From NCBI RefSeq assembly GCF_000303155.1, contig NC_018719.1:1-64000 (forward strand): a DNA stretch of 64,000 nucleotides, read 5' to 3'. A model generated the notes under the pieces. That model worked only from the letters and a program-made list of their open reading frames with translations. It made no database searches and was not told where the DNA came from. This stretch comes from Candidatus Nitrososphaera gargensis Ga9.2. GTDB taxonomy: Archaea; Thermoproteota; Nitrososphaeria; Nitrososphaerales; Nitrososphaeraceae. Below, one piece after another: positions 1 to 64,000 of the stretch. The position numbers and the translations under genes were made by a program. The number at the start of each line of letters is the position of its first letter. Positions within the stretch are counted from its first letter, which is position 1.

Positions 1-40
1 TTGTTAAGGTAAAATTAACAAACTTGCATTTTGCAAAAGA
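1..40. repeat. Inverted repeats upstream of cdc6 (possible origin/operator DNA)
   Basis: TTGTTAA at 1-7 is matched by TTAACAA at 15-21, and TTGCA at 24-28 by TGCAA at 32-36, so two small inverted repeats sit 60-100 bases before the cdc6 start. A purine-rich, G-containing stretch follows (39-60). Archaeal origins commonly lie beside cdc6 and carry inverted Orc-binding repeats. Whether these are origin boxes, a cdc6 operator or chance is inference; the window begins here, so most of any origin would be outside it. Confidence 0.35.
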
Positions 41-100
41 AAAAGAGGGGTGTGGCGGCTGGTTAAAATTGGCGCGCCCGTAATGGTGATGTGATATCAA

Positions 101-1321
101 TTGAGCTTTGACATCGATAGCATTTTTGACAAGGCCGCAAGTGGCAAGTCACTTGTCAAGAATCGCCAAGCACTGACGATAGATTATGTGCCGGAAAAAC
201 TTCCATTCCGTGATGAAGAAGCAAAGACTCTGGCGCAGGTGCTGTCGACTGTCTTCAAGGGTGCAAGACCATCAAACTTGCTGCTGTTTGGCAAGCCGGG
301 CACGGGCAAGACCGCGGTGGCAAAAAATGTTGTCGATAGGCTTCAGAAAAAGTCAAATGAATTAAAGATAGACGTCACGGTAATTTTCATAAACGCCAAG
401 GCAGCCGGCAGTGCGTACAAGGTGCTCTTTGAAATTGCCGAAGATCTTGGCATCAACAAGGAAGAGCAGGGCAAGCAGGTGCACTTTACCGGCCTGTCGA
501 TGGGCGAAGCGACCGACAGGATACTGCAGTACATACAAAAGAAAAAATTGCATTTTATCCTGGTGATAGACGAAATAGACTCGCTTGTCGACAAGAGTGG
601 GGACGATATCCTCTACAACTTTACAAGGGCCAACCAGCGCATGATGAGCAAGGGAGGCTTTGTCACTCTAATTGGAATCTCTAACAGCCTCACGTTCAAG
701 GACAAACTCGACCCTCGTGTGAGAAGCAGCCTCAGCGAGGAAGAGACCGTGTTCAACCCATATACGGTGGACCAACTGCGCCAGATCCTGCAGGAGAGGA
801 GCAAGTTGGCCTTTAACGAGGGCGCAATCTCTGACGCGGCAATCAACCTCTGCGCGGCGATGGCCGGGAGGGAGCACGGCGACGCAAGAAAGGCAATCGA
901 TCTGCTCAGGGTCGCGGCCGAGCTTGCAGAAAGGGAAGGCGCAACTAGAGTTGATGAAAAGCATGTTCGCGCGGGGCAGGACAGAATGGAAAAAGATGCT
1001 CCATTTGTAGCGCTGAAAAATGCGCCGGTACACCACAAGCTGGTAATAATCGCTGTGACAAAATCAAAGAGCGGAACCACCGGCGACGTCTATGACACTT
1101 ATCTGACGCTCTGCAAGCAGGTAGAGCAAAAGCCGTTGACTCAGCGGCGTGTCACCCAGATAATAAGCGAGCTAGAGCTTCTTGGTTTGGTGTCGACAGA
1201 CATCGTCAACCAAGGGCGCTATGGCAGGTCGCAAAAGATCAAGATAACGATTCCTATGACAACAGTCAAAGAAGCGCTCAAGGAAGATTTTGCGTCGCTT
1301 ATTACTACTGCTACTAATTGA
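101..1321 (+). CDS. cdc6: Orc1/Cdc6 replication initiator ATPase
   Basis: This is the archaeal origin-recognition protein that binds origin repeats and helps load the MCM helicase. The 406-aa product has an AAA+ domain with Walker A GKPGTGKT at about residues 64-71, Walker B LVIDEID at 154-160, sensor-1 GISNS near 192 and an arginine-finger-like RVRSS near 207. A C-terminal winged helix covers about residues 310-400. Length fits the family. The start is TTG. It meets dp1 tail to tail with an 8-base overlap of the 3' ends; archaea often keep cdc6 beside PolD genes. Confidence 0.95.
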   Translation: MSFDIDSIFDKAASGKSLVKNRQALTIDYVPEKLPFRDEEAKTLAQVLSTVFKGARPSNLLLFGKPGTGKTAVAKNVVDRLQKKSNELKIDVTVIFINAKAAGSAYKVLFEIAEDLGINKEEQGKQVHFTGLSMGEATDRILQYIQKKKLHFILVIDEIDSLVDKSGDDILYNFTRANQRMMSKGGFVTLIGISNSLTFKDKLDPRVRSSLSEEETVFNPYTVDQLRQILQERSKLAFNEGAISDAAINLCAAMAGREHGDARKAIDLLRVAAELAEREGATRVDEKHVRAGQDRMEKDAPFVALKNAPVHHKLVIIAVTKSKSGTTGDVYDTYLTLCKQVEQKPLTQRRVTQIISELELLGLVSTDIVNQGRYGRSQKIKITIPMTTVKEALKEDFASLITTATN

Positions 1322-2807
1322 AATCTTGGATAGAAGGCTGGAGCGTCGCCAAGTTGACTAGTATCGCCATGCCCGGCGACGGCGTGATGCCCATGGTCTG
1401 CTGGAACTTTGTCTGGCTCTGCCACGCCCCTGAATTCACGATAAGGGTTCCGCGGTAGCTCTGGACATCCGTCACGTGCACGTGCCCCGCATGGAAAATG
1501 TCCGGCACGTCTGTAATGACCATCATGTCCTCCTGCTCGGGGGCGACCGGGGTGCGTTCGCCATATGTCGGAGCAAGGTGCCGCGCCTTGAGAAGCACCT
1601 TCATCGCCTCTGCCGGCCTTGAATAGCTCAGGCCCGGCGTGGTGGCAATGACATCATCCAAGCTCTGCCCATGGAACATCAACAACTTGACACCGTTCAG
1701 ATCGACAAATGCAGGATTGCCAAGCATCGTGCAGTTTGGCAGGCCGTAAAGGTGGTCAGCTAGATCCTTGCCCGGGATCGCTGGCTGCGGAAGCGCCCTC
1801 CTTCCCGGGTCGTGGTTGCCCGGTATCACTAGCATCTTGATATGCTTTGGCACCTTGGCCAGCAGCCGCGCCGCGTGGCTCATCTGCTTGTCTGCATCCA
1901 TCATCAGCAACTCCTTGTCCTGATTTGGAAATATGCCGATCCCATCTATCACGTCGCCTCCGATGCATAGGAACTTGATCTTGCGCACAATGTCATTATC
2001 GTCATCAGACGACAGCCAGTCTAAAAATCGCAAAAACTCTTTTTCCATGAAATACTTGCTCCCCACATGGAGGTCTGAAATCAAAACTGCGTACGCTTCT
2101 GACTTGCTCCTGTTGGGCAGGTGGTCGGGTATGTCCGGCGACATGATGTTCTTGACCGTCAGCCCCGGCGCGCCCTTGCCGTTTTCAAGCTCGAGCATGA
2201 CCATCTGATCCATGGCAAGCGCTGCCGCCTGTTTTTTTGCGTCCTCGGCCACTGCGGTGACTGTCAAAATGCCGGTATAGTCGTCAACTGCAATTTCAAT
2301 TCCATTCTTCTTGGTTCGCCTTGACATCAAGAGGCCGGCGACTATGGTCGAGCCTGCGCTGCCATGAAGGCTCTTTTCGCCCCTCTCAACAAATTTGCTA
2401 CTATTATTATTGCGTGAGTTCTGCTTGACTGAGGCTATCTTGGATATGCGCTTACTGTCGGGCCTCTGCGCCAGAATGCGCATTGTCTTTTCAAATCTGC
2501 TCCTAAAGAGCGCCGCATAGCCTTCGACGCCTTCTCCGGTGGTGACCTTGGGCGTCGGGTCCATCAACACCGTGCACGTCTGCTCTATCGGCCCATCGTT
2601 TTTCTTGGGGCTCAGCAGGCCTTTGATATCCTCTACCAGAATGACCGCGTTCTTTGACGGCTTTTTGGATTTGATTATTTCCTGCACGGTCTTGAGCACG
2701 TCGGCAGATTCGAGTCCCTTGAGCATTGCAAACGCGTCAGGATGTATCTGGAAGCCTTTGCTGACCGCATACGACAATGCGTTAGAAACTTCGTTCTGTA
2801 AAGCCAA
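1314..2807 (-). CDS. dp1: DNA polymerase II (PolD) small subunit DP1
   Basis: This is the exonuclease/structural subunit of the archaeal family D replicative polymerase. The 497-aa protein has an N-terminal helical region, an OB-fold-like segment (about 150-225) and a calcineurin-like phosphoesterase domain. The metal motifs are intact: DLH at 245-247, GGDVIDG at 283-289, GNHD at 330-333 and a C-terminal HAGHVHV. Intact metal ligands suggest active 3'-5' proofreading, as known for archaeal DP1 (unlike the inactivated eukaryotic B subunits). The large subunit DP2 is not in this window. Confidence 0.95.
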   Translation of the reverse strand: MALQNEVSNALSYAVSKGFQIHPDAFAMLKGLESADVLKTVQEIIKSKKPSKNAVILVEDIKGLLSPKKNDGPIEQTCTVLMDPTPKVTTGEGVEGYAALFRSRFEKTMRILAQRPDSKRISKIASVKQNSRNNNSSKFVERGEKSLHGSAGSTIVAGLLMSRRTKKNGIEIAVDDYTGILTVTAVAEDAKKQAAALAMDQMVMLELENGKGAPGLTVKNIMSPDIPDHLPNRSKSEAYAVLISDLHVGSKYFMEKEFLRFLDWLSSDDDNDIVRKIKFLCIGGDVIDGIGIFPNQDKELLMMDADKQMSHAARLLAKVPKHIKMLVIPGNHDPGRRALPQPAIPGKDLADHLYGLPNCTMLGNPAFVDLNGVKLLMFHGQSLDDVIATTPGLSYSRPAEAMKVLLKARHLAPTYGERTPVAPEQEDMMVITDVPDIFHAGHVHVTDVQSYRGTLIVNSGAWQSQTKFQQTMGITPSPGMAILVNLATLQPSIQDFN

Positions 2808-2891
2808 CGTTGCCCCTGTTCGCTTTGATGGCGAACTTCATGCTTAAGTAGATTTCTCTATACGCGGCACAGTTTTATCTTAGAAAGCCGC

Positions 2892-3050
2892 ATGATCATC
2901 CTGCTGTTGTTGTTGAAGAAATTCTGCGGCAAGTGCAAAAAAGAGCTTCCTGCCGATTCGAAATACCTGCTCTGCGAGGAATGCCACAAGCGCGTGGTCA
3001 TGGCAGAAGAGGACAGGGAATTTTACGAAAATTCGCGCCTGCACTACTAG
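2892..3050 (+). CDS. Mini zinc-ribbon protein
   Basis: A 52-aa product with two CxxC-type knuckles (CGKCKK and CEECHK) about 15 residues apart, followed by an acidic tail. The first residues are Leu-rich; an internal TTG just before the first knuckle is an alternative start. It is divergent from dp1 and overlaps the next minus-strand gene by 4 bases at the 3' end. The zinc-knuckle layout supports a real gene; function unknown, perhaps nucleic-acid or protein binding. Confidence 0.65.
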   Translation: MIILLLLLKKFCGKCKKELPADSKYLLCEECHKRVVMAEEDREFYENSRLHY

Positions 3051-4660
3051 GATTTTCTTTTCCTTATTGTTTTGCGTGTCCGCCTTGTTTTCGTTGTCGT
3101 CGTGTTCCTGCCTTCGGTAAGGGTTCTGCTCTTACTAACGTCCTCTGGAAGCTCGGGCGGCACGTCCAGCTGAGGATTATTGTCTACCACAGGAACATTG
3201 ACCGAGTCCTTCAGCCTTCTGGCAAGGTCGCGCCTTGCAACCACCAGTTCGCGCTGCGTATCCATCAGCTTTAGAAAGCCCGTGTAAATCTGCTCTTGAT
3301 CTGCATACGTTCTTGTCCTGATTTCTGATAATATTTCTTCAAACGAGTCAGCAAACCTTGCAGAAAGCCCTCCCATCCGCGAGATCGCCGCTGCGTCCAT
3401 CTCTGCCTGCTTTTCCGCAGCCTGCAGCTGCGCTTGCTTGGCTTTTTTCTTTGCCACCTTGGTGCCTGCAACGATTATCTCCTTGAGCTCCGCAAGTGCC
3501 CCTTTGACCTTTTTGGACAGCTCTGACTCGGTGCCAACATATCCTTCCGGCCTTGACACGACCGTGGTCTCGGGCGGCGGCATGGCTGCCAGATAGTCTC
3601 CCTGTTGCATCACCGCGTCTGGAGTCGTGCGCTTTTTCTGCTCAGCTTCAACAACGACCTGCTCTGCGGCCGCAGCGCGGATCTCTTTCCCTGAAGGTCT
3701 GAGCGCCCTACCCGGCGGTATCGGATCATCTCTCCGCTTTCTGTACCGAAACAGCAGATCCTCGTTAGCGACAATAGAGCCGCCAGCCAGAGTGACCTCG
3801 GACTTGGGGATGTCAAATCTAATAGAACTGTCGGTATCGCTGAATACCACAATAATGTCGTCTGTCTCTCTGACCACGCGCCCGACTGGCTGTTGGTTGT
3901 TCAGGAGCACGGTTCTGTTAAAGAGGTCCTTGGGATATTTTCCCTCGTAGCTGCCAAGATTAACCTCCGTAGACGGCTGCCTTGACTCTTTTTCGATCTT
4001 CAAGATATTGTCAGAGCTCAAGCCGGCCTCTGTGTTGCTCTGAGCAGCCACGATTTTCTCCTTGGCTGCTCTGGCTCCTGACCGCGCCAGGCTGCTGGTG
4101 CTGCTTGCGGCCTGCCTTGCCGCTTCTTCCATATCGCTTGCCGCGGTCGCCCCTATTTCTTCCATCTTGCCCTTGGCCGTCTTGGCCGCCTGTTCCAACT
4201 CCCGGCCTACGCCTTTGAATTCATCGGTGACGTCATCGGCGATATCTATTGCCTTCTCTTCCACTGCTGACGGCTGCCTGTATTCTTGCTGCTCTCCAGG
4301 GACAGACGCCGACGGCCTCTCCGGGATTTCGCCAGCCTTTTGGATTATCTCCTCAGCCGACGGCCTGAGGCCGCCGCTCTCTGGCAATGGCGCATCCTTG
4401 TCAACCACATACTGGTCAAGCGCCTCCTCCTTTACTATCACCGAGCCGCCAGCCATCTCTATCTTTGACTTGGGTATGTCAAAGCGCAAATTGCCGGAAT
4501 CACTGAAAACCACTATAGTGTCATCCGTCTCTTTTGCAATGCGTCCTATTGCCTGCCCATTTGCCTCAACATTCTTGTTGAAGAGGTCTTTGGGGTACTT
4601 GCCCTCGAAACTTGACAGGTCTGCATCGGTAGTATTTTCCATTGCACTGACTAGCGGCAC
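3047..4660 (-). CDS. Protein with duplicated PRC-barrel-like domain and coiled-coil tail
   Basis: The 537-aa protein contains the same roughly 70-residue module twice: near residues 15-80 and again at about 235-305. Both begin EGKYPKDLFN and run through GR(I/V)..ETDD.IVVFSD to RFDIPKS. The small beta-rich module with VG/IG turns resembles a PRC barrel; the family is inferred, the duplication is plain. The rest is Ala/Lys/Glu-rich, likely coiled coil (about 155-200 and 375-480), and ends in a basic Arg/Lys/Thr tail. No signal peptide. A second ATG at 4642 is an alternative start. Function unknown; the basic tail could bind nucleic acid. Confidence 0.75.
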   Translation of the reverse strand: MPLVSAMENTTDADLSSFEGKYPKDLFNKNVEANGQAIGRIAKETDDTIVVFSDSGNLRFDIPKSKIEMAGGSVIVKEEALDQYVVDKDAPLPESGGLRPSAEEIIQKAGEIPERPSASVPGEQQEYRQPSAVEEKAIDIADDVTDEFKGVGRELEQAAKTAKGKMEEIGATAASDMEEAARQAASSTSSLARSGARAAKEKIVAAQSNTEAGLSSDNILKIEKESRQPSTEVNLGSYEGKYPKDLFNRTVLLNNQQPVGRVVRETDDIIVVFSDTDSSIRFDIPKSEVTLAGGSIVANEDLLFRYRKRRDDPIPPGRALRPSGKEIRAAAAEQVVVEAEQKKRTTPDAVMQQGDYLAAMPPPETTVVSRPEGYVGTESELSKKVKGALAELKEIIVAGTKVAKKKAKQAQLQAAEKQAEMDAAAISRMGGLSARFADSFEEILSEIRTRTYADQEQIYTGFLKLMDTQRELVVARRDLARRLKDSVNVPVVDNNPQLDVPPELPEDVSKSRTLTEGRNTTTTKTRRTRKTIRKRKS

Positions 4661-4746
4661 CAGCGCATAAAACAGATATGAGAAAATAGAGCAGAAAAAA
4701 GTCTAATGCCAAGGTTATAATTGGCGTAGGCACGATTTCCTGCCTG

Positions 4747-5196
4747 TTGGAAGAGGTACAGCATTCCAGACCAAAGGTGGCCGTCGGCCTCTCGTTCTCG
4801 GCACTGGCCATGCTCTACTCTGTCATGCTAGTCGGCGTCTACATCACGGCGTCGCATCAGGGGCTATCGTGCCCGGACTGGCCGCTCTGCCCAAATGGCT
4901 TTGACCTGCCGCCAGAGAGGTATTTCTTTGAGCACTACCACAGGTTGATGGTCGTAGTTGCCGCCGGCCTTATCTATGCGACCGCCATCTATGCCGTCAA
5001 GAACGCTCACCCGGCCCGGAAGACCGCTGTGATAGCAGCAATCGTGGTGTCGGTGCAGATAGTGATAGGCATGTTCGTCGTGCTCACAAAGCTGCAGGCG
5101 CTGCTCGTCGCAACCCACCTCTCCACCGGCATACTGCTCTTTGCGATGCTGCTCATGACCTTTCTGACGTCCTATAGGCTTGCTAGAAAACGCTGA
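4747..5196 (+). CDS. ctaA: Half-size heme A synthase (CtaA/COX15 family)
   Basis: CtaA converts heme O to heme A for terminal oxidases. This 149-aa protein has four predicted membrane helices, half the bacterial eight-helix form, as reported for some archaea. The extracellular loop keeps the Cys pair (C42 and C48 in GLSCPDWPLC). A Glu/His-rich heme-site motif (EHYHRL, 62-67) follows, and a second His lies in ATHLSTG near 122. The start is TTG. A half-size protein would need to dimerise to rebuild the full heme site (inference). Aerobic ammonia oxidisers use heme-copper oxidases, which fits. Confidence 0.88.
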   Translation: MEEVQHSRPKVAVGLSFSALAMLYSVMLVGVYITASHQGLSCPDWPLCPNGFDLPPERYFFEHYHRLMVVVAAGLIYATAIYAVKNAHPARKTAVIAAIVVSVQIVIGMFVVLTKLQALLVATHLSTGILLFAMLLMTFLTSYRLARKR

Positions 5197-5276
5197 GGAA
5201 GGAGAGAATCAACAACTCTATAACAATTGACCAGCACCCTTAATATCAAAAATGAGCCAAGAAGAGAAGGGGAGAG

Positions 5277-5648
5277 TTGAATCAAACAATTCTTCTTGTG
5301 GACCAAAAGCCGAACACGGCGGCCCTCGTGTCGACCTACCTCCGCGCAGACGGCTTTTCAGTCGACCATACGCCCGACCCTTCTGAAGCATTAAAATTTG
5401 CAAGCCATATGAAATACAGGGTTGTCATCACCGACCTTGTGATGCGTGGCATGACGGGGCTTGATTTGTACCGCGAAATCCGCTCATACAACGGCGAGGT
5501 CAGGTTCATGTTCCTGCTCTCGGTGTCAAGCGACGAGGCGATCAGGCTGATGGGATCGCTTGACAGGGACGACGTGATAAAAAAAGAGCCACTGTCGATA
5601 AACGAAGTCATGTACAAGGTCCGCGCGGCTCTTACGAATAGTCGTTGA
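5277..5648 (+). CDS. Stand-alone response-regulator receiver protein
   Basis: A 123-aa CheY-like domain with no output domain. It has the phosphoacceptor Asp53 in VITDLVM, a single N-terminal acidic residue (D9, with Gln where the second acid usually is) and the Lys of IKKEP near 102. The missing second acidic residue could weaken Mg binding and phosphorylation. The start is TTG. No histidine kinase lies nearby. Its 3' end overlaps the next minus-strand ORF by 17 bases. Confidence 0.85.
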   Translation: MNQTILLVDQKPNTAALVSTYLRADGFSVDHTPDPSEALKFASHMKYRVVITDLVMRGMTGLDLYREIRSYNGEVRFMFLLSVSSDEAIRLMGSLDRDDVIKKEPLSINEVMYKVRAALTNSR

Positions 5649-5817
5649 ATATGCTGTTGATGTGCGCCAACAGCTCGTTGCGAAGCTGTATGACCTTCCT
5701 GCGCTTTTCTCCGTCCAAGTCGGTCATCAGCAGCGCGTCAAGGCCCTCCACCAGATACTTTATGTTCGTCATCGTCAGCAGAGCCCTCTCTTCCTCTTCC
5801 TGATTTTTGCTCGCCAT
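5632..5817 (-). CDS. Small conserved-looking helical protein
   Basis: A 61-aa, acidic and mostly helical product with no Cys and no membrane segment. It is convergent with the receiver gene and overlaps its 3' end. ATG start. I do not recognise it. The charged heptad-like pattern (LLMTDLDGEKRRKV, then LRNELL) suggests a small oligomerising or adaptor protein, but this is only a guess. Confidence 0.55.
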   Translation of the reverse strand: MASKNQEEEERALLTMTNIKYLVEGLDALLMTDLDGEKRRKVIQLRNELLAHINSIFNDYS

Positions 5818-5934
5818 TGTCCCCGTGCATGTGTATAATGGAAGTGCTTATTATTAATCTCGCTGGAACCTTTCTTCTATCAGTAAATAATAATAATAGT
5901 ATATCTACCGCCTGCGAGCAACTTGCTTTATAAT

Positions 5935-6837
5935 ATGGCCGAGAGCCAGCAGCAGACTATAATCAACTTGTACAACTCTGGCATCCCGCCGGACATCATT
6001 GCGCTCCAGCTCGACATCAGCCAAGAGGAGGTAGACAGGGTGATAGCATCTGCTGAAAAATCAAGGCCGACTGAAACGACGACACTGGCCTCGTTCTACC
6101 TTGACGCCGTAGTCGATCTGGATAAGGCGATCAAGATGGCTCAGGAGCGGGTGTGGAAGGCCCTCAAGGTGGAGAGCAGGTTCGACCTCTCGACCGAGGA
6201 GACTCAGGAGATCCTGAGCAAGCTGGCCAAGTCAAAGGCGACATTTGTTATCCTGCACATTGACCTTGTAGGCTCGACAAGGCTTTCATCGAGCCTGCCG
6301 GCAGACCGGCTCGCCGCCATAATACAGGCGTTCACGCAGGAGATGTCAATCACGATAGCGGCATACGGCGGCTACGTACTAAAATACGTGGGCGATGCGA
6401 TACTGGCGTTCTTCCTTGCAAACGACGATACGTACCTGCCGTGCGTCAATGCAGTAAATTGCGCCCGGTCGATGATCAAGATAATCCGGGACGGGATAAA
6501 CCCGATCCTGAACCAGTACGACTACCCTGAGATAAGCGTGCGAGTCGGGATAGACCTTGGCGAAAACGTGGTGGTGCAGTATGGGTGGGACACGCACACA
6601 GTTGACGGAAAAAAAGTGCGGAGCCCACACTACGACATACTCGGCTACACAATCAACATCGCGACGAAAATGACCACGCTTGCCAAGCCGGACCAGATAG
6701 TGATAGGCCAGATGGTTTACGACGTGCTGGACGACAGGCAAAAGTCCACGTTCCACCCACTCAGGATAAGCCCCGAAGTGTGGAACTATGTGAGCGACTA
6801 TTCGCACGGGATATACCCACTTTATGGCACAGCCTGA
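5935..6837 (+). CDS. Class III adenylate/guanylate cyclase with N-terminal HTH-like segment
   Basis: The 300-aa soluble protein has an N-terminal helix-turn-helix-like stretch (about 8-40), a helical linker and a class III nucleotidyl cyclase domain (about 100-280). Both metal-binding aspartates are visible: in HIDLVGSTR and in KYVGDAILAF. It may make cAMP or cGMP; the base-selecting residues are not certain by eye. ATG at 5935 is preferred over the TTG four codons upstream. No membrane or sensory domain is present, so regulation may be cytosolic or through the N-terminal domain. Confidence 0.85.
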   Translation: MAESQQQTIINLYNSGIPPDIIALQLDISQEEVDRVIASAEKSRPTETTTLASFYLDAVVDLDKAIKMAQERVWKALKVESRFDLSTEETQEILSKLAKSKATFVILHIDLVGSTRLSSSLPADRLAAIIQAFTQEMSITIAAYGGYVLKYVGDAILAFFLANDDTYLPCVNAVNCARSMIKIIRDGINPILNQYDYPEISVRVGIDLGENVVVQYGWDTHTVDGKKVRSPHYDILGYTINIATKMTTLAKPDQIVIGQMVYDVLDDRQKSTFHPLRISPEVWNYVSDYSHGIYPLYGTA

Positions 6838-6898
6838 GAGAGGCAGCAGCTAGAGAGAGTAGATATATATCGGAAAAACAAACTAGTAAAACTATTAG

Positions 6899-7417
6899 AT
6901 GCGATCTATCGAATACGAGGACTCTTTTGTCAAGATTGCCGGCCTTATTGGAGGCGAGGAGTACGTCAAGGTGGCCAGGGCCCTCCTGAACACCGAGGAC
7001 GTCACGGACGAGGAGATAGCGAGCGCAACGGGCCTGAAGATAAACATCGTCCGCAAGGTGCTGTACGACATGTTTGGCAAGGCGCTGATAACCGGCATCC
7101 GCGTCAAGGACGAAAAGAAGGGCTGGTTCGTCTATAGGTGGCGCGCCAAGCAGGACCAGGTTGACAACTTTATCGAGAACCAGAAGAAAAAGATCCTCGA
7201 CAGGCTGCACAAGCGGCTGGAATACGAAGAATCGACCGAGTTTTACCACTGCGGCAACCGTGACTGCCCGCGCGTAAAGTTCGACGCGGCGGTCGAGCTG
7301 TTCTTCAAGTGCCCCAACTGCAAAGGCCCGCTCAACATGGTGGACAACACCAAGGTCAAAGAGGCGCTGCGCTACAAGATCGACCAGATAACGACCGACA
7401 TTTCTTCAAAGAAATAA
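6899..7417 (+). CDS. tfe: Transcription initiation factor TFE, alpha subunit
   Basis: The archaeal TFIIE-alpha homologue, which helps open promoter DNA with TBP, TFB and RNA polymerase. The 172-aa protein has an N-terminal winged helix (about 10-85), a charged linker helix (about 90-115) and a C-terminal zinc ribbon with CGNRDC and CPNC knuckles. ATG start. An A/T-rich promoter-like tract lies at 6860-6895. Family length and architecture are complete. Confidence 0.95.
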   Translation: MRSIEYEDSFVKIAGLIGGEEYVKVARALLNTEDVTDEEIASATGLKINIVRKVLYDMFGKALITGIRVKDEKKGWFVYRWRAKQDQVDNFIENQKKKILDRLHKRLEYEESTEFYHCGNRDCPRVKFDAAVELFFKCPNCKGPLNMVDNTKVKEALRYKIDQITTDISSKK

Positions 7418-7471
7418 TTTGGCTTTTGCCCGCCTGATATCCCTTATTTAGTTTGACAATATGTCTATGTC

Positions 7472-7663
7472 ATGATAGGCGTTCACCAGCGTTCTGTAGA
7501 AGTGTTTGATTCCCCAATAACCAGAAAGCAGACGTACACATCGCTTCCCCGGCCGATCCAGTGCGCCCGATGCAACCATCTCGCCTACTGCAAGGTGATG
7601 TACGATCTAGGACAAGTGATCAAGGTAGAATTCCTCTGCAAGGCGTGCTGCGAAGCTAGCTAA
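7472..7663 (+). CDS. Mini zinc-ribbon protein
   Basis: A 63-aa protein with one zinc ribbon: CARCNHLAYC in the middle and CKACC near the C-terminus. The N-terminal third is polar and probably unstructured. It follows tfe by 55 bases in the same direction and could be co-transcribed with it. A TATA-like tract (ccttatttag) lies just upstream. Family unknown. Confidence 0.7.
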   Translation: MIGVHQRSVEVFDSPITRKQTYTSLPRPIQCARCNHLAYCKVMYDLGQVIKVEFLCKACCEAS

Positions 7664-7796
7664 CTAACTGACCCGCGCGGATTTGAGCCTCTGCCACTGT
7701 TGTACATAGAGCATTTTCAATCCTCCTCCTGTCTGCATCAGGACAGAGAGGCGCACAAAAAGCACGACTCGCATAGGAGGAAGTGGACGTGCTTTG

Positions 7797-8468
7797 CTAC
7801 CTCTGTTTTTCAATGATCGCGCTTGCAGTCTTGAAGATCCGCAGCCACATCGGCCACGTAAGCTTGCCCGTGTTCGTGTTCTGCCTGCTTGGGTGGTAGG
7901 ACGCAAGCAATGTTTTTCCATCGACCTGATGGCGAGCCCCGTGCCCAAATGAGAGCCCCTTTGCTCCAACAGCTCGGCAGTAGGCGTCAAATCCAATCTT
8001 GCCAAGCGCAAGCACCACCCTGACCTTGTCCAAAAGCTTGAGCTCTGAGATGAGATATTGAGAGCAGTTCCGCAGTTCGGATGGCAGTGGCTTGTTGTCT
8101 GGTGGCGCGCAGCGCACCGCGGCAGTGATGTAGGCGTCCTTTAGCACCAGCCCGTCGTCCCTGCTCCTGCTTGTCGGCATGCTCGCAAACCCTGTTTCAT
8201 GCATCGCCCTTGCGAGCCAGTCGCCCGAGCTGTCGCCGGTGAACATCCTGCCGGTGCGGTTGCCGCCGTGCGCTGCAGGCGCAAGCCCAACTATCAGCAA
8301 CCGCGCGTTTGGATCGCCCCAGCTTGGCAGCGGCCGCGCCCAGTACTGTTCGTTTGCAAACCGCCTTACTTTGTCCTGACCTACCTGCCTGATGTACTGC
8401 GCCAGCCTCGGGCACAATTCGCATTTGGTTATCTGCGCGTTGAGCTTGCGCAGTTTCTCTGTATTCAC
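7797..8468 (-). CDS. udg: Type-5 uracil-DNA glycosylase (UDGb), 4Fe-4S
   Basis: Removes uracil, and in this family often hypoxanthine, from DNA as the first step of base excision repair. The 223-aa protein carries motif A GLAPAAHGGNRTGRMF and the family-5 C-terminal motif SYHPSRQNTNTG. Four cysteines that fit an iron-sulfur cluster are visible: CELC near the N-terminus, plus one in VRCAPP and one in RNCSQ. Motif A lacks the polar catalytic Asp/Asn of other UDG families, typical of family 5. It is divergent from an HTH gene. Confidence 0.92.
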   Translation of the reverse strand: MNTEKLRKLNAQITKCELCPRLAQYIRQVGQDKVRRFANEQYWARPLPSWGDPNARLLIVGLAPAAHGGNRTGRMFTGDSSGDWLARAMHETGFASMPTSRSRDDGLVLKDAYITAAVRCAPPDNKPLPSELRNCSQYLISELKLLDKVRVVLALGKIGFDAYCRAVGAKGLSFGHGARHQVDGKTLLASYHPSRQNTNTGKLTWPMWLRIFKTASAIIEKQR

Positions 8469-8534
8469 GATAGCAAGTTTTTATCTATTATCGTAATAAT
8501 CTTTTTATCACCCAAAAGGCAGTTCGTTCTACGT

Positions 8535-8864
8535 TTGTCCACTGACATTAATAATAATACTGGCAACGAGCTGGCACTGATCGCCGGCTCTGTGGTATTG
8601 AGCGACAACCCCTCCCAGCAGCTAAAGTACTGGAGGAAAAAGTTTGGTGTCAAGCAGGCAGATCTTGCAAGGAAGATGGACATCACGCCGTCCGTCCTGA
8701 GCGACTACGAGAAGGGCCGCAGGCCATCTCCCGGAGTCAACTTTATCAAGCGTTACTTGATCGCCCTGTACGAGCTTGGCAGGTCAAACAGCCACGCCGC
8801 TACGACAGAAGAAGAAAAGATGGCTCCAACGCCGGTCGCCAATGTACATATAAGCCAGCCCTGA
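8535..8864 (+). CDS. Xre-type helix-turn-helix regulator
   Basis: A 109-aa DNA-binding protein. The HTH runs through WRKKFGVKQADLARKM and the recognition-helix segment SVLSDYEKGRRPSPG, typical of Xre/Cro and archaeal MBF1-like domains. The open frame extends upstream into udg, but TTG at 8535 is the first start outside that gene and gives a normal-length product. The C-terminal tail is polar. Its target is unknown; it could act on the divergent promoter region shared with udg. Confidence 0.75.
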   Translation: MSTDINNNTGNELALIAGSVVLSDNPSQQLKYWRKKFGVKQADLARKMDITPSVLSDYEKGRRPSPGVNFIKRYLIALYELGRSNSHAATTEEEKMAPTPVANVHISQP

Positions 8865-8883
8865 CAAAAGCTAGCTCACATAT

Positions 8884-9060
8884 ATGCCTCTTATTCTAGT
8901 ATCAATGTATCCGGGCAGGACCAAAGAGCAGAAGGACGAGTTTGCAAAAGCTATAACCGACGCCGCGGTCCAGATATTAAAGACCAAGCCAGAACACGTT
9001 ATCGTGGTGTACGACGAAAAGCCCAAGGAGAACTGGTTCCAGTCGGGCAAGCCGCTCTAG
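8884..9060 (+). CDS. 4-oxalocrotonate tautomerase family protein
   Basis: A 58-aa protein starting Met-Pro-Leu-Ile, so Pro1 is available as the catalytic base after Met removal, as in the 4-OT/MIF superfamily. The pattern YPGRTKEQKDEFAKAITDA and the conserved EHVIVVYDE strand match the family, and the length (about 60 aa) is typical. It lies 19 bases after the Xre gene and 5 bases before the next gene, so an operon is likely. Substrate unknown. Confidence 0.82.
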   Translation: MPLILVSMYPGRTKEQKDEFAKAITDAAVQILKTKPEHVIVVYDEKPKENWFQSGKPL

Positions 9061-9065
9061 AGGAT

Positions 9066-9302
9066 ATGTACGATCCTGATGACCCAGAGCTCCAGACAAT
9101 GGCAAGCGGGATCATCAACGCTGTCAAGAGATACTCTATCCCCTACGAGCGCCTCACGGGCCAAGAGATCTGGGAGGAGCTGCAGAGGAAGGGCTACAGA
9201 TTCCCTGTGAGCGGCAGGCGCATAGATTTTCTGTACGAGTCTGCCCGGTGGTTCGACGCCCTTGATCTGGCGATAAAAAAGCTGAAAAGCGAAGCCCAGT
9301 AG
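9066..9302 (+). CDS. Small hypothetical protein
   Basis: A 78-aa soluble protein rich in charged and aromatic residues, with no Cys pair. It starts 5 bases after the tautomerase stop, so it is probably translationally linked to it. The composition (RLTGQEIWEELQRKGYRF, then two helices) looks like a folded domain, but I do not recognise a family. Confidence 0.65.
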   Translation: MYDPDDPELQTMASGIINAVKRYSIPYERLTGQEIWEELQRKGYRFPVSGRRIDFLYESARWFDALDLAIKKLKSEAQ

Positions 9303-9341
9303 CAAAAACTATTTTTATTTTGGGCGTCTTTTGTGCACTGC

Positions 9342-10169
9342 TTGGAGAAAAAGAAGAAAAAGAGAGTCGCGCTGGTGCAGATGCGTTCGTCAGAGGACAA
9401 ACAGAAGAATCTGGACAAGTCGATCGAGTTTATCGCCGAGGCAGCTGCCAAGGGCGCAGATCTCGTATGCTTTCCCGAGTTCCAGATGGCGTTTTCGCCT
9501 GGCAGCCAGTCCGCGGCGCAGCTGGCCGCCGGCATAGCCGAAACCGTCAGGGGCAACTTTGTTTCAAAACTTGCAGAGGCTGCCAAGAAAAACAACATCG
9601 GCGTTATTGCGACGATCTATGAAAAGAGCGGCAGGTTCCAGCGCGTCTACGACACCGCCGTGATGATACGCCCCGCCGGCAAAGTGTCGTCGGTTTACCG
9701 CAAGCTGCACCTCTACAACGCGCTTGGGTTCAAAGAGTCTGCCAAGCTGGTGCCCGGAAAAAATATCGCCAAGCCTGCCAAGACAAATGCCGGCAGCGTC
9801 GGGCTCTTGATCTGCTATGACCTGCGGTTTCCCGAGCTGTCAAGGATCCTGACTGTCAAGGGCGCAGACTTCCTAGTCGCACCTTCCGCATGGGTCGCCG
9901 GCGAAATGAAGGAGGAGCACTGGCAGACGATGGTAAAAGCAAGGGCTATTGAGAACGGCTCGTACGTGGTCGCGCCCGACCAGGTGGGCAACATCTATTG
10001 CGGCAGGAGCATGGCAGTCGATCCGTTTGGCGTGGTGCTTGTCGATATGGGTCAGCGAGAGGGCGTCGAGGTAATCGAAATTGATAAATCGCGTGTGCAG
10101 CAGGTCAGAAAATCGCTGCCCCTGCTAAAGAACCGCCGTACAGACGTGTACAGATTATTATCGTACTAG
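9342..10169 (+). CDS. Carbon-nitrogen hydrolase (nitrilase/omega-amidase, Nit2-like)
   Basis: Hydrolyses a C-N bond in an amide or nitrile. The Glu-Lys-Cys triad is visible: Glu in FPEFQ, Lys in YRKLHLYN and Cys in LICYDLRFPEL. The 275-aa length fits a single nitrilase domain. TTG at 9342 is chosen; GTG at 9333 is possible. The DLRFPEL context resembles Nit2/omega-amidase, which removes toxic alpha-ketoglutaramate, but the substrate is inferred. It overlaps the next convergent mini-gene by 4 bases. Confidence 0.88.
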   Translation: MEKKKKKRVALVQMRSSEDKQKNLDKSIEFIAEAAAKGADLVCFPEFQMAFSPGSQSAAQLAAGIAETVRGNFVSKLAEAAKKNNIGVIATIYEKSGRFQRVYDTAVMIRPAGKVSSVYRKLHLYNALGFKESAKLVPGKNIAKPAKTNAGSVGLLICYDLRFPELSRILTVKGADFLVAPSAWVAGEMKEEHWQTMVKARAIENGSYVVAPDQVGNIYCGRSMAVDPFGVVLVDMGQREGVEVIEIDKSRVQQVRKSLPLLKNRRTDVYRLLSY

Positions 10170-10297
10170 CACGACAGCGCCAAGTGATGATCATTGTGGG
10201 ATGTCTTCCAGTCGATCTTGCACTCGCGCTTGTCTAGGGGGCATGGGAACCTCTCCCTGCAATATTCGCACATGTGCGCGTGATCGCTGTACATCAT
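10166..10297 (-). CDS. Mini Cys/His-rich protein
   Basis: A 43-aa product with MCEYCRERFPC, then CK and several His residues, enough for one treble-clef or zinc-finger site. ATG-ATG start at 10297. It is convergent with the nitrilase (4-base overlap) and lies 75 bases from the topA 3' end on the same strand. Too short to assign; the Cys/His pattern is the only support. Confidence 0.55.
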   Translation of the reverse strand: MMYSDHAHMCEYCRERFPCPLDKRECKIDWKTSHNDHHLALSC

Positions 10298-10371
10298 CTT
10301 ACTAATTGCAACAGGTGGTCGTTTTCTTATTAGGTTGATGCAAGGATGCTAGCGAAGCTTGTTCTAGAACT

Positions 10372-12429
10372 TCACTTCTTTTTTGATGGGCACTGCATGT
10401 TGACACATATTTTCCAATGCTTTGACCGCCTTGCAAAAACTACTCCAACTATCGGCCAGCCACACTCGGGGCACGCCTTGCCTAGCACCCTTATCGCGCC
10501 CTTCTGTGGCAGAGGCGCCGTGGCCTTGCAGCCGCCAGAATAGTTCGAGCAGCCGACGAACCTCTTTTTTGTCTTGTACGATTTTATCATGCGCAGCTGC
10601 CCCTTTTTGCACACCGGGCACGAGCCGATCATCGTTGCGGCCTGCGCGCCGTTCGCAGAAGAAGAGGCGGCGTTGCCTATCCGAGCGCCAATATCCACCT
10701 CTTTTTCAATGAACGCCGACAGCGACTCTATCAATTTATCGACAGCCTGCTCTATGACCAAAACGCTTTCGGCAGAACCCTGCTCTACCTTTTCCAGCTG
10801 CTCCTCCATCGATCTTGTCAGGCTTGTAGAGATTATGGCGGGCACGAACGTTCTCATAGAGTCAATGACTGCAAAGCCGAGGTCTGTCACCTCGATCCCG
10901 CCCCTGACCGAAGAAGCAATGTAGTTGCGCTTGAACAGTGTGGCAATGATGTCCGCTCTGGTAGCTTTGGTCCCTATCTGCTCCTGCTCCATCTTGGCAA
11001 GCAGGCTCGCCTGGTTGTAGCGGTAGGGCGGCTGTGTGAACTTTTCCTCCATATCTATGCCAAGGTTTTTTACTAGATCGCCCTTGCGCAGCTCTGGCAG
11101 CTCGTGTTGTTCCAGTCTGACATGAGGCTTGTAGAACACCATCCAGCCTTCATACACTGGCGACCTGCCTTGCGCCTTGAAAGTGTGGCTGTTAACATCT
11201 ATCGAAACGTCAGTGTGCCTGCTTATCGCCGGGTCGCCAAACGTGGCAAGGAACCTTTTCACTACTAGGTCATAGACCTTGAATTCAAGGCTGCTCAGCT
11301 TTTGCTGCGGCGCTACGCCCGTGGGGTAGATCGCAGGGTGCGCCGGGTCTGTCATGCGCCCCTCATTTGGCACAAGGCGGCCCTTTGAGAGGAGCATCGA
11401 TGTCAGCTGCCCGTAGCCTCCTATCCTTGACAGGCTGGAGATTATCTTGCCGTAGCCTATGGAAGGGGGCAGCTTTTGGCTTGACGTGCGGGGGTACGAG
11501 ATCAGCGCCTGCAGATACAATTTTTCAGCTATTGCAAGCGTGTAGCCGGGGCCGAGCTTGAACAGCCTGTACGCTTCGCGCTGGAGGTCGCCGATGTTAA
11601 ATGGCGTGGGCGGCCCGAGCACCGCCTTGCTGTCAACAACATCGCTCACCGTCCCGTCTCTGCCAATGCACGCGCTTACAATCGACTTAGCTTCTGCAAG
11701 CGTCCCAACCTTTGGCTTTTCGTACTGCGCTGAAAATGTCTGGTTGTTTTTTTCAAACTGCGCCGCTATTGTCCAGTATGGATCAGGGACGTGCAGCCTT
11801 ATTTCTAGTTCCCTGTCGACTGCAAACGCAAGCGTCGGGCCCTGCACTCTGCCGATAGAGAGGTTGCAGTACCCGTTGCTGGCCATCTTGAGCGACTGGG
11901 CAAGCGCCCTTGAGAGGTTGACGCCATAGATAAAGTCAAGCATGTGGCGCGACCGACCGGCCTCCGCTAGCCCGCCGCTCGGCCTTTCTAGGCTGGCAAA
12001 CGACTCCCTTATCTCCTCGTCGGTGAGCGTCGAGAATTTTGCCCGCAGCGCCTTCTCATACTTGCCGCCGCACGCGTATTGCAGGATGTTGTGACCTATC
12101 ACCTCGCCCTCCTGATCATAGTCGCACGCGTGCACAAATGCCGACGCATTTTTTGATAATTCAGAGATGACTTTGATGGCTCTAGCTGCCCTTGGATTTT
12201 TGTCGACCGGCGCCCACTCCAAGTCGAGCACAGGATACACGCTCCTGTTCTTTGTCGAATCGGCAAGACCATAGAGGTGGCCAAGAGCACTGCACACCTT
12301 GTAGTGGCAATCACTATTTGCCACGTCAAAAACAGAAATCCCGGCTGGCTTTGACTCCTTTGGATCGCCCAGCGCCTGCGCTATCCTCCTTGCAGCATCG
12401 GGCTTTTCGCAGACGACGAGCGTGTACAA
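10372..12429 (-). CDS. topA: DNA topoisomerase I, type IA
   Basis: Relaxes negative supercoils by single-strand passage. The 685-aa protein has an N-terminal Toprim domain with EKPDAA and the acidic DYDQEGE motif, then the type IA core with the catalytic tyrosine in LISYPRTSS. Two C-terminal zinc ribbons follow (CPVC with a later C-rich partner, and CPECGW with CVNMQC). No helicase fusion is present, so it is not a reverse gyrase, as expected in a mesophile. ATG start at 12429. Confidence 0.95.
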   Translation of the reverse strand: MYTLVVCEKPDAARRIAQALGDPKESKPAGISVFDVANSDCHYKVCSALGHLYGLADSTKNRSVYPVLDLEWAPVDKNPRAARAIKVISELSKNASAFVHACDYDQEGEVIGHNILQYACGGKYEKALRAKFSTLTDEEIRESFASLERPSGGLAEAGRSRHMLDFIYGVNLSRALAQSLKMASNGYCNLSIGRVQGPTLAFAVDRELEIRLHVPDPYWTIAAQFEKNNQTFSAQYEKPKVGTLAEAKSIVSACIGRDGTVSDVVDSKAVLGPPTPFNIGDLQREAYRLFKLGPGYTLAIAEKLYLQALISYPRTSSQKLPPSIGYGKIISSLSRIGGYGQLTSMLLSKGRLVPNEGRMTDPAHPAIYPTGVAPQQKLSSLEFKVYDLVVKRFLATFGDPAISRHTDVSIDVNSHTFKAQGRSPVYEGWMVFYKPHVRLEQHELPELRKGDLVKNLGIDMEEKFTQPPYRYNQASLLAKMEQEQIGTKATRADIIATLFKRNYIASSVRGGIEVTDLGFAVIDSMRTFVPAIISTSLTRSMEEQLEKVEQGSAESVLVIEQAVDKLIESLSAFIEKEVDIGARIGNAASSSANGAQAATMIGSCPVCKKGQLRMIKSYKTKKRFVGCSNYSGGCKATAPLPQKGAIRVLGKACPECGWPIVGVVFARRSKHWKICVNMQCPSKKK

Positions 12430-12837
12430 GAACTAGCCGATCTTGGAAGATATTGCAATATTAACAATCCGATCCCGCTTTTGGCTCTGATAGCGGCGGG
12501 CTATCCTACATCTGGCCATCGAAATAATTTATCTGCTTGTCCTCAGGCATAACGATGGCATAGATCATGGATCAGCGCAGCATGATTCTCTATAACAATA
12601 ATGCAAGAAAGATATCTGATAAGTGATAAACCCTTTGTGTCCCATGATGCCAAAAAGCCCCAGAACTTGGAAAATTCTTCTTGCCCTGCAAGGAGCCTTG
12701 TGCTAATTTTTGCCGAGCCGCCGGGAAGAAGCATGTAACGAATCAGTTTAAGAAATTTTCTGGCAGACATGATAAATCCGTATCCTATTTTTTAGGATGC
12801 GCTGAACAGAATAGAATCCAGACTAGCGTTCCTTGCA
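12430..12837. other. Intergenic stretch without a supported gene
   Basis: This region separates the topA start from a damaged plus-strand gene. Open frames on both strands are short and lack family features. It holds A/T-rich promoter-like patches before topA (about 12450-12540) and a direct run-up to the broken secreted-protein frame at 12793. I see no RNA gene. Confidence 0.4.
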
Positions 12838-13257
12838 TTGGGGACCGTGCTGGTCATGGCAGCCGTCGCCTTTGTGTTAACAGCCAACGCGCAGCTAATC
12901 AATGCCGAGATCGCAAACATTGACTGCAACCAACAGCAGGAACAAAGGCAGAACTCGGAGCAAACCTAGCAAAATGAACAGAAGAACAAGCAGAGTTCAG
13001 AGCAAACCCTTCTGAGCGAGCAGAGCAGCGATCAAGACACAGGGCAAGATGATGAGCAGAACAGCCTGTTAGGTTCGATCAACAGACTGCTGTCTGGCAA
13101 CCAAGAATCTAAAGAGAGCACCGATCAGGAGAACGAGCAAGAGACAGAACAGAATGCAGAGAACACTAATGAACAGAGCAACGAGCAAAGCGCTGATGCA
13201 GATCAGGATTGCGGCGCCGTCTCTGTTGCACCAGTAGTTGGCTTGGGCGGACTCTAA
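12838..13257 (+). pseudogene. Secreted Gln/Asn/Glu-rich protein with an in-frame TAG
   Basis: One frame of 139 codons encodes a hydrophobic leader ending LTANAQ, like a signal peptide with AxA-type cleavage. A low-complexity Gln/Asn/Glu/Ser region follows, then a hydrophobic end (APVVGLGGL). It is interrupted by TAG at 12967-12969, 43 codons in. The same frame continues upstream (NRIESRLAFLALG) to a stop at 12793 without a standard start, although an ATG lies one base out of frame at 12797. Two lesions suggest a pseudogene or sequence errors. TAG readthrough is not known in this lineage. Confidence 0.55.
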
Positions 13258-13415
13258 GCGAGTCTCAATCCTATCATTCTTTTTTCTTTTTGTCAATTCA
13301 ATCTTCAGTTTTTTGTCTGGCAGAACAGGATATGTACAGATGACAAAAATCTCTATCCATTAGTATTCTATCTTAGGTTATTAAGAAACAATTTCAAGTT
13401 CTATTAATTATAAAA

Positions 13416-13837
13416 ATGACTAATGCATTTTTACCACTGAAAGTGGTTGATAAAAAATTTGCCATTGATGACAATGAGCCTGTTCAAAAGATGCAAGAGA
13501 AATCCTCTGTCTATCTTCAAAGGAGAATCTGACGCTATTCCACATGGCCAGCGTAGGCATCAGGTACAACTTTGCCCTTCTTGAAAGATCAGGGATTTCA
13601 AGAAAGCAGTACTACAAAGGGCTCAGGGCGCTAAAAAATGTTGACCTTGTGCGCAAGTTTGGCAACAAGTACCTTCAGACTACGCTTGGCAAGCTGGTTT
13701 ATCATGAAATCTTGAAGATCGAGAAATATGCCTATCACTTGAACGAGATGAAAATGATCGATATCCTGAAGGACTCCGGCCAGTTCAGCCAGCACGAGGT
13801 GTCGGCACTTATCAAGAAAATGAGCGATAGCGGGTAG
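13416..13837 (+). pseudogene. Winged-helix protein, frameshifted
   Basis: Two frames appear to form one gene. ATG at 13416 opens a 38-codon frame (LPLKVVDKKFAIDDNEPVQK). From about 13478 the coding pattern moves to another frame that reads DAREILCLSSKENLTLFHM and then a clear winged helix (SVGIRYNFALLERSG, SRKQYYKGLRALK) to the stop at 13837. The second frame has an ATG at 13544 that would give a 97-aa protein, but this would lose part of the N-terminal helix. A single one-base indel between 13478 and 13500 would join them. Confidence 0.6.
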
Positions 13838-13990
13838 GACTCGTTCCTATCGGACATCGCTAACGAAATGTGACATCATATCATCCGCCTGCTTGTTTTA
13901 CCGCACACTATATACTACACACCGCCCCTGATTCTTCTGCTGCAACACTAATCAAGCTATTTATAATGCAAAAAACTATTTTCTACAGAG

Positions 13991-15160
13991 ATGGCAAACA
14001 GCAAAGTCTGCGTTCTTGGTGCCGGCAGCACGAAATATGGAAAATTGAACGAAAGTATTATTGAAATTGCACTAAATGCGGCCAAGGACGCCATTGAATC
14101 GGCCGGGATCACTCCAAAGGACATTCAGGCAGGCTACATCTCTAACGTGTTCGGGGTTGCGGACAAGCAGGTGCACATGGCGCCTGTCATCATGAGCAAC
14201 CTTGGCATCTCGCATGTCCCGGGGCTCACAATCGAGTCTGCGTGCGGCTCGGGCTCGGTCATGTTCAGGGAAGCCTATGCTAACGTGGCAGCTGGTTTTT
14301 ACGACTGCGTCCTTGCACTTGGCGTCGAAAAGGTGACGCATACCGGCACGGTGCACAGCACCACTCTGTTTTCATACTGCTCTGACTTTTTCTACGAAGG
14401 TGGCAACGGCGCTTCATTCCCTGGGCTGTTCGCTTCGATGGCCCGCGCCTACATGAACACACACAAGGCGACCGAGGAGGACCTTGCACATGTCGCGGTC
14501 AAGAACCATGAAAACGGCCTGCTGAACCCAAAGGCGCATGTGCGCAAAAAGATCACGGTAGACGACGTTTTGAAATCGCCGGTGGTCGCATCGCCGCTAA
14601 AGCTGCTTGACTGCTGCCCATTCTCTGACGGCGCTTCTGCAACGATCCTCTGCAGCGAAGAGTTTGCGAAAAAGAGCGGCAGACCATACGTAGAGATAAT
14701 TGGTTCTGGCAGAGGCGCTTCGCCGGCAGCAGTGCAGGGAAGGGAGGACATCACCACCATCCCAAGCACGGTCGCTGCAGCAAGGCAGGCGTACAAGATG
14801 GCCGGAGTGACTCCAAAAGACATCAACTTTGCAGAGGTGCACGACTGCTTTACGATAGCGGAGGTAATCGACATCGAAGATCTCGGGTTCTTCCCCAAGG
14901 GCAAGGCGGCCCACGCGGTGAGGGACGGGGCGACGCGCCTCAATGGCGAGATCCCGATAAACCCGTCAGGCGGATTGAAATCAAAGGGCCACCCGATCGG
15001 CGCGACAGGCGTCGGGCAGGTGGTCGAAGTGTTCGAGCAGTTCACCGGCATGGCCGGCGAACGCACGGTGCCAAACGCCGAGATTGCGCTCACACACAAC
15101 TTTGGTGCCACTGGCGCAAGCGCCGCAGTCCACATATTCAAAAAAGTTGACAGGAAATGA
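13991..15160 (+). CDS. Acetyl-CoA C-acetyltransferase / SCP-x-type thiolase
   Basis: A 389-aa thiolase-fold enzyme with the nucleophilic Cys in ESACGSGS and the GHPIGATG loop near the C-terminus. The last catalytic position falls in THNFGATG, as in SCP-x/archaeal thiolases rather than the classical Cys. It may act in the mevalonate pathway or in the hydroxypropionate/hydroxybutyrate carbon-fixation cycle, which needs an acetoacetyl-CoA thiolase. The stop overlaps the start of the DUF35 gene (ATGA), indicating coupled translation. Confidence 0.92.
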   Translation: MANSKVCVLGAGSTKYGKLNESIIEIALNAAKDAIESAGITPKDIQAGYISNVFGVADKQVHMAPVIMSNLGISHVPGLTIESACGSGSVMFREAYANVAAGFYDCVLALGVEKVTHTGTVHSTTLFSYCSDFFYEGGNGASFPGLFASMARAYMNTHKATEEDLAHVAVKNHENGLLNPKAHVRKKITVDDVLKSPVVASPLKLLDCCPFSDGASATILCSEEFAKKSGRPYVEIIGSGRGASPAAVQGREDITTIPSTVAAARQAYKMAGVTPKDINFAEVHDCFTIAEVIDIEDLGFFPKGKAAHAVRDGATRLNGEIPINPSGGLKSKGHPIGATGVGQVVEVFEQFTGMAGERTVPNAEIALTHNFGATGASAAVHIFKKVDRK

Positions 15161-15546
15161 TGGAGAAATTGTCGTCAACGGAAAGCACACACCAGAGGTT
15201 CATTGAGGCTGCCAACAGGAAAAAGATACTTGCCCACAAGTGCGTAAAGTGCGGCCACATGATGCTTGAGACGGTGCTCTTTTGTGAAAAGTGCTCTGGC
15301 AGCAAATTCAAGCATGTGGAGCTTGAGGGGGCCGGCACGGTGGTGACATACACCATCCAGGCGGTTGCGCCTGAGGGCTTTGAGGATGCCGGCTCGTACG
15401 CTTGGGTCGTGTTCAAGGTAGACAACTCGCAGCTGAGAGCGTCAGGATTCCTGCCCGGCATCAAGGTCCCGGCCGACCTGCCGATAGGCACCAAGGTAAG
15501 AGTGGCCGGCTTTGATTCAAAGCACGGTCTGATGCTCCAGAAGTAA
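15157..15546 (+). CDS. DUF35 OB-fold/zinc-ribbon acyl-CoA-binding partner
   Basis: A 129-aa protein with an N-terminal zinc ribbon (CVKCGHMM, then CEKCSG) and an OB fold (about 50-125). DUF35 proteins form complexes with archaeal thiolase and HMG-CoA synthase and bridge CoA transfer between them. Coupled to the thiolase by a 4-base overlap, it is almost certainly its partner. No HMG-CoA synthase gene is adjacent here. Confidence 0.9.
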   Translation: MMEKLSSTESTHQRFIEAANRKKILAHKCVKCGHMMLETVLFCEKCSGSKFKHVELEGAGTVVTYTIQAVAPEGFEDAGSYAWVVFKVDNSQLRASGFLPGIKVPADLPIGTKVRVAGFDSKHGLMLQK

Positions 15547-15615
15547 CAACAACTGTTGTGTATGTATGTAACGCGGCACACCTAGCTTTTTCTTATATCC
15601 ACCACCCGCGTCTTT

Positions 15616-15798
15616 ATGCCTATGTACATGTTCGAATCAAAAGTGTATGAATGTCAAGCGTGTGGCCAGTTCTTTTTCTTCAAGCAGGATGCCGACGATC
15701 ACACGAGCAAGACCGGACATGCCAGCTTTAAGGTGACAGATTGGACATCACCGGCGCAGCCATCGCCCCGGATCAACAGAGGCAAGGCGCCGATCTAG
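15616..15798 (+). CDS. Mini C2H2-like zinc-finger protein
   Basis: A 60-aa protein with a YECQACGQFF knuckle followed by DDHTSKTGH, giving a C-x2-C...H-x6-H finger. The Pro/Arg tail is basic. It stands 70 bases after the DUF35 gene. The start codon follows a weakly TATA-like tract. Likely nucleic-acid binding, family unassigned. Confidence 0.7.
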   Translation: MPMYMFESKVYECQACGQFFFFKQDADDHTSKTGHASFKVTDWTSPAQPSPRINRGKAPI

Positions 15799-15875
15799 CA
15801 TAGCGGCAGTTGCGCGTTTTGTAAAAAACTGTCAAGGAGACTTTTCTTATTCCAGTTATTGCAGGCTGCTAGCAT

Positions 15876-16040
15876 ATGCTATCTGCAGATGTAGTTTGCG
15901 GCAAGTGCGGCTCGGTGGTCTACAAGATGCGAATGCTCAAGTCGGTCAAGGACGCGCTGCGCGCGACAAACAACCGCTGCCCCGTGTGCGGCGCCGCGCT
16001 CAACCCTGGCGATTTTACTGTTGCAGTAAGCAAGCGCTAG
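15876..16040 (+). CDS. Mini zinc-ribbon protein
   Basis: A 54-aa protein with VCGKCGS and CPVCGAAL knuckles about 28 residues apart, a standard zinc ribbon, and a basic middle helix. ATG at 15876. It overlaps the convergent membrane-protein gene by 4 bases at the 3' end. Function unknown. Confidence 0.7.
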   Translation: MLSADVVCGKCGSVVYKMRMLKSVKDALRATNNRCPVCGAALNPGDFTVAVSKR

Positions 16041-16648
16041 CGCAGTCGATCGTGCTTGCGAAAGCCGCCATAGTATGCTAGCGCGGCAAGCGCTACCGCA
16101 ATCAGATACCACGTGGGCACCACAAAGCTTCCAAAGTCTATTGCGCCCATGTGCATCGACGTCCAGTCCGTCCACTGCATCAAGAGCCCGCCTTTTGGAT
16201 CGCTCTCAAGCGGCACGGCCCACCTGTTGACAAACCATGCAAAATCCTCAACCACTATCGCGGTGATGAGGTTGGCAAAGCCAATGAACATCGCCTTGAT
16301 GCGCTTGTGCCGGCCGAGAAGCTTGAACGACATGTCGTCCCAGAGCGCGGCAAAGCTGATGAGGACAAATATGAAAAGCATCGGGAACAGATGATACTGG
16401 TACATGTTGCCAATAATGGGCTCGGTCTCTCTGCTCCTGTCGAAATTCGAGTCGGTGACCAGCACCTCGCCGTTTGAGATCTGAAGCGCAGGGTCCTTAA
16501 TGTAATAGTATTCGAGGTGGGCAAAGCTGACTGCAAACACGACTCCAATGATTGTGGTTGCGATGAACTCGATCTTGCGTGCGCCCAGATGCTTTGCGAT
16601 GTGCTCTCTCTTTGAAACGTGGCGGCTGTGATCCTCGTCTGTGACCAT
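16037..16648 (-). CDS. Multi-pass membrane protein of unknown function
   Basis: About 203 aa with four or five hydrophobic helices (centred near residues 35, 98, 130 and 185). A charged His-containing N-terminus and a loop with WTDWTSMHMG precede the last helix. An upstream in-frame ATG at 16693 would add 15 residues; 16648 is preferred because the product then starts with the charged MVTDEDHSRH segment. No transporter or enzyme motif is recognised. Confidence 0.7.
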   Translation of the reverse strand: MVTDEDHSRHVSKREHIAKHLGARKIEFIATTIIGVVFAVSFAHLEYYYIKDPALQISNGEVLVTDSNFDRSRETEPIIGNMYQYHLFPMLFIFVLISFAALWDDMSFKLLGRHKRIKAMFIGFANLITAIVVEDFAWFVNRWAVPLESDPKGGLLMQWTDWTSMHMGAIDFGSFVVPTWYLIAVALAALAYYGGFRKHDRLR

Positions 16649-16792
16649 CTTGCTATTTTGTACGCGACCATCGCTATTAAGAAGAAGATACAAATTTTTT
16701 CGTAGCTCAGCTTTGTAGCAGCTTTTTGTACACAGAGTACAACATCCGGGGTTTTGCCGTTTTACTTCGCCGGCTGGTAGTAGTATAAGAAG

Positions 16793-17416
16793 ATGGCAGG
16801 GGGAGACAAGCGCCAGCAGTTCGTGAGCCAGATCACCACAGCGACCGGCGTGGTCTACAACCAGCTCACGCGCCTCAAGATGCTCGACAAGAGGTTTGCC
16901 TCTATGGAGGCGTACTACCTAGAGCAGATAACCTCAAACATCAAGTCAGGCAACAACGCCCGTGCCAAGATCCTCGCCACTGAACTGTCAAATGTGAGGC
17001 GGCTCCGCCGAACTACGCAGCATACCGGCCTTGCGCTTGAGGCGATAGTGATCCGCTTCAGTACGATAAACGAGTTCGCCAAGATCCTCGACACCATCGA
17101 CCCAACCATTGAGATGATAAAGGGAATCCACACGGAGCTGACCCGGGCCATCCCAGCTGCCAGCGAGGCGCTCTCCGAGGTCTCGACTGTGACCACGGAC
17201 GTGCTGCTCAACGCAAACATCAAGGCAGACGCCAGAATCTCGACTCCTGTGGACGCAGATGCTCTTTCGATACTCAACGAGATCGAGGGGGTGCTTGAGG
17301 ACGAGGCAAAGGCCAAGCTCCCAGAGGTGCCAACCAACATCATCCCGGTTCAAAAGCAGGAACAAGAAGAAGAGCAGCAGCCTGCCGAAGAGACGAGGGT
17401 GATGGTTGAAAGCTAA
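16793..17416 (+). CDS. cdvB: CdvB paralogue (ESCRT-III/Snf7-like)
   Basis: ESCRT-III-like subunit; these proteins polymerise on membranes during Cdv-type division and in vesicle remodelling. The 207-aa protein is nearly all helical with the long basic first hairpin (about 10-75) and later acidic helices, ending in a Gln/Glu-rich tail. I do not see the C-terminal winged helix that the main CdvB uses to bind CdvA, so this is probably one of the CdvB1-3-type paralogues. CdvA and CdvC are not in the window. Confidence 0.85.
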   Translation: MAGGDKRQQFVSQITTATGVVYNQLTRLKMLDKRFASMEAYYLEQITSNIKSGNNARAKILATELSNVRRLRRTTQHTGLALEAIVIRFSTINEFAKILDTIDPTIEMIKGIHTELTRAIPAASEALSEVSTVTTDVLLNANIKADARISTPVDADALSILNEIEGVLEDEAKAKLPEVPTNIIPVQKQEQEEEQQPAEETRVMVES

Positions 17417-17531
17417 CTAGCTAGACAATAGTTGACCTTTTGGTCAAGCCCAAGTAGGGCAGTAGATCGTACTGTTAGTTAAAAATATTTTACAAAGTAG
17501 TTTTAATCATTTACCTTGATAACGGGGTGCA

Positions 17532-19613
17532 ATGGAACAGATGAGTTTTGATTCTCAAGCAAAGGATTCCAAGAAAGGCGGGGTCTTGGAGTCTGCGTCA
17601 AAGCGCGTCAGGATGATTTTCTCGGTGATGGCAAGCCCGAACAGGATCGATATACTGCGCATTCTCAATACAAAGGGGCCGCTCACCTATTCTGAACTCA
17701 AGGCGCTGGCCGGCTTCAAGTCAAAGAAAGAGTCGGGCAAGTTTGCCTACCACCTGAGGAAGCTGCTGAGGCAATTGCTGGTTGCCCTCAACAAGGCAGA
17801 GCGCAGGTATACAATAACGAACCTGGGCAAGCTCGTGCTGTCTCTGGCAAGGCAGATCGAGGAGCGCTCGATAATCGAGAGCGGCAAAATGTACGTGAGG
17901 ACCAGCAGGCACACCATTGAGGAGTTCAACTCGCATAAGATAATCCAGTCGCTCGTGAGAGAGGCCAACCTGCCGCTGGAGCAGGCACACAAAATCACTG
18001 AGGAGGTCGAGAACAAGATCTACAAGTTCCAGACTGCCTACCTAACATCTTCTCTAATACGCGAGACAGTCAACTCTGTCCTCATAGAGCACGGCCACGA
18101 GGAGTATCGCAACAAGCTTGCAAGGGTGGGCCTTCCGTCCTCAGACATTGTCGAGATGCTCTCAGCCGAAGGCGCGACGGTGGACAGCGTCATGGCAAAA
18201 ACTGCCGGCTCGGTCTTTTCCGAGTATCTGGTATTCAACACGCTGCCAAAGGACATCGCCGACATGCACCTGGCCGGTGAGATCAACATTTCAAACGCTG
18301 GAGTGTGGGGCCTGCTCCCAGACACGGTCTTTTTCGACCTGTCAGAGCTTGAAGAGGGGCTGGACCTAAAAGGGCGGTTCCTGAACGTGGCCAGAATCCC
18401 GGCGATCAAGAGCCCGGATGATGTAATAGCCGCGCTGCCGGCTCTGGTGTCGCTCCTTTCAAGGGAGGCTTCATCAGAAGTCGTGATTGAAGGCATTGTG
18501 CCAGCGCTGCTAAAGAACCTGAAAGACCCTGAAGACATTGCTTCGCGGTTTGCAAGAGCGCTGGCAGCTTCGTCAGCCGCGCCTTCGTACTCCGGCACTA
18601 TAGCGACAATAGCAGTGCCTGACGGCATTGACGCGCGGCAGCTGAACGCGCTGCTCGATGGCTACAGGAAATACGTCGACGCGACGCCCGCGCCAAGGAT
18701 AGGCCTTGCGATAGCAGCAGGCAAGATAATAATAAAGGACAACCTTGACCATGTGGCCGCAGCTGTGCGCAGCGGCGGCATCATTTCAATAGGCAGTAGT
18801 AGCGGCGGCGCCCGGGCAAGCAATGGCATCCGCAAATCAGGCAAGGGCGCAGCAGCGATGTCGTTCCATTCGCTTTCGATAAACCTGCCGCGGCTTGCAT
18901 ACGAATCAAATAAGGACGAAACTTATTTCAGGGCAAAGCTGGCGCTCATGATAAAGCCGTCGCTTGCAGCAATGTCGATGCGCAAGAAAACCATAGTCGA
19001 CTATGCCAAGAGGGGCCTGCTCCCTTCGCTTGCAAGCGCCACTCAGTCAATGCAGAGGGGCACGTCGACAATAGTGATCAACCTTACTGGAGCCCGCGAA
19101 TCGGTCTACAACATACTGGGCGAGTCTTCTTCGAGTGAGGTGCTCCAGAAGGTGCTCAAGACGGCCACCGAGGTGGCGGCCAGCCAAGGCAAGCAGCTTG
19201 GCGAGGAGGGGGCCGGCATTGCCATGGTCTCGGACGGCTCTGGCGTGAGGTTTGCCACCCTCGACTCTGAGAAGTATGGCAAGGTCTCACTTCTGCAATC
19301 GCAGAACACTACCAGCTATTCCCAAGGAATGACGCTAAATGGCAAGGAAATCCTCTCAGACAAGGGCGCAACACAGGAATGCATAGCCATCGACAAGCTG
19401 CTGAACGGGGGCTTTGCCGCAACCCTGGACGTGACCGACCTGTCGGCAGCCGAGGCCAAGAGCGCGATAGAGGTTGCTGTTGCAGCAGAGCTGCCGTTCC
19501 TGCGCCCCCGCATCAAGCTTGCAGTGTGCACGACGTGCGGCCAGCGCTCAAAGGCTGTTGCAGACAAGTGTGAGCATTGCAAGTCGCCGCACAAGCTGAC
19601 GATGTATTCGTAA
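17532..19613 (+). CDS. wHTH-ATP-cone-NrdD-like fusion, probable nucleotide-sensing regulator
   Basis: A 693-aa three-part protein: an ArsR-like winged helix (about 25-105, with SPNRIDILRILN), an ATP-cone (about 118-205), then a long region like the barrel of anaerobic ribonucleotide reductase NrdD, ending in a zinc ribbon (CTTC near 666 and CEHC near 680). The NrdD glycyl-radical loop is absent, because the protein ends LTMYS soon after the ribbon. The barrel has almost no cysteines, so catalysis looks impossible. It sits directly upstream of nrdJ. I infer a dATP/ATP-sensing transcription factor, analogous in logic to bacterial NrdR. Confidence 0.78.
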   Translation: MEQMSFDSQAKDSKKGGVLESASKRVRMIFSVMASPNRIDILRILNTKGPLTYSELKALAGFKSKKESGKFAYHLRKLLRQLLVALNKAERRYTITNLGKLVLSLARQIEERSIIESGKMYVRTSRHTIEEFNSHKIIQSLVREANLPLEQAHKITEEVENKIYKFQTAYLTSSLIRETVNSVLIEHGHEEYRNKLARVGLPSSDIVEMLSAEGATVDSVMAKTAGSVFSEYLVFNTLPKDIADMHLAGEINISNAGVWGLLPDTVFFDLSELEEGLDLKGRFLNVARIPAIKSPDDVIAALPALVSLLSREASSEVVIEGIVPALLKNLKDPEDIASRFARALAASSAAPSYSGTIATIAVPDGIDARQLNALLDGYRKYVDATPAPRIGLAIAAGKIIIKDNLDHVAAAVRSGGIISIGSSSGGARASNGIRKSGKGAAAMSFHSLSINLPRLAYESNKDETYFRAKLALMIKPSLAAMSMRKKTIVDYAKRGLLPSLASATQSMQRGTSTIVINLTGARESVYNILGESSSSEVLQKVLKTATEVAASQGKQLGEEGAGIAMVSDGSGVRFATLDSEKYGKVSLLQSQNTTSYSQGMTLNGKEILSDKGATQECIAIDKLLNGGFAATLDVTDLSAAEAKSAIEVAVAAELPFLRPRIKLAVCTTCGQRSKAVADKCEHCKSPHKLTMYS

Positions 19614-19866
19614 TCTTGCAGCTGCTGCGCAGCTGCCGCGCCGCATCATTATTTTTTAGAATTATGATGATGCAGGCAAGCTGCCGACGTTTGCAGAGCT
19701 GGTAATTGGCAGAACTTTCTTTTCGTTTTTTACAAAATATTATACTGCTATACTCGGATTTCAGCTCTGAATTAATGACATTCTACTAAGTAAATTTTGT
19801 CTGCTAAATTAGGCATGCAGTTTTATCTAAAAGGATAATAACCAGTGTCTTATGGTATAGTGCGGG

Positions 19867-22602
19867 ATGGCGGGAGTTACTGAATTTAATTCGAATTCAA
19901 ATTCCGGGACGCTGATTGCAAAGATACGGAAACGTGACGGACGCATCGTTAATTTCGAGCAGAGCAAGATTTCAAACGCAATATACAAGGCACTGGTGGC
20001 AACAGGCAAGCCTGATTACCCATTAGCAGAAAGGCTGGCTGCAAAAGTTGTTCAAAAAATGGTGCAGGGCGAAAAATCAGTTATTCCAAGCGTTGAAGAC
20101 GTGCAGGACATGGTCGAATCGATCCTGATAGAGGAGGGGCTGTCGGAAACTGCCAAGGCTTACATACTCTACAGGCATGAGAGGCGCAAGCTGCGAGACG
20201 AAAAGATGAAGATCCTCAACAAGAGAGATCTTGATGAGGTGGACAAGGCGTTTGATATCAACTCGCTGAGAGTGCTGGCGGCACGCTACCTGCTGAGGGA
20301 CAGCAATAACGAAATCATTGAGGGCCCCAAGCAGATGTTCGAGAGGGTCGCCACACTCGTGGCAATTGCAGATGTCCTGCACGATCCGGCAGTCTTTAAC
20401 CTTGCCGGCGGCCACACTCAGAGCATCGAAGAGGCCGAGCGCTACTATGCAAAGCTGGACGACTTTGACAACAAACTGCACATCGGCGACTATTACCTGA
20501 ACAAGTACCACTTTGAAGCAATGATACGCCACTACATCCATTGCGCGCAGCAAGGGCAGATGAAGGTCTCTTTCAAAGAGCTGCTCAGGATGATAGCAGA
20601 GAACAAGATGGCGCAGTACGAAGAGCAGATCAAGACTTATTATAACCTGATGGTTTCAAGGGACTTCCTTCCAAACACGCCGACGCTCATGAACGCCGGC
20701 GCAAGGCTCGGGCAGCTATCCGCATGCTTTGTGCTTGACATGCCAGACGACATGGCCGGCATCATGAAGTCTTCGACAGACGCGGCCATGATATTCAAGT
20801 CAGGCGGCGGAGTCGGCATCAACTACTCCGACCTGCGGCCGGAGGGCGACATTGTCGCTTCAACATCTGGAGTCGCGTCAGGCCCGACGTCGTTTATGCG
20901 CATCATCGACACAATCACTGATGTGGTCAAGCAGGGAGGCAAGCGCAGGGGAGCCAACATGGGCATCCTTGAGGCGTGGCACCCTGATATTGAAAAGTTT
21001 GTCACCGCCAAGACAAAGCCGGGCGTCTTTGAGAACTTTAACGTGAGTGTGGGCATCTGGGAAGATTTCTGGCAGGCGCTTGTGAACAAGGAAGGCAACC
21101 ACAAGTACACGCTGCGCAGCCCGAGATCAAGGGAGCCAGTAAGGCAGATCGATGCACAGCAGCTGATCGATCTTATCGCACTAAGCGCATGGAGGAGCGC
21201 CGAGCCGGGAGTGATATTCTTTGACAACATCAATAAGTACAACCCGCTGATTAACGCAAGGCACGGCCCGCTCCGCGCAACAAACCCATGCGGCGAGCAG
21301 TCGCTCTACCCATACGAATCGTGCAACCTCGGCTCGATAAACTTGGCAAACTTTGTCAAGCGCAAGGCCGACGGCGCGTACGAGTTTGACTGGCAGCGCT
21401 ACGAGCAGGCGATCAGGCTGGCGACGAGATTCCTTGACAACATCATTGACATGAACAAGTATCCTGTCGAAGAGATCAAGGTTGCAACCAAGGAGACAAG
21501 GAGGATCGGCCTTGGCATCATGGGCATCGCCGACCTGCTGTTCTTGCTAAAGATTCCGTACAACTCGAAGGACGGATACGAGTTCATGAACAAGCTTGCA
21601 GAGGCAGTTTCGTACCTGAGCATGGACGAAAGCGTGGCCATCGCAAGGGCTCGCGGTCCGTTCCCGATGTTCAAGGACAGCGACTATGTGAAGGGTCGCA
21701 TTCCAGTAGCGGGCTATTACGAGCTGCCAAAGGAGACGCACACCTACGACTGGGACACGCTCGTTGAAAAGATAAAGAAGTACGGCATCCGCAACTCGTG
21801 GACCTCTACCATTGCGCCGACAGGCACGCTATCCATGATCGCCGACACTGCAAACGGGGTCGAGCCGGTGTTTGCTCTTGTGTATGAAAAGCGCGTGACA
21901 GTGGGCCGGTTCTTTTACACCGACAAGGTGTTTGAGAGCATGCTCAAGGAAAACGGTCTTTACAACGACGAGATACTGACCAAGATTGCGAACAACTATG
22001 GCTCTGTCCGCGGCCTGCCTGAAATTCCAGAGTGGATGCAGCGCATCTTTGTGACTGCGATCGACATTCACTGGACCGATCACGTGATGGCTCAGGCAGT
22101 GTGGCAGAAATGGATCAGCAACGCGATTGCAAAGACGATCAACATGCCCGGCGACGTGACTGCAGAAGACGTCAAGTGTGCTTATTTGCTGTCGCACGAG
22201 CTTGGGTTAAAGGGCGTAACTGTATTCAGAGATGGCTCGCGCCACGAGCAGGTGCTTCACATCACCGGCAAGAACACGGGTGAAAAGGCGTTTGCGGTCA
22301 AGCCAAGCAGGTACATAGCAGACTATGTCAGCACAAACATCAAGGAGCCCTACGTACTAGAGCAGATGCAAAAGATATTCAAGGAATCTGGAGTAGAAGA
22401 AGAAAAGCCGGTGCCAAAGGAGATTCCGCTCCAGGAGATCCCAGCGGCACCTAAAAAGCCAGCACCTCAGCCGGCAGTACCGCAGATGGCAATGATGGAC
22501 GCAGACGAGGATCGTTGCCCGACATGCAACGCCCGGCTGATAATCACCGAAGGGTGCAACGTATGCATCGAGTGCGGCTTTAGCGGCTGCGGATCGGGCT
22601 AA
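19867..22602 (+). CDS. nrdJ: Ribonucleotide reductase class II, adenosylcobalamin-dependent
   Basis: Reduces ribonucleotides to deoxyribonucleotides with a cobalamin radical. The 911-aa protein has an N-terminal ATP-cone (about 18-110) for allosteric control and a catalytic barrel. One redox Cys lies in SACFVLD (near 287) and the active-site motif NPCGEQ near 474. GLKGVTVFRDGSR follows, and a Cys-rich C-terminal ribbon (CPTC, CNVCIECG) probably works as the re-reducing swinging arm. ATG start. A promoter-like A/T tract precedes it (19790-19860), so it may also be transcribed alone. Confidence 0.95.
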   Translation: MAGVTEFNSNSNSGTLIAKIRKRDGRIVNFEQSKISNAIYKALVATGKPDYPLAERLAAKVVQKMVQGEKSVIPSVEDVQDMVESILIEEGLSETAKAYILYRHERRKLRDEKMKILNKRDLDEVDKAFDINSLRVLAARYLLRDSNNEIIEGPKQMFERVATLVAIADVLHDPAVFNLAGGHTQSIEEAERYYAKLDDFDNKLHIGDYYLNKYHFEAMIRHYIHCAQQGQMKVSFKELLRMIAENKMAQYEEQIKTYYNLMVSRDFLPNTPTLMNAGARLGQLSACFVLDMPDDMAGIMKSSTDAAMIFKSGGGVGINYSDLRPEGDIVASTSGVASGPTSFMRIIDTITDVVKQGGKRRGANMGILEAWHPDIEKFVTAKTKPGVFENFNVSVGIWEDFWQALVNKEGNHKYTLRSPRSREPVRQIDAQQLIDLIALSAWRSAEPGVIFFDNINKYNPLINARHGPLRATNPCGEQSLYPYESCNLGSINLANFVKRKADGAYEFDWQRYEQAIRLATRFLDNIIDMNKYPVEEIKVATKETRRIGLGIMGIADLLFLLKIPYNSKDGYEFMNKLAEAVSYLSMDESVAIARARGPFPMFKDSDYVKGRIPVAGYYELPKETHTYDWDTLVEKIKKYGIRNSWTSTIAPTGTLSMIADTANGVEPVFALVYEKRVTVGRFFYTDKVFESMLKENGLYNDEILTKIANNYGSVRGLPEIPEWMQRIFVTAIDIHWTDHVMAQAVWQKWISNAIAKTINMPGDVTAEDVKCAYLLSHELGLKGVTVFRDGSRHEQVLHITGKNTGEKAFAVKPSRYIADYVSTNIKEPYVLEQMQKIFKESGVEEEKPVPKEIPLQEIPAAPKKPAPQPAVPQMAMMDADEDRCPTCNARLIITEGCNVCIECGFSGCGSG

Positions 22603-22714
22603 TATAATAACATCGCCGCCCCCCTCTCCTCTTTCTCTTTTTGAGTAGCAACAGTCAAGCAAGCTAGGTGCAATATTATAGTTAAAATAGTGCTTTGCCT
22701 ATATTACTAGTGAA

Positions 22715-23278
22715 ATGTCAAACGTACGAGTCAACGAGAGTCCAAACCACTTCATGGTGCTGGACGCCATAGCGAGAGGAATGAAGACAGTTGACAAGAT
22801 TGCAAAAGTAACTAGGCTGAGCAAGCCTGAGGTGGAGCTAATCATTAATGATCTGATGACGCAAAGGCTGATAATTGGCACAGAGAAAAAGAGCTTTTTT
22901 GGCGGCAAAAAGATGGAGTTCTCCATCAGCCACACCGGCCTCCAGCTGCTCAATACAAAGAAGCTAGAGCTTGAGAAGCAGGCGCAGCAGATACAACAAT
23001 GGTACCAGAACGGCCAGACCCAACAGCTCCAGTCCTACATGGACAACAACAGGATGTGGATACCGATGATGCTGTTCTCTGGCATCATGAACGCAATGTT
23101 CTTCATGTCCATGATGTCCCTAATGGGCATGGCCATGAGCCCGGCAGAAAGCGGGTTTGCAGGCGGCGAGGGAGGAGCTGCGACAGACGGCGGAGCTGCA
23201 GGTGGTGCTGAAGGCGACGCCGGCGGTGGCGGAGATTTCGGTGGCGGCGACTTTGGCGGCGGAGATTTCAGCTTCTAG
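22715..23278 (+). CDS. Winged-helix protein with Met-rich hydrophobic segment and Gly-rich tail
   Basis: 187 aa: a winged helix (about 10-75, VDKIAKVTRLSKPEVELIIN) and a Gln-rich coiled segment (85-110). A hydrophobic, Met-rich stretch follows (about 112-142, with NAMFFMSMMSLMGMAM). A Gly/Ala/Asp tail repeats GGGDFGGGDF. The middle part could be a membrane helix, which would place a DNA-binding domain at the membrane. The 3' end overlaps znuB by 11 bases on the opposite strand. Function unknown. Confidence 0.75.
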   Translation: MSNVRVNESPNHFMVLDAIARGMKTVDKIAKVTRLSKPEVELIINDLMTQRLIIGTEKKSFFGGKKMEFSISHTGLQLLNTKKLELEKQAQQIQQWYQNGQTQQLQSYMDNNRMWIPMMLFSGIMNAMFFMSMMSLMGMAMSPAESGFAGGEGGAATDGGAAGGAEGDAGGGGDFGGGDFGGGDFSF

Positions 23279-24104
23279 CCGCTTCCACAATTTGTTTCTT
23301 CTTCTTTGAAGAATACTTGGCGGCAAGCGTAGCCAGAAACACTGCGATCAGGACAATCACTATTGTCGCTGAAGGCGGAAAATTTGCAGCGTACGAAACT
23401 ATAATGCCTGTCACTACCGAGAATATTGATATCCCAACTGAAATGAGCGCAGTTTTCTTGAAACCTTTACCAAGCAAGAGTGCAGTGATGTTTGGGATCA
23501 CAATGAGCGATGACACAAGCAAGATGCCTACAAGCCTCATTGACACAATGACTGACACGCTTGCAAGCACTGCAAAGAGGTAGCTCAGATTCGTGATCGA
23601 CAGCCCGCTCACTTTTGCCTGCTCCTCGTCAAATGCGACGTACATGAACTGCCTGTAAAGGAGAATCACTATCGCAAGAATCGCGCCGGCCATCGCCAGA
23701 ATGCCAAGCGTGTCCTCTACGCTGACGACTAGAATGCTTCCAAACAGATAGCTATGTCCACCAAGTTTCCTGATGGGGATATGCTACTCAGCAGCAAGCC
23801 AAGGGCCAGGCCGCCTGCAAGCAATATGGCGACTGTGGCATCAGCCGGTATCTTGGCGGACTGGCGCAGCTTTGTGATGCCAAGTGCTCCCAGCACGGAA
23901 AACGCTATGCCGGTCCACAGCGGGTAAATGTTGGCAACAAGCCCGACTGCTATTCCGCCAAACGCCACGTGAGAGCGCGTCGCCAAAGAGCGAGTTGCGC
24001 CTTAGCACAAGGAAGAGCCCTATCACCGACGCCGTTATCGCCACTGCCACGCCAGCAATGAGGGCGCGCTGCATAAAGCCAAATTCTAGTATTTCAAAGA
24101 CCAT
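23268..24104 (-). pseudogene. znuB: Zinc/manganese ABC transporter permease ZnuB, two frameshifts
   Basis: Three frames together make one complete permease of about 280 aa. The first is ATG at 24104 through FGDALS (near 23975). The second continues HVAFGGIAVGLV to NLVDIA (near 23750). The third starts at YLFGSILVVS and runs to the stop at 23268. A single base is missing at each junction. Hydrophobicity and order match ABC-3 metal permeases. The partners znuC and znuA are intact and adjacent, so the damage may be recent or an assembly error. Confidence 0.82.
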
Positions 24105-24114
24105 CTCTACTACA

Positions 24115-24891
24115 TCATCTCGCCCCGTGATCGTGCTGGTCGTGGTGATGATCGTGCATGTGCATGTGTGCCTGCATGCTCGACTCAGAGTACGCCTTGA
24201 GCAGGTCAGCGTTTTCAAAGAACTCGTGGATCTTGCCATGGAAGAACATTGAGCGGTTGACGCAAGCCACGCTGCTGGCAATCCTGTTGACCGCGTCCAA
24301 GTCATGCGACGCCCAGATTATCGTGATCTTTTTCTCTTGGTTCAATTTTTTCAAAAGCGCGTAGAACTTGTTCTGCGTTTCGAGGTCGATGCCGGTCGCC
24401 GGCTCGTCCAGTATCAAGAGCTTTGGATCGTTGACAATAGCTTTTGCGATAAGCACGCGCTGCTGGCCACCCGACAGCTTGCTCACCCTCCTGTCCTTTT
24501 GCGCCAACAATCCGACCGTGTCAAGCGCCGAGCCTATCTTGTCTTTTGATATCTTGTTGCCAGTTGTGATCCCAAGCGACACGATCTCTTCTACAGTGGC
24601 AGGAAAGTTCTGATCAATGGTTTTCTTTTGCGGGATGTACCCTATGCTCTTTAGGGCTTCTTTGCTGTCTTTTCTTATGTCCCGCCCAAAAATCTTGATA
24701 GTTCCGGTGTAGTCGCCAAGCAAACCCAGCATGCATGAGAAAAGCGTGGTCTTGCCGGCACCGTTTGGGTCTATCATGCCCAGCAGGACGCCCTCGTTTA
24801 TAGAGAATGAGATGTTGTCCAGCACCACCAGGCTGCCGGAATACGCATAAGATAATTTGTCGATCTCGACTACTACTGTTGTTGTCTGCAT
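24115..24891 (-). CDS. znuC: Zinc/manganese ABC transporter ATP-binding protein
   Basis: 258-aa ATPase of a metal importer: Walker A in DPNGAGKTTL, Q-loop YIPQKK, signature LSGGQQ, Walker B LLILDEP and H-loop ASHD. The C-terminus is a His/Asp tail (HMHMHDHHHDQHDH) that probably binds the imported metal or senses it. It overlaps znuA by 19 bases and precedes znuB by 10, a tight znuA-znuC-znuB operon. Confidence 0.92.
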   Translation of the reverse strand: MQTTTVVVEIDKLSYAYSGSLVVLDNISFSINEGVLLGMIDPNGAGKTTLFSCMLGLLGDYTGTIKIFGRDIRKDSKEALKSIGYIPQKKTIDQNFPATVEEIVSLGITTGNKISKDKIGSALDTVGLLAQKDRRVSKLSGGQQRVLIAKAIVNDPKLLILDEPATGIDLETQNKFYALLKKLNQEKKITIIWASHDLDAVNRIASSVACVNRSMFFHGKIHEFFENADLLKAYSESSMQAHMHMHDHHHDQHDHGAR

Positions 24892-25844
24892 TCAAGCCCC
24901 ACCTTCAGGTCTGCAACGTTCTCTTTCATCTTGTCGATGTAGCCTATGCCGGCTTGCTGCTCTTCGCGATCGATTCCCTCAATCGGGCTTAGCACAAGCA
25001 CCCTGCCGTCTGGGATTTCTCCGGCGATGGTGTCGGCCAGCCGGCTGTCGATCAGGTCTTCTGAATAAATGACATTAATGTCAAGCTCGCTTGCAAGCTC
25101 GATTATTTCCTGCATCCGCTGGGGCAGTATCTCGCCCTCGGGCGACGCGCCATGTATGCTGTGCTGCGTCAGGCCGTACCGCTCTGCAAAGTGAGCAAAT
25201 GCGTCGTGGAACGCGACAAAATCTGATTTGCCGCAGTCTGCAAGCTCTAGCTCTATGAAAGCGTCAAGCGAGTCAAGCTCTGCAGCAAACCTATCGGCAT
25301 CTTCCATGTAATAGTTGGCGTTAGCAGGATCCGCGCTGACCATCGCGTCGCGGATCTTTTCTACTTGGTGCTTTGCCAGCACCGGATCGAGCCAGATGTG
25401 CGGGTTGACTCCGCCTTCATGGCCGTGCTCATCATTATCTTCTTCTTCTCCTTCGCCTTCATCATCATGCTCAAGCTCGATTCCTTCGCTGGTGTTGACA
25501 ACTATGTTGGCTTCCATATCATCAGCCCAGCTTTCAAAGCCGGCACTATTGATGACAAGCATGCTGGCAGATTGCACCCTTTGCCTGTCTTGCGGCGTCG
25601 GCTCCCAGTCGTGGGGCTCTACGCCGGCCGGCACAAGGCTTGACACTTCTGCCCTGTCGCCTCCTACGCGAGAAGCAAATTCGTAAAGGGGATAAAACGA
25701 TGCGACAACCGTTATCTTGTCCTGCTCTTGGCTACTACCCTGTTGTTGTGACGGCCTGCTACCGGTGTATATGGTAGCCAGCATGGCAAGCGGGATCACG
25801 ATTGCAATTGCCGCAAGTGCAGCTCTGCTCTGGTTCAATGGCAA
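24873..25844 (-). CDS. znuA: Zinc/manganese-binding ABC substrate protein
   Basis: 323-aa cluster A-I metal-binding protein with an N-terminal hydrophobic signal/anchor (about 8-28, no lipobox Cys). Metal ligands are visible: His in VEPHDWEP, His in NPHIWLDP, His in HSIHGASPEGE and Asp in YSEDLID. An acidic Asp/Glu/His loop (about 125-145) lies before the second ligand, typical of zinc-type proteins. TTG start, about 27 bases from a minus-strand TATA-like box. Confidence 0.9.
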   Translation of the reverse strand: MPLNQSRAALAAIAIVIPLAMLATIYTGSRPSQQQGSSQEQDKITVVASFYPLYEFASRVGGDRAEVSSLVPAGVEPHDWEPTPQDRQRVQSASMLVINSAGFESWADDMEANIVVNTSEGIELEHDDEGEGEEEDNDEHGHEGGVNPHIWLDPVLAKHQVEKIRDAMVSADPANANYYMEDADRFAAELDSLDAFIELELADCGKSDFVAFHDAFAHFAERYGLTQHSIHGASPEGEILPQRMQEIIELASELDINVIYSEDLIDSRLADTIAGEIPDGRVLVLSPIEGIDREEQQAGIGYIDKMKENVADLKVGLECRQQQ

Positions 25845-25868
25845 CTATGCCTCCTATTGCATTATTAA

Positions 25869-25912
25869 GAATATATAGTTTTGTTAATAACAAATATGGA
25901 ATTGCTTATAAG
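25869..25912. promoter_or_regulatory. Divergent znuA / NikR-like control region with 13-bp palindrome
   Basis: A perfect palindrome TTGTTA-A-TAACAA lies at 25881-25893. It falls between a minus-strand TATA-like box for znuA (25869-25878) and a plus-strand box CTTATAAG for the regulator (25905-25912). Both boxes are 25-30 bases from the TTG starts, so both transcripts would be nearly leaderless. A repressor bound to the palindrome would touch both promoters. That the NikR-like protein binds it is inference. Confidence 0.6.
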
Positions 25913-25935
25913 TATCTTAATAATAATATCTGGAG

Positions 25936-26319
25936 TTGACCATAGTCAGCGTTTCACTCAACGACGACATACTGGCTGAGATCGACAAGCTGCAAAAGAC
26001 CCTCGGGTTCTCCGGCAGGTCAGAGATCGTCCGCGCCGGCATCAGGAACCTGCTGGCAGACGAAAAGGACAGGCAGAATCTATCCGGCCATCTTTTCGCA
26101 GTGCTTTTGGCGATACATGACGAAAAGTCCGACGATCAGGTAACAGAAATGGGGCACGGCTATGACAAGCTGATAACGACGCACATACACAACAAAATAG
26201 ACGGCGATAGGTGCCTTGAAATCTTTCTGCTAAAAGGCGACGCGGAGGAGATAAAGGACATGACTAAAAAGTTCCAGTCAAACAAAAAGATGGACCACGT
26301 CAAGCTGATCACAACGTGA
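25936..26319 (+). CDS. NikR-like ribbon-helix-helix metal regulator
   Basis: 127 aa with an N-terminal ribbon-helix-helix (VSVSLNDDILAEIDKL, FSGRSEIVRAGIR) and a C-terminal ACT-like metal domain. His74, His83, His85 and Cys93 resemble the NikR nickel site, but the spacing from the HxH pair to Cys is two residues longer than in the usual NikR pattern. It is divergent from znuACB, so it probably represses that importer in response to metal. TTG start. It overlaps the next gene by 4 bases. Confidence 0.82.
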   Translation: MTIVSVSLNDDILAEIDKLQKTLGFSGRSEIVRAGIRNLLADEKDRQNLSGHLFAVLLAIHDEKSDDQVTEMGHGYDKLITTHIHNKIDGDRCLEIFLLKGDAEEIKDMTKKFQSNKKMDHVKLITT

Positions 26320-27350
26320 CCATCACATTTTTTACGAGCCCGATCGGGCTTGGACACGCGACGCGGGACATTGCGATTGCAGAGCAGCTACTAAAGGCCG
26401 ACGGCATAGCTTTTGTCAGCGGAGAAGGGGCCGCGAGCCTGATCGCAAAGAAAGGTTATGATACAATGGATGTCTATCGGCCGGAAAAATTCGTAGTAGA
26501 GTCCGGCCAGCTCCAGCATTCGTTCAAGTGGCTCATGAGCTATTATTCATACTACAAAAAGTGTAAGGTGATAGCAAAGGAAATTTTAGACAAGCGCGCC
26601 GGCCTTGTAGTGAGCGACGAGGATTTCGCTTCTATCGCAATTGGCGAAGAGATGGGCCGCAGGCGGGTGCTGATAACCGACATAACAGAGACGCACTTTA
26701 CAACCGGCCCGGCGTCAATGATAGAGAGAAAGATGAACAAGTCGATGCAGAAAATGATACAGGCGTGCGACTGCGTCATCATTCCCGATGCCGGGGATGA
26801 CTATGGCAACATCCGGCACGTGGGCCCGATAGTGAGGCAGGCAAGCGCCGGCCGCGACGCTCTTCGCAAGCAGTTTGGCTTTACAAGAAACACGATAGTG
26901 GTTAGCACCGGCGGCACCGACGCCGGCAGGTACCTCATTGAGAAGGCCATTGAAGCGCATAGAAAGCTGCAGAGCAGGCTTGATTCAGAGCTCGTAGTCG
27001 TTTCGGGCCCATCGCTCAAGTTGCCGGATTCGCCGGACTATCGCAACCTCGGGTTTGTAGACAACCTGCATGAGCTGGTCTATGCAGCCGACCTTGTAAT
27101 TTCGCTGGCCGGCAGGTCCACGATAGACGAATCGATCGCTTATGGCACGCCGGGAATTTTCATTCCAATAAAGGGCCACTTTGAGCAGGAAGAGGGCGCG
27201 GCGCGGTTGGGCTTCAAGTATGAAGACATTTTCCGGCTCGAATCGCTTGTTGAAGAAAAGATTGGCCGCCGGAACAATAATAATGCAGTACACGCTGCCG
27301 GCGGAGGAGCTGAAAGGGCCGCAAAGATAATTTCCGATCTGGATAGATAA
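26316..27350 (+). CDS. GT-B glycosyltransferase (MurG-like / GT28 C-terminal type)
   Basis: 344 aa with an N-terminal GxGHATRD loop (SPIGLGHATRD), the GT-B linker and a C-terminal nucleotide-sugar domain (STGGTDAG, GFVDNLHELVYAADLVISLAGRS, then YGTPGIFIPI). No signal or membrane segment, so it probably acts at the inner face of the membrane on a sugar-nucleotide substrate. The acceptor is unknown. GTG start, coupled to the metal regulator by a GTGA overlap, a link that is unexpected functionally. Confidence 0.85.
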   Translation: MTITFFTSPIGLGHATRDIAIAEQLLKADGIAFVSGEGAASLIAKKGYDTMDVYRPEKFVVESGQLQHSFKWLMSYYSYYKKCKVIAKEILDKRAGLVVSDEDFASIAIGEEMGRRRVLITDITETHFTTGPASMIERKMNKSMQKMIQACDCVIIPDAGDDYGNIRHVGPIVRQASAGRDALRKQFGFTRNTIVVSTGGTDAGRYLIEKAIEAHRKLQSRLDSELVVVSGPSLKLPDSPDYRNLGFVDNLHELVYAADLVISLAGRSTIDESIAYGTPGIFIPIKGHFEQEEGAARLGFKYEDIFRLESLVEEKIGRRNNNNAVHAAGGGAERAAKIISDLDR

Positions 27351-27396
27351 ATAAATAAATCAATTTAACAAGGCAAGTGCCTATCTCTACCTGCAC

Positions 27397-28419
27397 ATGG
27401 CAGCGCGCACCTATGCTATCATTATCGGAGCAGGCATAGCAACAGCAGCTGCCGCCATTGCAATAGCGTTTGCAATTTTTATCAGCCCCGCCCTCACCGT
27501 ATCGCCGACACCTGCTGCGCCGTCTCCCGCTTGGTCTGAAGGCGAGCCGATGCCTACTCCCAGAACCGAGATAGCAGGCGCTGCAGTGGACGGCAAGATT
27601 TACATAATAGGAGGATTTGACAGGTTCGGCAGGGCCGTCTCGACGGTAGAAGTTTATGACCCAGAGAACGATCAGTGGAATACTTCTGCCCCATTGCCGC
27701 AGCCGCTGCACCATGCCGCAGCGGCGTCGTACAACGGCACGCTGTACGTGGTAGGCGGCTATCTTGAAGACAATACCCCTTCAAACAAACTGCTGGCCTA
27801 CGACCCGGAGACAAATGAATGGCAAGAGCTTGCCCCGATGCCAACAGCAAGGGGCGCGCTGACCGCCAATTTCGTAAACGGCATCCTTTACGCATTGGGC
27901 GGAGTGAACTCGAGCTTTGGCTCTCCAGCCGCCCCGCTAGCGACAAACGAAGCGTACGATCCAGAGACAGACAGCTGGACGCAGAAGGCTCCTATGCCTA
28001 CGCCGCGCCAGCACCTTGCTTCAGTGGTACTTGATAGGCTGTACGTCATTGGAGGAAGGATCGACAGCCTGTCGTCAAATCTTGACGCCCATGAGGCATA
28101 CGATGATCAGAATGACAATTGGATCAAGCTATCGCCGATGCCATCAAAGAGAGGCGGGCTTGCTGCCGCGCCATCCTATGCTGACGACCACATCTATGTT
28201 TTCGGCGGCGAAAGCCCCACTGGCACTTTCAACAACAATGAAAGATACAATCCTTTGAACGACAGCTGGTCTTCTGCAACTCCCATGCCCGATCCGCGCC
28301 ATGGGCTTGCGGCGGTGACCGTGGACAACAAGATCTATGTCATTGGCGGCGGCCCGCAGCCGGGACTGACCGTGAGTGGCACGAACCAGATATACCCCAC
28401 GTACTATCCGATGATGTAG
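27397..28419 (+). CDS. Secreted kelch-repeat beta-propeller protein
   Basis: 340 aa with an N-terminal hydrophobic helix (about 5-32) and at least five kelch repeats of about 48 residues, each with a GG doublet after a hydrophobic strand (YIIGGF, YVVGGY, YALGGV, YVIGGR, YVFGGE, YVIGGG). Each repeat has a spaced Tyr...Trp (VYDPENDQW, AYDPETNEW). Six blades fit the length. Extracellular or membrane-tethered; probably protein or glycan binding. Confidence 0.88.
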   Translation: MAARTYAIIIGAGIATAAAAIAIAFAIFISPALTVSPTPAAPSPAWSEGEPMPTPRTEIAGAAVDGKIYIIGGFDRFGRAVSTVEVYDPENDQWNTSAPLPQPLHHAAAASYNGTLYVVGGYLEDNTPSNKLLAYDPETNEWQELAPMPTARGALTANFVNGILYALGGVNSSFGSPAAPLATNEAYDPETDSWTQKAPMPTPRQHLASVVLDRLYVIGGRIDSLSSNLDAHEAYDDQNDNWIKLSPMPSKRGGLAAAPSYADDHIYVFGGESPTGTFNNNERYNPLNDSWSSATPMPDPRHGLAAVTVDNKIYVIGGGPQPGLTVSGTNQIYPTYYPMM

Positions 28420-28429
28420 GTGGGCGCGA

Positions 28430-28606
28430 CTACTTGTTGCAGGTCTTGTTTACCCGGAGCTTGCACCTTGCAGTGCTGTGGCGCCAGCTTCCATTCATGA
28501 AATATTCAAGATGAGCCACGCCGTCGCGATCGGTGACAGTCCTTTCCTGCTCATTTTTTGGAGCGCCTGATCCGACACGCGTCTGGATGGCGTTTCTAAA
28601 ATTCAC
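28430..28606 (-). CDS. Small basic hypothetical protein
   Basis: A possible 58-aa product from GTG at 28606, starting 3 bases after the stop of the minus-strand zinc-ribbon gene upstream. The composition is basic and polar, with two Cys near the C-terminus (ARCKLRVNKTC). The open frame extends further upstream into that gene, but the GTG avoids overlap. No family recognised; weakly supported. Confidence 0.4.
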   Translation of the reverse strand: MNFRNAIQTRVGSGAPKNEQERTVTDRDGVAHLEYFMNGSWRHSTARCKLRVNKTCNK

Positions 28607-28608
28607 GT

Positions 28609-28809
28609 CTAAACAGAACTCCTGTTGTTGCTGTTGTTCTCGATAACCTTTGCACACTGGTCGCAGTATCTTTCAACGACTGCTATCCCGTTGCCCACGT
28701 CAAACAAGGCGTCTTTTGTGGCGGGCTGGCCGCAGTCTTTGCATGCTCTTCTTGGGCTGCCCGCAATGTTTTGGGAAGCCCTGATAGAAGTAAAAATTCT
28801 ATTCATCAT
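28609..28809 (-). CDS. Mini zinc-ribbon protein, copy A
   Basis: 66 aa with CKDCGQPA, the block FDVGNGIAVVERYCDQC and a short Asn/Ser tail, forming a four-Cys zinc site. It is clearly paralogous to the protein at 29662-29847, which has the same CxxCG..A....FDVG......YCD pattern. The two genes lie 1 kb apart on the same strand in a run of zinc-binding mini-genes. Function unknown. Confidence 0.7.
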   Translation of the reverse strand: MMNRIFTSIRASQNIAGSPRRACKDCGQPATKDALFDVGNGIAVVERYCDQCAKVIENNSNNRSSV

Positions 28810-28905
28810 GTTCTACATGTGGTCGAACTATAAGAATGTAGGCTTTTGCTGCAAGTGAAAAAAGAATTGGTGCATCAAAAGTTGTTGCACCACTCTGTAT
28901 TATTA

Positions 28906-28953
28906 CTACTTCTTTGGCTTTTTCTTGCCAGATTTTTTCTTTTTTGCTGCCAT
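28906..28953 (-). CDS. Very short Lys-rich peptide
   Basis: ATG at 28953 opens 15 codons reading MAAKKKKSGKKKPKK before TAG. Short Lys-tail peptides of this kind are seen in related archaea and would bind nucleic acid by charge. The frame is too short to support statistically, so this is a tentative call. Confidence 0.3.
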   Translation of the reverse strand: MAAKKKKSGKKKPKK

Positions 28954-29002
28954 AAGTTTGATGCAGAGCTCAACTATTTAACAATAGCTAAAGCTGTCAG
29001 AG

Positions 29003-29212
29003 CTATTCTGGTGGCGCAAAGGTCTGCCTGCCGCTGTCTGTGCGCTTGTTCACTTTAGTTTCTGTCATCCTCTGGGGCGTGTAAAAGATGTCATGGTCGT
29101 TCTTAAGGTGGCTCAGGAATGCCACTCCGTTATTGATGTTGTCTTTTACTATCAGGTCGCGCCCGCAATAGCTGCATTTTATGATGTGCTCGTCAGGACC
29201 GGCTGCTGCCAA
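29003..29212 (-). CDS. Mini C2H2 zinc-finger protein
   Basis: 69 aa with CSYCGRDLIVKD, then FLSHLKNDHD, a C-x2-C...H-x4-H finger. The tail is basic and polar. Part of the minus-strand zinc-protein run (28.6-29.9 kb). Probable nucleic-acid binding. Confidence 0.68.
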   Translation of the reverse strand: MAAAGPDEHIIKCSYCGRDLIVKDNINNGVAFLSHLKNDHDIFYTPQRMTETKVNKRTDSGRQTFAPPE

Positions 29213-29285
29213 TGCAGTGTGTCATTGTGGCAGCCAGAATAAGGATTTTCCTGATGGCTCAGGGGCCTGCTAGAATTTCGAGCTG

Positions 29286-29639
29286 TCAACCGCGTCCATT
29301 ATTACCTGCGCGGCATTGGACGCCAAAGCTGGTCTTACAGTAATTCTCGTTTCTCAGCTTCGAGTCCAGATCGCCTTTCCTGAGCAATTCCGACACCCTG
29401 TTGACTGCCGCAAGGTAGTTCATAGAAGACTTCCAGGTAAGTATGACTTCGCACTTGTCGCACACACTGCCCTTTGCATTTGCAGCATAAACCACGTTGC
29501 AGAACAGGCATTTGTTGTACACCATTGACCTGCCTGCCCTTGGCGCCCCTATCTCAAAATGGACGGTGTTAAAACAGGAAATGCAAAGATACTTGCCACA
29601 ACTCACACACGTGTGGTATTCTTCGCCCCTTTTGCACAT
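29286..29639 (-). CDS. Cys-rich multi-zinc-site protein
   Basis: 117 aa with CVSCGKYLCISC, CLFC and CDKC, giving at least two zinc sites (B-box- or RING-like arrangement near residues 11-20), followed by a helical C-terminal third. ATG at 29639; the frame upstream is open for only 13 codons and has another CG but no ATG/GTG/TTG start. Family not recognised; possibly a scaffold or nucleic-acid binder. Confidence 0.68.
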   Translation of the reverse strand: MCKRGEEYHTCVSCGKYLCISCFNTVHFEIGAPRAGRSMVYNKCLFCNVVYAANAKGSVCDKCEVILTWKSSMNYLAAVNRVSELLRKGDLDSKLRNENYCKTSFGVQCRAGNNGRG

Positions 29640-29661
29640 CCCGCATGTTGCCAGGCGATCA

Positions 29662-29847
29662 TCACGTTCTGTACGTTGTTATCTTTTTTGAGTATGCGTC
29701 GCAGTATTTTTCTATCATGGTGACGCTGTCGCCTACATCAAAATGGGCTTCCAGCGTGGCCAGGCTGCCACATGTCGAGCAATATTTTGGCTTTTTGTCC
29801 TTTGGGCTGTGCGCAAAAGGCTTGAGCGCTATCAAGGATTTCATCAT
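29662..29847 (-). CDS. Mini zinc-ribbon protein, copy B, with a ligand replaced
   Basis: 61 aa, paralogous to the protein at 28609-28809: CSTCGSLA and the FDVG....IEKYCD block are shared. The fourth expected Cys is Tyr here (YCDAYS instead of YCDQCA), so zinc binding may be weaker or use another ligand. ATG-ATG start at 29847. Confidence 0.65.
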   Translation of the reverse strand: MMKSLIALKPFAHSPKDKKPKYCSTCGSLATLEAHFDVGDSVTMIEKYCDAYSKKITTYRT

Positions 29848-29856
29848 GTGTGTTTT

Positions 29857-29940
29857 TCACTGACCTCCGAAAAATGCGATTGCAAGTGAAATGGCGATTA
29901 TAACTCCTGCAACAATCAGGAACTTGCTGTTATTTGTCAT
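29857..29940 (-). CDS. 27-aa single-helix membrane peptide
   Basis: ATG at 29940 opens a short frame with a polar start (TNNSK), one hydrophobic helix (FLIVAGVIIAISLAIAFF) and GGQ before TGA. The sharply defined helix supports a real mini-membrane protein. It is just upstream of the zinc-ribbon copy B on the same strand (9 bases). Role unknown. Confidence 0.5.
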   Translation of the reverse strand: MTNNSKFLIVAGVIIAISLAIAFFGGQ

Positions 29941-30042
29941 CTCTTATGGTGTCGTCCTGCACATAAGAATGTACTTAATCTGGAACGTAGTAGCTTGCCA
30001 AGTGTAAGGAAAGGCACTTACATAAGCCAGTCCTGATGATGA

Positions 30043-30231
30043 ATGAGAGAAAAAATGCCCATGCTTATGCTCAAGTGCAAGACCTGCGGAGAAGTTTTTC
30101 CCGGCATTTACGTGCCTGAAGGAAGCGACAGCGACATCAAGTCAGCAGCTGCAAGCGTCGATACCTCACATACTTGTTCAAGGGGACACAACAACGAATA
30201 TGCTGCGGCTGATTACATGGACTGGTCTTGA
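30043..30231 (+). CDS. Mini zinc-binding protein
   Basis: 62 aa with CKTCGEVFPG near residue 12 and a later HTC....H cluster. ATG at 30043, or 30055 as a downstream choice. It ends 4 bases before the preferred hflX start, so it is likely the first gene of that transcript. Confidence 0.65.
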   Translation: MREKMPMLMLKCKTCGEVFPGIYVPEGSDSDIKSAAASVDTSHTCSRGHNNEYAAADYMDWS

Positions 30232-30235
30232 GAGA

Positions 30236-31330
30236 GTGAGCACCAAGACCATACTTGTCAGCTACCCCGACAGCTTTAGGCTTGAAGAAGGAAAGAGCCT
30301 AGTGGAATCGGCCGACTGCAAGATCGTGAAGATTTTCACCCAGAAGTATCTGAACCATTCGCAGTACGGGATAGGCGCAGGCAAAGCTGAAGAGATCAGG
30401 GATTTTGTAAAAGGAGAAGAAGAGGGCATCCAACAGCTGGTTGTTGACGAGCACCTTACTTCAAAGCAGCTTTACAACTTGAGCAAGCTCGTAGAGGTGC
30501 AGGCGATAGACAGGGAGCGGCTGATACTCAACATCTTTTATTCAAGGGCTACCACCACCGAGGCGAAACTGCAGATCGAGCTTGCCGAGATCCAGTACGA
30601 GATCCCGCGAGTCAGGGAGATCGCAAAAATGACTTCAGGCAACGAAAGGGCCGGCAAGGGGGGCATGGGCGAATACACGGTAGACGTAAAGTTCCGGGAT
30701 CTGAAGAGGCGGATGAACTTTATTAGAGAAAAGCTGGTCGAAGCCAAGAAAAAGCGCGATCTGTACCACCAGCAGCGGACAAGGACCCAGATGCCAGTTG
30801 TCTCGCTAGTTGGCTATACCGGCTCGGGCAAGACCACGCTGTTCAATCTGCTCACAAAGGAGCACAGGGAGACATCTAGCAGCCTGTTCACTACGCTTTC
30901 GACAACCACTAGAGTAATGAAATTCAATGACGAGAAACAGGGCGACCTGCTCCTCACAGACACAGTGGGCTTTATCAGCAGGTTGCCGCCTTACATGATA
31001 GACGCGTTCAAGTCGACTCTAGAGGAGTCGCTTGCCGCACATCTGATCCTGCTATTGGTAGACGCTTCAGAAGACGTCCAGAACATTGACATAAAATATT
31101 CAAGCTGCTGGGATGTGCTGGACGAGCTAAAGGTAGACCATGCCAAAGTCCTAGTCGTCCTGACAAAGCAAGACGCCGTAGACGCGCAAAAGATGCAGGA
31201 AGTCATGCAACAGTTGCAGCTCAAGGAACCGATAATGATAATATCATCAAAGACAGGCTACGGCATCCGCAAATTAAAGAACATGATGGTCAGCAAGTCT
31301 CGCCCAAAAATGGTCGGCGGCCAGCCATAG
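30236..31330 (+). CDS. hflX: HflX-type ribosome-associated GTPase
   Basis: 364 aa: an N-terminal HflX domain (about 1-170, with GIGAGKAEEI and the Gly-rich GNERAGKGGMGE loop) and a G domain. G1 is GYTGSGKTT, G3 is DTVGFI, G4 is TKQD and the G5 region is SSKTGYG. HflX binds and can split ribosomes under stress. GTG at 30236 is preferred because it follows the previous stop by 4 bases; the frame upstream overlaps that gene. Confidence 0.9.
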   Translation: MSTKTILVSYPDSFRLEEGKSLVESADCKIVKIFTQKYLNHSQYGIGAGKAEEIRDFVKGEEEGIQQLVVDEHLTSKQLYNLSKLVEVQAIDRERLILNIFYSRATTTEAKLQIELAEIQYEIPRVREIAKMTSGNERAGKGGMGEYTVDVKFRDLKRRMNFIREKLVEAKKKRDLYHQQRTRTQMPVVSLVGYTGSGKTTLFNLLTKEHRETSSSLFTTLSTTTRVMKFNDEKQGDLLLTDTVGFISRLPPYMIDAFKSTLEESLAAHLILLLVDASEDVQNIDIKYSSCWDVLDELKVDHAKVLVVLTKQDAVDAQKMQEVMQQLQLKEPIMIISSKTGYGIRKLKNMMVSKSRPKMVGGQP

Positions 31331-31440
31331 ACTTTTCCGCAAGATCCAATCTGGCCCATTAGTTATTGCCACCTCTTTAGAGGATCGGGTGAAGAAGTTA
31401 TATGCGATGGCAGTGTAGTTATATATTGGTCAGGATTTTA

Positions 31441-31764
31441 ATGCAAAATAATTTTCCAATGAGACAATGGCACCTTGAGCACATGCAGAAGACCATTCTA
31501 AAGTACGTCAAGGGCCTGTCTGCCGATGCCAATAGCTGGGAGAGGAGGAACCACAAGAAATACGGCAACATTACAAATGTGTGCAGGCAGATTGAATATG
31601 ACATGAGGCACGGAGTCACCAAAGAGGAATTGCTCGCGTCTTTTTCAAAAATCCACACTCATTCATCTTACCGGGCGCTAAGACGTGACAGCGATTCGAT
31701 GAGCAGGTTGTTAGAGATAGAGGAGCACTTTACCACACCAAAGGCAGTCACGCCGCTCTGGTAG
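31441..31764 (+). CDS. Small hypothetical protein
   Basis: 107 aa, basic and helical, with RRNHKKYGN and a His-rich middle (IHTHSSYRALRRD). ATG at 31441 is the best start; an in-frame ATG at 31459 and one upstream at 31402 also exist. A promoter-like A/T stretch precedes it (31395-31440). No family recognised. Confidence 0.55.
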   Translation: MQNNFPMRQWHLEHMQKTILKYVKGLSADANSWERRNHKKYGNITNVCRQIEYDMRHGVTKEELLASFSKIHTHSSYRALRRDSDSMSRLLEIEEHFTTPKAVTPLW

Positions 31765-31814
31765 CTCCTCCTGCATAGACAAGCTGCGTTTAATAGTCTC
31801 TCTCTGGCATAACA

Positions 31815-32481
31815 ATGCCGTTTATTTTGTCGTCTTTAACAATCGAGCAAAAACTCACAGCCAAGCAGCGCCTAGAGATAGAAGCGCGCCTTGCCAACTA
31901 CAATATCCCGGTTCAGATCCTGCAAATGGTGGCAGCGCGCTGCGAGTGCACGCTCGATCCCAAAGTCAGCGGAAGAGGCCTGCCAAAAAGCCCAAGCTGT
32001 CTATTCTGCTTGAAAGGCTGAACGACAGGGCAATCATGCTGCTAGAGCAGATATTTCTAGAGTGCCACGACTCTTTTTCAAATTTCAGGTTTGCAGTTTC
32101 CTTTCATCGATGTACAGCCCGCTGTTGCACAAATTTGTAATGAATGAAAAAATTGCCGGCGAGTCGGGGCTAGAATATTCATTTGATGTCGGCATCTATG
32201 GCCGGAGCTCGGAAAAGCTGGTCGCAGTAGGCATGCAGAACAACGACAAAGCGCAGCAGCCGGCAGACACCAACTCGCTTCACAAGTTCCTGGCCGCCAT
32301 CAAGGACCTTCGCGCCGTGCACCCGGACATGCAGGGAGCTTACTACTCGTCTTCGTATGGCTATCAGGACGACAGCGCATGGCACTTGGCCAGAAGGCAT
32401 GGAGAAGGAGCCGACAAGACGGAGATCAGGTTTTTCGACTACAAGGACAAGATATACTTTGAAATCAAGTCTCCTCCATAA
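31815..32481 (+). pseudogene. Conserved-looking gene in three frames (two frameshifts)
   Basis: ATG at 31815 opens a frame that looks coding to about 31980. The coding pattern then moves one frame over (KKPKLSILLERLNDRAIMLLEQIFLE up to about 32095). It moves again into the frame that reads YSPLLHKFVMNEKIAG, FDVGIYGRSSEKLVAVGMQNND and ends at 32481. The last part has an alpha/beta layout that recalls a restriction-endonuclease-like fold (weak inference). The third frame alone, from ATG 32110, would give 123 aa. Confidence 0.5.
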
Positions 32482-32532
32482 TTGTTACCAAAAGTACTAA
32501 TTGCACGCGCTCTACGTATAGGATGATACATC

Positions 32533-32754
32533 TTGGAAAAATGCGCTACGTGCAACCTGACGATACACCCAAATTTTGCAGGTCACCATAAATGCGGCCA
32601 CGCCAACTGCCCCATATGCAAGGAGGCAGTAACAAGTTCACAATACTGGGGCCACATCCGGTCTCATCCCGGGCATGAAAACGACGCGCCGCCATCAAAG
32701 AGGATGTCTTCCACCCCACAAAATAATACAGGCCCGCGACTGCACCGCAGGTAG
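32533..32754 (+). CDS. Mini zinc-finger protein
   Basis: 73 aa with CATCNLTI, CGHANCPIC and HIRSHPGH, enough Cys/His for two zinc sites (two-knuckle then C2H2-like). TTG start, basic Ser/Pro/Arg tail. Likely nucleic-acid binding; no family assigned. Confidence 0.65.
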   Translation: MEKCATCNLTIHPNFAGHHKCGHANCPICKEAVTSSQYWGHIRSHPGHENDAPPSKRMSSTPQNNTGPRLHRR

Positions 32755-32766
32755 AGAGAGACTATA

Positions 32767-33036
32767 CTATACTTCAAGCCCTGTCAGGTGGCCGTCCTGC
32801 TTGATCTTTTCCGCGTGAGCGGCAATGTAGCGCCAGATAATGTCGGCCTTGTCTGACTGAAAATCCCAAGGGGCTATCAGCACAAGGTCGTTATCTCTTA
32901 TCCACATCCTACGCTTTATCTTTCCCCGAATCCTGCAGGTTCTAACCTTGCCGTCGGTGCATTTTACAATAATATTGTCGCCTCCGACAAGTTTTATGAC
33001 CTTGCCAAAAAGTTGGCCATCGCCGGGCATCACCAT
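32767..33036 (-). CDS. eif1a: Translation initiation factor aIF1A
   Basis: The archaeal IF1/eIF1A homologue that occupies the ribosomal A site during initiation. The OB fold runs through LFGKVIKLVGGDNIIVKC, RGKIKRRMWIRDND and LIAPWDFQ. From ATG at 33036 it is 89 aa. The frame upstream encodes GKRKVLNEAALKE, which looks like the normal family N-terminus, but no ATG/GTG/TTG precedes it. Either the shorter form is made or the start is unusual. Confidence 0.9.
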   Translation of the reverse strand: MVMPGDGQLFGKVIKLVGGDNIIVKCTDGKVRTCRIRGKIKRRMWIRDNDLVLIAPWDFQSDKADIIWRYIAAHAEKIKQDGHLTGLEV

Positions 33037-33138
33037 CTCTTTAAGAGCTGCTTCATTGAGGACTTTTCTCTTGCCTAAAGTAAAAACCGAAATACACTGC
33101 GCACGCGTTGGTTAAAAGTGTATGTATTATTGTTGTTA

Positions 33139-33372
33139 TTAGGCTATGACCATTGTGACCGTGGAATCGACGTTGCGGATCGTGCCAATGTCCACACAGA
33201 CAGTCCTCCGCAGGCTATTTTCAGTGTCGGCGCTGACCTTGACTATCAGGTCGTAAATTCCAGACGTCCTGTAAACGTGGCTCACGGCTGACAGCTTGTT
33301 GAGCTCGGCAATTACATCCGCATCAAAGGGAAAGCGGCAGTTGACGAGCACAATGGCAGAAATCATAATCAT
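33139..33372 (-). CDS. Stand-alone Lrp/AsnC ligand-binding (RAM) domain protein
   Basis: 77 aa with no DNA-binding domain: an alpha/beta sandwich with ELNKLSAVSHVYRTSGIYDLIVKV, the core of the RAM fold. Stand-alone RAM proteins bind amino acids and may modulate full Lrp regulators. ATG start at 33372. Confidence 0.85.
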   Translation of the reverse strand: MIMISAIVLVNCRFPFDADVIAELNKLSAVSHVYRTSGIYDLIVKVSADTENSLRRTVCVDIGTIRNVDSTVTMVIA

Positions 33373-33484
33373 AACAATAACGTCAGGCTTGTATTAACCA
33401 TTTAATAAATATAAGAAAAAACGTCTGTGGTACTTTCCGAAAGGCAGTTGCCACATATTTTGTTTGGGATTTTGTATTGTATTA

Positions 33485-33730
33485 TTACTGCACTAGTTCT
33501 GCTGTAGCAAACCTGGCACCAACGTTGGTGACCCTGATCTTGCTTGTTTGGCCAACTTTGCCGTTCTTTACAAAGACTACAAATCCCTGTACTCTGGCAA
33601 TGCCGTCGCCCTGTCTGCTCGTTTCAGTAATCCGCACGTCGTATTCTTTGCCTGTTTCTACAGGCTTTGGACCGAAGTTACCGCCACCGAAGCGGCCGCC
33701 TCCTCCAAAACGTCTTTCGCCGTATGACAT
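33485..33730 (-). CDS. TRAM-domain RNA-binding protein
   Basis: 81 aa with a Gly/Arg/Phe-rich N-terminus (RRFGGGGRFGGG) and a TRAM beta-barrel (VETGKEYDVRITETSRQGDG, VQGFVVFVKNGKVG, then KIRVTNVG). Stand-alone TRAM proteins are common archaeal RNA chaperones. Complete in length. Confidence 0.9.
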   Translation of the reverse strand: MSYGERRFGGGGRFGGGNFGPKPVETGKEYDVRITETSRQGDGIARVQGFVVFVKNGKVGQTSKIRVTNVGARFATAELVQ

Positions 33731-33780
33731 TAGTCAACCAACCTAGGACTACTAGCAATATAAACGGTGGACAAGTAATT

Positions 33781-33996
33781 TCAGTGCCTTTTCGTCGTTT
33801 TCAGCCGGTAGCGCCGAATGATCTCCCTGTCGATCTCCTCGTGCTTTATCTGCTCGCCCCTCCGGCCCGGCGTCTTCATTGCCTGCTGCTTTACCTTCTT
33901 CCTTTCCTCCTCAAGCTCGCGGTCGTGCTTTATCCTCTGCAGCTCCTGAGCATAGTTCTCACGGAAAAACTTCTCTTCTGCAGTATCCTCGGACAT
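33781..33996 (-). CDS. Small charged helical protein
   Basis: 71 aa from ATG at 33996 (an ATG at 34017 would add 7 residues). Very Glu/Lys/Arg-rich with a continuous helix (RIKHDRELEEERKKVKQQ). No Cys, no membrane segment. Follows the TRAM gene on the same strand by 50 bases upstream. Function unknown. Confidence 0.6.
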   Translation of the reverse strand: MSEDTAEEKFFRENYAQELQRIKHDRELEEERKKVKQQAMKTPGRRGEQIKHEEIDREIIRRYRLKTTKRH

Positions 33997-34101
33997 GTAT
34001 CTATAGATAATATGCACAAATATTTATCCACTTGCTATCCACCGGCACGAGACCTAGCTGGAGATTCAAAAAGCACAGGCGGGTTATTGTTTCCGCACCA
34101 C

Positions 34102-34287
34102 TCACCTAAAACCAGCCTGAATCCCCTGCTTGCCAAGGTAATCAAGGTACAGGTCACCATACTCGTAGTTCTTGGATTTCTTTCTATGGTGGACCTTTTT
34201 GTGATTTTCCAACCGCTTTTTAGTTGGAAGCTCCAGATTGCAAATTTTGCACTTGAAGGTATTATTTTTCTTGATGCAGATCTTGAG
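34102..34287 (-). pseudogene. C2H2 zinc-finger frame without a visible start
   Basis: A 61-codon open frame ends at 34102 and contains a classical finger (FKCKICNLELPTKKRLENH, then H four residues on) and a short C-terminal tail (YGDLYLDYLGKQGIQAGF). The frame is closed by TAG at 34288-34290 and has no ATG, GTG or TTG before the finger. It may be a start-less remnant, be frameshifted upstream, or use a rare start. Confidence 0.4.
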
Positions 34288-34386
34288 CTAAGCTTCGATA
34301 TAAAGAAGAAGAAAGACTCGCTGCCGTAGTAGATACTAAAAGATGCGCAACGCTCAAGTAGACGAGTCATTATAATTTTAGCCGAA

Positions 34387-35499
34387 TTGGCAAAGCATGG
34401 CTGGCGCATTCTGGTCACAATGACCATTGCCCTTGGAGTCCTGCTTCCAGCGATGATGGCAAGTGGCACAAGTGTAAATGACACAGACGTAGAGGAGCCC
34501 ATCTGGAAAACATGGACCGTCGTAACCAGAGGTCAGTCATATCCAATACAATATTCGATTACCAGTGGCAGTAGCATAGTCAACATGGTGCCAGACGTAG
34601 AGACATTAACTCTTACTATAACTATCAGCTCAACTGCCGACGGAAAGCTTACCATAGAACTTCCAAGGGAGCTAATTGATTCTAGGGAGGGACCAAACCA
34701 GACTGGAGCAGATAACGAATTTGCAGTATTTGTGGATGATGAAAATGTGGCGCTCGATGAAATAGAAGCTACAAACACAACAAGAACCCTGGTAATTGAC
34801 TTTCGTCGCGGCACTGAAACTATAGAAATTGTTGCCACATGGTTGCCTATGTATCAGCCACCGCCTCTAAATGAGTGGCAAACAACGAATATTGTCGGCA
34901 GGTTCCTCTATTCAGACCCGCCAAAGCCAGACCAGATCTTTAAGGTTCAGTACAGGGTCGTCAATGGAACAATAGAAAAACTAAGCATCTGGCAGACCAA
35001 AGTCAGCAGCAATGGAAATGGAACACTGGAAATCAAATTTCCAAGGAACTATCCCTACACCAATCAAGACGGAATTAATGTGCCGATTACTGTGAATCCT
35101 ATCCTGATTGTTGACGGCCAATGGGGCGACGAAATAACATATAGCGACATAACTGACTGCTTCTTTGTATTTTCTATCCCTTTTACAGACAGCAAGAGTA
35201 TAGGGCTGGTATGGTCTTATCTTGCCACCAATTTGCCTTTCCATGGCGACGATGTTCCAGAGAGCTGCATATCTCAAACGCTGGTAGAAAATGTGCCTAC
35301 CAGAAGCGATGGCACAATTTCACCATTGAAACAGTTCAAAGCAGGAGTTGCCGCAGAAGACGTGGTATGCCGGCAATTGGAGGGAGTAGAAAGGAAGTTC
35401 ATGCTTTTGATAAGCCCATATGGCGAGCCATACTGCGTAAGCCTGTCCAATGAAGGGTTCATGAAAGCAAAGGGATGGACAGAGCCCTTAAGGCACTAG
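34387..35499 (+). CDS. Secreted protein with C-terminal SPLKQFKAG block
   Basis: 370 aa with an N-terminal hydrophobic signal (about 6-27) and beta-rich, Thr/Asn-rich extracellular domains with several N-glycosylation-type sequons (NGT, NTT, NQT). The C-terminal block, ISPLKQFKAGV...VVC and ISPYGEPYCVSL, looks like a recurring motif of surface proteins in this lineage (recalled, not checked). TTG start. No C-terminal anchor. Function unknown. Confidence 0.75.
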   Translation: MAKHGWRILVTMTIALGVLLPAMMASGTSVNDTDVEEPIWKTWTVVTRGQSYPIQYSITSGSSIVNMVPDVETLTLTITISSTADGKLTIELPRELIDSREGPNQTGADNEFAVFVDDENVALDEIEATNTTRTLVIDFRRGTETIEIVATWLPMYQPPPLNEWQTTNIVGRFLYSDPPKPDQIFKVQYRVVNGTIEKLSIWQTKVSSNGNGTLEIKFPRNYPYTNQDGINVPITVNPILIVDGQWGDEITYSDITDCFFVFSIPFTDSKSIGLVWSYLATNLPFHGDDVPESCISQTLVENVPTRSDGTISPLKQFKAGVAAEDVVCRQLEGVERKFMLLISPYGEPYCVSLSNEGFMKAKGWTEPLRH

Positions 35500-35519
35500 G
35501 AACTACTACAATATCAAGC

Positions 35520-35897
35520 ATGGCAGAAGAAACAATAACGGTCAGCTGCGCCGGCGACAGCCAGCTGGCTGCAGAAATCTACAATCATCTCTGCTCAAAA
35601 GTCGGAAAAGCCGACACTGGATACATTTCGCTTGTCGAAGATGAAATTGGAATTGATCGCAGGAGCACGCTCACAAAGGACGCAGTAAGACAAATCCTTG
35701 ATTCTTTTGTCAGGTCGAACCCTGAGCGGCTGAAAAACCATCAAGTCATCGAGTCCGGCGACATATTCGTTGTTGGAATCGTAGCCGAGCCTTCAAAGGT
35801 TGATGCATTGCTTACGTGCGAGTTCTGCGGCTATTTCACGCCCTACCAAGAAGATCTGTTTATCCACAAAAGGATGCACGCCGGCGGAGGAGGCTAG
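35520..35897 (+). CDS. Protein with C-terminal C2H2 finger
   Basis: 125 aa from ATG at 35520. An alpha/beta N-terminal part (about 1-100; AEIYNHLCSKVGKADTGYI and VRSNPERLKNHQVI) is followed by a finger CEFCGYFTPYQEDLFIHKRMH. The frame extends upstream into the previous gene, but 35520 follows that stop closely and is preferred. Likely nucleic-acid binding; family not recognised. Confidence 0.68.
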   Translation: MAEETITVSCAGDSQLAAEIYNHLCSKVGKADTGYISLVEDEIGIDRRSTLTKDAVRQILDSFVRSNPERLKNHQVIESGDIFVVGIVAEPSKVDALLTCEFCGYFTPYQEDLFIHKRMHAGGGG

Positions 35898-35956
35898 AAA
35901 GACTTTTTGAGGCAGCATGCCTAAATATGATGTAGAAGAGGAGGCAGGGATGCGAC

Positions 35957-36379
35957 TTGAGCGGCAGGTGGGATGACGAAGAGAAGCGGTATGACCAGTA
36001 CCGCGAGGGCGGTAGTGGTGGAGGCAAAAGGCGGATCGGCGCACGCGGCATCCGCCGGATAATACTCATCGGCTTCGCGGTCTTGGGCGTCATAATGATC
36101 TCCTTCTTTGCGTCAAGGGCGGGCCTTCACGTGGCTCTCCATGAGAGAGGAGAAGCGATAGGGACTGTGCAGGTGGTCACCGCCCAGATCAGCAACAACA
36201 GCTTTGACACCCTGCGCAACGTGACTGTGCAGTTTGGCGATAACAATCCTGTGCAGCGCATTGGAGACATGGGGCCGTTTTCCGGAGTGTTAGTGTCGCC
36301 GGAAGGCGACGACTATGAGTTTGACAGGGTGATCGTCACTGCAAATGACGGCGCGCTGACCGTAGTCAAGCAACGCTAG
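35957..36379 (+). CDS. Single-pass membrane protein with extracytoplasmic beta domain
   Basis: 140 aa: a charged cytoplasmic start (SGRWDDEEKRYDQYREGG), Arg-rich stop-transfer residues and one membrane helix (about 33-53). An outside domain of beta strands (VQVVTAQISNNSFDTLRNVTVQFGD) resembles a small Ig-like/CARDB-type fold. TTG start. Function unknown. Confidence 0.7.
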   Translation: MSGRWDDEEKRYDQYREGGSGGGKRRIGARGIRRIILIGFAVLGVIMISFFASRAGLHVALHERGEAIGTVQVVTAQISNNSFDTLRNVTVQFGDNNPVQRIGDMGPFSGVLVSPEGDDYEFDRVIVTANDGALTVVKQR

Positions 36380-36443
36380 CTAGCTGCTCTGCACAAAAGA
36401 TTTACCGTCCACTTTTTTGCGGCAATGAATGCCACTGCATTTC

Positions 36444-36599
36444 TTAGCGAAGGCCCCTTATTCTTGGATTATGCTTGCCATAGTTCCTTGGTCTTGCGAG
36501 CCAGACAGTTGCCCTGCATTGTGGACAATGAGTAAAGAATTTGGCATAACCTTCATACTGAAACACTCTTTTACAGTTGTTGCAGCGCAACTCTACCAT
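36444..36599 (-). CDS. Mini zinc-ribbon protein
   Basis: 51 aa from ATG at 36599: LRCNNCKRVF, CPQCRATV and a basic tail (ARPRNYGKHNPRIRG), a rubredoxin-like knuckle pair with RNA-binding-like charge. It fills an otherwise empty 350-base gap between plus-strand genes. Function unknown. Confidence 0.6.
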   Translation of the reverse strand: MVELRCNNCKRVFQYEGYAKFFTHCPQCRATVWLARPRNYGKHNPRIRGLR

Positions 36600-36732
36600 A
36601 CGATATTCAAAGGCATATGATTAAAGTGTTTAATCACGTCTCTGGCACCGAATACGCAAATGCGCGTTTTCACTTGTTGCCTTGCAGCCAGAATCAAGAG
36701 TTATAAAAGATGGTTGTGTGTTTGTCAACTTG

Positions 36733-37251
36733 ATGTCTGAAAAAGAAAAAGAAGATGATTTGGCCCAAGAACTGGACGCAATTTTAGATTCCTACGATAA
36801 AAATAATGAAGTTAAACAAGATAATGTCGATGAGGAACAAATTCAAGAATTCTTGGCAAGATTTGAACGAATAAAGGTTGAGACCATCAGGCCGACAATG
36901 GAGCAAGTTGGCAAATACTTGGAGAAGAGAGGACACCTCTATCAGATTAAAGACAAGGCAGACATACATGAAGATAATCCGAGTATTACGATGGAAATCT
37001 ATCCAAGAACCTCTAATGATGTCCCAATACAGGAACACGAGTTTCCTACAATAAGCTTCATAGCAGAGCCGGATGTTGGTGCGGTGGGAATAGAAGTGCG
37101 TGATGGGATGCCGGGGCGCCCAGGGCTAACGAGAGGCCACACAACCACGTTGGATGCTCTTACCGGCGAGTATGTGAAAAACCAGATTGTCGCCGTAATA
37201 AAAATAAATTTCTCAAGAAAGATTCAAAAAACACTCAATGACTTGTTATAG
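36733..37251 (+). CDS. Hypothetical acidic protein
   Basis: 172 aa from ATG at 36733 (17 codons of open frame lie upstream). An acidic helical N-terminus (KEKEDDLAQELDAIL) precedes a beta-rich half with FPTISFIAEPDVGAVGIEVRDGMPGRPG. No membrane segment and no Cys. The A/T-rich codon use differs from the GC-rich genes before 36 kb, consistent with the start of the accessory region. Not recognised. Confidence 0.62.
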   Translation: MSEKEKEDDLAQELDAILDSYDKNNEVKQDNVDEEQIQEFLARFERIKVETIRPTMEQVGKYLEKRGHLYQIKDKADIHEDNPSITMEIYPRTSNDVPIQEHEFPTISFIAEPDVGAVGIEVRDGMPGRPGLTRGHTTTLDALTGEYVKNQIVAVIKINFSRKIQKTLNDLL

Positions 37252-37422
37252 ATTATATTATTGATCAGGGTCTTATCAGCAAGCAAAAGCCCCAAAGATC
37301 CACCAGGAGACGATGAAGAGACGCGATTGACACGACGTACCAATATATATAATATAGCTCTGGTGCCAAAACTAGCTGATACACAAAACAAACTCTGGCG
37401 ATAAAATAATTATTTAGTTGAA

Positions 37423-38664
37423 TTACGGTTCTTGATGCTTTGTTTTTGGCGGTGAGGCATGCTCAACTGATTCATTTCTGTAGGCAAATTTTAGCCATAT
37501 GGGAGTGATTATCGTTGTGGCAGCAACCATGATTATCACTGTGGTGTATATGTCGTTGCTTAAAGCTCCTGACGAGACACCTACGCCTGCAACTATCAAG
37601 CCTACTTCGCCTCTAGAAATCATGCCTACGCCTACCCGCATCGCTCTTGCTTTATCTTTCAGGAAGATTATTGAAGGAAGTCCTGTTCCTACCAACTTTG
37701 TAACAATTGCTACTGCTATCATTATTCCTGCTAGATACAAAACATTAGGATTGACTCCTCTCAGGTCTACCTGCGCGCCAATAATTGCAAAGAACAATGG
37801 CGCAAAAATTATCTGCAGCTTGTCAACGTACTCATGAACCTGTTTGATTACCCTTGTGCTTGCAACTGCCATGCCTATCGCAAATGCTCCTACGATTGGT
37901 GACAGTCCTACAAACGCTGCTATGCCAGCTGCTGCAAAAAAAGCAGCTGTCACAATGCCCTCCATGCTGCCTCTGGATTTCCAGAGCCTTTCTGTATGGA
38001 GCATTCTTGGGATGACTAGTACAGAAACAATAAGTATAGCAGCAAATGTACCTAGTACTTGCATTATTAGTAGCGTGATGTCTAATATTGCAGGTTCGGT
38101 ATTTCCCGTTTGAACCATCGTTACTACCACTGAGAGAGCTGCAATAGCTAGAATATCGTCAACTATGGCAGCTCCTAGAATAAGGCGTGCTTCCTTTGAC
38201 TGCATCTTGCCTAGCTCTGTCAGCACCTGGATCGAAATTGCAATGCTTGTAGCAGTGAGCGCAGTGGCGATGAGAATCGATTGTAATGCTTCAACTCCAA
38301 ACGCAGAAAAGGCGTAATATCCTACAAAAAAAGGCACTATTACGCCAAGTGATCCAACTGTGAAAGCAGCAGCTCCGCCCCTTAGAAATTCCCTTGGAGT
38401 TATCTCCAAGCCTGCAATGAAAAGGATAACGATAGCAGCAATTTCCCCAATGTGTCTGACAGTCTCATCAAGAACTACCAGAGGTTCTCCATTTATCAGG
38501 GGGAGAGCACCTAGTGCAAAAGGACCAACAATTATTCCTGCAAGCAATTCTCCAAGGACTATGGGTAGCTTTACGCGATGAAATAGCTCCGCCATCATTT
38601 TAGCGGCAAAGAGTAGAATGCCAAGTGAAATCATTACATGCAGAAATGCTGCCTCTGCTGCCAT
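37423..38664 (-). CDS. CPA2-family cation/proton antiporter
   Basis: 413-aa membrane protein with about 12 helices and the CPA2 pattern: LPIVLGELLAGIIVGP in helix 2, the GLE..P segment, a helix with GAAIVDDILAI (the conserved ion-binding Asp-Asp) and ARVGVGMISRGEVGLI. It exchanges Na+ or K+ for H+. No C-terminal TrkA-N domain, so it is NapA/KefB-core-like. It borders the mobile-element region. Confidence 0.9.
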   Translation of the reverse strand: MAAEAAFLHVMISLGILLFAAKMMAELFHRVKLPIVLGELLAGIIVGPFALGALPLINGEPLVVLDETVRHIGEIAAIVILFIAGLEITPREFLRGGAAAFTVGSLGVIVPFFVGYYAFSAFGVEALQSILIATALTATSIAISIQVLTELGKMQSKEARLILGAAIVDDILAIAALSVVVTMVQTGNTEPAILDITLLIMQVLGTFAAILIVSVLVIPRMLHTERLWKSRGSMEGIVTAAFFAAAGIAAFVGLSPIVGAFAIGMAVASTRVIKQVHEYVDKLQIIFAPLFFAIIGAQVDLRGVNPNVLYLAGIMIAVAIVTKLVGTGLPSIIFLKDKARAMRVGVGMISRGEVGLIVAGVGVSSGALSNDIYTTVIIMVAATTIITPIWLKFAYRNESVEHASPPKTKHQEP

Positions 38665-38865
38665 GGATCAAGACGAGTGTCAGGACAATAGATAATAAAA
38701 ATCCTTCAAATGTGTAAGTCGTTCGATACAAATCAAAATAGGATTAGATATAGGCTAGTTCCAATTCTTAAAAATCGCTGCTGCTTGTATGACACCCGCG
38801 GGGAAGGAGCGTGAGGAAAATTTAAAGTTTTATATATATGCATATATATATCTAGTATAAGTAGA

Positions 38866-39099
38866 ATGGCAAAACCTGTAATGTTATCTGACGAGGCGTA
38901 TAAGGCACTCAAGGCCGAAAAGAGGGAAGGAGAATCGTTCTCTGACGTGATACTGCGCAAATTCCAAAAGGGAAACGCTGGTGCGATTCTTGCCTATTAC
39001 AAGAAAAGAGGCCCCAACTATGATCTGGCCAACGCAGTCGAAGAAGCAAGCAGAAAGCTACGTAAGAATTTCAAAACCAGAAAGGTTGTTGACCTCTAA
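38866..39099 (+). CDS. vapB: VapB-type antitoxin
   Basis: 77 aa: N-terminal DNA-binding strand/helix (KPVMLSDEAYKALKAEKREGESFSD) of the AbrB/RHH-like VapB group, then a helical toxin-wrapping tail. It ends 2 bases before vapC. Very similar in its first 33 residues to the antitoxin at 57563-57796. A run of TATA repeats (38830-38855) lies upstream and is probably the autoregulated promoter. Confidence 0.88.
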   Translation: MAKPVMLSDEAYKALKAEKREGESFSDVILRKFQKGNAGAILAYYKKRGPNYDLANAVEEASRKLRKNFKTRKVVDL

Positions 39100-39101
39100 A
39101 T

Positions 39102-39494
39102 ATGGTCTGTGTAGATACGGACTTTATCATTGATCTTGGCAGAGGCAGTCAGAAAGCGTTTGACAAACTGCAAGAACTGGAAGATAGGGGTGAAAACACA
39201 TTCTTCACTACTGCCATAACCGTGGCCGAGCTTTATTATGGAGCCTACAGGGCAAAAGATAGAGCAAGAGCGCTTGCTGATACCAAGAACGACCTGTCAA
39301 AATTTTCTATCCTAAATCTTGATTATGAATCTGCAAGGACATGGGCAGAGCTTGCTGAACAGACAAAGTCTAATTCAATTGGAGAGCTCGATCTCTTTAT
39401 CGCCAGCATCGCACTTGCCAATAAACAAATACTGCTGACAAGAAATGTCAAGCACTTTGAGAGGGTGCCGGGTTTGGTTGTAGAAAGTTGGTGA
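39102..39494 (+). CDS. vapC: VapC PIN-domain ribonuclease toxin
   Basis: 130-aa PIN domain with acidic Mg ligands: Asp in CVDTDFIID, Glu in VAELYYGAY and Asp in GELDLFIAS, plus the terminal TRNVKHFERVPGL block. Site-specific RNA cleavage is the usual role. Directly follows vapB. Confidence 0.92.
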   Translation: MVCVDTDFIIDLGRGSQKAFDKLQELEDRGENTFFTTAITVAELYYGAYRAKDRARALADTKNDLSKFSILNLDYESARTWAELAEQTKSNSIGELDLFIASIALANKQILLTRNVKHFERVPGLVVESW

Positions 39495-39651
39495 GTACTG
39501 ACGACGGCAGCCGCATATTGTGGCTTGAGCAAAAACATTACCTTAATTTAAAACAGTGTGAAGGAAAGATTCTTTTCTACATCAATAGTATGAATTCACT
39601 GCACTGCAAAGTACTCGTCGCCATTATTAGTTAATTTGGTGAACCAACTTT

Positions 39652-39867
39652 ATGGAACGAGTTGTGCAAAAGAGACTTGAAACACTGACATGGATACTCC
39701 GGGGGCTGCTTATAATCTTTGGTGTAATAGCCTTAATAACCGTGCTGAGTGTGCTTGGATTTCTGACCATCGGTGTGCTCCTTTTCAATCCGTTCATTTT
39801 GGTTGTACTAGGGATAGCAATCGTTGTAATAGCCGCCATGATGAAGAACAAGAAGGATGTTAGATGA
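39652..39867 (+). CDS. Small two-helix membrane protein
   Basis: 71 aa with two hydrophobic helices (about 14-35 and 38-62) and a charged C-terminus (KNKKDVR). The stop overlaps the start of the next gene (ATGA), so the two are coupled. The partner is a winged-helix protein, which suggests a membrane signalling pair. Unassigned family. Confidence 0.65.
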   Translation: MERVVQKRLETLTWILRGLLIIFGVIALITVLSVLGFLTIGVLLFNPFILVVLGIAIVVIAAMMKNKKDVR

Positions 39868-40157
39868 GCGCAAACATTGAGGATGTTAGAAAGCTGATAA
39901 CAATTGCTTCTATGTACTATTATTCCGACTTGCCCATAGAAGCAATAGCATGGCAACTTCACACGGATGAGAAAGAGGTCAGACGAGTTGTCGATGAATT
40001 GACCAAGGCAGGAGGGCAGGGTGGCGAGAGAGAAGGAGATTCATTGACGGGAACCAGATTCATCCCATCACACTTGAAAAGGTGTGGGTTTTCTTTGGTT
40101 CCCATACCCTCCGTTGTGATAAAAATATCGAATGGAACAATCTTCGATTACCTATAA
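39864..40157 (+). CDS. Winged-helix protein whose 3' end is replaced by a TnpB left-end repeat
   Basis: 97 aa. The first 50 residues form a helix-turn-helix (RKLITIASMYYYSDLPIEAIAWQL, EKEVRRVVDELTKAGG). From about 40040 the sequence is not host-like: it is the reverse complement of the TnpB-element left end found at 59398 and 43031. So residues from about 58 onward (LTGTRFIPS, SLVPIPSVV) are read from mobile DNA and the original C-terminus is probably lost. The domain itself may still work. Confidence 0.6.
   Translation: MSANIEDVRKLITIASMYYYSDLPIEAIAWQLHTDEKEVRRVVDELTKAGGQGGEREGDSLTGTRFIPSHLKRCGFSLVPIPSVVIKISNGTIFDYL
40040..40122 (-). repeat. Solo left end of TnpB element (copy 1)
   Basis: On the minus strand this copy starts TTATCACAACGGAGGGTA, continues through the GGGAACCAAAGAAAACCCAC block and a hairpin, and ends GGTTCCCGTCAATG. 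It matches the left end of the intact TnpB element at 59398. No tnpB follows. Insertion or recombination left it inside the 3' part of the winged-helix gene. Confidence 0.7.
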
Positions 40158-40178
40158 ACGGAAAATGAGTGCGCTTTT

Positions 40179-41138
40179 GTGGGTCAAAACGTGGTATCAA
40201 GAACATCCGTAGTGCTTTTGATATTGATAGTTCCGCTCTCTGCGCTTATGGTGGCCACGCTGTTCATGGAAGAAGGGCTCTTCTCTTCACCCGAAGAGGT
40301 TGATGAGGAGATAGCACATGGAGAGGAAATAGGCAGGCTAAATGCTACGATATTCAAGCTTGGCGATGTAACTGATAGCTCGCTTACCAATGTCAATCTA
40401 GCAATATTTGATTACTTTATGGCGGAAAAGAAGCCGCTTACTGTTGGGGTCATCGTAGAGGATTTCGGCAATGCCGCACCACATGGTATAATATACAAAA
40501 AGGTGAAACAGGGACATGACTCCGGACTCTTTGAGATGGCGATCCACGGGTTCAGCGGCGGCGGGACGACCTATGACCAACTAGACTATGAGACGCAGCT
40601 GAAGCACTTCAAGTTTGCAAATACAAAGCTGACAAAGTTATTAGGCTCTCCTTCAGAGATATTTGCACCGCCTCGGAACAAGTTCAGTGCTGATACGATT
40701 CGGGCAATGGCAAACTCGGATCCGCCAATAAGCATCATTTCCGTAGGAAACCAAAGTGATAACATAACGTTAAATCCATACAAGTTAAACTCCACATACG
40801 ACACGGGCAAGGGCATTGTCGGCGGCATTTCCGATGTGAATGGGACCAAGATATACCATGTTGTACATGACATTTCCTATCTAAAGTTCAGAACACAGAA
40901 CTACACTGGAGATTCTCTGCAGGATGTAGTTGTGCAGAGGGCACAGGCCAACATAGAGAAGTATGGCTTTGCGGTAGTTATCTTGCACCCAACAGACTTT
41001 TGCGTAATCGACGAGGCGACAGGCATGTGCACCAACCAAGTAGACCCGGAGCGGTTCAAGATCTTGACGGATACGGTAGACGAGCTTGAATCGCTAGGCT
41101 ATGGGTTTGCCAAGATGGGCGATGTTGTAGTGCGCTGA
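40179..41138 (+). CDS. Polysaccharide deacetylase-like (NodB-fold) secreted/membrane protein
   Basis: 319 aa with an N-terminal signal/anchor (about 8-30) and a deacetylase-like barrel. Visible motifs are VGVIVEDF, the His of MAIHGF, FAPPRNKFS (the arginine-bearing motif) and HPTDF with the C-terminal His. It may remove N-acetyl groups from surface glycans or act on a related amide. GTG start. A TnpB left-end relic precedes it, and IS debris follows. Confidence 0.78.
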   Translation: MGQNVVSRTSVVLLILIVPLSALMVATLFMEEGLFSSPEEVDEEIAHGEEIGRLNATIFKLGDVTDSSLTNVNLAIFDYFMAEKKPLTVGVIVEDFGNAAPHGIIYKKVKQGHDSGLFEMAIHGFSGGGTTYDQLDYETQLKHFKFANTKLTKLLGSPSEIFAPPRNKFSADTIRAMANSDPPISIISVGNQSDNITLNPYKLNSTYDTGKGIVGGISDVNGTKIYHVVHDISYLKFRTQNYTGDSLQDVVVQRAQANIEKYGFAVVILHPTDFCVIDEATGMCTNQVDPERFKILTDTVDELESLGYGFAKMGDVVVR

Positions 41139-41192
41139 CATACCCCAAACTTCCGGTGATTGCAGAAAGGAACAAAGTGATCACGGAGGAAC

Positions 41193-41213
41193 CTCGAACG
41201 CTTTAGCGTCGAG
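41193..41213 (+). repeat. Solo TnpB-type left-end hairpin
   Basis: CTCGAACG-CTTTA-GCGTCGAG folds into a hairpin with the same CTTTA loop as the left end before the intact tnpB at 49587, and is flanked by GGA...GAGG like that copy. No tnpB follows; an IS481-like relic begins at 41228. Probably a leftover end. Confidence 0.5.
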
Positions 41214-41227
41214 AGGATGATGTCAGT

Positions 41228-42308
41228 TGTTGTACTCACACAGATGGGTAACAATTTCAGTTACAGACATGAGTAACACTTTTCTTCAGCCGATTCCTGT
41301 TCCTTGTCGGTGTAGTATTTAACAATTGCAATTGCAGCCACCTCTCCTGTGGCGTCAGTCCTCCTATTATGCCGCCATGCTCCCTGTCCATGTTGTTGTA
41401 CGCATTGACAAACATGGCGTACCTTGCCTTTCCATCTTCCCTGTCAGGGATGTTTTCAACTGCCAAGAATTCATTTTTCACTATCTTGTTGTAGGCCTCC
41501 ACCTTGCCTTGAAGCTGAGGATGCGCAGCAGCAGCTGGTATGGGTTTGTCCTTGATGTCATTCTCTCTCTTTCAGGTACTTCCTGAACGATTTTGATACA
41601 AACTGCTTTCCGTTGTGTCATGCATCACTTTCTTTGGCTTCCCATTGGTACGTATATCCAGTCCTGCAGCAGCACGTCAAGGACATCTGTGCTCCTCTTC
41701 CTTTCAGTCCACCTGCTGACAACCTTTCTTGTACAGTCATCGATGCAGCTTACGATGATGTAGTTCTTTGTGCTTGAGTTACGAAGGTAGAACGGTCCCA
41801 AGATGTCCATCTGGACCACCATCTGGTTAGGTCGTCTCTTGCTAAAGCGCCTGTACCTTCTTATCTTCAGCTTGCAGCTCAGCCTGTTCAGGCCCCATGC
41901 CTTTTCAGTACCCTGTACACTGTCCTGCTACTGAGGGATGCCCCTAGCCTCTTTAGCCTGAATTTTATTCTGGCAGTACCAAACCTGCTGTCCAGGCGTA
42001 GTAGGCCGGGGATGATCTGTTCGAGCTCCGGGGTTATACTTTCCTGTGTCCTATGTTATGTGGCTTCCTGGAATTGTCCTTCAAGCCATCGATGCCGCGT
42101 GCAAGGTACCTGTTCTTCCACTTGTAGCATGTCTTCCTTGATACGCCGTACTTTCTTCTGCAGATGTTGTTGGTGACGCTCTCTCCAGTACGTTCGTGTT
42201 CATGAATAAGGTTGAATCTTGTCTCTTCTATCTCTGATGACACTTCCTAGCCGGAAGTGTTACCCATGTCAGTAATCGAATCTGTACCTATGTGTGTAAG
42301 TACAACAC
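41228..42308 (-). mobile_element. Decayed IS481-like element with long terminal inverted repeats
   Basis: On the minus strand, pieces of one integrase-type transposase lie in several frames. An HTH (NICRRKYGVSRKTCYKW) is at 42243-42034. A core with QMDILGPF and CIDDCTRKV lies near 41820-41700, then MHDNGKQF and KVEAYNKIVKNEFL near 41500, which supply the DDE residues. The outer ends are imperfect inverted repeats of about 50 bases (TGTTGTACT(C/T)ACACA outermost; 41228-41277 against 42258-42308). The many frame breaks make it inactive. Confidence 0.75.
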
Positions 42309-42350
42309 TTAGTTGTTGCAAAGTTTAAATGTATGTAAACTGATTTAGTA

Positions 42351-42590
42351 TTGTTGGCCACACATTCGATAACAATCACAGAAGAGGCATACAAGGCTCT
42401 GAAAAGAAAAAAGAAAGAGACCGAATCGTTCACCGATGTCATACTCCGGTTGACAGGAGAAGGGAACATACGGCAATTTAGAGAGCTCTTGGAAAGCAAA
42501 GACTTTCCCGATCGTGAATTGGCAGACAACATAGAAAAGGCCAGCAAGGAATTTGGGGAGAACTTTAAACTGCGAAACGTAGAGCTTTAA
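42351..42590 (+). CDS. vapB: VapB-type antitoxin
   Basis: 79 aa (TTG start; a TATA-like tract precedes) with the SITITEEAYKALKRKKKETESFTD DNA-binding block and an acidic helical tail (ELADNIEKASKEFGENF). It pairs with the PIN toxin 5 bases downstream and starts about 40 bases after the IS481-like end. Confidence 0.85.
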   Translation: MLATHSITITEEAYKALKRKKKETESFTDVILRLTGEGNIRQFRELLESKDFPDRELADNIEKASKEFGENFKLRNVEL

Positions 42591-42595
42591 TCGAT

Positions 42596-43006
42596 ATGGC
42601 ACTATCATCAACAACAATCTGCCTTGATACTGATTTTCTGATAAATTCGATCAAGAAAGACCCAAAGACACAGGCTAAACTCGATGAATTGGAAGAAAGA
42701 GGTTTTACATCACTATCTACCACCGTGATAAACGCAATCGAGCTTTACATTGGTGCCTATCGCTCAAAAAATAGAGAACAAAAAATAGCCAAGGTTGCCA
42801 GCATGATCGATAGGCTTCATTTGCTAACCTTAAACCACAAATCGTCGCAGCTAGTGGGCGAGATTACCTATGAACTAAGATCAAACCCAATTGGTGAGAA
42901 AGACCTGTTAATAGCAGCAATTGTTAAAGAAAATGGTCAAATCCTGATCACTCGGAACACCAAGCACTTTGAAAAGGTGCGAGATCTAAAAATAGAAAGC
43001 TGGTGA
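42596..43006 (+). CDS. vapC: VapC PIN-domain ribonuclease toxin
   Basis: 136-aa PIN protein: Asp in CLDTDFLIN, Glu in AIELYIGAY, Asp in GEKDLLIAA and the TRNTKHFEKV end. Complete. Pairs with the VapB just upstream. Followed at once by a solo TnpB left end. Confidence 0.9.
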   Translation: MALSSTTICLDTDFLINSIKKDPKTQAKLDELEERGFTSLSTTVINAIELYIGAYRSKNREQKIAKVASMIDRLHLLTLNHKSSQLVGEITYELRSNPIGEKDLLIAAIVKENGQILITRNTKHFEKVRDLKIESW

Positions 43007-43030
43007 GACCATATATCTATCTGCTATTAT

Positions 43031-43080
43031 TTATCACAACGGAGGGTACGGGAACCAAAGAAAACCCACACTCTTTACAG
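43031..43080 (+). repeat. Solo left end of TnpB element (copy 2), partial
   Basis: TTATCACAACGGAGGGTACG, then the GGAACCAAAGAAAACCCACAC block, matches the left ends at 59398 (+) and 40122 (-). Identity stops near 43075, inside the hairpin, so the rest was lost. No tnpB body follows. Confidence 0.7.
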
Positions 43081-43422
43081 TACCCATGTGAACTTCCTTA
43101 AATACTGCTATTTTCATCATTCATTCTTTCTTGTACGAAAAACATTCCGCGAATAACTTTTTTGTGGACGGATATTTACCCACCCGGGGCTTTCCTCCAC
43201 CCCCCCACACACTACCGTCTCTCCATCCATTTGTCAAGGCGACGCCACAGTTAGTTCAGTTCACCGAGGCTCTGTCCTCAACCCACGAGCCGTGGTAACA
43301 CCTTAACATTAATCATAATAGTACCGGTCGTAGATATTTCTTGTGCTTCATAATTGAAAATGTCATATACGTTACCGTCCGAGCCGGACCACAAAAATTG
43401 TTCACATACCGTTAGTTCACTA
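43081..43422. other. Noncoding scrap between two VapBC loci
   Basis: No supported gene. The stretch has a C-rich tract (43185-43207) and a CACGAGCCGTGG inverted repeat near 43285. A/T-rich sequence leads into the vapC 3' end. The composition changes abruptly several times, which fits remnants of more than one mobile element. Confidence 0.4.
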
Positions 43423-43806
43423 TTACCAGCTCTCCACCATCAAGCCTGGAACCCTTTCAAAATGCTTCGTGTTTCGAGTGATCAGAGTTTCACCATTTGT
43501 CAGAACTATGCTGGCTATTAAAAGGTCGGCTTCGCCGATAGTGTTTGATTTCATGTTGGCGTCAAGCTCTCCCGCCATTCTTGCAGATTCGTGGTCTAGT
43601 GTAAGCAATTCCAATGAATTGAGAAGTTCTTTTACTTTTTGGATATCTTTTTCCTTGTCTTTTGATCTATAGATTCCTTTGTAGAGTTCAAAGGCATTTA
43701 TCATAGTAGTAGATGCCGGACTGTGCTGTAATTTTTCAAGTTTCTTAAGAGCATCAGCGTCGTTTTGCAACCATGCTATGAGAAAGTTGCTGTCGAAACA
43801 GGCCAT
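43423..43806 (-). CDS. vapC: VapC PIN-domain ribonuclease toxin
   Basis: 127-aa PIN protein with Asp in CFDSNFLIA, Glu in AFELYKGIY, Asp in GEADLLIAS and the TRNTKHFERVPGL end. On the minus strand, 6 bases after its vapB. Complete. Confidence 0.9.
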   Translation of the reverse strand: MACFDSNFLIAWLQNDADALKKLEKLQHSPASTTMINAFELYKGIYRSKDKEKDIQKVKELLNSLELLTLDHESARMAGELDANMKSNTIGEADLLIASIVLTNGETLITRNTKHFERVPGLMVESW

Positions 43807-43812
43807 TGTCGA

Positions 43813-44052
43813 TCAGAGCTCGAAATCGCGGGTTTTGAAATTCTTTCTGAATTCCCTGCTTGTCTCTTCCATAATTTTTGCAGTATCGGAGCTGATGGGC
43901 TCTCTGCTTTTTGCAAGTTCCAATAGTCTTTTAGCACTTCCTTTTTCATAACCTAGTCGTATTATCACGTCTGTAAAAGATTCATTTGGCCTCTTTCGCT
44001 TCTTCAGGATCTCGTAGGCTTCTTCAGATATCATTATCGTCTTGCTGGCCAT
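43813..44052 (-). CDS. vapB: VapB-type antitoxin
   Basis: 79 aa with MISEEAYEILKKRKRPNES and the FTDVIIRLGY block shared with the other VapB proteins here, then an acidic tail. Preceded on the minus strand by TATA-like sequence (44065-44090). Forms a module with the adjacent vapC. Confidence 0.88.
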   Translation of the reverse strand: MASKTIMISEEAYEILKKRKRPNESFTDVIIRLGYEKGSAKRLLELAKSREPISSDTAKIMEETSREFRKNFKTRDFEL

Positions 44053-44179
44053 TACAAAGTATGTATAAATATCTGTATATATAAATCTTTTAACCTTGCC
44101 GGCTCAGTAGAAACCAATCATTCTTGACCATCTGGTCGACATATCTCACTGCAACAAGCTTTCTGGTAGCCTCCAATTA

Positions 44180-45110
44180 TGCCCCTCTCTCATGAAAGAA
44201 TCCAGATATGTAAAGATGGCTAGGACAATGCTACATGTCCTGAAGCACGCCAGGATGCCATTGTTCCTCCACAACAGGAAGAGCAAAACCATATATTCAC
44301 AGTCTGGCAGCACGTCGTCCTTCTAGCCATCAGAGACAATACGAGGCCAAGAGCTACCGCATGTTAGCTGATTGGCTGGTCGAGGCTCATTACCTCAGGA
44401 TGTTCCTGCAGCTGTCGAAAATACCACATTTTACAACCATGCAGAAGTTCGCTGCCAGAATCTCTGGTACATTGCTGGAAAGAATAATCGCCTCTTTTTC
44501 ATCCTTCTTCTAACAAGCATCAAGCAGAGATATACTCCTTGGTCCTGATTCGTCCGGCTTCAAACCAACCCATGCGTCGCAGTACTACTACTACACTGAA
44601 AGAGCCGAGCTGAGAAGGGGATGGGGGTAAAGCTGTCTGTCAATTGGAGGAGAGATGCTCAAGCAGGTCATCTGTACCATCAAGATAAGGCGCGCACCAA
44701 GAAGGCATGACAACAACGTCGATTTCAAACCGCTGGTTGAAAGAGCAGCTGCCATCCTGCCGCTGTCAGTAGTTGCGGCAGACAAGGGCTACGACGACGA
44801 GGGCAACCACGTACTGGTGCGGGAACGGATGCACGCATACATACAGTGTCATACCGCCACGCTATCAAGGTGTGCCTGTATGGAAGACGCATGGCAGGTA
44901 CAGGAAGCTGATGAAGCGCGGCTATCCAAAAGTGCTGTACAGTCAGAGAGGAACAAGGACGAGACGATATTTTCAGTCATGAAGAGGCTGTTTGGCGAGA
45001 GTACCTGACGTCGGTACTGGTCAGGAACACGCAGAACAGGGAGCTGGCGTTTCGATGCATCGCCTACAACAACATGCATCGAGTGACGAATCTTCTTTTG
45101 TTATGGGTGA
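44180..45110 (+). mobile_element. Decayed IS5-like DDE transposase
   Basis: Scattered frames read as one transposase. MLHVLKHARMPLFLHNRKSK lies near 44230 and LADWLVEAHYLRMFL near 44365. The first Asp is in GPDSSGFKPTHAS (44545), the second in AADKGYDDEGNH (44780) and the Glu in NKDETIFSVMKRLFG (44955). Order and spacing fit a DDE_Tnp_1/IS5 enzyme. Several frameshifts and stops; no intact ends were identified. Confidence 0.68.
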
Positions 45111-45254
45111 TGGTTTCTACGTAGCCACATGGGTACCACGAGCATAGCCGAAGAATCGTAGCTGACTCGCTGAAGGTGTATATGTTGTTCTGGCTGTTAT
45201 TATGGCCGCCATACCTGATATGGAGAAGGACCATGGGGTGGACTAATTTTTGAT

Positions 45255-45282
45255 CTACTGTTTAGAGGTGGGTAGTTGACCT
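45255..45282 (+). repeat. TnpB right-end relic
   Basis: ACTGTTTAGAGGTGGGTAGTTGACC resembles the right end of the intact TnpB element that finishes at 50710 (AGCAGTGGGTAGTTGACC). No adjacent tnpB. Marks a lost or recombined element. Confidence 0.5.
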
Positions 45283-45317
45283 AATTTTTTGGCAGTATCC
45301 CCGAATAATACACAACA

Positions 45318-45677
45318 TCATCGTTTATAGTCATCTTCTAGCCTCACAATGTCCGATTCGTCAAACTCGCCTGTCGATATCTCCAGTATTATCGCGTCGG
45401 TGCCTGCGCCAATCAGCCGATGGATCGCCTTCCTTGGTATGGTTATCGTATCACCTGTTTGCAAGCTTTTTGTTTCAAGGGTTTCTTTGCTCCTTCCCAC
45501 TTGTACCTTTACAGGGCCTTTTACCACCTTCCAGAACTCAGAGTGGTTGTTGTGATATTGTAATGATAATCGCTTGTCGCCATCAACGTAGACCAGCTTG
45601 ACTGTGCACTGCTCGTTCAGCGTAAAGCGCTCGAATCTGCCCCATGGGCGCTTTTCTTCTTTTATGGTAGTAGTCAC
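45318..45677 (-). CDS. Cupin, mannose-6-phosphate isomerase type II-like
   Basis: 119 aa from GTG at 45677. It matches the C-terminal cupin of ManC/AlgA-type enzymes: EKRPWGRFERF, then YVDGDKRLSLQYHNNHSEFWKVVKG, GDTITIPRKAIHRL and EISTGEFDESDIVRLEDDY. His and Glu of the cupin metal site are present. No nucleotidyltransferase domain, so it is either a stand-alone isomerase or a binding cupin. Intact among IS relics, possibly linked to surface-glycan synthesis. Confidence 0.82.
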   Translation of the reverse strand: MTTTIKEEKRPWGRFERFTLNEQCTVKLVYVDGDKRLSLQYHNNHSEFWKVVKGPVKVQVGRSKETLETKSLQTGDTITIPRKAIHRLIGAGTDAIILEISTGEFDESDIVRLEDDYKR

Positions 45678-45778
45678 ACTGGCGACTTTACCCAATCCAA
45701 AGTTTTTAAACGTATTTAGAGAGGTGCATTGTTGCACAACTGACCAGTATGTCAAGGAGATTTGACTTGGCTGCATTT

Positions 45779-46394
45779 AGCTTGGCCTTCTTTTGACATC
45801 GCCTCCCGTACATGGTCAACTGGTGGCGCTCTTACAACGAATCCCTGGTCAGGCGTGTGGGGAAGTGATGATGATGCTGCTGCTGGAGATTTTGATGTAA
45901 TCGATGGCTGGCATGATGCCGAGCTGGAAAAGATGAATATGAGGGTAAGGAAGGTTTGCATCATTCAAGTAGTACCCTCACACTCTTTTTTGTCCAGCTG
46001 CTGGGGGGTACATGCGTGTGTATATTTCCACCTGCCATACAGACACAGACAGACATTGAAGGTGTGGTAAAGGCGCATGCAAAAAAAGAAGGTGTGTGCC
46101 TTCTATCACCAACTACAGCACACCCTCTCTGTGCCGGCGTATCATCAACAGTCTGGACATCAAGATAAATGAAAGAGTTGGCAACGACATCGTAATTGCA
46201 CTTGACAGTACAGGTATCAAGGTAGCCAACCGTGCGGAGAGAATGGATGCGGCACAACAAGTGGCATGTACGCAGAGGCTGCCTGAAGAAGATACACATG
46301 TGTGTGGCAGTTGTGACATCAGGAAAAAGAAGGTCGTTTCGCTGCAAGTGACAAGCGAAGAGGTACAGCATGACGACGGCAAGGTGCTGAAAAA
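45779..46394 (+). mobile_element. Decayed second IS5-family transposase
   Basis: Fragments in several frames read as one IS5-type protein: WWRSYNESLVRR (45810), DFDVIDGWHDAELEKMNM (45890), VYFHLPYR (46020), then DIKINERVGNDIVIALDSTGIKVANR (46160-46235) with the first catalytic Asp. CDIRKKKVVSLQVTSEEV and GKVLKK follow to 46394. At least four frame changes; the C-terminal part with the last acidic residue is missing, replaced by an inverted-repeat mini-element. Confidence 0.68.
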
Positions 46395-46395
46395 G

Positions 46396-46477
46396 CGACA
46401 CTGTTGAAAATTCGGGAGATTTGCAGATTTTTCCTTCATGATATCGCTAGCGATCACCCGCAAATTCAACAGTGTCG
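46396..46477. repeat. 82-bp mini-element with terminal inverted repeats
   Basis: CGACACTGTTGAA at 46396-46408 is perfectly inverted as TTCAACAGTGTCG at 46465-46477. An imperfect match extends inward for about 8 more bases. The interior has no gene. It interrupts the IS5-like frame just after GKVLKK. It may be a MITE or two abutting IS ends left by deletion. Confidence 0.6.
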
Positions 46478-46746
46478 TGTCTCGCTGGATCTGTGCCACG
46501 CGACGCTCTCAACATTCTGTCTGTCCTCCCAAAGGCTCTCGAAGGGAACATACACAGGGAGCAGAGCCCTGCAGGAGCCTCTATGAAGTCCGCCGCAGAA
46601 GTGCGCAGGAACGATAGAGATGAACTACATATGGATCTAGCCAACATGCAGTATATAGCGTCGGCATAGTAGATTACTTCATGTCGTCACACCTTTTAAA
46701 CCCTGCAAGCTGGAAGGCTGACTGCCGCATAGCACGCATAAACTTC

Positions 46747-46860
46747 CAGCAAACTAGTTTGTACAAACTAGTTTGCTGTTCTACTCACTAATTTTCAGGC
46801 CTTTAGAGCCCTCTCTACTCACTAATTTTCAATCATAAACAGCCTGTTACTCACTAATTT
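46747..46860. repeat. 32-bp perfect palindrome plus three direct repeats before an IS110-like gene
   Basis: A perfect palindrome spans 46747-46778, built on arms reading CAGCAAACTAGTTTGT. It is followed by three copies of CTACTCACTAATTTTCA-type sequence at 46781, 46815 and 46847 (the last shorter), spaced 34 and 32 bases. All lie in the 470-base gene-free stretch (46480-46952) upstream of the IS110-like relic. They may be part of its left end, where IS110-group elements encode a structured RNA; this is inference. Confidence 0.6.
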
Positions 46861-46952
46861 AAAATAAAGGGTAGATAACAGACCTATTGCGTAATTAGGT
46901 GACATGTTCGCCAAGGATAAGACGTAGAAAAGCCACTACTACCACTACCGAT

Positions 46953-47983
46953 ATGTATGCTGCATTGGATCTGGGTGAAAAAGAACATCCAAGCGGTTCT
47001 GAAAAGAGATGATGGCAGAATTGTCAGGGAAGCAAAGCTGAAGAAGCAGGCGGATCAGATACTTCAATTTCTGAAGGGAACAGATGCTGCCGTGGTCATG
47101 GAATCTGGATACAACTACCAATTTCTGTACGACCTTCTGAAAGAGAGAAGGACTATGATGTCAAGGTAGCACATCCACTCATGGTAAAAGCAATTGCATA
47201 CGCAAAGGTAAAGAAAGACGGATAAGGTAGATGCTAGGACACTGGCAGGCAGACCTCTGTTGAGGATGGATATATGGTACCTGAATGCTATATATTCCAG
47301 ACATAAAGAAAGACAAGGGAGCTGCGAGACCTGGTTCGAAGGAGACACTATTATTTTGTAAAAACAAGGACCATGTTCAAGAACAAGGTAGGTACATGTT
47401 GAGCTGAGCAAGAGGTGGATTGACTATCATTCTGACCTGTTTACAGAAAAGGGAAAGGAATACCTGCGTTCACTGAAGATATCCGCCGTGGATGACTGCC
47501 TCGATGATACCATCGAATTTCTGGACAGAAAGATACTCCAACTCGATAGGGAAATCAAAAAGATGGCCACCACAGACGACAGGTACGCAAGACACCTGAT
47601 GACAATACCGGGGATATCTTACTATGCCGCGCTGCTGATATCTGCTGAAATAGCAGACATAAACAGGTTCTCTGACTATGAACACCTGTGCTCATATGCC
47701 AAGCTTATACCTGGGACCTACCAGTCCGGTGACAAGCAGTACCAGAGACCTGACATGAAAGGAAATGACATGCTAAACTGGATAATGATACAGTGCACTC
47801 ATGTGCATGTACAGTACTGTGATTCGATTCGTCATCTATAACACGGCATTACAACAAAATCAAGGCTCGGAAAGGAAGCAACACCAAGATTGCTATAATG
47901 GCAGCTGCTCGAAAGATGACGTGTGTGTGCGTGCCATATACGTCATGCTAAAGGAAGAAAGATCCTTTAGGCTGGATGGTTGA
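46953..47983 (+). mobile_element. Decayed IS110-family transposase
   Basis: ATG at 46953 begins MYAALDLGEK, with the first Asp of the RuvC-like DEDD domain. The frame then shifts to NIQAVLKRDDGRIVREAKL and VVMESGYNYQFLYDLLKE (the Glu). The second half carries the Transposase_20 block: LMTIPGISYYAALLISAEIAD, FSDYEHLCSYAKLIPG. Several frameshifts separate the parts. IS110 enzymes use a bridge RNA from the element's noncoding end; this copy cannot make a full protein. Confidence 0.75.
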
Positions 47984-48204
47984 GCAGTGGTGATAACTGG
48001 GCCTCTTGTTGTCTTGCATCTATCTCTCTTCTATCCGAGATAGGATGCCCGAATTAGGTTAGGCCAAGGCTCGCGCAAAGCCACAGTGCACTATTGGTGC
48101 GAATGGGAGTATGCTCGTCCAGCAGCAAGGATAAATGGGATGCTGTAGTAGAAAACGACATGGGAGGCAACAACCCCTCCCATCATGAAAATCTTTTATA
48201 CGTA

Positions 48205-49490
48205 AAAAAGTTACTTTGTTTCAACACCCGGTCATGTCTCAGCCGACATGATCGAAGAAAAAATATCGAGGAACAACAGGGAACACATGACAACAAAAAG
48301 AACTTACAAGTTTCGTTTGTACCCGACAAAGCAGCAAAAGATACTGCTTGATAACACTATTGAAACATACAGACGCTTGTACAATGATTCACTTGGCGAA
48401 AGGCGTGTAGATTGGGATGTCGGATTCTATGAACAGAAACAGCTGTTAACGCTGAGAAAGCAAGACAGCAAATATCTAAAACAGGTACACAGCTAAGTGC
48501 TGCAAGATGTTATTAAGACTCGACAAGGCATATCAGGCATTCTTCAAGAAACTTGCTAGATATCCAAACTTCAAGAGGAAAGGCAAGTACAATTCGTTCA
48601 CGTACCCGCAATATAACAATGGCTGGAAAATCAGGGACAATAAGCTTATGTTGTCATGTATGGGAGCCATCAAAATCAAATGCATAGGATACCTGTTGGT
48701 ATATTGAAAGGGTGTACCATCATTCGGGATGTCGATCAATGGTACGCTTGCATAACTACTACTACTGACGATAGTGTTGTCGAAAAATCTATCAAGACCG
48801 ATGTAACAAAATCTGTCGGAATAGATGTTGGCTTGATTAATTGGCTCGCATTGAGTGACGGCAGAATAATAGAAAATCCACTAGACTTTGACGCACAGGC
48901 AAAGAAGATCAAGCAACTACAGAAGAACCACGCAAGAAAGCAGAAAGGTTCGAGGAACAGGGAGAAGGCAAGGATTCAACTTGCCAAAGCATGGAGGCAG
49001 GTGAGAAGATGCAGGGATGATTTTGTACACAAGACATCAAGGACGATTGCAGACCAAGGATATACTTTTGTGATATTTGAAAAAGTTGAATATCAAAAAC
49101 ATGGTCAAGAACCACCATCTAGCATCGGCAATAATGGATGCCACCTGGGGAAAGCTGCGCCAATTAACTGCCTACAAGGTAGAAAAGCGCGGTGGACGGG
49201 TACTAGTCGTCAATCCAGGTGGTACATCGCAGAAATGCTCTGGGTGTGGAGTGGAAGTAAAAGAAAAGCTTGACCTGTCGATACGCATGTTTGAATGTCA
49301 TAGCTGTGGCCTTGTACTCGATAGAGACACGAACGCAGCAAAGAACATTCTGAAATCGGGTCTGGAACAGGCCCATGCAGAGACAGAACCTCTACTTATC
49401 CGACAACGACACCAACAACGACAACGGATAAGCAAGTTTCAGTCGAGGAAGCAAGAAGCCCACGTCTTAAGACGTGGGTAGTTCACTTCA
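48205..49490 (+). mobile_element. tnpB: Decayed TnpB element (IS605/IS1341 type)
   Basis: tnpB begins at ATG 48287 (TTKRTYKFRLYPTKQQK) after a hairpin left end (TCATGTC/GACATGA, 48225-48245). The frame breaks near 48496, 48700 and 49100. RuvC Asp is in GIDVGLINW, Glu in VIFEKVEY, the zinc pair in CSGCG/CHSCG and the last Asp in LDRDTNAAKN, ending QEAHVLRRG. The right end is the palindrome CCCACGTCTTAAGACGTGGG at 49459-49478 with the tnpB stop just after it. No tnpA. Inactive as protein. Confidence 0.8.
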
Positions 49491-49500
49491 CCCGGCATGG

Positions 49501-49546
49501 TCGCAAAGGAAGCCCGAATCCCTTTAGGGTCGGGAGGAATTTGCGA
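49501..49546 (+). repeat. Left end of intact TnpB element F (nested hairpin)
   Basis: Outer stem TCGCAAA (49501-49507) with TTTGCGA (49540-49546) encloses an inner stem CCCGA...TCGGG with a CCC-TTTA-GGG tip. The same two-level fold with a TTTA tip appears at 59406-59460. It starts only about 20 bases after the right end of the decayed element, so the two TnpB elements lie in tandem. Confidence 0.65.
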
Positions 49547-49586
49547 CTGTTATGCTTAAATATATTGAGCGATACTATCTATATGA

Positions 49587-50708
49587 ATGCTTCAAGCCCT
49601 GCCCGTCAAGCTGGAAACAAGCGGCGACGAGAAGGCTCTCCTGCTTGCCACCATGAAAAAGTATAATGAAGCAGCAAATTTTCTTGCTGAACAGGCATTT
49701 CGGTTGAAGATAGCAAACAAAGTAGAGCTACAAAAGAGGTTCTATTATCAACTGCGAGAACAGTTCAACTTATCTGCACAGTTTGCCGTCCGTGTGATAA
49801 GCAAAGTGGTTGAAGCATACAAAAAAGACAAAAGAATCAAACCTGTGTTTAGAGAACTCGGTGCTATCCAGTATGACCAGCGCAACCTTTCATGGAAAGG
49901 ACTGGATAGAGTATCAATGATAACACTGAAAGGTAGAATCAAACTCCGCACAAGAATAGGTGAGTACCAGAAATCAAGAGCAGACAGAATAAGAGGACAG
50001 GCAGACCTGATATACAGAAAAGGTGAGTTCTACCTCATCGCAGTTGTTGATGCTCCAGAACAGTCAGAGTTTGACCCCGTAGGAGCTATCGGCGTTGACC
50101 TTGGAATCGAAAACATTGCCACCGATAGCGACGGTCAGGTATTCCGCGGGGAGACGATAGAGAAGGCAAGGAAGCGATATAATAGTCTGCGAGCTCGGCT
50201 GCAAAAGAAGAGCACACGATCTGCAAAGCGACATTTGAAAAAGATGTCTGGCAGGGAGAAACGCTTCAAGCGTGACATTAACCATGTTATCTCAAAAGCC
50301 ATTGTCTCCAAAGCCAAAGGCACCATCAGAGCGATTGCACTAGAGGATTTGAGTGGAATACGCTCTAGGGCAACGGTTATTGGGCGCAAACAACAAAGAG
50401 ACAGACACAGCAAGTGGTCTTTCAGACAACTACGAGCGTTTGTGGAGTACAAGGCAAAGCGGGATGGTGTTCCTGTCAAGTTCGTTGACCCAAAGAACAC
50501 TTCTCGTGAATGTCCAAAATGCCACAACATTGACGCAAGAAACAGACGTACACGAAACCACTTCAAGTGTACAGAATGCGGATATGAGGCAATGGCTGAT
50601 CATGTTGCTGCTTGCAATATAGCAGCTAGGGCTGCTGTCAACCAGCCCATTGTAGCGCCTCTTTTTTCGGCAGTTACAAGCCCACTTGCTTTAGCAGTGG
50701 GTAGTTGA
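49587..50708 (+). CDS. tnpB: TnpB RNA-guided nuclease, intact
   Basis: 373 aa. The RuvC-like catalytic acids are all present: Asp in IGVDLGIEN, Glu in ALEDLSGIR and Asp in MADHVAACN. The zinc finger has CPKC and CTEC. TnpB cuts DNA guided by an RNA from the element's right end and helps retain IS605-type elements. The stop codon lies inside the right end (AGCAGTGGGTAGTTGACC, 50690-50710). No Y1 transposase is nearby, so it is IS1341-like. Sequence is quite different from the other TnpB copies. Confidence 0.92.
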   Translation: MLQALPVKLETSGDEKALLLATMKKYNEAANFLAEQAFRLKIANKVELQKRFYYQLREQFNLSAQFAVRVISKVVEAYKKDKRIKPVFRELGAIQYDQRNLSWKGLDRVSMITLKGRIKLRTRIGEYQKSRADRIRGQADLIYRKGEFYLIAVVDAPEQSEFDPVGAIGVDLGIENIATDSDGQVFRGETIEKARKRYNSLRARLQKKSTRSAKRHLKKMSGREKRFKRDINHVISKAIVSKAKGTIRAIALEDLSGIRSRATVIGRKQQRDRHSKWSFRQLRAFVEYKAKRDGVPVKFVDPKNTSRECPKCHNIDARNRRTRNHFKCTECGYEAMADHVAACNIAARAAVNQPIVAPLFSAVTSPLALAVGS

Positions 50709-50735
50709 CCTTCATCAAAATGATCTAGGTTTTAA
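50660..50735 (+). ncRNA. Probable omega-RNA/right-end RNA of TnpB element F
   Basis: In TnpB systems the guide RNA covers the tnpB 3' end and the right end, with the guide read from the flank. Here the hairpin CCCACTTGCTTTAGCAGTGGG (50679-50698) and GTAGTTGACC mark the right end, so the guide would be read from about 50710 onward. Position is by analogy only; the 5' limit is not determined. Confidence 0.4.
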
Positions 50736-50813
50736 CAATTTATCATTTCTATGGCTTGGAGTAACATAACAATCGACGTGCCGCAATAAAAACAGACAGT
50801 CAGTTGGAAGCGT

Positions 50814-51830
50814 ATGCGGAAAGAACACGCAAGCAACAACACTAGCAAAAACAAGCTTCTAGCACTGGCAATAGCAGCCGCACTCGTAGCATCGATATTG
50901 AGCATAGTAGGAGGCAGCATACCAAGTGCGTCCGCAGCAGAGCCCAAGACAATAAACGCAGGCACAGGTCAAGGCTTGCTGTACTATGAGGCGCACAGGA
51001 TACCAAGCAGCCACTGGAACCCGTGTTTTGCCACGAGCTGTGACCAAGGAACCGGACCGGGCACGTGGGTGTGGTTTGTACTCTTCAACGATGCAGGTGA
51101 GCCCATCGTGGCCGACCTTGCAAACGAAGACGGCGTACTCATAACAGGCCTTGAGGTAGGAAAGACGTACTTCCTGCAGCCGACCGACTGTGTCTATCCA
51201 AACTGCGGAGAACCGCCACATGACGTGATATTCAACAACTGGCACGACTGCGATGATACAAGACAAAGACCGTTTGTAATCGCGGCAGGCACTATAGTAT
51301 CAGGAGCAGCATATTACAGGTACCACCTCCATGGCGAACCAAATGAGCCGGTAGCATGTTTCACTACAGGTACACCCAACCCGCCTGCAAACAACAACCC
51401 ACCCCCAACCAACAACCCACCTCAAAACCCCAACCAGCCTACAAGCCCTGGGACAGTTGAGACCGGAATGACAGATCCTGTCTTCTACTTCAAGCTGGTC
51501 AACTTCGTGAACAACGAGTTTGGTATTGGCACAGTAATAGCAGAAGAGAACGACACTAGGACAGCAGCCGAGATATTAGCCGAGCAAATCCCAGACACCA
51601 ACCTCTCAGGTCAGCCTCTGGATTCCGATTCATCACTGAGATATGCAATGTATAACTCACTGTACGAGATCGTCAGAGATGACCCTGTAAGCTGCATGCA
51701 GATCATGAGGGCAGCCGTGGACGCAGGCATACCTTGGGATCAGCTGTCTGATATGCAAAAGGCGTACATAATCCTCAAAGTGAAGGGATCCTCGCTGGAC
51801 GCAACAAATGTAGACTTTGGCAACCTCTAA
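50814..51830 (+). CDS. Secreted protein with Pro/Asn linker, upstream of S-layer genes
   Basis: 338 aa with a signal peptide (about 14-42, ending ASAAE). A Cys-containing N-terminal domain of about 150 residues (HWNPCFATSC, CVYPNCGEPP, WHDCDD) may form disulfides. A Pro/Asn-rich linker (about 184-205) and a helical C-terminal domain (about 220-335) follow. No anchor. It is separated from the S-layer candidate by a terminator, so it has its own transcript. Likely a surface-associated protein; not recognised. Confidence 0.78.
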   Translation: MRKEHASNNTSKNKLLALAIAAALVASILSIVGGSIPSASAAEPKTINAGTGQGLLYYEAHRIPSSHWNPCFATSCDQGTGPGTWVWFVLFNDAGEPIVADLANEDGVLITGLEVGKTYFLQPTDCVYPNCGEPPHDVIFNNWHDCDDTRQRPFVIAAGTIVSGAAYYRYHLHGEPNEPVACFTTGTPNPPANNNPPPTNNPPQNPNQPTSPGTVETGMTDPVFYFKLVNFVNNEFGIGTVIAEENDTRTAAEILAEQIPDTNLSGQPLDSDSSLRYAMYNSLYEIVRDDPVSCMQIMRAAVDAGIPWDQLSDMQKAYIILKVKGSSLDATNVDFGNL

Positions 51831-51831
51831 A

Positions 51832-51870
51832 GCAGACCTGGCCCGTCTGCATTTTTTCTTTTTTCTTTGT
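51832..51870 (+). terminator. Hairpin and T-tract terminator
   Basis: GCAGAC (51832-51837) and GTCTGC (51845-51850) form a 6-bp stem with a 7-base loop just after the secreted-protein stop. The run ATTTTTTCTTTTTTCTTT follows. T-tracts terminate archaeal RNA polymerase; the stem may help. Confidence 0.7.
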
Positions 51871-51998
51871 ATCTTTATATGTTTTTGCATGCTCAATTTA
51901 AAATACTACGAGTTCATGTTTAGATAACCACAAATTTCTATAAAAACTACAAATTTATGAGGCACGCTGTCAGCAAGATGAACCTTTCGTTCACAAGT

Positions 51999-52006
51999 TT
52001 TATATA
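51999..52006 (+). promoter_or_regulatory. TATA box of the S-layer candidate gene
   Basis: TTTATATA lies 29-36 bases before the ATG at 52035. Archaeal TATA boxes centre about 26 bases before the start site, so the transcript would be almost leaderless. The upstream 100 bases are A/T-rich with no competing gene. Fits a strong promoter. Confidence 0.65.
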
Positions 52007-52034
52007 GTAAATTCTTCTTACGCGACCCAGCTAT

Positions 52035-55000
52035 ATGCACGATAGTACGAATAGCTTTAGCAAGAAGTCAGTAGGTTCAATAGCAATAGCTGCCTTGCTT
52101 ATTTTCGGCATCTATAGTATATTGCCTCTGACATCAGGTGCATATGCTCAAGGAACGGTCACTATCACGACAAGTGCTGATGCCCACAACAACAGATTCT
52201 TTGGGCCAGCGCTGTTGGAAGTGATGTTCACGAGCTCACAACATGCAGCTGATAACGCACAAGGAACAGCACAAGTAACAGTAACCGCATTTGGTACACA
52301 ACGCCAGTTATCTCTTAATGAGACTTCACAAACCAGCGGTATCTTCCTAATGTATGTCAAAGTAGACAACTTGGGGAATCCAGCAAACACATTAGGCAGT
52401 GCTGAAGATCCACAGACACCAGCAACACCATTTTCAAGTACTAATACACGCCTATACATAGGTACTGGCGGCAGTGGAGACAACTCTGCGTATCCAAACA
52501 CCAGCGGTAGTGCACCAAACCAGACAGTTGAAAGGACGATCAGTCTTAACTCTGTCTCTGGCCTAGAAGGCGGTCAAATTACATTCTCGTTCGGTGGCGT
52601 GCAAAAGACAGTCACATGGGACGACTCGACAGCATCTGTATCACTGGACAGGACAAACTATGGACCGGGTGCTACAGCATACGTGGTAGTTGAAGACCAA
52701 GACATGAACCTTGACCCAACAGCAGTGAACACTTTTTCAGATACTGCAAGTGCTCCTGCCAATCAAAACCTGACCAACGGTGTTGATAAGGGATCATCAC
52801 TCACCTACACTGAAACAGGTGCAAACACTGGCAAGTTTGAAATAACCTATACAATAGGTATCCTGACTACTGGCACATCCCAAGGCCGCTCACTGACAGT
52901 AAATGACTTCAAGAACTTCACAGCTTCGGGAACCACAATAGCGTTGGGTTCAGGCACAGGAGGCTCAGGTTCGCCAATAGGATCAAGCTCTGCGTCCTAT
53001 ACAGTTCAAAGAGTCTCTGGTGGCCTTGGAGCAGTAAGTAGTGTAACCTATGCAGGCGAGCTTCCATTAACTGTAAGTGACTCTGACAGGAACTTGAATT
53101 CAAAGGCACAAGAAAGTCTCAACACTAAGCTACAAGTCAACGAGCCTAGCCAGACAAACAAGAGGGAATTCAACCTAAGAGAACAATCGCAAAGCAGCAA
53201 CACATTCGTTCCAGCTTATGGTCAGGATAGAATCATTCTGACATGGAAGCAGAACACAACTGAAGCGCAAGGCATCTTGAAATTGCTACCAGGCCAAGAA
53301 GCAACCATCAGATACGAGGACGATGTTCCATCAACCGGCGGACCCGCGAACACATCGTCAATTACAATAAAGCCAACCAATACAGCACCTACTCTGTCAG
53401 CCGACAAGACTACCGTGGGCAGGTCATCAGTCATAGGGCTGACAATGAACGATCCAGAGCTCAACGATGACAGCCAAATCGTAGAATCATACACAGTCAC
53501 ATTTACTGGCACTACTGCAGCAACTAATGTACCCGCATTCCCAAGCACCATAAGTCCGTTCTCCCTGAAAATAGACAAGAACGGAGCGGCGATGACAATA
53601 TCTCCTAACTTCTCTGTGACATTCACAGAAACAGGTCCAAACACAGGCGTCTTTACAGCAGAAGTAGATCTGTCTGACCTTGCAGCTAGTCCAGCGCTTG
53701 CAGATGGTGACACACTCAAGATTGAAGTAAACGACATTCTTGAGCCCGGAGAATCAGAGACTGCAGATGTAAGCCTGACGGTCGGACTCGAAAAGCCAAC
53801 AGTCAAAGTGGACAGATCCACAGTACCAGTTCCAAGATTGGCAACTGCTGACGATTTCGTAACCCACGGAATAGCATCTAACTCAACAGGTTCAGCCAGA
53901 GACAACATCGCTAACACAGGTCCTGTCGACATCGTAATAACGATCACAGACCCTAACAGAAACAATAGCACAATCAACGAAGAAACACTCGGCAGTGGTA
54001 CTGCATTCACAACCGTCACGGGAGGAAATGTAGCAAGACAGGTATTCTCATATGATGGCGGAAGACTGGTTCTAACATTGGATGCCGCACCTGGTCAGCT
54101 ATTCGCCAATACAGCTGGAATCACCATGACTGATGCACTCAAGGAAACCGGCTTTAACACTGGCATCTTCCAAGGTACAATTAGAGTAGACCCATCAGTC
54201 GCAGGCAATGACGATCCACTATGGATTGGTGCAAAGCTAAAGATTGAATACAAGGGTCTATCTGTTGCCAGTTCAACCGATGATGCAAACGCAGTGACTG
54301 TGACATTCACGGCAAGGCAGGCTGTCCTGAGTACAGACACATCAACGGTTGTCAACGGTGGCGAAGTGACATTCACAGTCACTGACCAAGATTCCAACCG
54401 CGATCCAGATACAGCTGAAAAAGTCAAAATCAGAGTAGCATGGACTGGTGCTAACGGCAATGCACAAAATAGGTGGCTTGAACTTGAAGAAACAGGCAAG
54501 GACACTGGTGTCTTCACAGAAACAATTGCAGTAGGCGATGACACGATAGACGGCATTACATTCGATGTTGAATCAGACTCAGAGGTAGATGTCTTCTACT
54601 ACGATGCTACGCCAAGCGTATCTGCATCTACTAATTGGCCAGCACTGGGAAGCACAAACGGCAGGCACGAGAAGACACTACAAGTCGGAGCTGCATCAGG
54701 CTCACTTGACCTCGGCATAACAGGAACATCAGTCGGACCATCATCAGAGATAGATGTCACTATATTTGACACAGACGTGAACACCAACCCGAACACCAAG
54801 CAGATAATAGGACAAGGTACAGGAAGCTTGATCACAGTTGCAACAGACGCAGGCATTGAAGTCCAGCTAGATGCCGAAGAGACAACAGGCAGCAGTGCAA
54901 GGTTCGTAGGCACAATCAAGCTGCAAGCTGACGCAACACCTACTCAGGCAGAAGTCGCAGGCGATGACTCGACAGAAGTAACGATCCCTGTTTCGCCGGG

Positions 55001-55805
55001 CGATGTCGTCTCTGTAAGATATGAAGACCAGAATGACGAAAACGGAAGAAGGACGACCATCTCGAAGCAATTCACAGTGGTCAGCGTCGATCCAGAGATA
55101 ACTACAGACAAGAATGTCTATGCAGCAGGCGACCAGATGAAGATAACACTGGCCGACCTTGACAGAGACAGAGACCCAGATAGCAACGACATCGTCAACG
55201 TCAAGGCAACATCGACAAGCGACCTAGTGGGACTCTCGAGCGTACAGCTGATTGAGACAGGACCCAACACAGGCGTATTCGAAGGAACGCTGACTCTGTC
55301 AGCCCAGTTCTCGTCGGGTTCGCTGACTGTGAAGAATGGCGATGTAATCACCATCAAGTACACAGACGACTTCCCGGCTGACTACGAGGAAAGAGTAGAT
55401 GCAGGTGGTACAACCAGCAAGGACTTCGTTAAGACAGTACCAGTAGGCACCTCCGGTACGACAAAGACTACAACACCAAGCAAACCAGAGTTGAAAGATG
55501 CTCAGGGCAGACCAGTGACTCAAGTACTGGCAGGTCAACAGGTAGTGCTGTCAACCACAGTCAAGAATAACGAAGCAGCATCGACTCCATATGCAGCAAT
55601 AGTCGAAGTCAGAGACTCTAAGGGCATAACTGTGTTCCTCAACTGGCAGACAGGCACCCTGCAAGCTGACGGCACAACCGGCATTGGCTTGTCATGGACA
55701 CCTGAAACACCAGGCACATACACAGCAAGAGTCTTTGTACTGAGCGGACTCACCAACCCACAGATCCTGTCAGAAACGATCACATCGACCATCACCGTGA
55801 GCTAA
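52035..55805 (+). CDS. Giant repetitive surface protein, probable S-layer (SlaA-like)
   Basis: 1256 aa with a signal peptide (about 12-38, GAYAQ) and no C-terminal anchor. At least six or seven Ig-like repeats carry two landmarks each. One is an acidic loop such as VEDQDMNLDP, VTDQDSNRDPD, LADLDRDRDPD, suited to calcium. The other is ETG.NTG.F (ETGANTGKF, ETGPNTGVF, ETGFNTGIF, ETGKDTGVF, ETGPNTGVF). Thr/Ser/Asn-rich with many sequons and a single Cys-free body. Size, composition and promoter fit the main S-layer protein of an ammonia-oxidising archaeon. Confidence 0.85.
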   Translation: MHDSTNSFSKKSVGSIAIAALLIFGIYSILPLTSGAYAQGTVTITTSADAHNNRFFGPALLEVMFTSSQHAADNAQGTAQVTVTAFGTQRQLSLNETSQTSGIFLMYVKVDNLGNPANTLGSAEDPQTPATPFSSTNTRLYIGTGGSGDNSAYPNTSGSAPNQTVERTISLNSVSGLEGGQITFSFGGVQKTVTWDDSTASVSLDRTNYGPGATAYVVVEDQDMNLDPTAVNTFSDTASAPANQNLTNGVDKGSSLTYTETGANTGKFEITYTIGILTTGTSQGRSLTVNDFKNFTASGTTIALGSGTGGSGSPIGSSSASYTVQRVSGGLGAVSSVTYAGELPLTVSDSDRNLNSKAQESLNTKLQVNEPSQTNKREFNLREQSQSSNTFVPAYGQDRIILTWKQNTTEAQGILKLLPGQEATIRYEDDVPSTGGPANTSSITIKPTNTAPTLSADKTTVGRSSVIGLTMNDPELNDDSQIVESYTVTFTGTTAATNVPAFPSTISPFSLKIDKNGAAMTISPNFSVTFTETGPNTGVFTAEVDLSDLAASPALADGDTLKIEVNDILEPGESETADVSLTVGLEKPTVKVDRSTVPVPRLATADDFVTHGIASNSTGSARDNIANTGPVDIVITITDPNRNNSTINEETLGSGTAFTTVTGGNVARQVFSYDGGRLVLTLDAAPGQLFANTAGITMTDALKETGFNTGIFQGTIRVDPSVAGNDDPLWIGAKLKIEYKGLSVASSTDDANAVTVTFTARQAVLSTDTSTVVNGGEVTFTVTDQDSNRDPDTAEKVKIRVAWTGANGNAQNRWLELEETGKDTGVFTETIAVGDDTIDGITFDVESDSEVDVFYYDATPSVSASTNWPALGSTNGRHEKTLQVGAASGSLDLGITGTSVGPSSEIDVTIFDTDVNTNPNTKQIIGQGTGSLITVATDAGIEVQLDAEETTGSSARFVGTIKLQADATPTQAEVAGDDSTEVTIPVSPGDVVSVRYEDQNDENGRRTTISKQFTVVSVDPEITTDKNVYAAGDQMKITLADLDRDRDPDSNDIVNVKATSTSDLVGLSSVQLIETGPNTGVFEGTLTLSAQFSSGSLTVKNGDVITIKYTDDFPADYEERVDAGGTTSKDFVKTVPVGTSGTTKTTTPSKPELKDAQGRPVTQVLAGQQVVLSTTVKNNEAASTPYAAIVEVRDSKGITVFLNWQTGTLQADGTTGIGLSWTPETPGTYTARVFVLSGLTNPQILSETITSTITVS

Positions 55806-55856
55806 GTAGGTTGAGGTAAAACCTACTTACCTCCGTCCCTTTCTTTCCTTTTTGTT
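55804..55856 (+). terminator. Internal terminator/attenuator between the two surface-layer genes
   Basis: AAGTAGGTT (55804-55812) and AACCTACTT (55820-55828) form a perfect 9-bp stem that overlaps the TAA stop of the S-layer candidate, followed by CCCTTTCTTTCCTTTTTGTTTT up to the next start. Partial termination here would give much more of the first protein than the second, as a lattice and its anchor would require. The ratio is inference. Confidence 0.7.
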
Positions 55857-55862
55857 TTGAAA

Positions 55863-56942
55863 ATGAACGTTCGCAAGAATACAAGAAAAAGTTTCCCAAA
55901 AGGTTCAGTTTTATCCGGCTTTGCCGTATTTTCAATTTTAATAATATTGGCCGCTCTACCCATAGCGACATTTCTTGTTTATCTGCCGTCGGCCGAATTT
56001 GCCAGCGCTCAAGACAGCGCCGAACGATTCAATCTGAATCTAAGCTCTGATGTATTTGCACCTGGCGATACTGTCATCCTTTATGGAAAGGTAATCCCTG
56101 AAGATGCTATTGTAGTAAGGCTGTTTGACCCAAGTGGCAAGGTATTGAGACTTGAGACTTTTACAGCTCGTAGCGATGGAACAATCACGGAACAGGTTTT
56201 TGTCTGGCCGGAACCATCAAAGCAATACCCATTTGGGATCTATTCGCTTGAAGTTAGATCATCAATAGTGCCTTCAGATGTCAAGACTTTTTCAGTCTAT
56301 TATGTTGACATCACAGGAGCCGGCTCTTCATCCGGCGCGCCAAGCTCGGCCAGCTTGGTGGTAAAGCTGGATGCGCCTACACTGGTTTCAACGAACTCGC
56401 AATTCCGGATATTTGTGCAGGTAACGTACAACGGCGCGCTTGTTAATGCTGAAGATGAACAGCTATCCAACCTCCTTGGGTCATCGCACATCCATTTTGG
56501 CGACTCGACAAATGCAACGGCCATCAGCCTGTCTGGCAGGTTCCACAAGCTCCATGAAGGGCTCTACTATGCAGATGTCACGCTGGACCGGGACGGCTCG
56601 TACATCATGCACTCGATCGCTTTTCACAATGGCTTCCTCTCGCACGACTCTCGAGTCGTGGTCGCCAGCAGCGCCAGCATAGGCTCTGTTCAGGAATCAG
56701 TTAACAGGCTCAACGAGAGGCTCGACGTGACAAACAGGTCCCTAGATCAGACCAACGCGTCGCTTAACACCACCAAAAACGCGCTGACCCAGTTTGCACA
56801 AGACACCAGCTCTACGATAGGTCAAATGAGGGACGCCTCTGGCCAGATCAATGGGCTGATACTCCCAATACTCGTGCTGATCTCGATTATTATAGCCCTG
56901 CAGATATCGCTCTTTGCCAGAATCAGGGCATCATATAGGTAG
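55863..56942 (+). CDS. Membrane-anchored coiled-coil surface protein (SlaB-like stalk candidate)
   Basis: About 359 aa: N-terminal signal (about 20-48), two beta-rich extracellular domains (about 55-150 and 165-275) and a coiled coil (about 278-325; SVQESVNRLNERLDVTNRSLDQ). A final membrane helix (about 332-352, LILPILVLISIIIALQISL) ends in a short basic tail. This is the order of an S-layer stalk: outside domains, coiled coil, anchor. ATG at 55863 follows the terminator at once; TTG at 55857 is an alternative. Read with the gene upstream, it is the probable anchor. Homology to Sulfolobus SlaB is not claimed, only architecture. Confidence 0.78.
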   Translation: MNVRKNTRKSFPKGSVLSGFAVFSILIILAALPIATFLVYLPSAEFASAQDSAERFNLNLSSDVFAPGDTVILYGKVIPEDAIVVRLFDPSGKVLRLETFTARSDGTITEQVFVWPEPSKQYPFGIYSLEVRSSIVPSDVKTFSVYYVDITGAGSSSGAPSSASLVVKLDAPTLVSTNSQFRIFVQVTYNGALVNAEDEQLSNLLGSSHIHFGDSTNATAISLSGRFHKLHEGLYYADVTLDRDGSYIMHSIAFHNGFLSHDSRVVVASSASIGSVQESVNRLNERLDVTNRSLDQTNASLNTTKNALTQFAQDTSSTIGQMRDASGQINGLILPILVLISIIIALQISLFARIRASYR

Positions 56943-57165
56943 GAAGGACGCTGTCAAGCAAGTAGTTGTACACCCATCTGCAGCCGTCAAGCGTCTGCTC
57001 TAACATGAGCACCTGCTCTTTCGTTGGATATAGGCGGAACTTGTAGTTGAGTGTCATGCTGATGACAGTACAGCATATTCTTCACTAGTGCTACTTAAAA
57101 AATATGGTGGCTATTCATCCACCGGTCATAGACCGGTGGTCCTCTCGCCACGTTCCTATAAAATC
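56943..57165 (-). mobile_element. 5' fragment of a TnpB element abutting the stalk gene
   Basis: On the minus strand a left end (57105-57165, with CCACCGG/CCGGTGG hairpin and GGATGAATAGCCACC) is followed by ATG at 57057 and 38 codons of TnpB (TLNYKFRLYPTKEQV, LEQTLDGCRWVYNYLL). The rest is gone at 56943, exactly after the stalk gene stop. So a TnpB element was truncated, or inserted, at the end of the surface-layer operon. Confidence 0.75.
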
Positions 57166-57167
57166 AT

Positions 57168-57563
57168 TTACCAGCTTTCAACCGTCAGGCCCGGCACCAT
57201 TTCAAAATGCTTGATGTTTCTTGTCAATAGAGTCTGTCTGTTAGCAATGACGATGCTCGCTATCAGCAGATCTAGCGGCTCTATTATGTTTGACTTTAAT
57301 TTCTCTGACAACTGTCCGTACAATCTTGCAGCTGCAAAATCAAGTGGAAGGGCAGGAAATGTTTCAAGTAACCTGTCTGCTTGGTCCAATGCAGTTGCCT
57401 TGTCTTTTGCTCTATAAGCACCGAAATAAAATTCGGCAACATTGACTGACGTAGTAGAGACGGTATCGCCTCTCGATTCCAATTGCTCCATCTTTCTTAT
57501 GGCTTTCTCATCTTGATCCTTTAGGTCTATCAAAAAATCAGTGTCAGCACAGAGAATCGCCAT
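57168..57563 (-). CDS. vapC: VapC PIN-domain ribonuclease toxin
   Basis: 131-aa PIN protein: Asp in CADTDFLID, Glu in VAEFYFGAY, Asp in EPLDLLIAS, TRNIKHFEMVPGL end. Overlaps its vapB by one base. Complete; closely related in pattern to the toxin at 39102. Confidence 0.92.
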   Translation of the reverse strand: MAILCADTDFLIDLKDQDEKAIRKMEQLESRGDTVSTTSVNVAEFYFGAYRAKDKATALDQADRLLETFPALPLDFAAARLYGQLSEKLKSNIIEPLDLLIASIVIANRQTLLTRNIKHFEMVPGLTVESW

Positions 57564-57796
57564 TATCCAAAGTCAAACTCCCGCATCTTGAAGTCCCTGC
57601 GCATCTCCTTGCTGGCCTGCCTTACGCTTTGTGATAGGTCAGGGTTTGGTTTCATACTTTTGACGACAGCTAGGATTCTGGCAGGATCGCCTTTTGGAAA
57701 CTTGCGCAGTATCACATCAGAGAATGACTCGCCCTCTTTTTTTGCGGCCTTTAGCGCATTGTATGCCTCGTCAGATAACATGACTGGTTTTGCCAT
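57563..57796 (-). CDS. vapB: VapB-type antitoxin
   Basis: 77 aa. Residues 1-33 match the VapB at 38866 at almost every position (KPVMLSDEAYNALKA, EGESFSDVILRKF), while the tails differ. Shared DNA-binding half suggests similar operators and cross-talk; different tails suggest specific toxin pairing. TATA-like tract at 57800-57825 precedes it. Confidence 0.88.
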   Translation of the reverse strand: MAKPVMLSDEAYNALKAAKKEGESFSDVILRKFPKGDPARILAVVKSMKPNPDLSQSVRQASKEMRRDFKMREFDFG

Positions 57797-57884
57797 ATTG
57801 TACTATATATAATTTATATATATAAGGCTTGCGCCGAATTTTGTATTCGATACCTCTAGTGCTAAGGAAGTTCAGCGTAAAAGG

Positions 57885-58235
57885 TTATCCCTCGGCGAGC
57901 GGGAAAACCCACAGGCTTTAGCCGTGGGATGAAAGCGAGCCACCCTCTCTCTCCTACCAAGGTACTCCAGCAGTTAAATAGCAGGCCATTCGTAGACACT
58001 CCTGTGTCAGAGCTAGGCAAAGTGGAAGAACGTCTTGGCATTAGTATGGGCGCATACCTGTTGCCATGTAAAGCCGAAACAGGAGTACGCCCAGACACAC
58101 TACCGGTGGAACGCCGGGAATTTACGCCTGGGGAGATCAGAAGCTCGGTCACTGAACCAGGAAAAGTTCTCCTGAACCATGTGACAGTGGAGGGAGAAGC
58201 CAACGGCTTCAGTCGTTGGTAGTTCACCACCTTGC
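57885..58235 (+). mobile_element. Mini TnpB element: left and right ends with internal deletion
   Basis: Starts TTATCCCTCGGCGAGCGGG, has the left-end hairpin CCCACAGGCTTTAGCCGTGGG (57909-57929) and GATGAAAGCGAGCC. It ends with a right-end hairpin GCCAACG...CGTTGG and GTAGTTCACC. The core includes CCGGTGGAACGCCGGGAA, which is also at the 3' end of the intact tnpB (60606-60623) and, inverted, at 58930. So the body of tnpB is deleted and only the ends and a bit of the 3' coding region remain, like a MITE. A chimeric 97-codon frame (57929-58222) crosses it. Confidence 0.75.
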
Positions 58236-58299
58236 CTCGTACAAGGATGATCGGCTAGCTATAGTGAACTATAAATACCTATAACTGCCTATAAGTAAT

Positions 58300-58530
58300 G
58301 TGGATACAACAATACAGATTGACAAGAAAACTAGGGACAAGCTAAAAGAGCTCAAAATACACCCAAAAGAATCCTATAACAATGTGGTTGAAAGGCTGTT
58401 GGCATTGAGAATTGACGAAGAGGAACTGAGCGAAGAGACGATAAGAGACATAGAACAAAGCTTGGAGGACGTTAAAGCTGGCAGAACGTTGTCGATGCAA
58501 GAAGTCAAGCAAAGATTGAAGATTAAATGA
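58300..58530 (+). CDS. relB: RelB-like antitoxin
   Basis: 76 aa (GTG start): DTTIQIDKKTRDKLKELKIH with an RHH-like strand-helix start, then an acidic helical tail (EEELSEETIRDIEQSLEDVKAG). Overlaps the toxin gene by 4 bases. Very similar in layout to archaeal RelB antitoxins. Confidence 0.8.
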   Translation: MDTTIQIDKKTRDKLKELKIHPKESYNNVVERLLALRIDEEELSEETIRDIEQSLEDVKAGRTLSMQEVKQRLKIK

Positions 58531-58784
58531 CTTTTGAAATAAGGTGGACAGAGTCTTCATTTAACAAGCTTCAAAAGCTCGACTTCCTTACTCAAACAAG
58601 AATAATTGAAAAACTCGACGAGGCAGCCAGCGATCCGTTTCTTGTGGCAAAAAAGCTAACTGGAGTCAACCTATATTCAATTAGAATTGGAGATTACAGA
58701 GTGATAGTAAGCATTGAAAAGAACAAGATGATCGTATTTGTCATTGATCTCGGTCATCGAAGCAAAATCTACAAGAAACTGTGA
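58527..58784 (+). CDS. relE: RelE-family mRNA interferase toxin
   Basis: 85 aa with the RelE fold: TFEIRWTESSFNKLQKL, DPFLVAKKLTGV, YSIRIGDYRVIVSIE and FVIDLGHRSKIYKKL, including the basic/Arg and His residues near the C-terminus. Coupled to the antitoxin upstream. It probably cleaves mRNA on the ribosome. Confidence 0.88.
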   Translation: MTFEIRWTESSFNKLQKLDFLTQTRIIEKLDEAASDPFLVAKKLTGVNLYSIRIGDYRVIVSIEKNKMIVFVIDLGHRSKIYKKL

Positions 58785-58904
58785 GTAGTTTTACAAGGCA
58801 AGATCGTGCCCGGTACCTGACGGATCTAACAGGACAGTGGAGAACAAAGAGTGAACTGTTAACGAACAAGTTTGTTAGCCTCTTCCTGCTTCAATGATTC
58901 ACCT

Positions 58905-59416
58905 AGAATCTCTCAGGCGTAAATTCCCGGCGTTCCACCGGTAGCAAGAGCAAACCTCTTTGCAATATGTTTAGGCTTGCATTGTAATCACGATCGATTA
59001 CAACACCGCAGTTATTGTATATCTATGAATACGTACTGCCAGTGACTTCGGAACTTTATTGCCACATCTTGAACAGTAAGACTGACGTGTAAGCCAGCTC
59101 TACTTCAACCATCATCTTAGCTTAAGCAATTTTTTAAATTCGCGCCACCCAGAATCAAGTAAATTTCTTGCTAGGCGATGGTTCCTAGCCATGTTCAATG
59201 TGTGTAGATGTTCTAGGAAGATGATATCATATCGACTTGTATATATTCTGCAGAGAGTTTGTGAAGAAAATCCTTACGTCTGTTGTATATCCGGGAATAC
59301 AACCTGGCGAGCATATGCTTGGCTTTGACATAGTTTTTTGAACTCTTCTTTCTTCTTGAAAGTCTTCTATCAGCCCTTCTCAGCGGCTTTATCCTGATGG
59401 AGGGTACGGGAACCAA
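58905..59416 (-). mobile_element. Truncated TnpB element, 5' part lost
   Basis: Read on the minus strand: SIRIKPLRRADRRLSRRKK to 59213, then degraded text with zinc-finger-like CxxCG, DRDYN-like and LLLLPVERREFTP pieces to about 58905. It aligns with residues about 190-370 of the intact TnpB on the plus strand. The N-terminal half is missing at 59400, where the left end of the intact element begins, so the latter probably inserted in it. Stops and frame breaks abound. Confidence 0.65.
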
Positions 59417-60703
59417 AGAAAACCCACACTCTTTAGAGGTGGGATGAATTTGGTTCCCGTCAATGAATCTTTTCCTCTACCCCCCACCCCACCCTCCCGC
59501 CAAAGTGCCTGAGACGTTAAATAGTAGTAGTAATAGTGATGTGTACAAAAAAATGCTCAACTACAAGTTCCGCCTATATCCAACGAAAGAGCAGGAGCTT
59601 CTGTTAGAGCAAACTCTGGATGGCTGTAGATGGGTGTACAACTACTTTCTCTCACTACCATCGCCAATGTCAGAGTACGACATGAACTATGCCTTGACTG
59701 AATTAAAAGAGCAACACCCATGGCTTCGCAAATACTACCACTCTAAAATGTTGCAGATGGTGGCAAAACAGGTTGCAGCAGCTAGAAAGGTAGCAAAGGG
59801 CCGCAAGCTTTCATACAGAAAGGACAGCGATTTCAACTCATTTACATATAACCAGTCTGGCTTTCGGCTCGAGAATAACAACAGGCTGTCACTTTCCAAG
59901 ATAGGCAGGATAAGGATTGTACTACATCGTCAACCAGTCAACGTCAAGCAGGTGACAATATCTCGTACAAAGACTGGCAATAAGTGGTACGCTATTGTAG
60001 CCTGCGATGTACTGCGCAGGTCATTTTCAACGATAATCAGGTACGCAAAGCCTGTTGGTATAGATGTTGGCATTGCCAAGTTCTGCCATCACTCTGACAA
60101 CCATGTGGAAGACAACCCGCAGTTTCTCACAAAGATGCTCAGACCACTGAGAAGAGCTCATAGAAGAGTGTCAAGAAGGCAGATAGGCAGCAATAATAGA
60201 AAGAAAGCAAAGCGCATGCTTGCCAGACTATATGAAAGGATAAACAACAAGCGTAAGGATTTCCTGCATAAAAAATCGGCGTACTATGCCAGCCGCTATG
60301 ACCTGATATTTCTTGAGAGATTGCGGGTCATGAACATGACCAAGAACCACAGGCTTGCACGCAAAATCCTGGACGCAAGCTGGTCTGCTTTTAAAAATAT
60401 GCTGCAGTACAAGGCCAACCGCGTTGTAGAGGTAGAGCCATCATACACATCGATTAACTGCTCAAGGTGCGGCCATCCAGTACCAAAGTCACTTGCAGTA
60501 CGTATTCATGTTTGTACAAAGTGTGGTGCAATACTTGACAGGGACTATAATTCTGCCATCAATATCCTCAAGCGAGGACTGGAGTCGTTAGTGCTACTAC
60601 TACTACCGGTGGAACGCCGGGAAGTTACGCCTGTGGAGATCGTACTACAACAGCGGTCGCTGAAGCAGGAAGAAGCCCACGTCTTAAGACGTGGGTAGTT
60701 CAC
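59398..60703 (+). mobile_element. Intact TnpB element J with both ends
   Basis: Left end 59398-59462: outer stem ACGGGAACCA (59406-59415) with TGGTTCCCGT (59451-59460), and an inner hairpin CCCAC...GTGGG with a CTTTAG tip. Right end: perfect 20-base palindrome CCCACGTCTTAAGACGTGGG at 60676-60695 followed by TAGTTCACC. No TnpA. The bases just before the left end read CTTTATCCTGAT. The right-end palindrome is identical to that of the decayed copy at 49459. Confidence 0.78.
59553..60698 (+). CDS. tnpB: TnpB RNA-guided nuclease, intact
   Basis: 381 aa from ATG at 59553 (30 codons of open frame upstream come from the left end). N-terminal HTH/wedge starts LNYKFRLYPTKEQ. Catalytic acids: Asp in GIDVGIAKF, Glu in IFLERLRVM and Asp in LDRDYNSAIN. 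Zinc finger CSRCG...CTKCG. The C-terminal tail (PVERREVTPVEI, EEAHVLRRG) is read through the right end, and the stop TAG lies just outside the right-end palindrome. All catalytic parts are present, so it may be active. Confidence 0.9.
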   Translation: MLNYKFRLYPTKEQELLLEQTLDGCRWVYNYFLSLPSPMSEYDMNYALTELKEQHPWLRKYYHSKMLQMVAKQVAAARKVAKGRKLSYRKDSDFNSFTYNQSGFRLENNNRLSLSKIGRIRIVLHRQPVNVKQVTISRTKTGNKWYAIVACDVLRRSFSTIIRYAKPVGIDVGIAKFCHHSDNHVEDNPQFLTKMLRPLRRAHRRVSRRQIGSNNRKKAKRMLARLYERINNKRKDFLHKKSAYYASRYDLIFLERLRVMNMTKNHRLARKILDASWSAFKNMLQYKANRVVEVEPSYTSINCSRCGHPVPKSLAVRIHVCTKCGAILDRDYNSAINILKRGLESLVLLLLPVERREVTPVEIVLQQRSLKQEEAHVLRRG

Positions 60704-60807
60704 CAACAAGATTGCAGGGCTCTTCGAAGAACAAAGATTAAAAGTGGCTTGATCCGTTCCTTTTGTCTATATATAAGAAAAAAGAGGAAGGATAGGTAAG
60801 AGTATCT

Positions 60808-61485
60808 ATGGTCAACAATAACCAACTTTTAGAGCTGGTGAAAAAGGCGCGGGAAGGAGCAACCAAGCGCAACTTTACCCAGTCTGCAGAATTGACACTT
60901 GTTCTCAAGGATATCGACGTCAAGAAGGGGTTCAACCTCAACGAGGTTGTGGCCCTTCCTCACAAACCAAGCAAAGTTCCACGCGTCTGTGTAATCGCCT
61001 CCGGCGACATGGGCAGCAGGGCCCGCAAGGCAGGGATCGATACGGTCATGGAGCCAACAGAGCTTGACAGGCTTGGCACCAACAAGCGCGAAGCCCGCAA
61101 GGTTGTAAGAGCACATGACTTTTTCCTGGCAGACACCGCCCAGATGGCCTCAATAGGCCGCTCACTCGGCCAGTTCCTAGGACCAAAGGGCAAGATGCCA
61201 ACGCCACTGCCGTATGGCGCTCCAGTGGAAAACATTGCAGGCCGGTTCAAGAACTCTGTCAGGGTCAAGGCAAAGAACCAGCTCAACGTCTCTGCCAAGA
61301 TAGGCGATGAAAAGATGGAAGACAACCAACTCGCAGAGAACGCCAGCGCTATCATTGCAGCGGTCGAAAAAAAGCTGCCACAGGGCGACAAGAACATTAG
61401 AAACGCCATGGTCAAGTTCACGATGGGCAAGGCGGCAAAGCTAACCGCGCTCAAAGGAAAGGAAAAGGAGAAGAGTGGTGAATAA
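60808..61485 (+). CDS. rpl1: Ribosomal protein L1 (uL1)
   Basis: 225 aa, archaeal L1: RNFTQSAELTLVLKDIDVKK at the N-terminus, middle domain with VCVIASGDMGSRARKAG, and ASIGRSLGQFLGPKGKMPTPLP, the conserved RNA-binding segment. It forms the L1 stalk and in archaea can repress its own mRNA. It begins 105 bases after the right end of the TnpB element; L11, its usual upstream neighbour, is absent here. Confidence 0.95.
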   Translation: MVNNNQLLELVKKAREGATKRNFTQSAELTLVLKDIDVKKGFNLNEVVALPHKPSKVPRVCVIASGDMGSRARKAGIDTVMEPTELDRLGTNKREARKVVRAHDFFLADTAQMASIGRSLGQFLGPKGKMPTPLPYGAPVENIAGRFKNSVRVKAKNQLNVSAKIGDEKMEDNQLAENASAIIAAVEKKLPQGDKNIRNAMVKFTMGKAAKLTALKGKEKEKSGE

Positions 61486-61491
61486 TAGCAT

Positions 61492-62388
61492 ATGTCGTCG
61501 CAGATGACAGCACCACAGCAAGCGCGCAAGCACTACCCAAAGAAGAAGCGCCTGATGTACCAAGAGCTTCAGGAGCTTCCGACAAAGTACAACGTAATTG
61601 CACTGTCCAAGATGACAAAGGTCCGTGCGACCCAGCTGATGGCGATACGCAAAAAGTTCCGCAATGACGTCAAGATCAGGATAATCAAGAACAAGGTCGC
61701 CATCAGGGCGTTTGAAAAGGTCAAGGGGGTCGCAGGGATCGAGAACCTGAGCAAGCAGTTGGAAGGCCAGTGCGCCCTCATGTTCACCAACATCAGCCCG
61801 TTCAAGCTCAACCTCATATTTGCCCAGAACAAGGTGTTTCTGCCGGCCAAGGGAGGTGACATTGCCACCAAAGAAGTTGTCGTTCCAGCCGGCAACACTG
61901 GCATTGCCCCAGGCCCTGTCCTGTCCGAGTTCAAGGTTGCAAACGTCCCGACAAAGATAGACCAGGGCACTATATGGGTGTCCAAGGACACGGTGGTAGC
62001 CAAGCCCGGAGATGTCATTTCGATGCAACTTGCGTCGCTTCTGAGCAAACTCAACGTCAAGCCCATTGAAGCTGGCATAGCCGTCAACTTTGCAATCGCT
62101 GAAGGCTTGATGTTCAAGGAGCAGGACCTGAGGATCGACCTAGAGGAATACAAGACCGAGCTTGTCAGGTCGTTCCAGCAGGCACTTGCGCTGGCCACAG
62201 AAGCAGGCTACATGACTCCTGAAACGATCAAGCCCCTGTTGGTCAAGGCACAGCAACAGGCAAGGTCACTTGCGGCCGAAGCAGGATACGTCACTCCTGA
62301 AACCGCAGACTTTGTGCTGCAAAGGGCCCAGGCAAAGGCGCAGGCAGTAGCAAATAAAGCAAAGGAAAAAGGCTATACTGCCCAATAA
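61492..62388 (+). CDS. rpl10: Ribosomal protein L10/P0 (uL10)
   Basis: 298 aa, base of the ribosomal stalk. N-terminal rRNA-binding domain (KMTKVRATQLMAIRKKFRNDVKIRIIKNK), the archaeal/eukaryotic insertion (APAGNTGIAPGPVL-like, VPAGNTGIAPGP), and a helical C-terminal spine with repeated TEAGYMTPE/AEAGYVTPE that holds L12 dimers. It starts 6 bases after L1. The gene for L12/P1, normally next, is not found; an IS lies 78 bases on. Confidence 0.95.
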   Translation: MSSQMTAPQQARKHYPKKKRLMYQELQELPTKYNVIALSKMTKVRATQLMAIRKKFRNDVKIRIIKNKVAIRAFEKVKGVAGIENLSKQLEGQCALMFTNISPFKLNLIFAQNKVFLPAKGGDIATKEVVVPAGNTGIAPGPVLSEFKVANVPTKIDQGTIWVSKDTVVAKPGDVISMQLASLLSKLNVKPIEAGIAVNFAIAEGLMFKEQDLRIDLEEYKTELVRSFQQALALATEAGYMTPETIKPLLVKAQQQARSLAAEAGYVTPETADFVLQRAQAKAQAVANKAKEKGYTAQ

Positions 62389-62465
62389 TAATTTCGTAGT
62401 TGAGATATTATCAAGCCCAATCCTGATGCAGTCGTTCACCATATGTGCCTAAATGTATATCCATT

Positions 62466-63838
62466 ATCAGTACCTGGCAATAACGGGTTTGTGAGTAGTT
62501 TTTTAGTCGATTGTTGAAGGGCGTTCCTGGCAACAGCTATAGCTGCCACCAAGGACACATGGTTTGTGAGAACCCTGTCAGTCGAGTGCGGTACATTTAC
62601 TCAAGAACCTGCCGATGAACGTTTCTTGACAGATGAGAGAGTACTTGGTAACGCAGTCAACGTGTTGCTGCCGCTTTTCAGGCCAGCCGGTTTCAAAAGA
62701 AGGCGGTATTCCGTAGTCGATATAGCAAATTCTGTGGTCTATGCCTGTACCGGTGGGACGTCCATAACACAGACAACATGCTGTAGTATTCTGGTCAGCA
62801 CCCCGTCCAGAAGGGATGTCCAGTACCACATATCCAAGATTGACATTTCGTGGATTCAGTCAGCTGTCAACAACAGGGTAGTACTGCAGGCAAGAGCCAA
62901 GGACGTGCTGCAGCAGTGTGCAGTCAACATAGCCATCGATATGACAGACACGCCCCCACCTACTACGGGCAGCCGGAGAACGAAGGCGATGTCAGGCGCG
63001 GACCAGCCAAAAGCGGTATATACCACCCACTTCTTTTTCACACACGCCAGCGCATATGTGAGGCTCCATGGAAGGAGGTTTACCCTGGCCATGAAGTACG
63101 TCAGGGCCGACGAGTCTCTAGTAGACGTGGTCAGGTACCTGCTCGCAGAGGTACAGAAAACAGGCATCAGGATAAAGTGCCTGTTCCTTGACAAGGGGTT
63201 CTTTACCGCAGCAGCCGTCATGAGCTACCTCAATTCTGTGCGCATCCCGTACATCATAGCTGCCTTTCCGAGGGGAAGAAAGACCGGCGGCAGGCTATCG
63301 AAACTGACCCGGAAAAGAAGGGACAGCTTTGTAGTACCCGACTATGAAATCATTGATTCGAACACCGGGGAGAAATGCACTTTCAGGCTGTATGCGTGGC
63401 AAAGTACCGTAAGAAGCGGTACAGGAAGAAGAAGAATCACGGCGTCCAGTACATGTTCTATGCCACAGGCCGTGTAAATATCCCGGTAGAGCGGATGTTT
63501 GACGAGTACCGGAAGCGCTTTGGCATAGAATCGTCGTACAGGATGATGAAAAAGAGCAGGGCCAGGACGTCTTCCCGGAGCGCCGTCCTCCGCCTGCTCT
63601 ACGTACTGGTGTCGTTTGTTATACAGAACGAGTGGGTGTGTATAACAAATGGAGTTACCTCAGCAGGATAGCGCGTGGCAGGCATGGGCGGAAGTATGAC
63701 ACCGGGTTCACGTACTTTTTCATGCTGCAGTTCATCAGGCTGGCACTGGAGAAGATATACGGCGCAGTGAAGAACTCTGTCCAGATGAAAAATGGCAGGT
63801 CAGTGACCATACTTGGTGGCTAATTGCCAGGTACTGAT
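62466..63838 (+). mobile_element. Frameshifted DDE insertion sequence with 16-bp terminal inverted repeats
   Basis: ATCAGTACCTGGCAAT (62466-62481) is repeated inverted at 63823-63838, bounding 1373 bases. Inside, a transposase runs from about 62566 (GTG) to 63823 in three frames. Asp lies in AIDMTDTP, Asp in LFLDKGFFTAA and Glu in YRKRFGIESSYRMMKK; the C-terminus is YFFMLQFIRLALEKIY. The frames break near 63390 and 63640. The pattern resembles IS4/ISH3-type archaeal transposases (family by eye). I see no clear target duplication. The stop codon overlaps the right TIR. Confidence 0.82.
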
Positions 63839-63854
63839 TATTCCAAACAGATCT

Positions 63855-63903
63855 GTCAACTACCCACTGGTGAACTACCCACGTCTAAAGAACGTGGGCT
63901 TCC
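63855..63903 (-). repeat. Two TnpB right ends nested at one site
   Basis: On the minus strand: GAAGCCCACGTTCTTTAGAC, then GTGGGTAGTTCAC, immediately followed by CAGTGGGTAGTTGACAG. The first is the end type of the elements at 49459 and 60676, the second that of the element ending at 50710. So an element of one type ends exactly at the right end of the other type. No tnpB is present. Confidence 0.65.
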
Positions 63904-64000
63904 TTGAGCTATTCGGTGATATAGGTTGTTTAACTGATTTTACGGCAGTCTCAAGCAAACAAGGTAGCACGAAATTCTCTATATATATAATACGAGAGCC

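Follow-up and report, generated by a model that had tools for sequence, protein, structure and literature searches.

In bacteria, the genes for ribonucleotide reductase (RNR) are repressed by NrdR, a protein of about 150 amino acids in which an N-terminal Zn-ribbon provides for DNA binding and an ATP-cone serves as the nucleotide sensor; in NrdR structures, residues R51, E56 and K62 contact the nucleotide (PMC9110341). An ATP-cone is also part of NrdD, the class III anaerobic RNR, together with a barrel fold and a C-terminal zinc ribbon. In Bacillus subtilis PurR, a winged helix-turn-helix (wHTH) is fused to a dead phosphoribosyltransferase: that a transcription factor can use a dead enzyme as its sensor is a principle already known.

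The DNA analysed here (‘the window’) is a stretch of 64,000 nucleotides at the start of a genome consisting of a single contig of 2,833,868 bp. The gene that concerns us, and its component parts, are as follows:

17532–19613, + strand: gene of the wHTH / ATP-cone / dead NrdD protein, 693 amino acids (ORF, Pfam, AlphaFold2, Foldseek, alignment)
17616–17846, + strand: ArsR/SmtB-type winged helix, aa 29–105 (Pfam, profile search, modelled fold)
17883–18146, + strand: ATP-cone, aa 118–205 (Pfam, alignment)
18147–19511, + strand: NrdD-like body without catalytic residues, aa 206–660 (Pfam, Foldseek, alignment)
19527–19580, + strand: zinc ribbon CxxC-x10-CxxC, aa 666–683 (alignment, Cys positions)

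Elsewhere in the window, we see two OrfB/TnpB-type transposon proteins with a Cas12f1-like TNB domain (49587–50708 and 59463–60698) and an ORF of 1256 amino acids (52035–55805) with no Pfam match at E 1e-5.

Working along the 693-residue chain from its N-terminus, Pfam identifies an HTH domain (DUF7347/HTH_20; aa 29–103), an ATP-cone (PF03477; aa 120–192, E 2.9e-11) and, in the C-terminal half, NRDD (PF13597; aa 435–690, E 1.3e-17, 64.1 bits against a cut-off of 26.2); the NCBIfam equivalog model for NrdD, TIGR02487, scores only 47.7 bits, its cut-off being 326. An AlphaFold2 model built from 36 aligned sequences (pLDDT 83.9, pTM 0.76) has class III NrdDs for all 35 of its best Foldseek matches in the PDB, drawn from S. 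thermophilus, T. maritima, P. copri and phage T4 (normalised by target length, TM is 0.66 for the T4 enzyme; E 5.9e-17 for that of S. thermophilus), so that the likeness to NrdD extends into the body's degenerate first half. Modelled alone (107 residues, pLDDT 92.8), the winged helix resembles HlyU, CadC, CzrA and NolR, all ArsR/SmtB regulators, an assignment with which a profile search agrees; its recognition helix, KKESGKFAYHLRKL, is near-invariant across the class, and the metalloregulator profile NF033788 falls below its cut-off (21.9 versus 55 bits). The succession of winged helix, ATP-cone, NrdD body and zinc ribbon that the initial annotation had read from this ORF is thus borne out by Pfam, model and Foldseek alike, with the NRDD profile, the NrdD fold and the ArsR-type wHTH together supporting an NrdD-derived protein with a predicted DNA-binding head. 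In L066, L098, L158 and other Nitrosopumilaceae, an acidic, D/E-rich N-terminal extension (LDLDVDADLDDD...) precedes the winged helix, provided that the upstream start is genuine.

Two sites in the body bear on catalysis:

18324–18326, + strand: codon of T265, at the site of the first active-site Cys (YC motif) in true NrdDs (alignment)
18825–18833, + strand: codons of G432-I433-R434, at the site of the finger-loop C-C-R (radical Cys) in true NrdDs (alignment)

Our alignment comprises eight true NrdDs, taken from basal class members and from other lineages of the phylum, with 35 relatives of the 693-residue protein from the class and 19 from the wider phylum. All eight true NrdDs, and none of the 54 relatives, have the first active-site Cys. 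At the finger-loop, the first position is Gly in 35 of 35 class members and the second is never Cys; a single Cys is found in just two relatives, both from the wider phylum (L212 and L218). The radical Gly-Tyr is seen in seven of the eight true NrdDs, the eighth ORF being cut short, and an intact R-x-x-G-Y in none of the 54. The 693-residue protein itself has only five Cys—C617 and the ribbon residues C666, C669, C680 and C683—and no glycyl-radical loop (R-[VI]-x-G-Y), the chain stopping at residue 693, ten residues past the last Cys. Where the true NrdD L099 has SRIVGYLRP, relics of the loop follow the ribbon in three wider-phylum members (SRTASGYLP in L211, SRVSAKHLP in L212, SRLFDRYLP in L213); members from the class stop right after the ribbon. 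The structural motifs GDIHI, NLPR and the CxxC pairs are retained in the alignment. Three class members (L085, L090 and L098; 565–692 aa) have no C-terminal zinc ribbon.

No relative, then, carries the complete catalytic set, and judged from the alignment the 693-residue protein is catalytically dead, as first proposed: the active-site Cys pair and the glycyl-radical loop are both missing, and neither the Gly radical motif nor the active-site Cys, named at the outset as findings that would speak against this, is present. The NRDD match, the NrdD fold and the single finger-loop Cys in two outgroup members would also fit an anaerobic reductase that still works, through an unusual radical site, or one recently broken; we give this reading almost no credence, and regard it as already contradicted by the sequences. 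Besides the first Cys missing from 54 of 54 relatives, the finger-loop Cys missing from 52 and the want of any intact glycyl-radical motif, NrdG2 (TIGR02495) is below cut-off in all eight ammonia-oxidising genomes tested, that of the window included, and over cut-off in three genomes with a true NrdD; the window genome has NrdJ as its reductase; and conservation of the gene across a class rules out recent decay.

That reductase is the next gene:

19867–22602, + strand: nrdJ, class II (B12) ribonucleotide reductase with its own ATP-cone, the only RNR of the genome (Pfam, NCBIfam, genome search)

A search of the window genome with PF02867 returns one class I/II reductase, this NrdJ, and a search with PF13597 returns no NrdD besides the 693-residue protein. 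In a survey of 119 loci, NrdJ lies directly downstream on the same strand in 91 and is convergent in three (family f13), with 12 ending too early, at a contig end, and 13 having no NrdJ neighbour. Linkage to an RNR is seen in ten families of the order; in families f11, f14 and f15, and in a few genera, the gene is present and the RNR is not adjacent. The linked NrdJs of f4, f7, f8 and f9 are only 30–38% identical to that of the window, have different NCBIfam models as their best matches and in several cases lack a cone. In the wider phylum, the gene precedes a true NrdD in L212, L214, L218 (with an NrdG match) and L226, and an NrdJ in L211. An nrdJ just downstream with its own ATP-cone (Pfam) had been claimed in the initial annotation, which named a lack of conserved linkage to it as a finding that would refute the idea; the nrdJ is as described, and the linkage, followed across class and phylum, is conserved and even survives replacement of the reductase. 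One linked NrdJ (L073:5262–8711) carries an intein-like insert.

A second gene, pyrB (aspartate carbamoyltransferase), recurs across the phylum as a convergent neighbour of this cluster (e.g. L213:9445–10389). It faces the gene with a true NrdD between them in L212 and L218, with an NrdJ between them in L065, L069, L071, L072, L073, L078 and L079, and with no intervening RNR in L207, L208, L210, L213, L224 and L225; TIGR00670 is well above cut-off in all four neighbours tested. L221 and L222 have only weak carbamoyltransferase matches, in L221 to an ornithine carbamoyltransferase, and these were excluded from the synteny argument. Near the gene in the window pyrB is absent; directly upstream here, and in Nitrososphaeraceae, lies a gene for a CdvB/Snf7-like ESCRT-type protein (16793–17416). 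The simplest history for these arrangements would be a single ancestral cluster, from which the reductase was exchanged or lost whilst the putative regulator stayed.

In a maximum-likelihood tree of cone and body, all 54 relatives fall in one clade (support 100/99), making a single origin of the family most likely; its sister comprises the archaeal NrdDs of L214, L226 and L218, the first with the same V-R-T-S cone type, in a tree whose root position depends on five other NrdDs. Most likely, the family arose once from an L214-type NrdD, gaining a winged helix and losing catalysis. Within the class, 186 of 200 sampled genomes match (167 of 170 among the good genomes); of 300 genomes sampled from the phylum, 223 match at E <= 1e-8, some of these matches being true NrdDs since the profile used (A1) includes the body. 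Conservation over class and phylum excludes chance. A phage or plasmid origin was rejected, there being no phage match and one plasmid match, to a true NrdD. The open-access papers searched hold no description of a wHTH/cone/dead-NrdD protein.

Conservation within the protein is uneven: in the class, the winged helix has a mean column identity of 0.79, the cone 0.72 and the NrdD body 0.43–0.45. Invariant cone residues are R123, E130, F132 and T172, and K136 is mostly retained; by motif order, R123, E130 and K136 match the NrdR contacts R51, E56 and K62, whilst Val replaces the Lys that opens the canonical K-R motif (NrdR K50). The conserved winged helix and cone contacts together support a protein that binds DNA and reads a nucleotide through its cone. 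The initial annotation had placed a second nucleotide site in the former allosteric site, a suggestion that finds little backing here: the former specificity region is degenerate in the class, with the P-x-K-H and GAQ..APF segments of true NrdDs lost, so that such a site is conceivable rather than indicated.

The same figures bear on an alternative in which the protein acts as a pseudo-subunit, binding NrdJ (or NrdD) and modulating its activity, with a winged helix that would anchor the reductase on DNA or make contacts to proteins. Retention of a whole RNR body, adjacency to an RNR in most lineages and the existence of linked NrdJs without a cone of their own would all fit. Set against these, conservation is lowest in the body and highest in the winged helix, and the protein stays whilst its would-be partner is now a class III enzyme, now one of several class II subfamilies, which are expected to differ in their interfaces; we consider this alternative decidedly improbable.

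If the protein does bind DNA, three regions are candidates:

17432–17447, no strand assigned: palindrome TTGACCTTTTGGTCAA between the cdvB-like gene and the regulator gene, candidate operator or terminator
17488–17509, + strand: TTTTACAAAGTAGTTTTAATCA, 22-bp block in the gene's own promoter region, conserved throughout Nitrososphaeraceae
19614–19866, + strand: upstream region of nrdJ, candidate target (motif comparison with the regulator promoter)

The 22-bp block sits 23–44 nt before the start codon and has no other copy in the genome within three mismatches; Nitrosopumilaceae have a different conserved block at the same place. The palindrome (TTGACC-N4-GGTCAA) is exact just once in the window and could be a terminator. 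Comparison of the regulator and nrdJ promoters finds no common operator, only shared AT-rich words, and upstream of nrdJ in Nitrosopumilus (e.g. L148, L152 and L157) lies a separate conserved block of about 100 bp. This latter block contains the near-palindrome TATGAANTTCATA and GGTGTnAAAAAAATTGAC. The conserved upstream blocks may be part core promoter and part operator. Each promoter has a conserved element that hardly occurs outside it, and the wider dNTP regulon foreseen in the initial annotation was consequently not found by way of such elements.

The missing common operator leads to another alternative: a DNA-binding regulator with the same sensor and its main targets elsewhere, in pyrimidine synthesis, replication or cell division, with a common signal and ancestry, and not direct control of nrdJ, behind the RNR linkage. 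The recurrence of pyrB as convergent neighbour even without an adjacent RNR, the several lineages that hold the gene away from RNR and the cdvB-like gene upstream in Nitrososphaeraceae may likewise be read this way. We judge it unlikely, given that RNR linkage is retained through replacement by other RNR subfamilies, and that pyrB is convergent in the great majority of loci, from different families, and is hence not an operon partner.

Our preferred reading, which we hold to be fairly likely, is that a dead class III RNR has become a transcription factor that senses (d)NTPs and acts on the reductase gene beside it. The ATP-cone would read ATP versus dATP (or another dNTP signal) and the NrdD body would form a dimer or oligomer scaffold, a nucleotide-driven change in oligomer shape ‘switching’ the binding of the winged helix to the nrdJ promoter and probably also to the regulator's own; repression of nrdJ at high dATP, as by NrdR in bacteria, seems the most likely outcome. 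DNA binding, ligand and direction of control we infer. The ArsR-type wHTH as the most conserved part of the protein in the class, a linkage that persists through several NrdJ subfamilies and the true NrdDs of the outgroups, and a family-specific conserved element in the gene's own promoter argue for this transcription factor. Against it stand the lack of an operator shared with nrdJ, which has its separate upstream block, the gene's position away from RNR in f11, f14, f15 and a few genera, the Val in place of the first cone Lys, and an outgroup family (f18) with both the dead-NrdD protein and NrdR; moreover, the window NrdJ has its own cone, so that allosteric control may exist without any regulator. 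More tentatively, and with rather less confidence than in the local role, we suggest an archaeal family, spread over the phylum, of whole RNRs turned transcription factors that read (d)NTPs in the cone and possibly in the former substrate/specificity pocket, and that have governed the reductase locus since before the in-place exchange of class III for several class II enzymes.

Should this be so, the locus would be one where an enzyme was replaced whilst its regulator stayed, and would plainly illustrate how an enzyme turns into its own regulator: living outgroups still show the radical loop in decay. It would also be a direct candidate for the control of dNTP supply in ammonia oxidisers, a core gene in genomes from which NrdR is absent where tested. 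The NrdR profile (TIGR00244) has no match to the 693-residue protein at E<=1 and none in the window genome; it exceeds its cut-off in 13 of 200 phylum genomes, all of them from f18, and in none of the ammonia-oxidising genomes searched. In G213, G259, G312, G337 and other phylum genomes, ORFs of about 90–115 amino acids match only the cone half of NrdR, and are possibly stand-alone ATP-cone proteins.

By profile and DNA-binding domain on the one hand, and by Cys, Gly loop and NrdG2 on the other, the protein belongs neither to NrdR nor to the catalytic NrdDs. With NrdR it shares an ATP-cone sensor, a separate DNA-binding domain and genetic association with RNR genes, and on anatomy, linkage and the absence of NrdR the ‘archaeal NrdR analogue’ of the initial annotation appears the best reading; unlike NrdR, it pairs an ArsR-type wHTH with a whole dead NrdD body, and its zinc ribbon, derived from NrdD, lies at the C-terminus. 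With NrdD it has cone, barrel fold and C-terminal ribbon in common, but not the Cys pair or the glycyl-radical loop, whilst it has an N-terminal wHTH and a genome without NrdG2. Its first ~105 residues are like the ArsR/SmtB regulators in fold and recognition helix, but below the metalloregulator cut-off, the likely sensor being the nucleotide cone rather than a metal site in the wHTH. Finally, PurR of B. subtilis is non-homologous and differs in enzyme, ligand and pathway; what the two would have in common is a transcription factor whose sensor body is a re-used, inactive enzyme of nucleotide metabolism.

Follow-up and report, generated by a model that had tools for sequence, protein, structure and literature searches.

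The S-layer locus of Candidatus Nitrososphaera gargensis Ga9.2 is read here as a two-component operon, in which an exchangeable lattice protein is combined with a conserved docking domain and a stalk protein, and the stalk gene slaB is reached by attenuated read-through. This reading is given a probability of about 0.7. The locus lies within the window, which is the whole stretch of 64,000 bases that was analyzed from a genome of 2,833,868 bases in one contig. In the proposed mechanism, a strong promoter with a dedicated dyad would drive the lattice gene, and a stop-codon hairpin together with a U-tract would end most of the transcripts. A minority of read-through would supply SlaB, which has no recognizable promoter of its own here, and this minority would leave the lattice protein in excess over the anchor. 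The C-terminal helix of SlaB would sit in the membrane, the coiled coil would rise from it, and the two beta domains would face the lattice. The C-terminal Ig domain of the lattice protein would be the part matched to the SlaB of each lineage, and the rest of the lattice could be exchanged by recombination between conserved ends with the attachment kept. In ammonia-oxidizing archaea (AOA), the S-layer is believed to act as a sieve that concentrates ammonium, and viruses are encountered at its outer face.

The lattice S-layer protein gene (slaA-type SLP) was located at 52035-55805 on the forward strand and encodes 1256 amino acids with no cysteine and 11 N-glycosylation sequons. An earlier sequence-only reading of the locus had given this protein a signal peptide and no anchor; the open reading frame does encode a signal peptide and lacks a membrane helix at its C-terminus. 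The signal peptide and the homology to the N. maritimus SLP (NmSLP) identify the AOA Ig-array S-layer type. The alignment with NmSLP (8c8k_A, E 7.5e-21) covers residues 1028-1256, which are the last two domains, and the C-terminal domain of the window SLP is the counterpart of the C-terminal part of NmSLP. The NCBIfam Kustd1514 S-layer model scored 72 bits, far under its cutoff. In the NmSLP type, negative charge is expected to increase toward the membrane side; here, the net charge per 100 residues falls to -12 and -13 at residues 801-1000 and is then -6 and -2. Three segments of the gene, all on the forward strand, were delimited by identities, trees, and AU tests. They are a constant 5' end that encodes the signal peptide and the residues next to it (about residues 1-60, 52035-52214), an exchangeable lattice body of about 1,070 residues (about 61-1134, 52215-55436), and a C-terminal Ig-like domain with its linker (about 1135-1256, 55437-55802), which follows the genus and slaB and not the body.

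The slaB-type stalk or anchor gene follows on the same strand (55863-56942). The protein has 359 residues when started from the ATG at 55863 and 361 from the TTG at 55857, of which the ATG is the likelier start. A search for related loci with the single window protein recovered none, and an alignment used as the query recovered 47 named loci. At E 1e-10 or better, slaB was detected in 153 of the 275 genomes searched in the order; within the genus, each of the seven genomes with a completeness of 90% or more has it. Conservation of the gene pair across Nitrososphaerales had been proposed earlier as a check on the two-gene unit. The slaB gene adjoins the SLP gene in 10 of 10 Nitrososphaera-clade genomes in which slaB was found, and also in Nitrosocaldus and in most of the Nitrosopumilaceae loci examined. 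Among the searched genomes of the order, slaB is missing as well in the other genera of the family that lack SLP. In Nitrosocosmicus-type genomes, the two genes are jointly absent, as also stated in the available text of a 2024 Nitrosocosmicus paper (PMC11559005).

A paired stalk gene had been put forward as worth testing, but the pair is already published. According to von Kuegelgen 2024 (PMC11153153), most Nitrososphaerota have a minor SlaB homologue whose C-terminus carries a membrane domain, and in N. maritimus it is considerably less abundant than SLP. Abby 2018 (PMC5797428) describes, for Nitrosocaldus, a pair of S-layer subunits (NCAV_0187/0188) whose synteny is conserved. The reading that no anchor is known for AOA was dropped in view of these papers (PMC11559005, PMC11153153, and PMC5797428). 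The same two genes are shared between the window and the published AOA S-layers, i.e., NmSLP with its minor SlaB homologue, NCAV_0187/0188, and the slp/slaB survey. The portions of these papers at hand make no mention of a covarying stop-codon hairpin, a promoter dyad, or a body swap with constant ends.

The gap between the two genes contains a perfect hairpin of 10 bp that starts on the SLP stop codon (55803-55829, forward strand). The arms are TAAGTAGGTT (55803-55812) and AACCTACTTA (55820-55829) with the loop GAGGTAA between them, and the first three bases are the stop codon itself. A T-rich tract, read from the sequence as a probable archaeal U-tract terminator (55840-55858, forward strand), stops four bases short of the slaB ATG at 55863. 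The perfect stem on the stop codon and the T-tract before slaB had both been described by the sequence-only reading and are both present; the stem measures 10 bp and not 9. It is the longest perfect stop-codon stem among 283 ORF ends of this genome, of which 2% reach 8 bp; this background was collected from 14 sampled 20-kb stretches and the window and includes some false genes because the ORFs were picked mechanically. No family matching the locus was found in Rfam.

In Nitrososphaera and its sister genus, all 10 slp-slaB loci have a hairpin at the SLP stop. The stem is perfect over 5-11 bp in nine of them (at least 8 bp in seven) and imperfect in G003. A 7-bp stem is also present at the SLP stop of the more distant G049. 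The arms were found to covary across species. Native arms form 8.1 consecutive pairs on average versus 5.0 when arms are swapped between species, and the native pairing sum was reached by 0 of 100,000 permutations, which is not an exact probability because the species are related. A T-tract lies 3' of most SLP genes in the order. The hairpin was ruled out as a universal AOA S-layer feature: in the loci examined, Nitrosopumilaceae have the T-tract with no hairpin at the SLP stop, and in Nitrosocaldus the hairpin is weak or absent. A DNA operator for slaB was judged less likely, because pairing of the arms persists over loop lengths of 3 to 7. A secreted protein of 338 residues is encoded upstream (50814-51850); its gene also ends in a hairpin (51832-51850) and a T-tract, and the same combination was seen 3' of a few other genes in the sampled genome stretches.

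In most compact loci of the Nitrososphaera clade, slaB scores no better for a TATA box than random sequence. SLP promoters score 11-13 of 13 in 10 of 12 cases; the exceptions are G016, which has an uncertain start with the promoter at a later ATG, and G007, which has a truncated gene. The absence of a TATA box at slaB, set against the near-perfect box at SLP, indicates that slaB is probably served by read-through in the compact loci. A U-tract lies between co-oriented genes with no slaB promoter visible, which is the pattern of an internal-operon terminator. An attenuating terminator between SLP and slaB is therefore plausible, and the idea gains support from the covariation of the hairpin and from the lack of a visible slaB promoter in compact loci. 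Internal termination is known to lower downstream genes in Methanococcus (PMC10450193). The ioTTS of Methanococcus maripaludis reported there similarly place a U-tract between operon genes with unequally needed products; in the present locus, a covarying hairpin overlaps the stop codon, and a terminator role would be a prediction from sequence. No transcript or abundance figures for Nitrososphaera slaB were found in the literature searched.

The hairpin could instead be a 3'-end stabilizer or processing signal for the abundant SLP mRNA, with the SlaB level set elsewhere, i.e., by the strength of the translation start, by the T-tract alone, or by a separate promoter. This explanation is given somewhat worse than even odds. 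In G008, G003, and G020, the gap before slaB is longer, slaB perhaps has its own promoter (a possible TATA box is seen in G008), and the hairpin is kept, which suggests service to the SLP mRNA and not attenuation. The stabilizer would also fit the finding that archaeal termination at U-tracts does not strictly need a hairpin (PMC8716108) and the recurrence of hairpin and T-tract after the upstream gene and a few others. SlaB is also reported as sub-stoichiometric in N. maritimus, and the Nitrosopumilaceae have the T-tract but no hairpin; a hairpin is therefore not required for such a ratio. However, the gap in compact loci is nearly filled by the hairpin and the T-tract, and no slaB TATA box is visible; any 3' end formed there must therefore lower slaB. 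This last point counts against the stabilizer explanation.

The SLP gene has a mosaic history. By sliding identity, the window SLP shares about 42% of its body residues with G013 and with G037 (Nitrosocaldus-type, other family) and about 25-30% with other Nitrososphaera. Over the last 100 residues, the identity is 54-57% with most other Nitrososphaera, compared with 37% for G037. (G037 is presumably Nitrosocaldus cavascurensis-like, and G014 is taken to be N. viennensis-like.) Over the full length, the window SLP and that of G037 share 43% identity, versus the between-genera identity of less than 30% given in the available text of PMC5797428. The pattern is clearest between two Nitrosocaldus genomes, G037 and G053 (SLP genes L134 and L135). 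Their promoter and first 60 or so residues are 82.6% identical in DNA, the SLP body is about 25% identical in protein, and the last 125 or so residues are nearly identical (92% over the last 100), with the similarity continuing into slaB at 78% DNA identity. The body of G037 is 56-66% identical over about 460 residues to that of G013 (L124), which belongs to another family. A third Nitrosocaldus genome, G292 (L189), has the body of G053 and the same C-terminus.

The trees gave the same picture. In the body tree, the window genome (G000), G013, and G037 group together with support of 100/100. In the C-terminal-domain and SlaB trees, the two Nitrosocaldus are paired and Nitrososphaera is kept together. 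The AU test of the body rejected G037 with G053 (p 4e-68) as well as a single Nitrososphaera clade, and that of the C-terminal domain rejected G000 with G013 and G037 (p 4e-60); these p-values are indicative because the groups were named after inspection of the trees and the branches are long. The simplest reading of these sequence comparisons is that the lattice body was recombined between conserved ends, even across families. They suggest that the signal peptide and the C-terminal Ig domain follow the species and slaB, and that the body is exchanged.

It is improbable that the apparent lattice swap is an artefact, whether of fast evolution, of paralogy, or of errors in assembly. Repeated Ig domains, long branches, and biased composition were flagged in the trees, several SLP-like genes occur in some genomes, and G013 and G053 are MAGs, all of which would favor an artefact. 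However, rate alone cannot bring a pair from different families (56-66%) closer than a pair from the same genus (about 25%), and the G037 genome is in one contig. The swap has sharp junctions, which fall where the conserved DNA ends, and the AU tests strongly reject the alternative. Differential loss of ancient paralogues at one locus would still require recombination inside the gene.

A body exchanged across families would give such archaea a route to change the coat yet keep the attachment. In bacteria, exchangeable S-layer cassettes exist, such as the Clostridioides difficile S-layer locus. There too, the lattice sequence is replaced between strains and the attachment is kept; here, in contrast, one gene would have exchanged its interior across archaeal families and retained its signal peptide and C-terminal domain. 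The mosaic SLP and the promoter dyad described below seem to be undescribed before, and neither was found in a keyword search of the open-licence literature.

Judging from the mosaic genes, the last Ig domain of SLP is the candidate for the part matched to the anchor of the lineage. It is proposed from these comparisons that the domain is a SlaB-docking or membrane-proximal module, and it may be held by SlaB. The agreement between the C-terminal domain and SlaB may also merely reflect the species tree. According to the available text of PMC11153153, the last Ig domain of NmSLP is not resolved by cryo-EM, and its role is only speculated on. Other secreted proteins (L197-L207, L211, and L212) also carry copies of the domain, at the C-terminus or close to it; some are solitary copies of about 150-170 residues, and in L197 the domain is N-terminal. 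It is possibly a shared surface-retention domain; given these copies, it may have another role. A broader form of the proposal is that AOA keep a single-copy S-layer expression site with a fixed dyad, signal peptide, docking domain, and stalk gene, in which bodies are exchanged by recombination, even between families, and the C-terminal Ig domain serves SlaB as a universal plug. This form is tentative, with a chance that falls just short of even. If true, the plug would answer how AOA S-layers are anchored.

The stalk protein was modelled via AlphaFold2 from a 29-row alignment, with a mean pLDDT of 81.5. The model shows two beta domains (residues 57-147 and 165-269, 56031-56669), a coiled-coil stalk (273-325, 56679-56837) with three N-glycosylation sequons, and a C-terminal membrane helix (330-358, 56850-56936), which is the best conserved segment in the alignment; all are encoded on the forward strand. 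The long helix at residues 273-325 carries hydrophobic a/d heptads that fit a coiled coil and would be compatible with the trimeric form suggested earlier. The order of beta domains, coiled coil, and membrane helix that had been read from the letters, with structure prediction suggested as its check, agrees with this model. The NCBIfam SlaB model NF040788 matched the window protein with 36.8 bits and E 2.1e-9, not reaching its curated cutoff of 700 bits, and was matched by 27 of 29 orthologues (best E 4e-14). These matches support homology to SlaB, although under the narrow equivalog cutoff. The first Foldseek hit by E-value was the S. acidocaldarius SlaB, 8qox_B (E 1.4e-8). Aligned with the whole model via VIA-align 2, 8qox_B gave Z 11.8 over 276 residues, with an rmsd of 44.9 because the domain orientation differs. 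Complement-type tandem beta domains reached Z-scores level with or slightly above that of 8qox_B, matching the beta part only.

The SlaA/SlaB logic of crenarchaea, proposed earlier for the pair, is upheld by the SlaB model matches, the Foldseek ranking, and the gene adjacency. Similarly to SlaA/SlaB of Sulfolobales (PMC6911244, PMC10903991), a lattice gene is accompanied by a stalk gene, the stalk has a coiled coil between its beta domains and a membrane helix at the C-terminus, and the stalk is better conserved than the lattice. Here, however, there are two beta domains instead of three, the helix is much shorter, and the AOA SLP has no known sequence relation to SlaA. The alternative of a surface adhesin or sensor whose gene merely lies beside that of SLP is very improbable. 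In its favor, a beta-sandwich with a coiled coil is a frequent surface design, the top structural Z-scores go to complement-type domains, and the anchor role is deduced from sequence and a model. Against it, the SlaB model is matched by nearly all orthologues, S. acidocaldarius SlaB ranks first by E-value, slaB is not found where SLP is missing, and the neighborhood is conserved. Among phage records, none encoding a SlaB relative was found.

The SLP promoter (51979-52006, forward strand) consists of the dyad TGAAC-CTTTC-GTTCA (51979-51993), followed by CAAG and the TATA box TTTATATA (51999-52006), which has the full score. The dyad with CAAG is the sole exact match in the 2.83-Mb genome. The same geometry, TGAAC-N5-GTTCA directly before CAAG and TATA, is seen in the Nitrososphaera and Nitrosocaldus SLP promoters, and the half-sites in Nitrosopumilaceae are TGGAC/GTCCA. 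Of 121 genomes in the order, 29 have the strict pattern, each exactly once, and the reversed control gave 0. In 27 of these 29, the match precedes slaB by 3.6-5.5 kb and shares its strand; a further match (G195) fits an operon broken by a contig end. When two mismatches were allowed, the SLP promoter was recovered in several more genomes, alongside chance-level matches. An activator site would be the natural guess for the dyad from its sequence and position. The dyad offers a way to find the regulator of a protein that ranks among the most abundant in these cells.

A strict match in G041 (contig C78, 1935-1962, L243) precedes a KaiC-like ATPase gene, and no SLP or slaB was detected in this genome. 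A second recurring near-match, of the type AGAACAAATTGTCCACAAGCTTTATAGA, was found away from the SLP promoter in four Nitrosopumilaceae (G150, G153, G161, and G194). In the window, genes of the TnpB type (OrfB_IS605, Cas12f1-like TNB) flank the locus at 49587-50708 and 59463-60698. Toxin-antitoxin genes of the VapBC type (PIN, VapB) and of the ParE type lie directly downstream of the S-layer pair (57168-57796 and 58300-58784).
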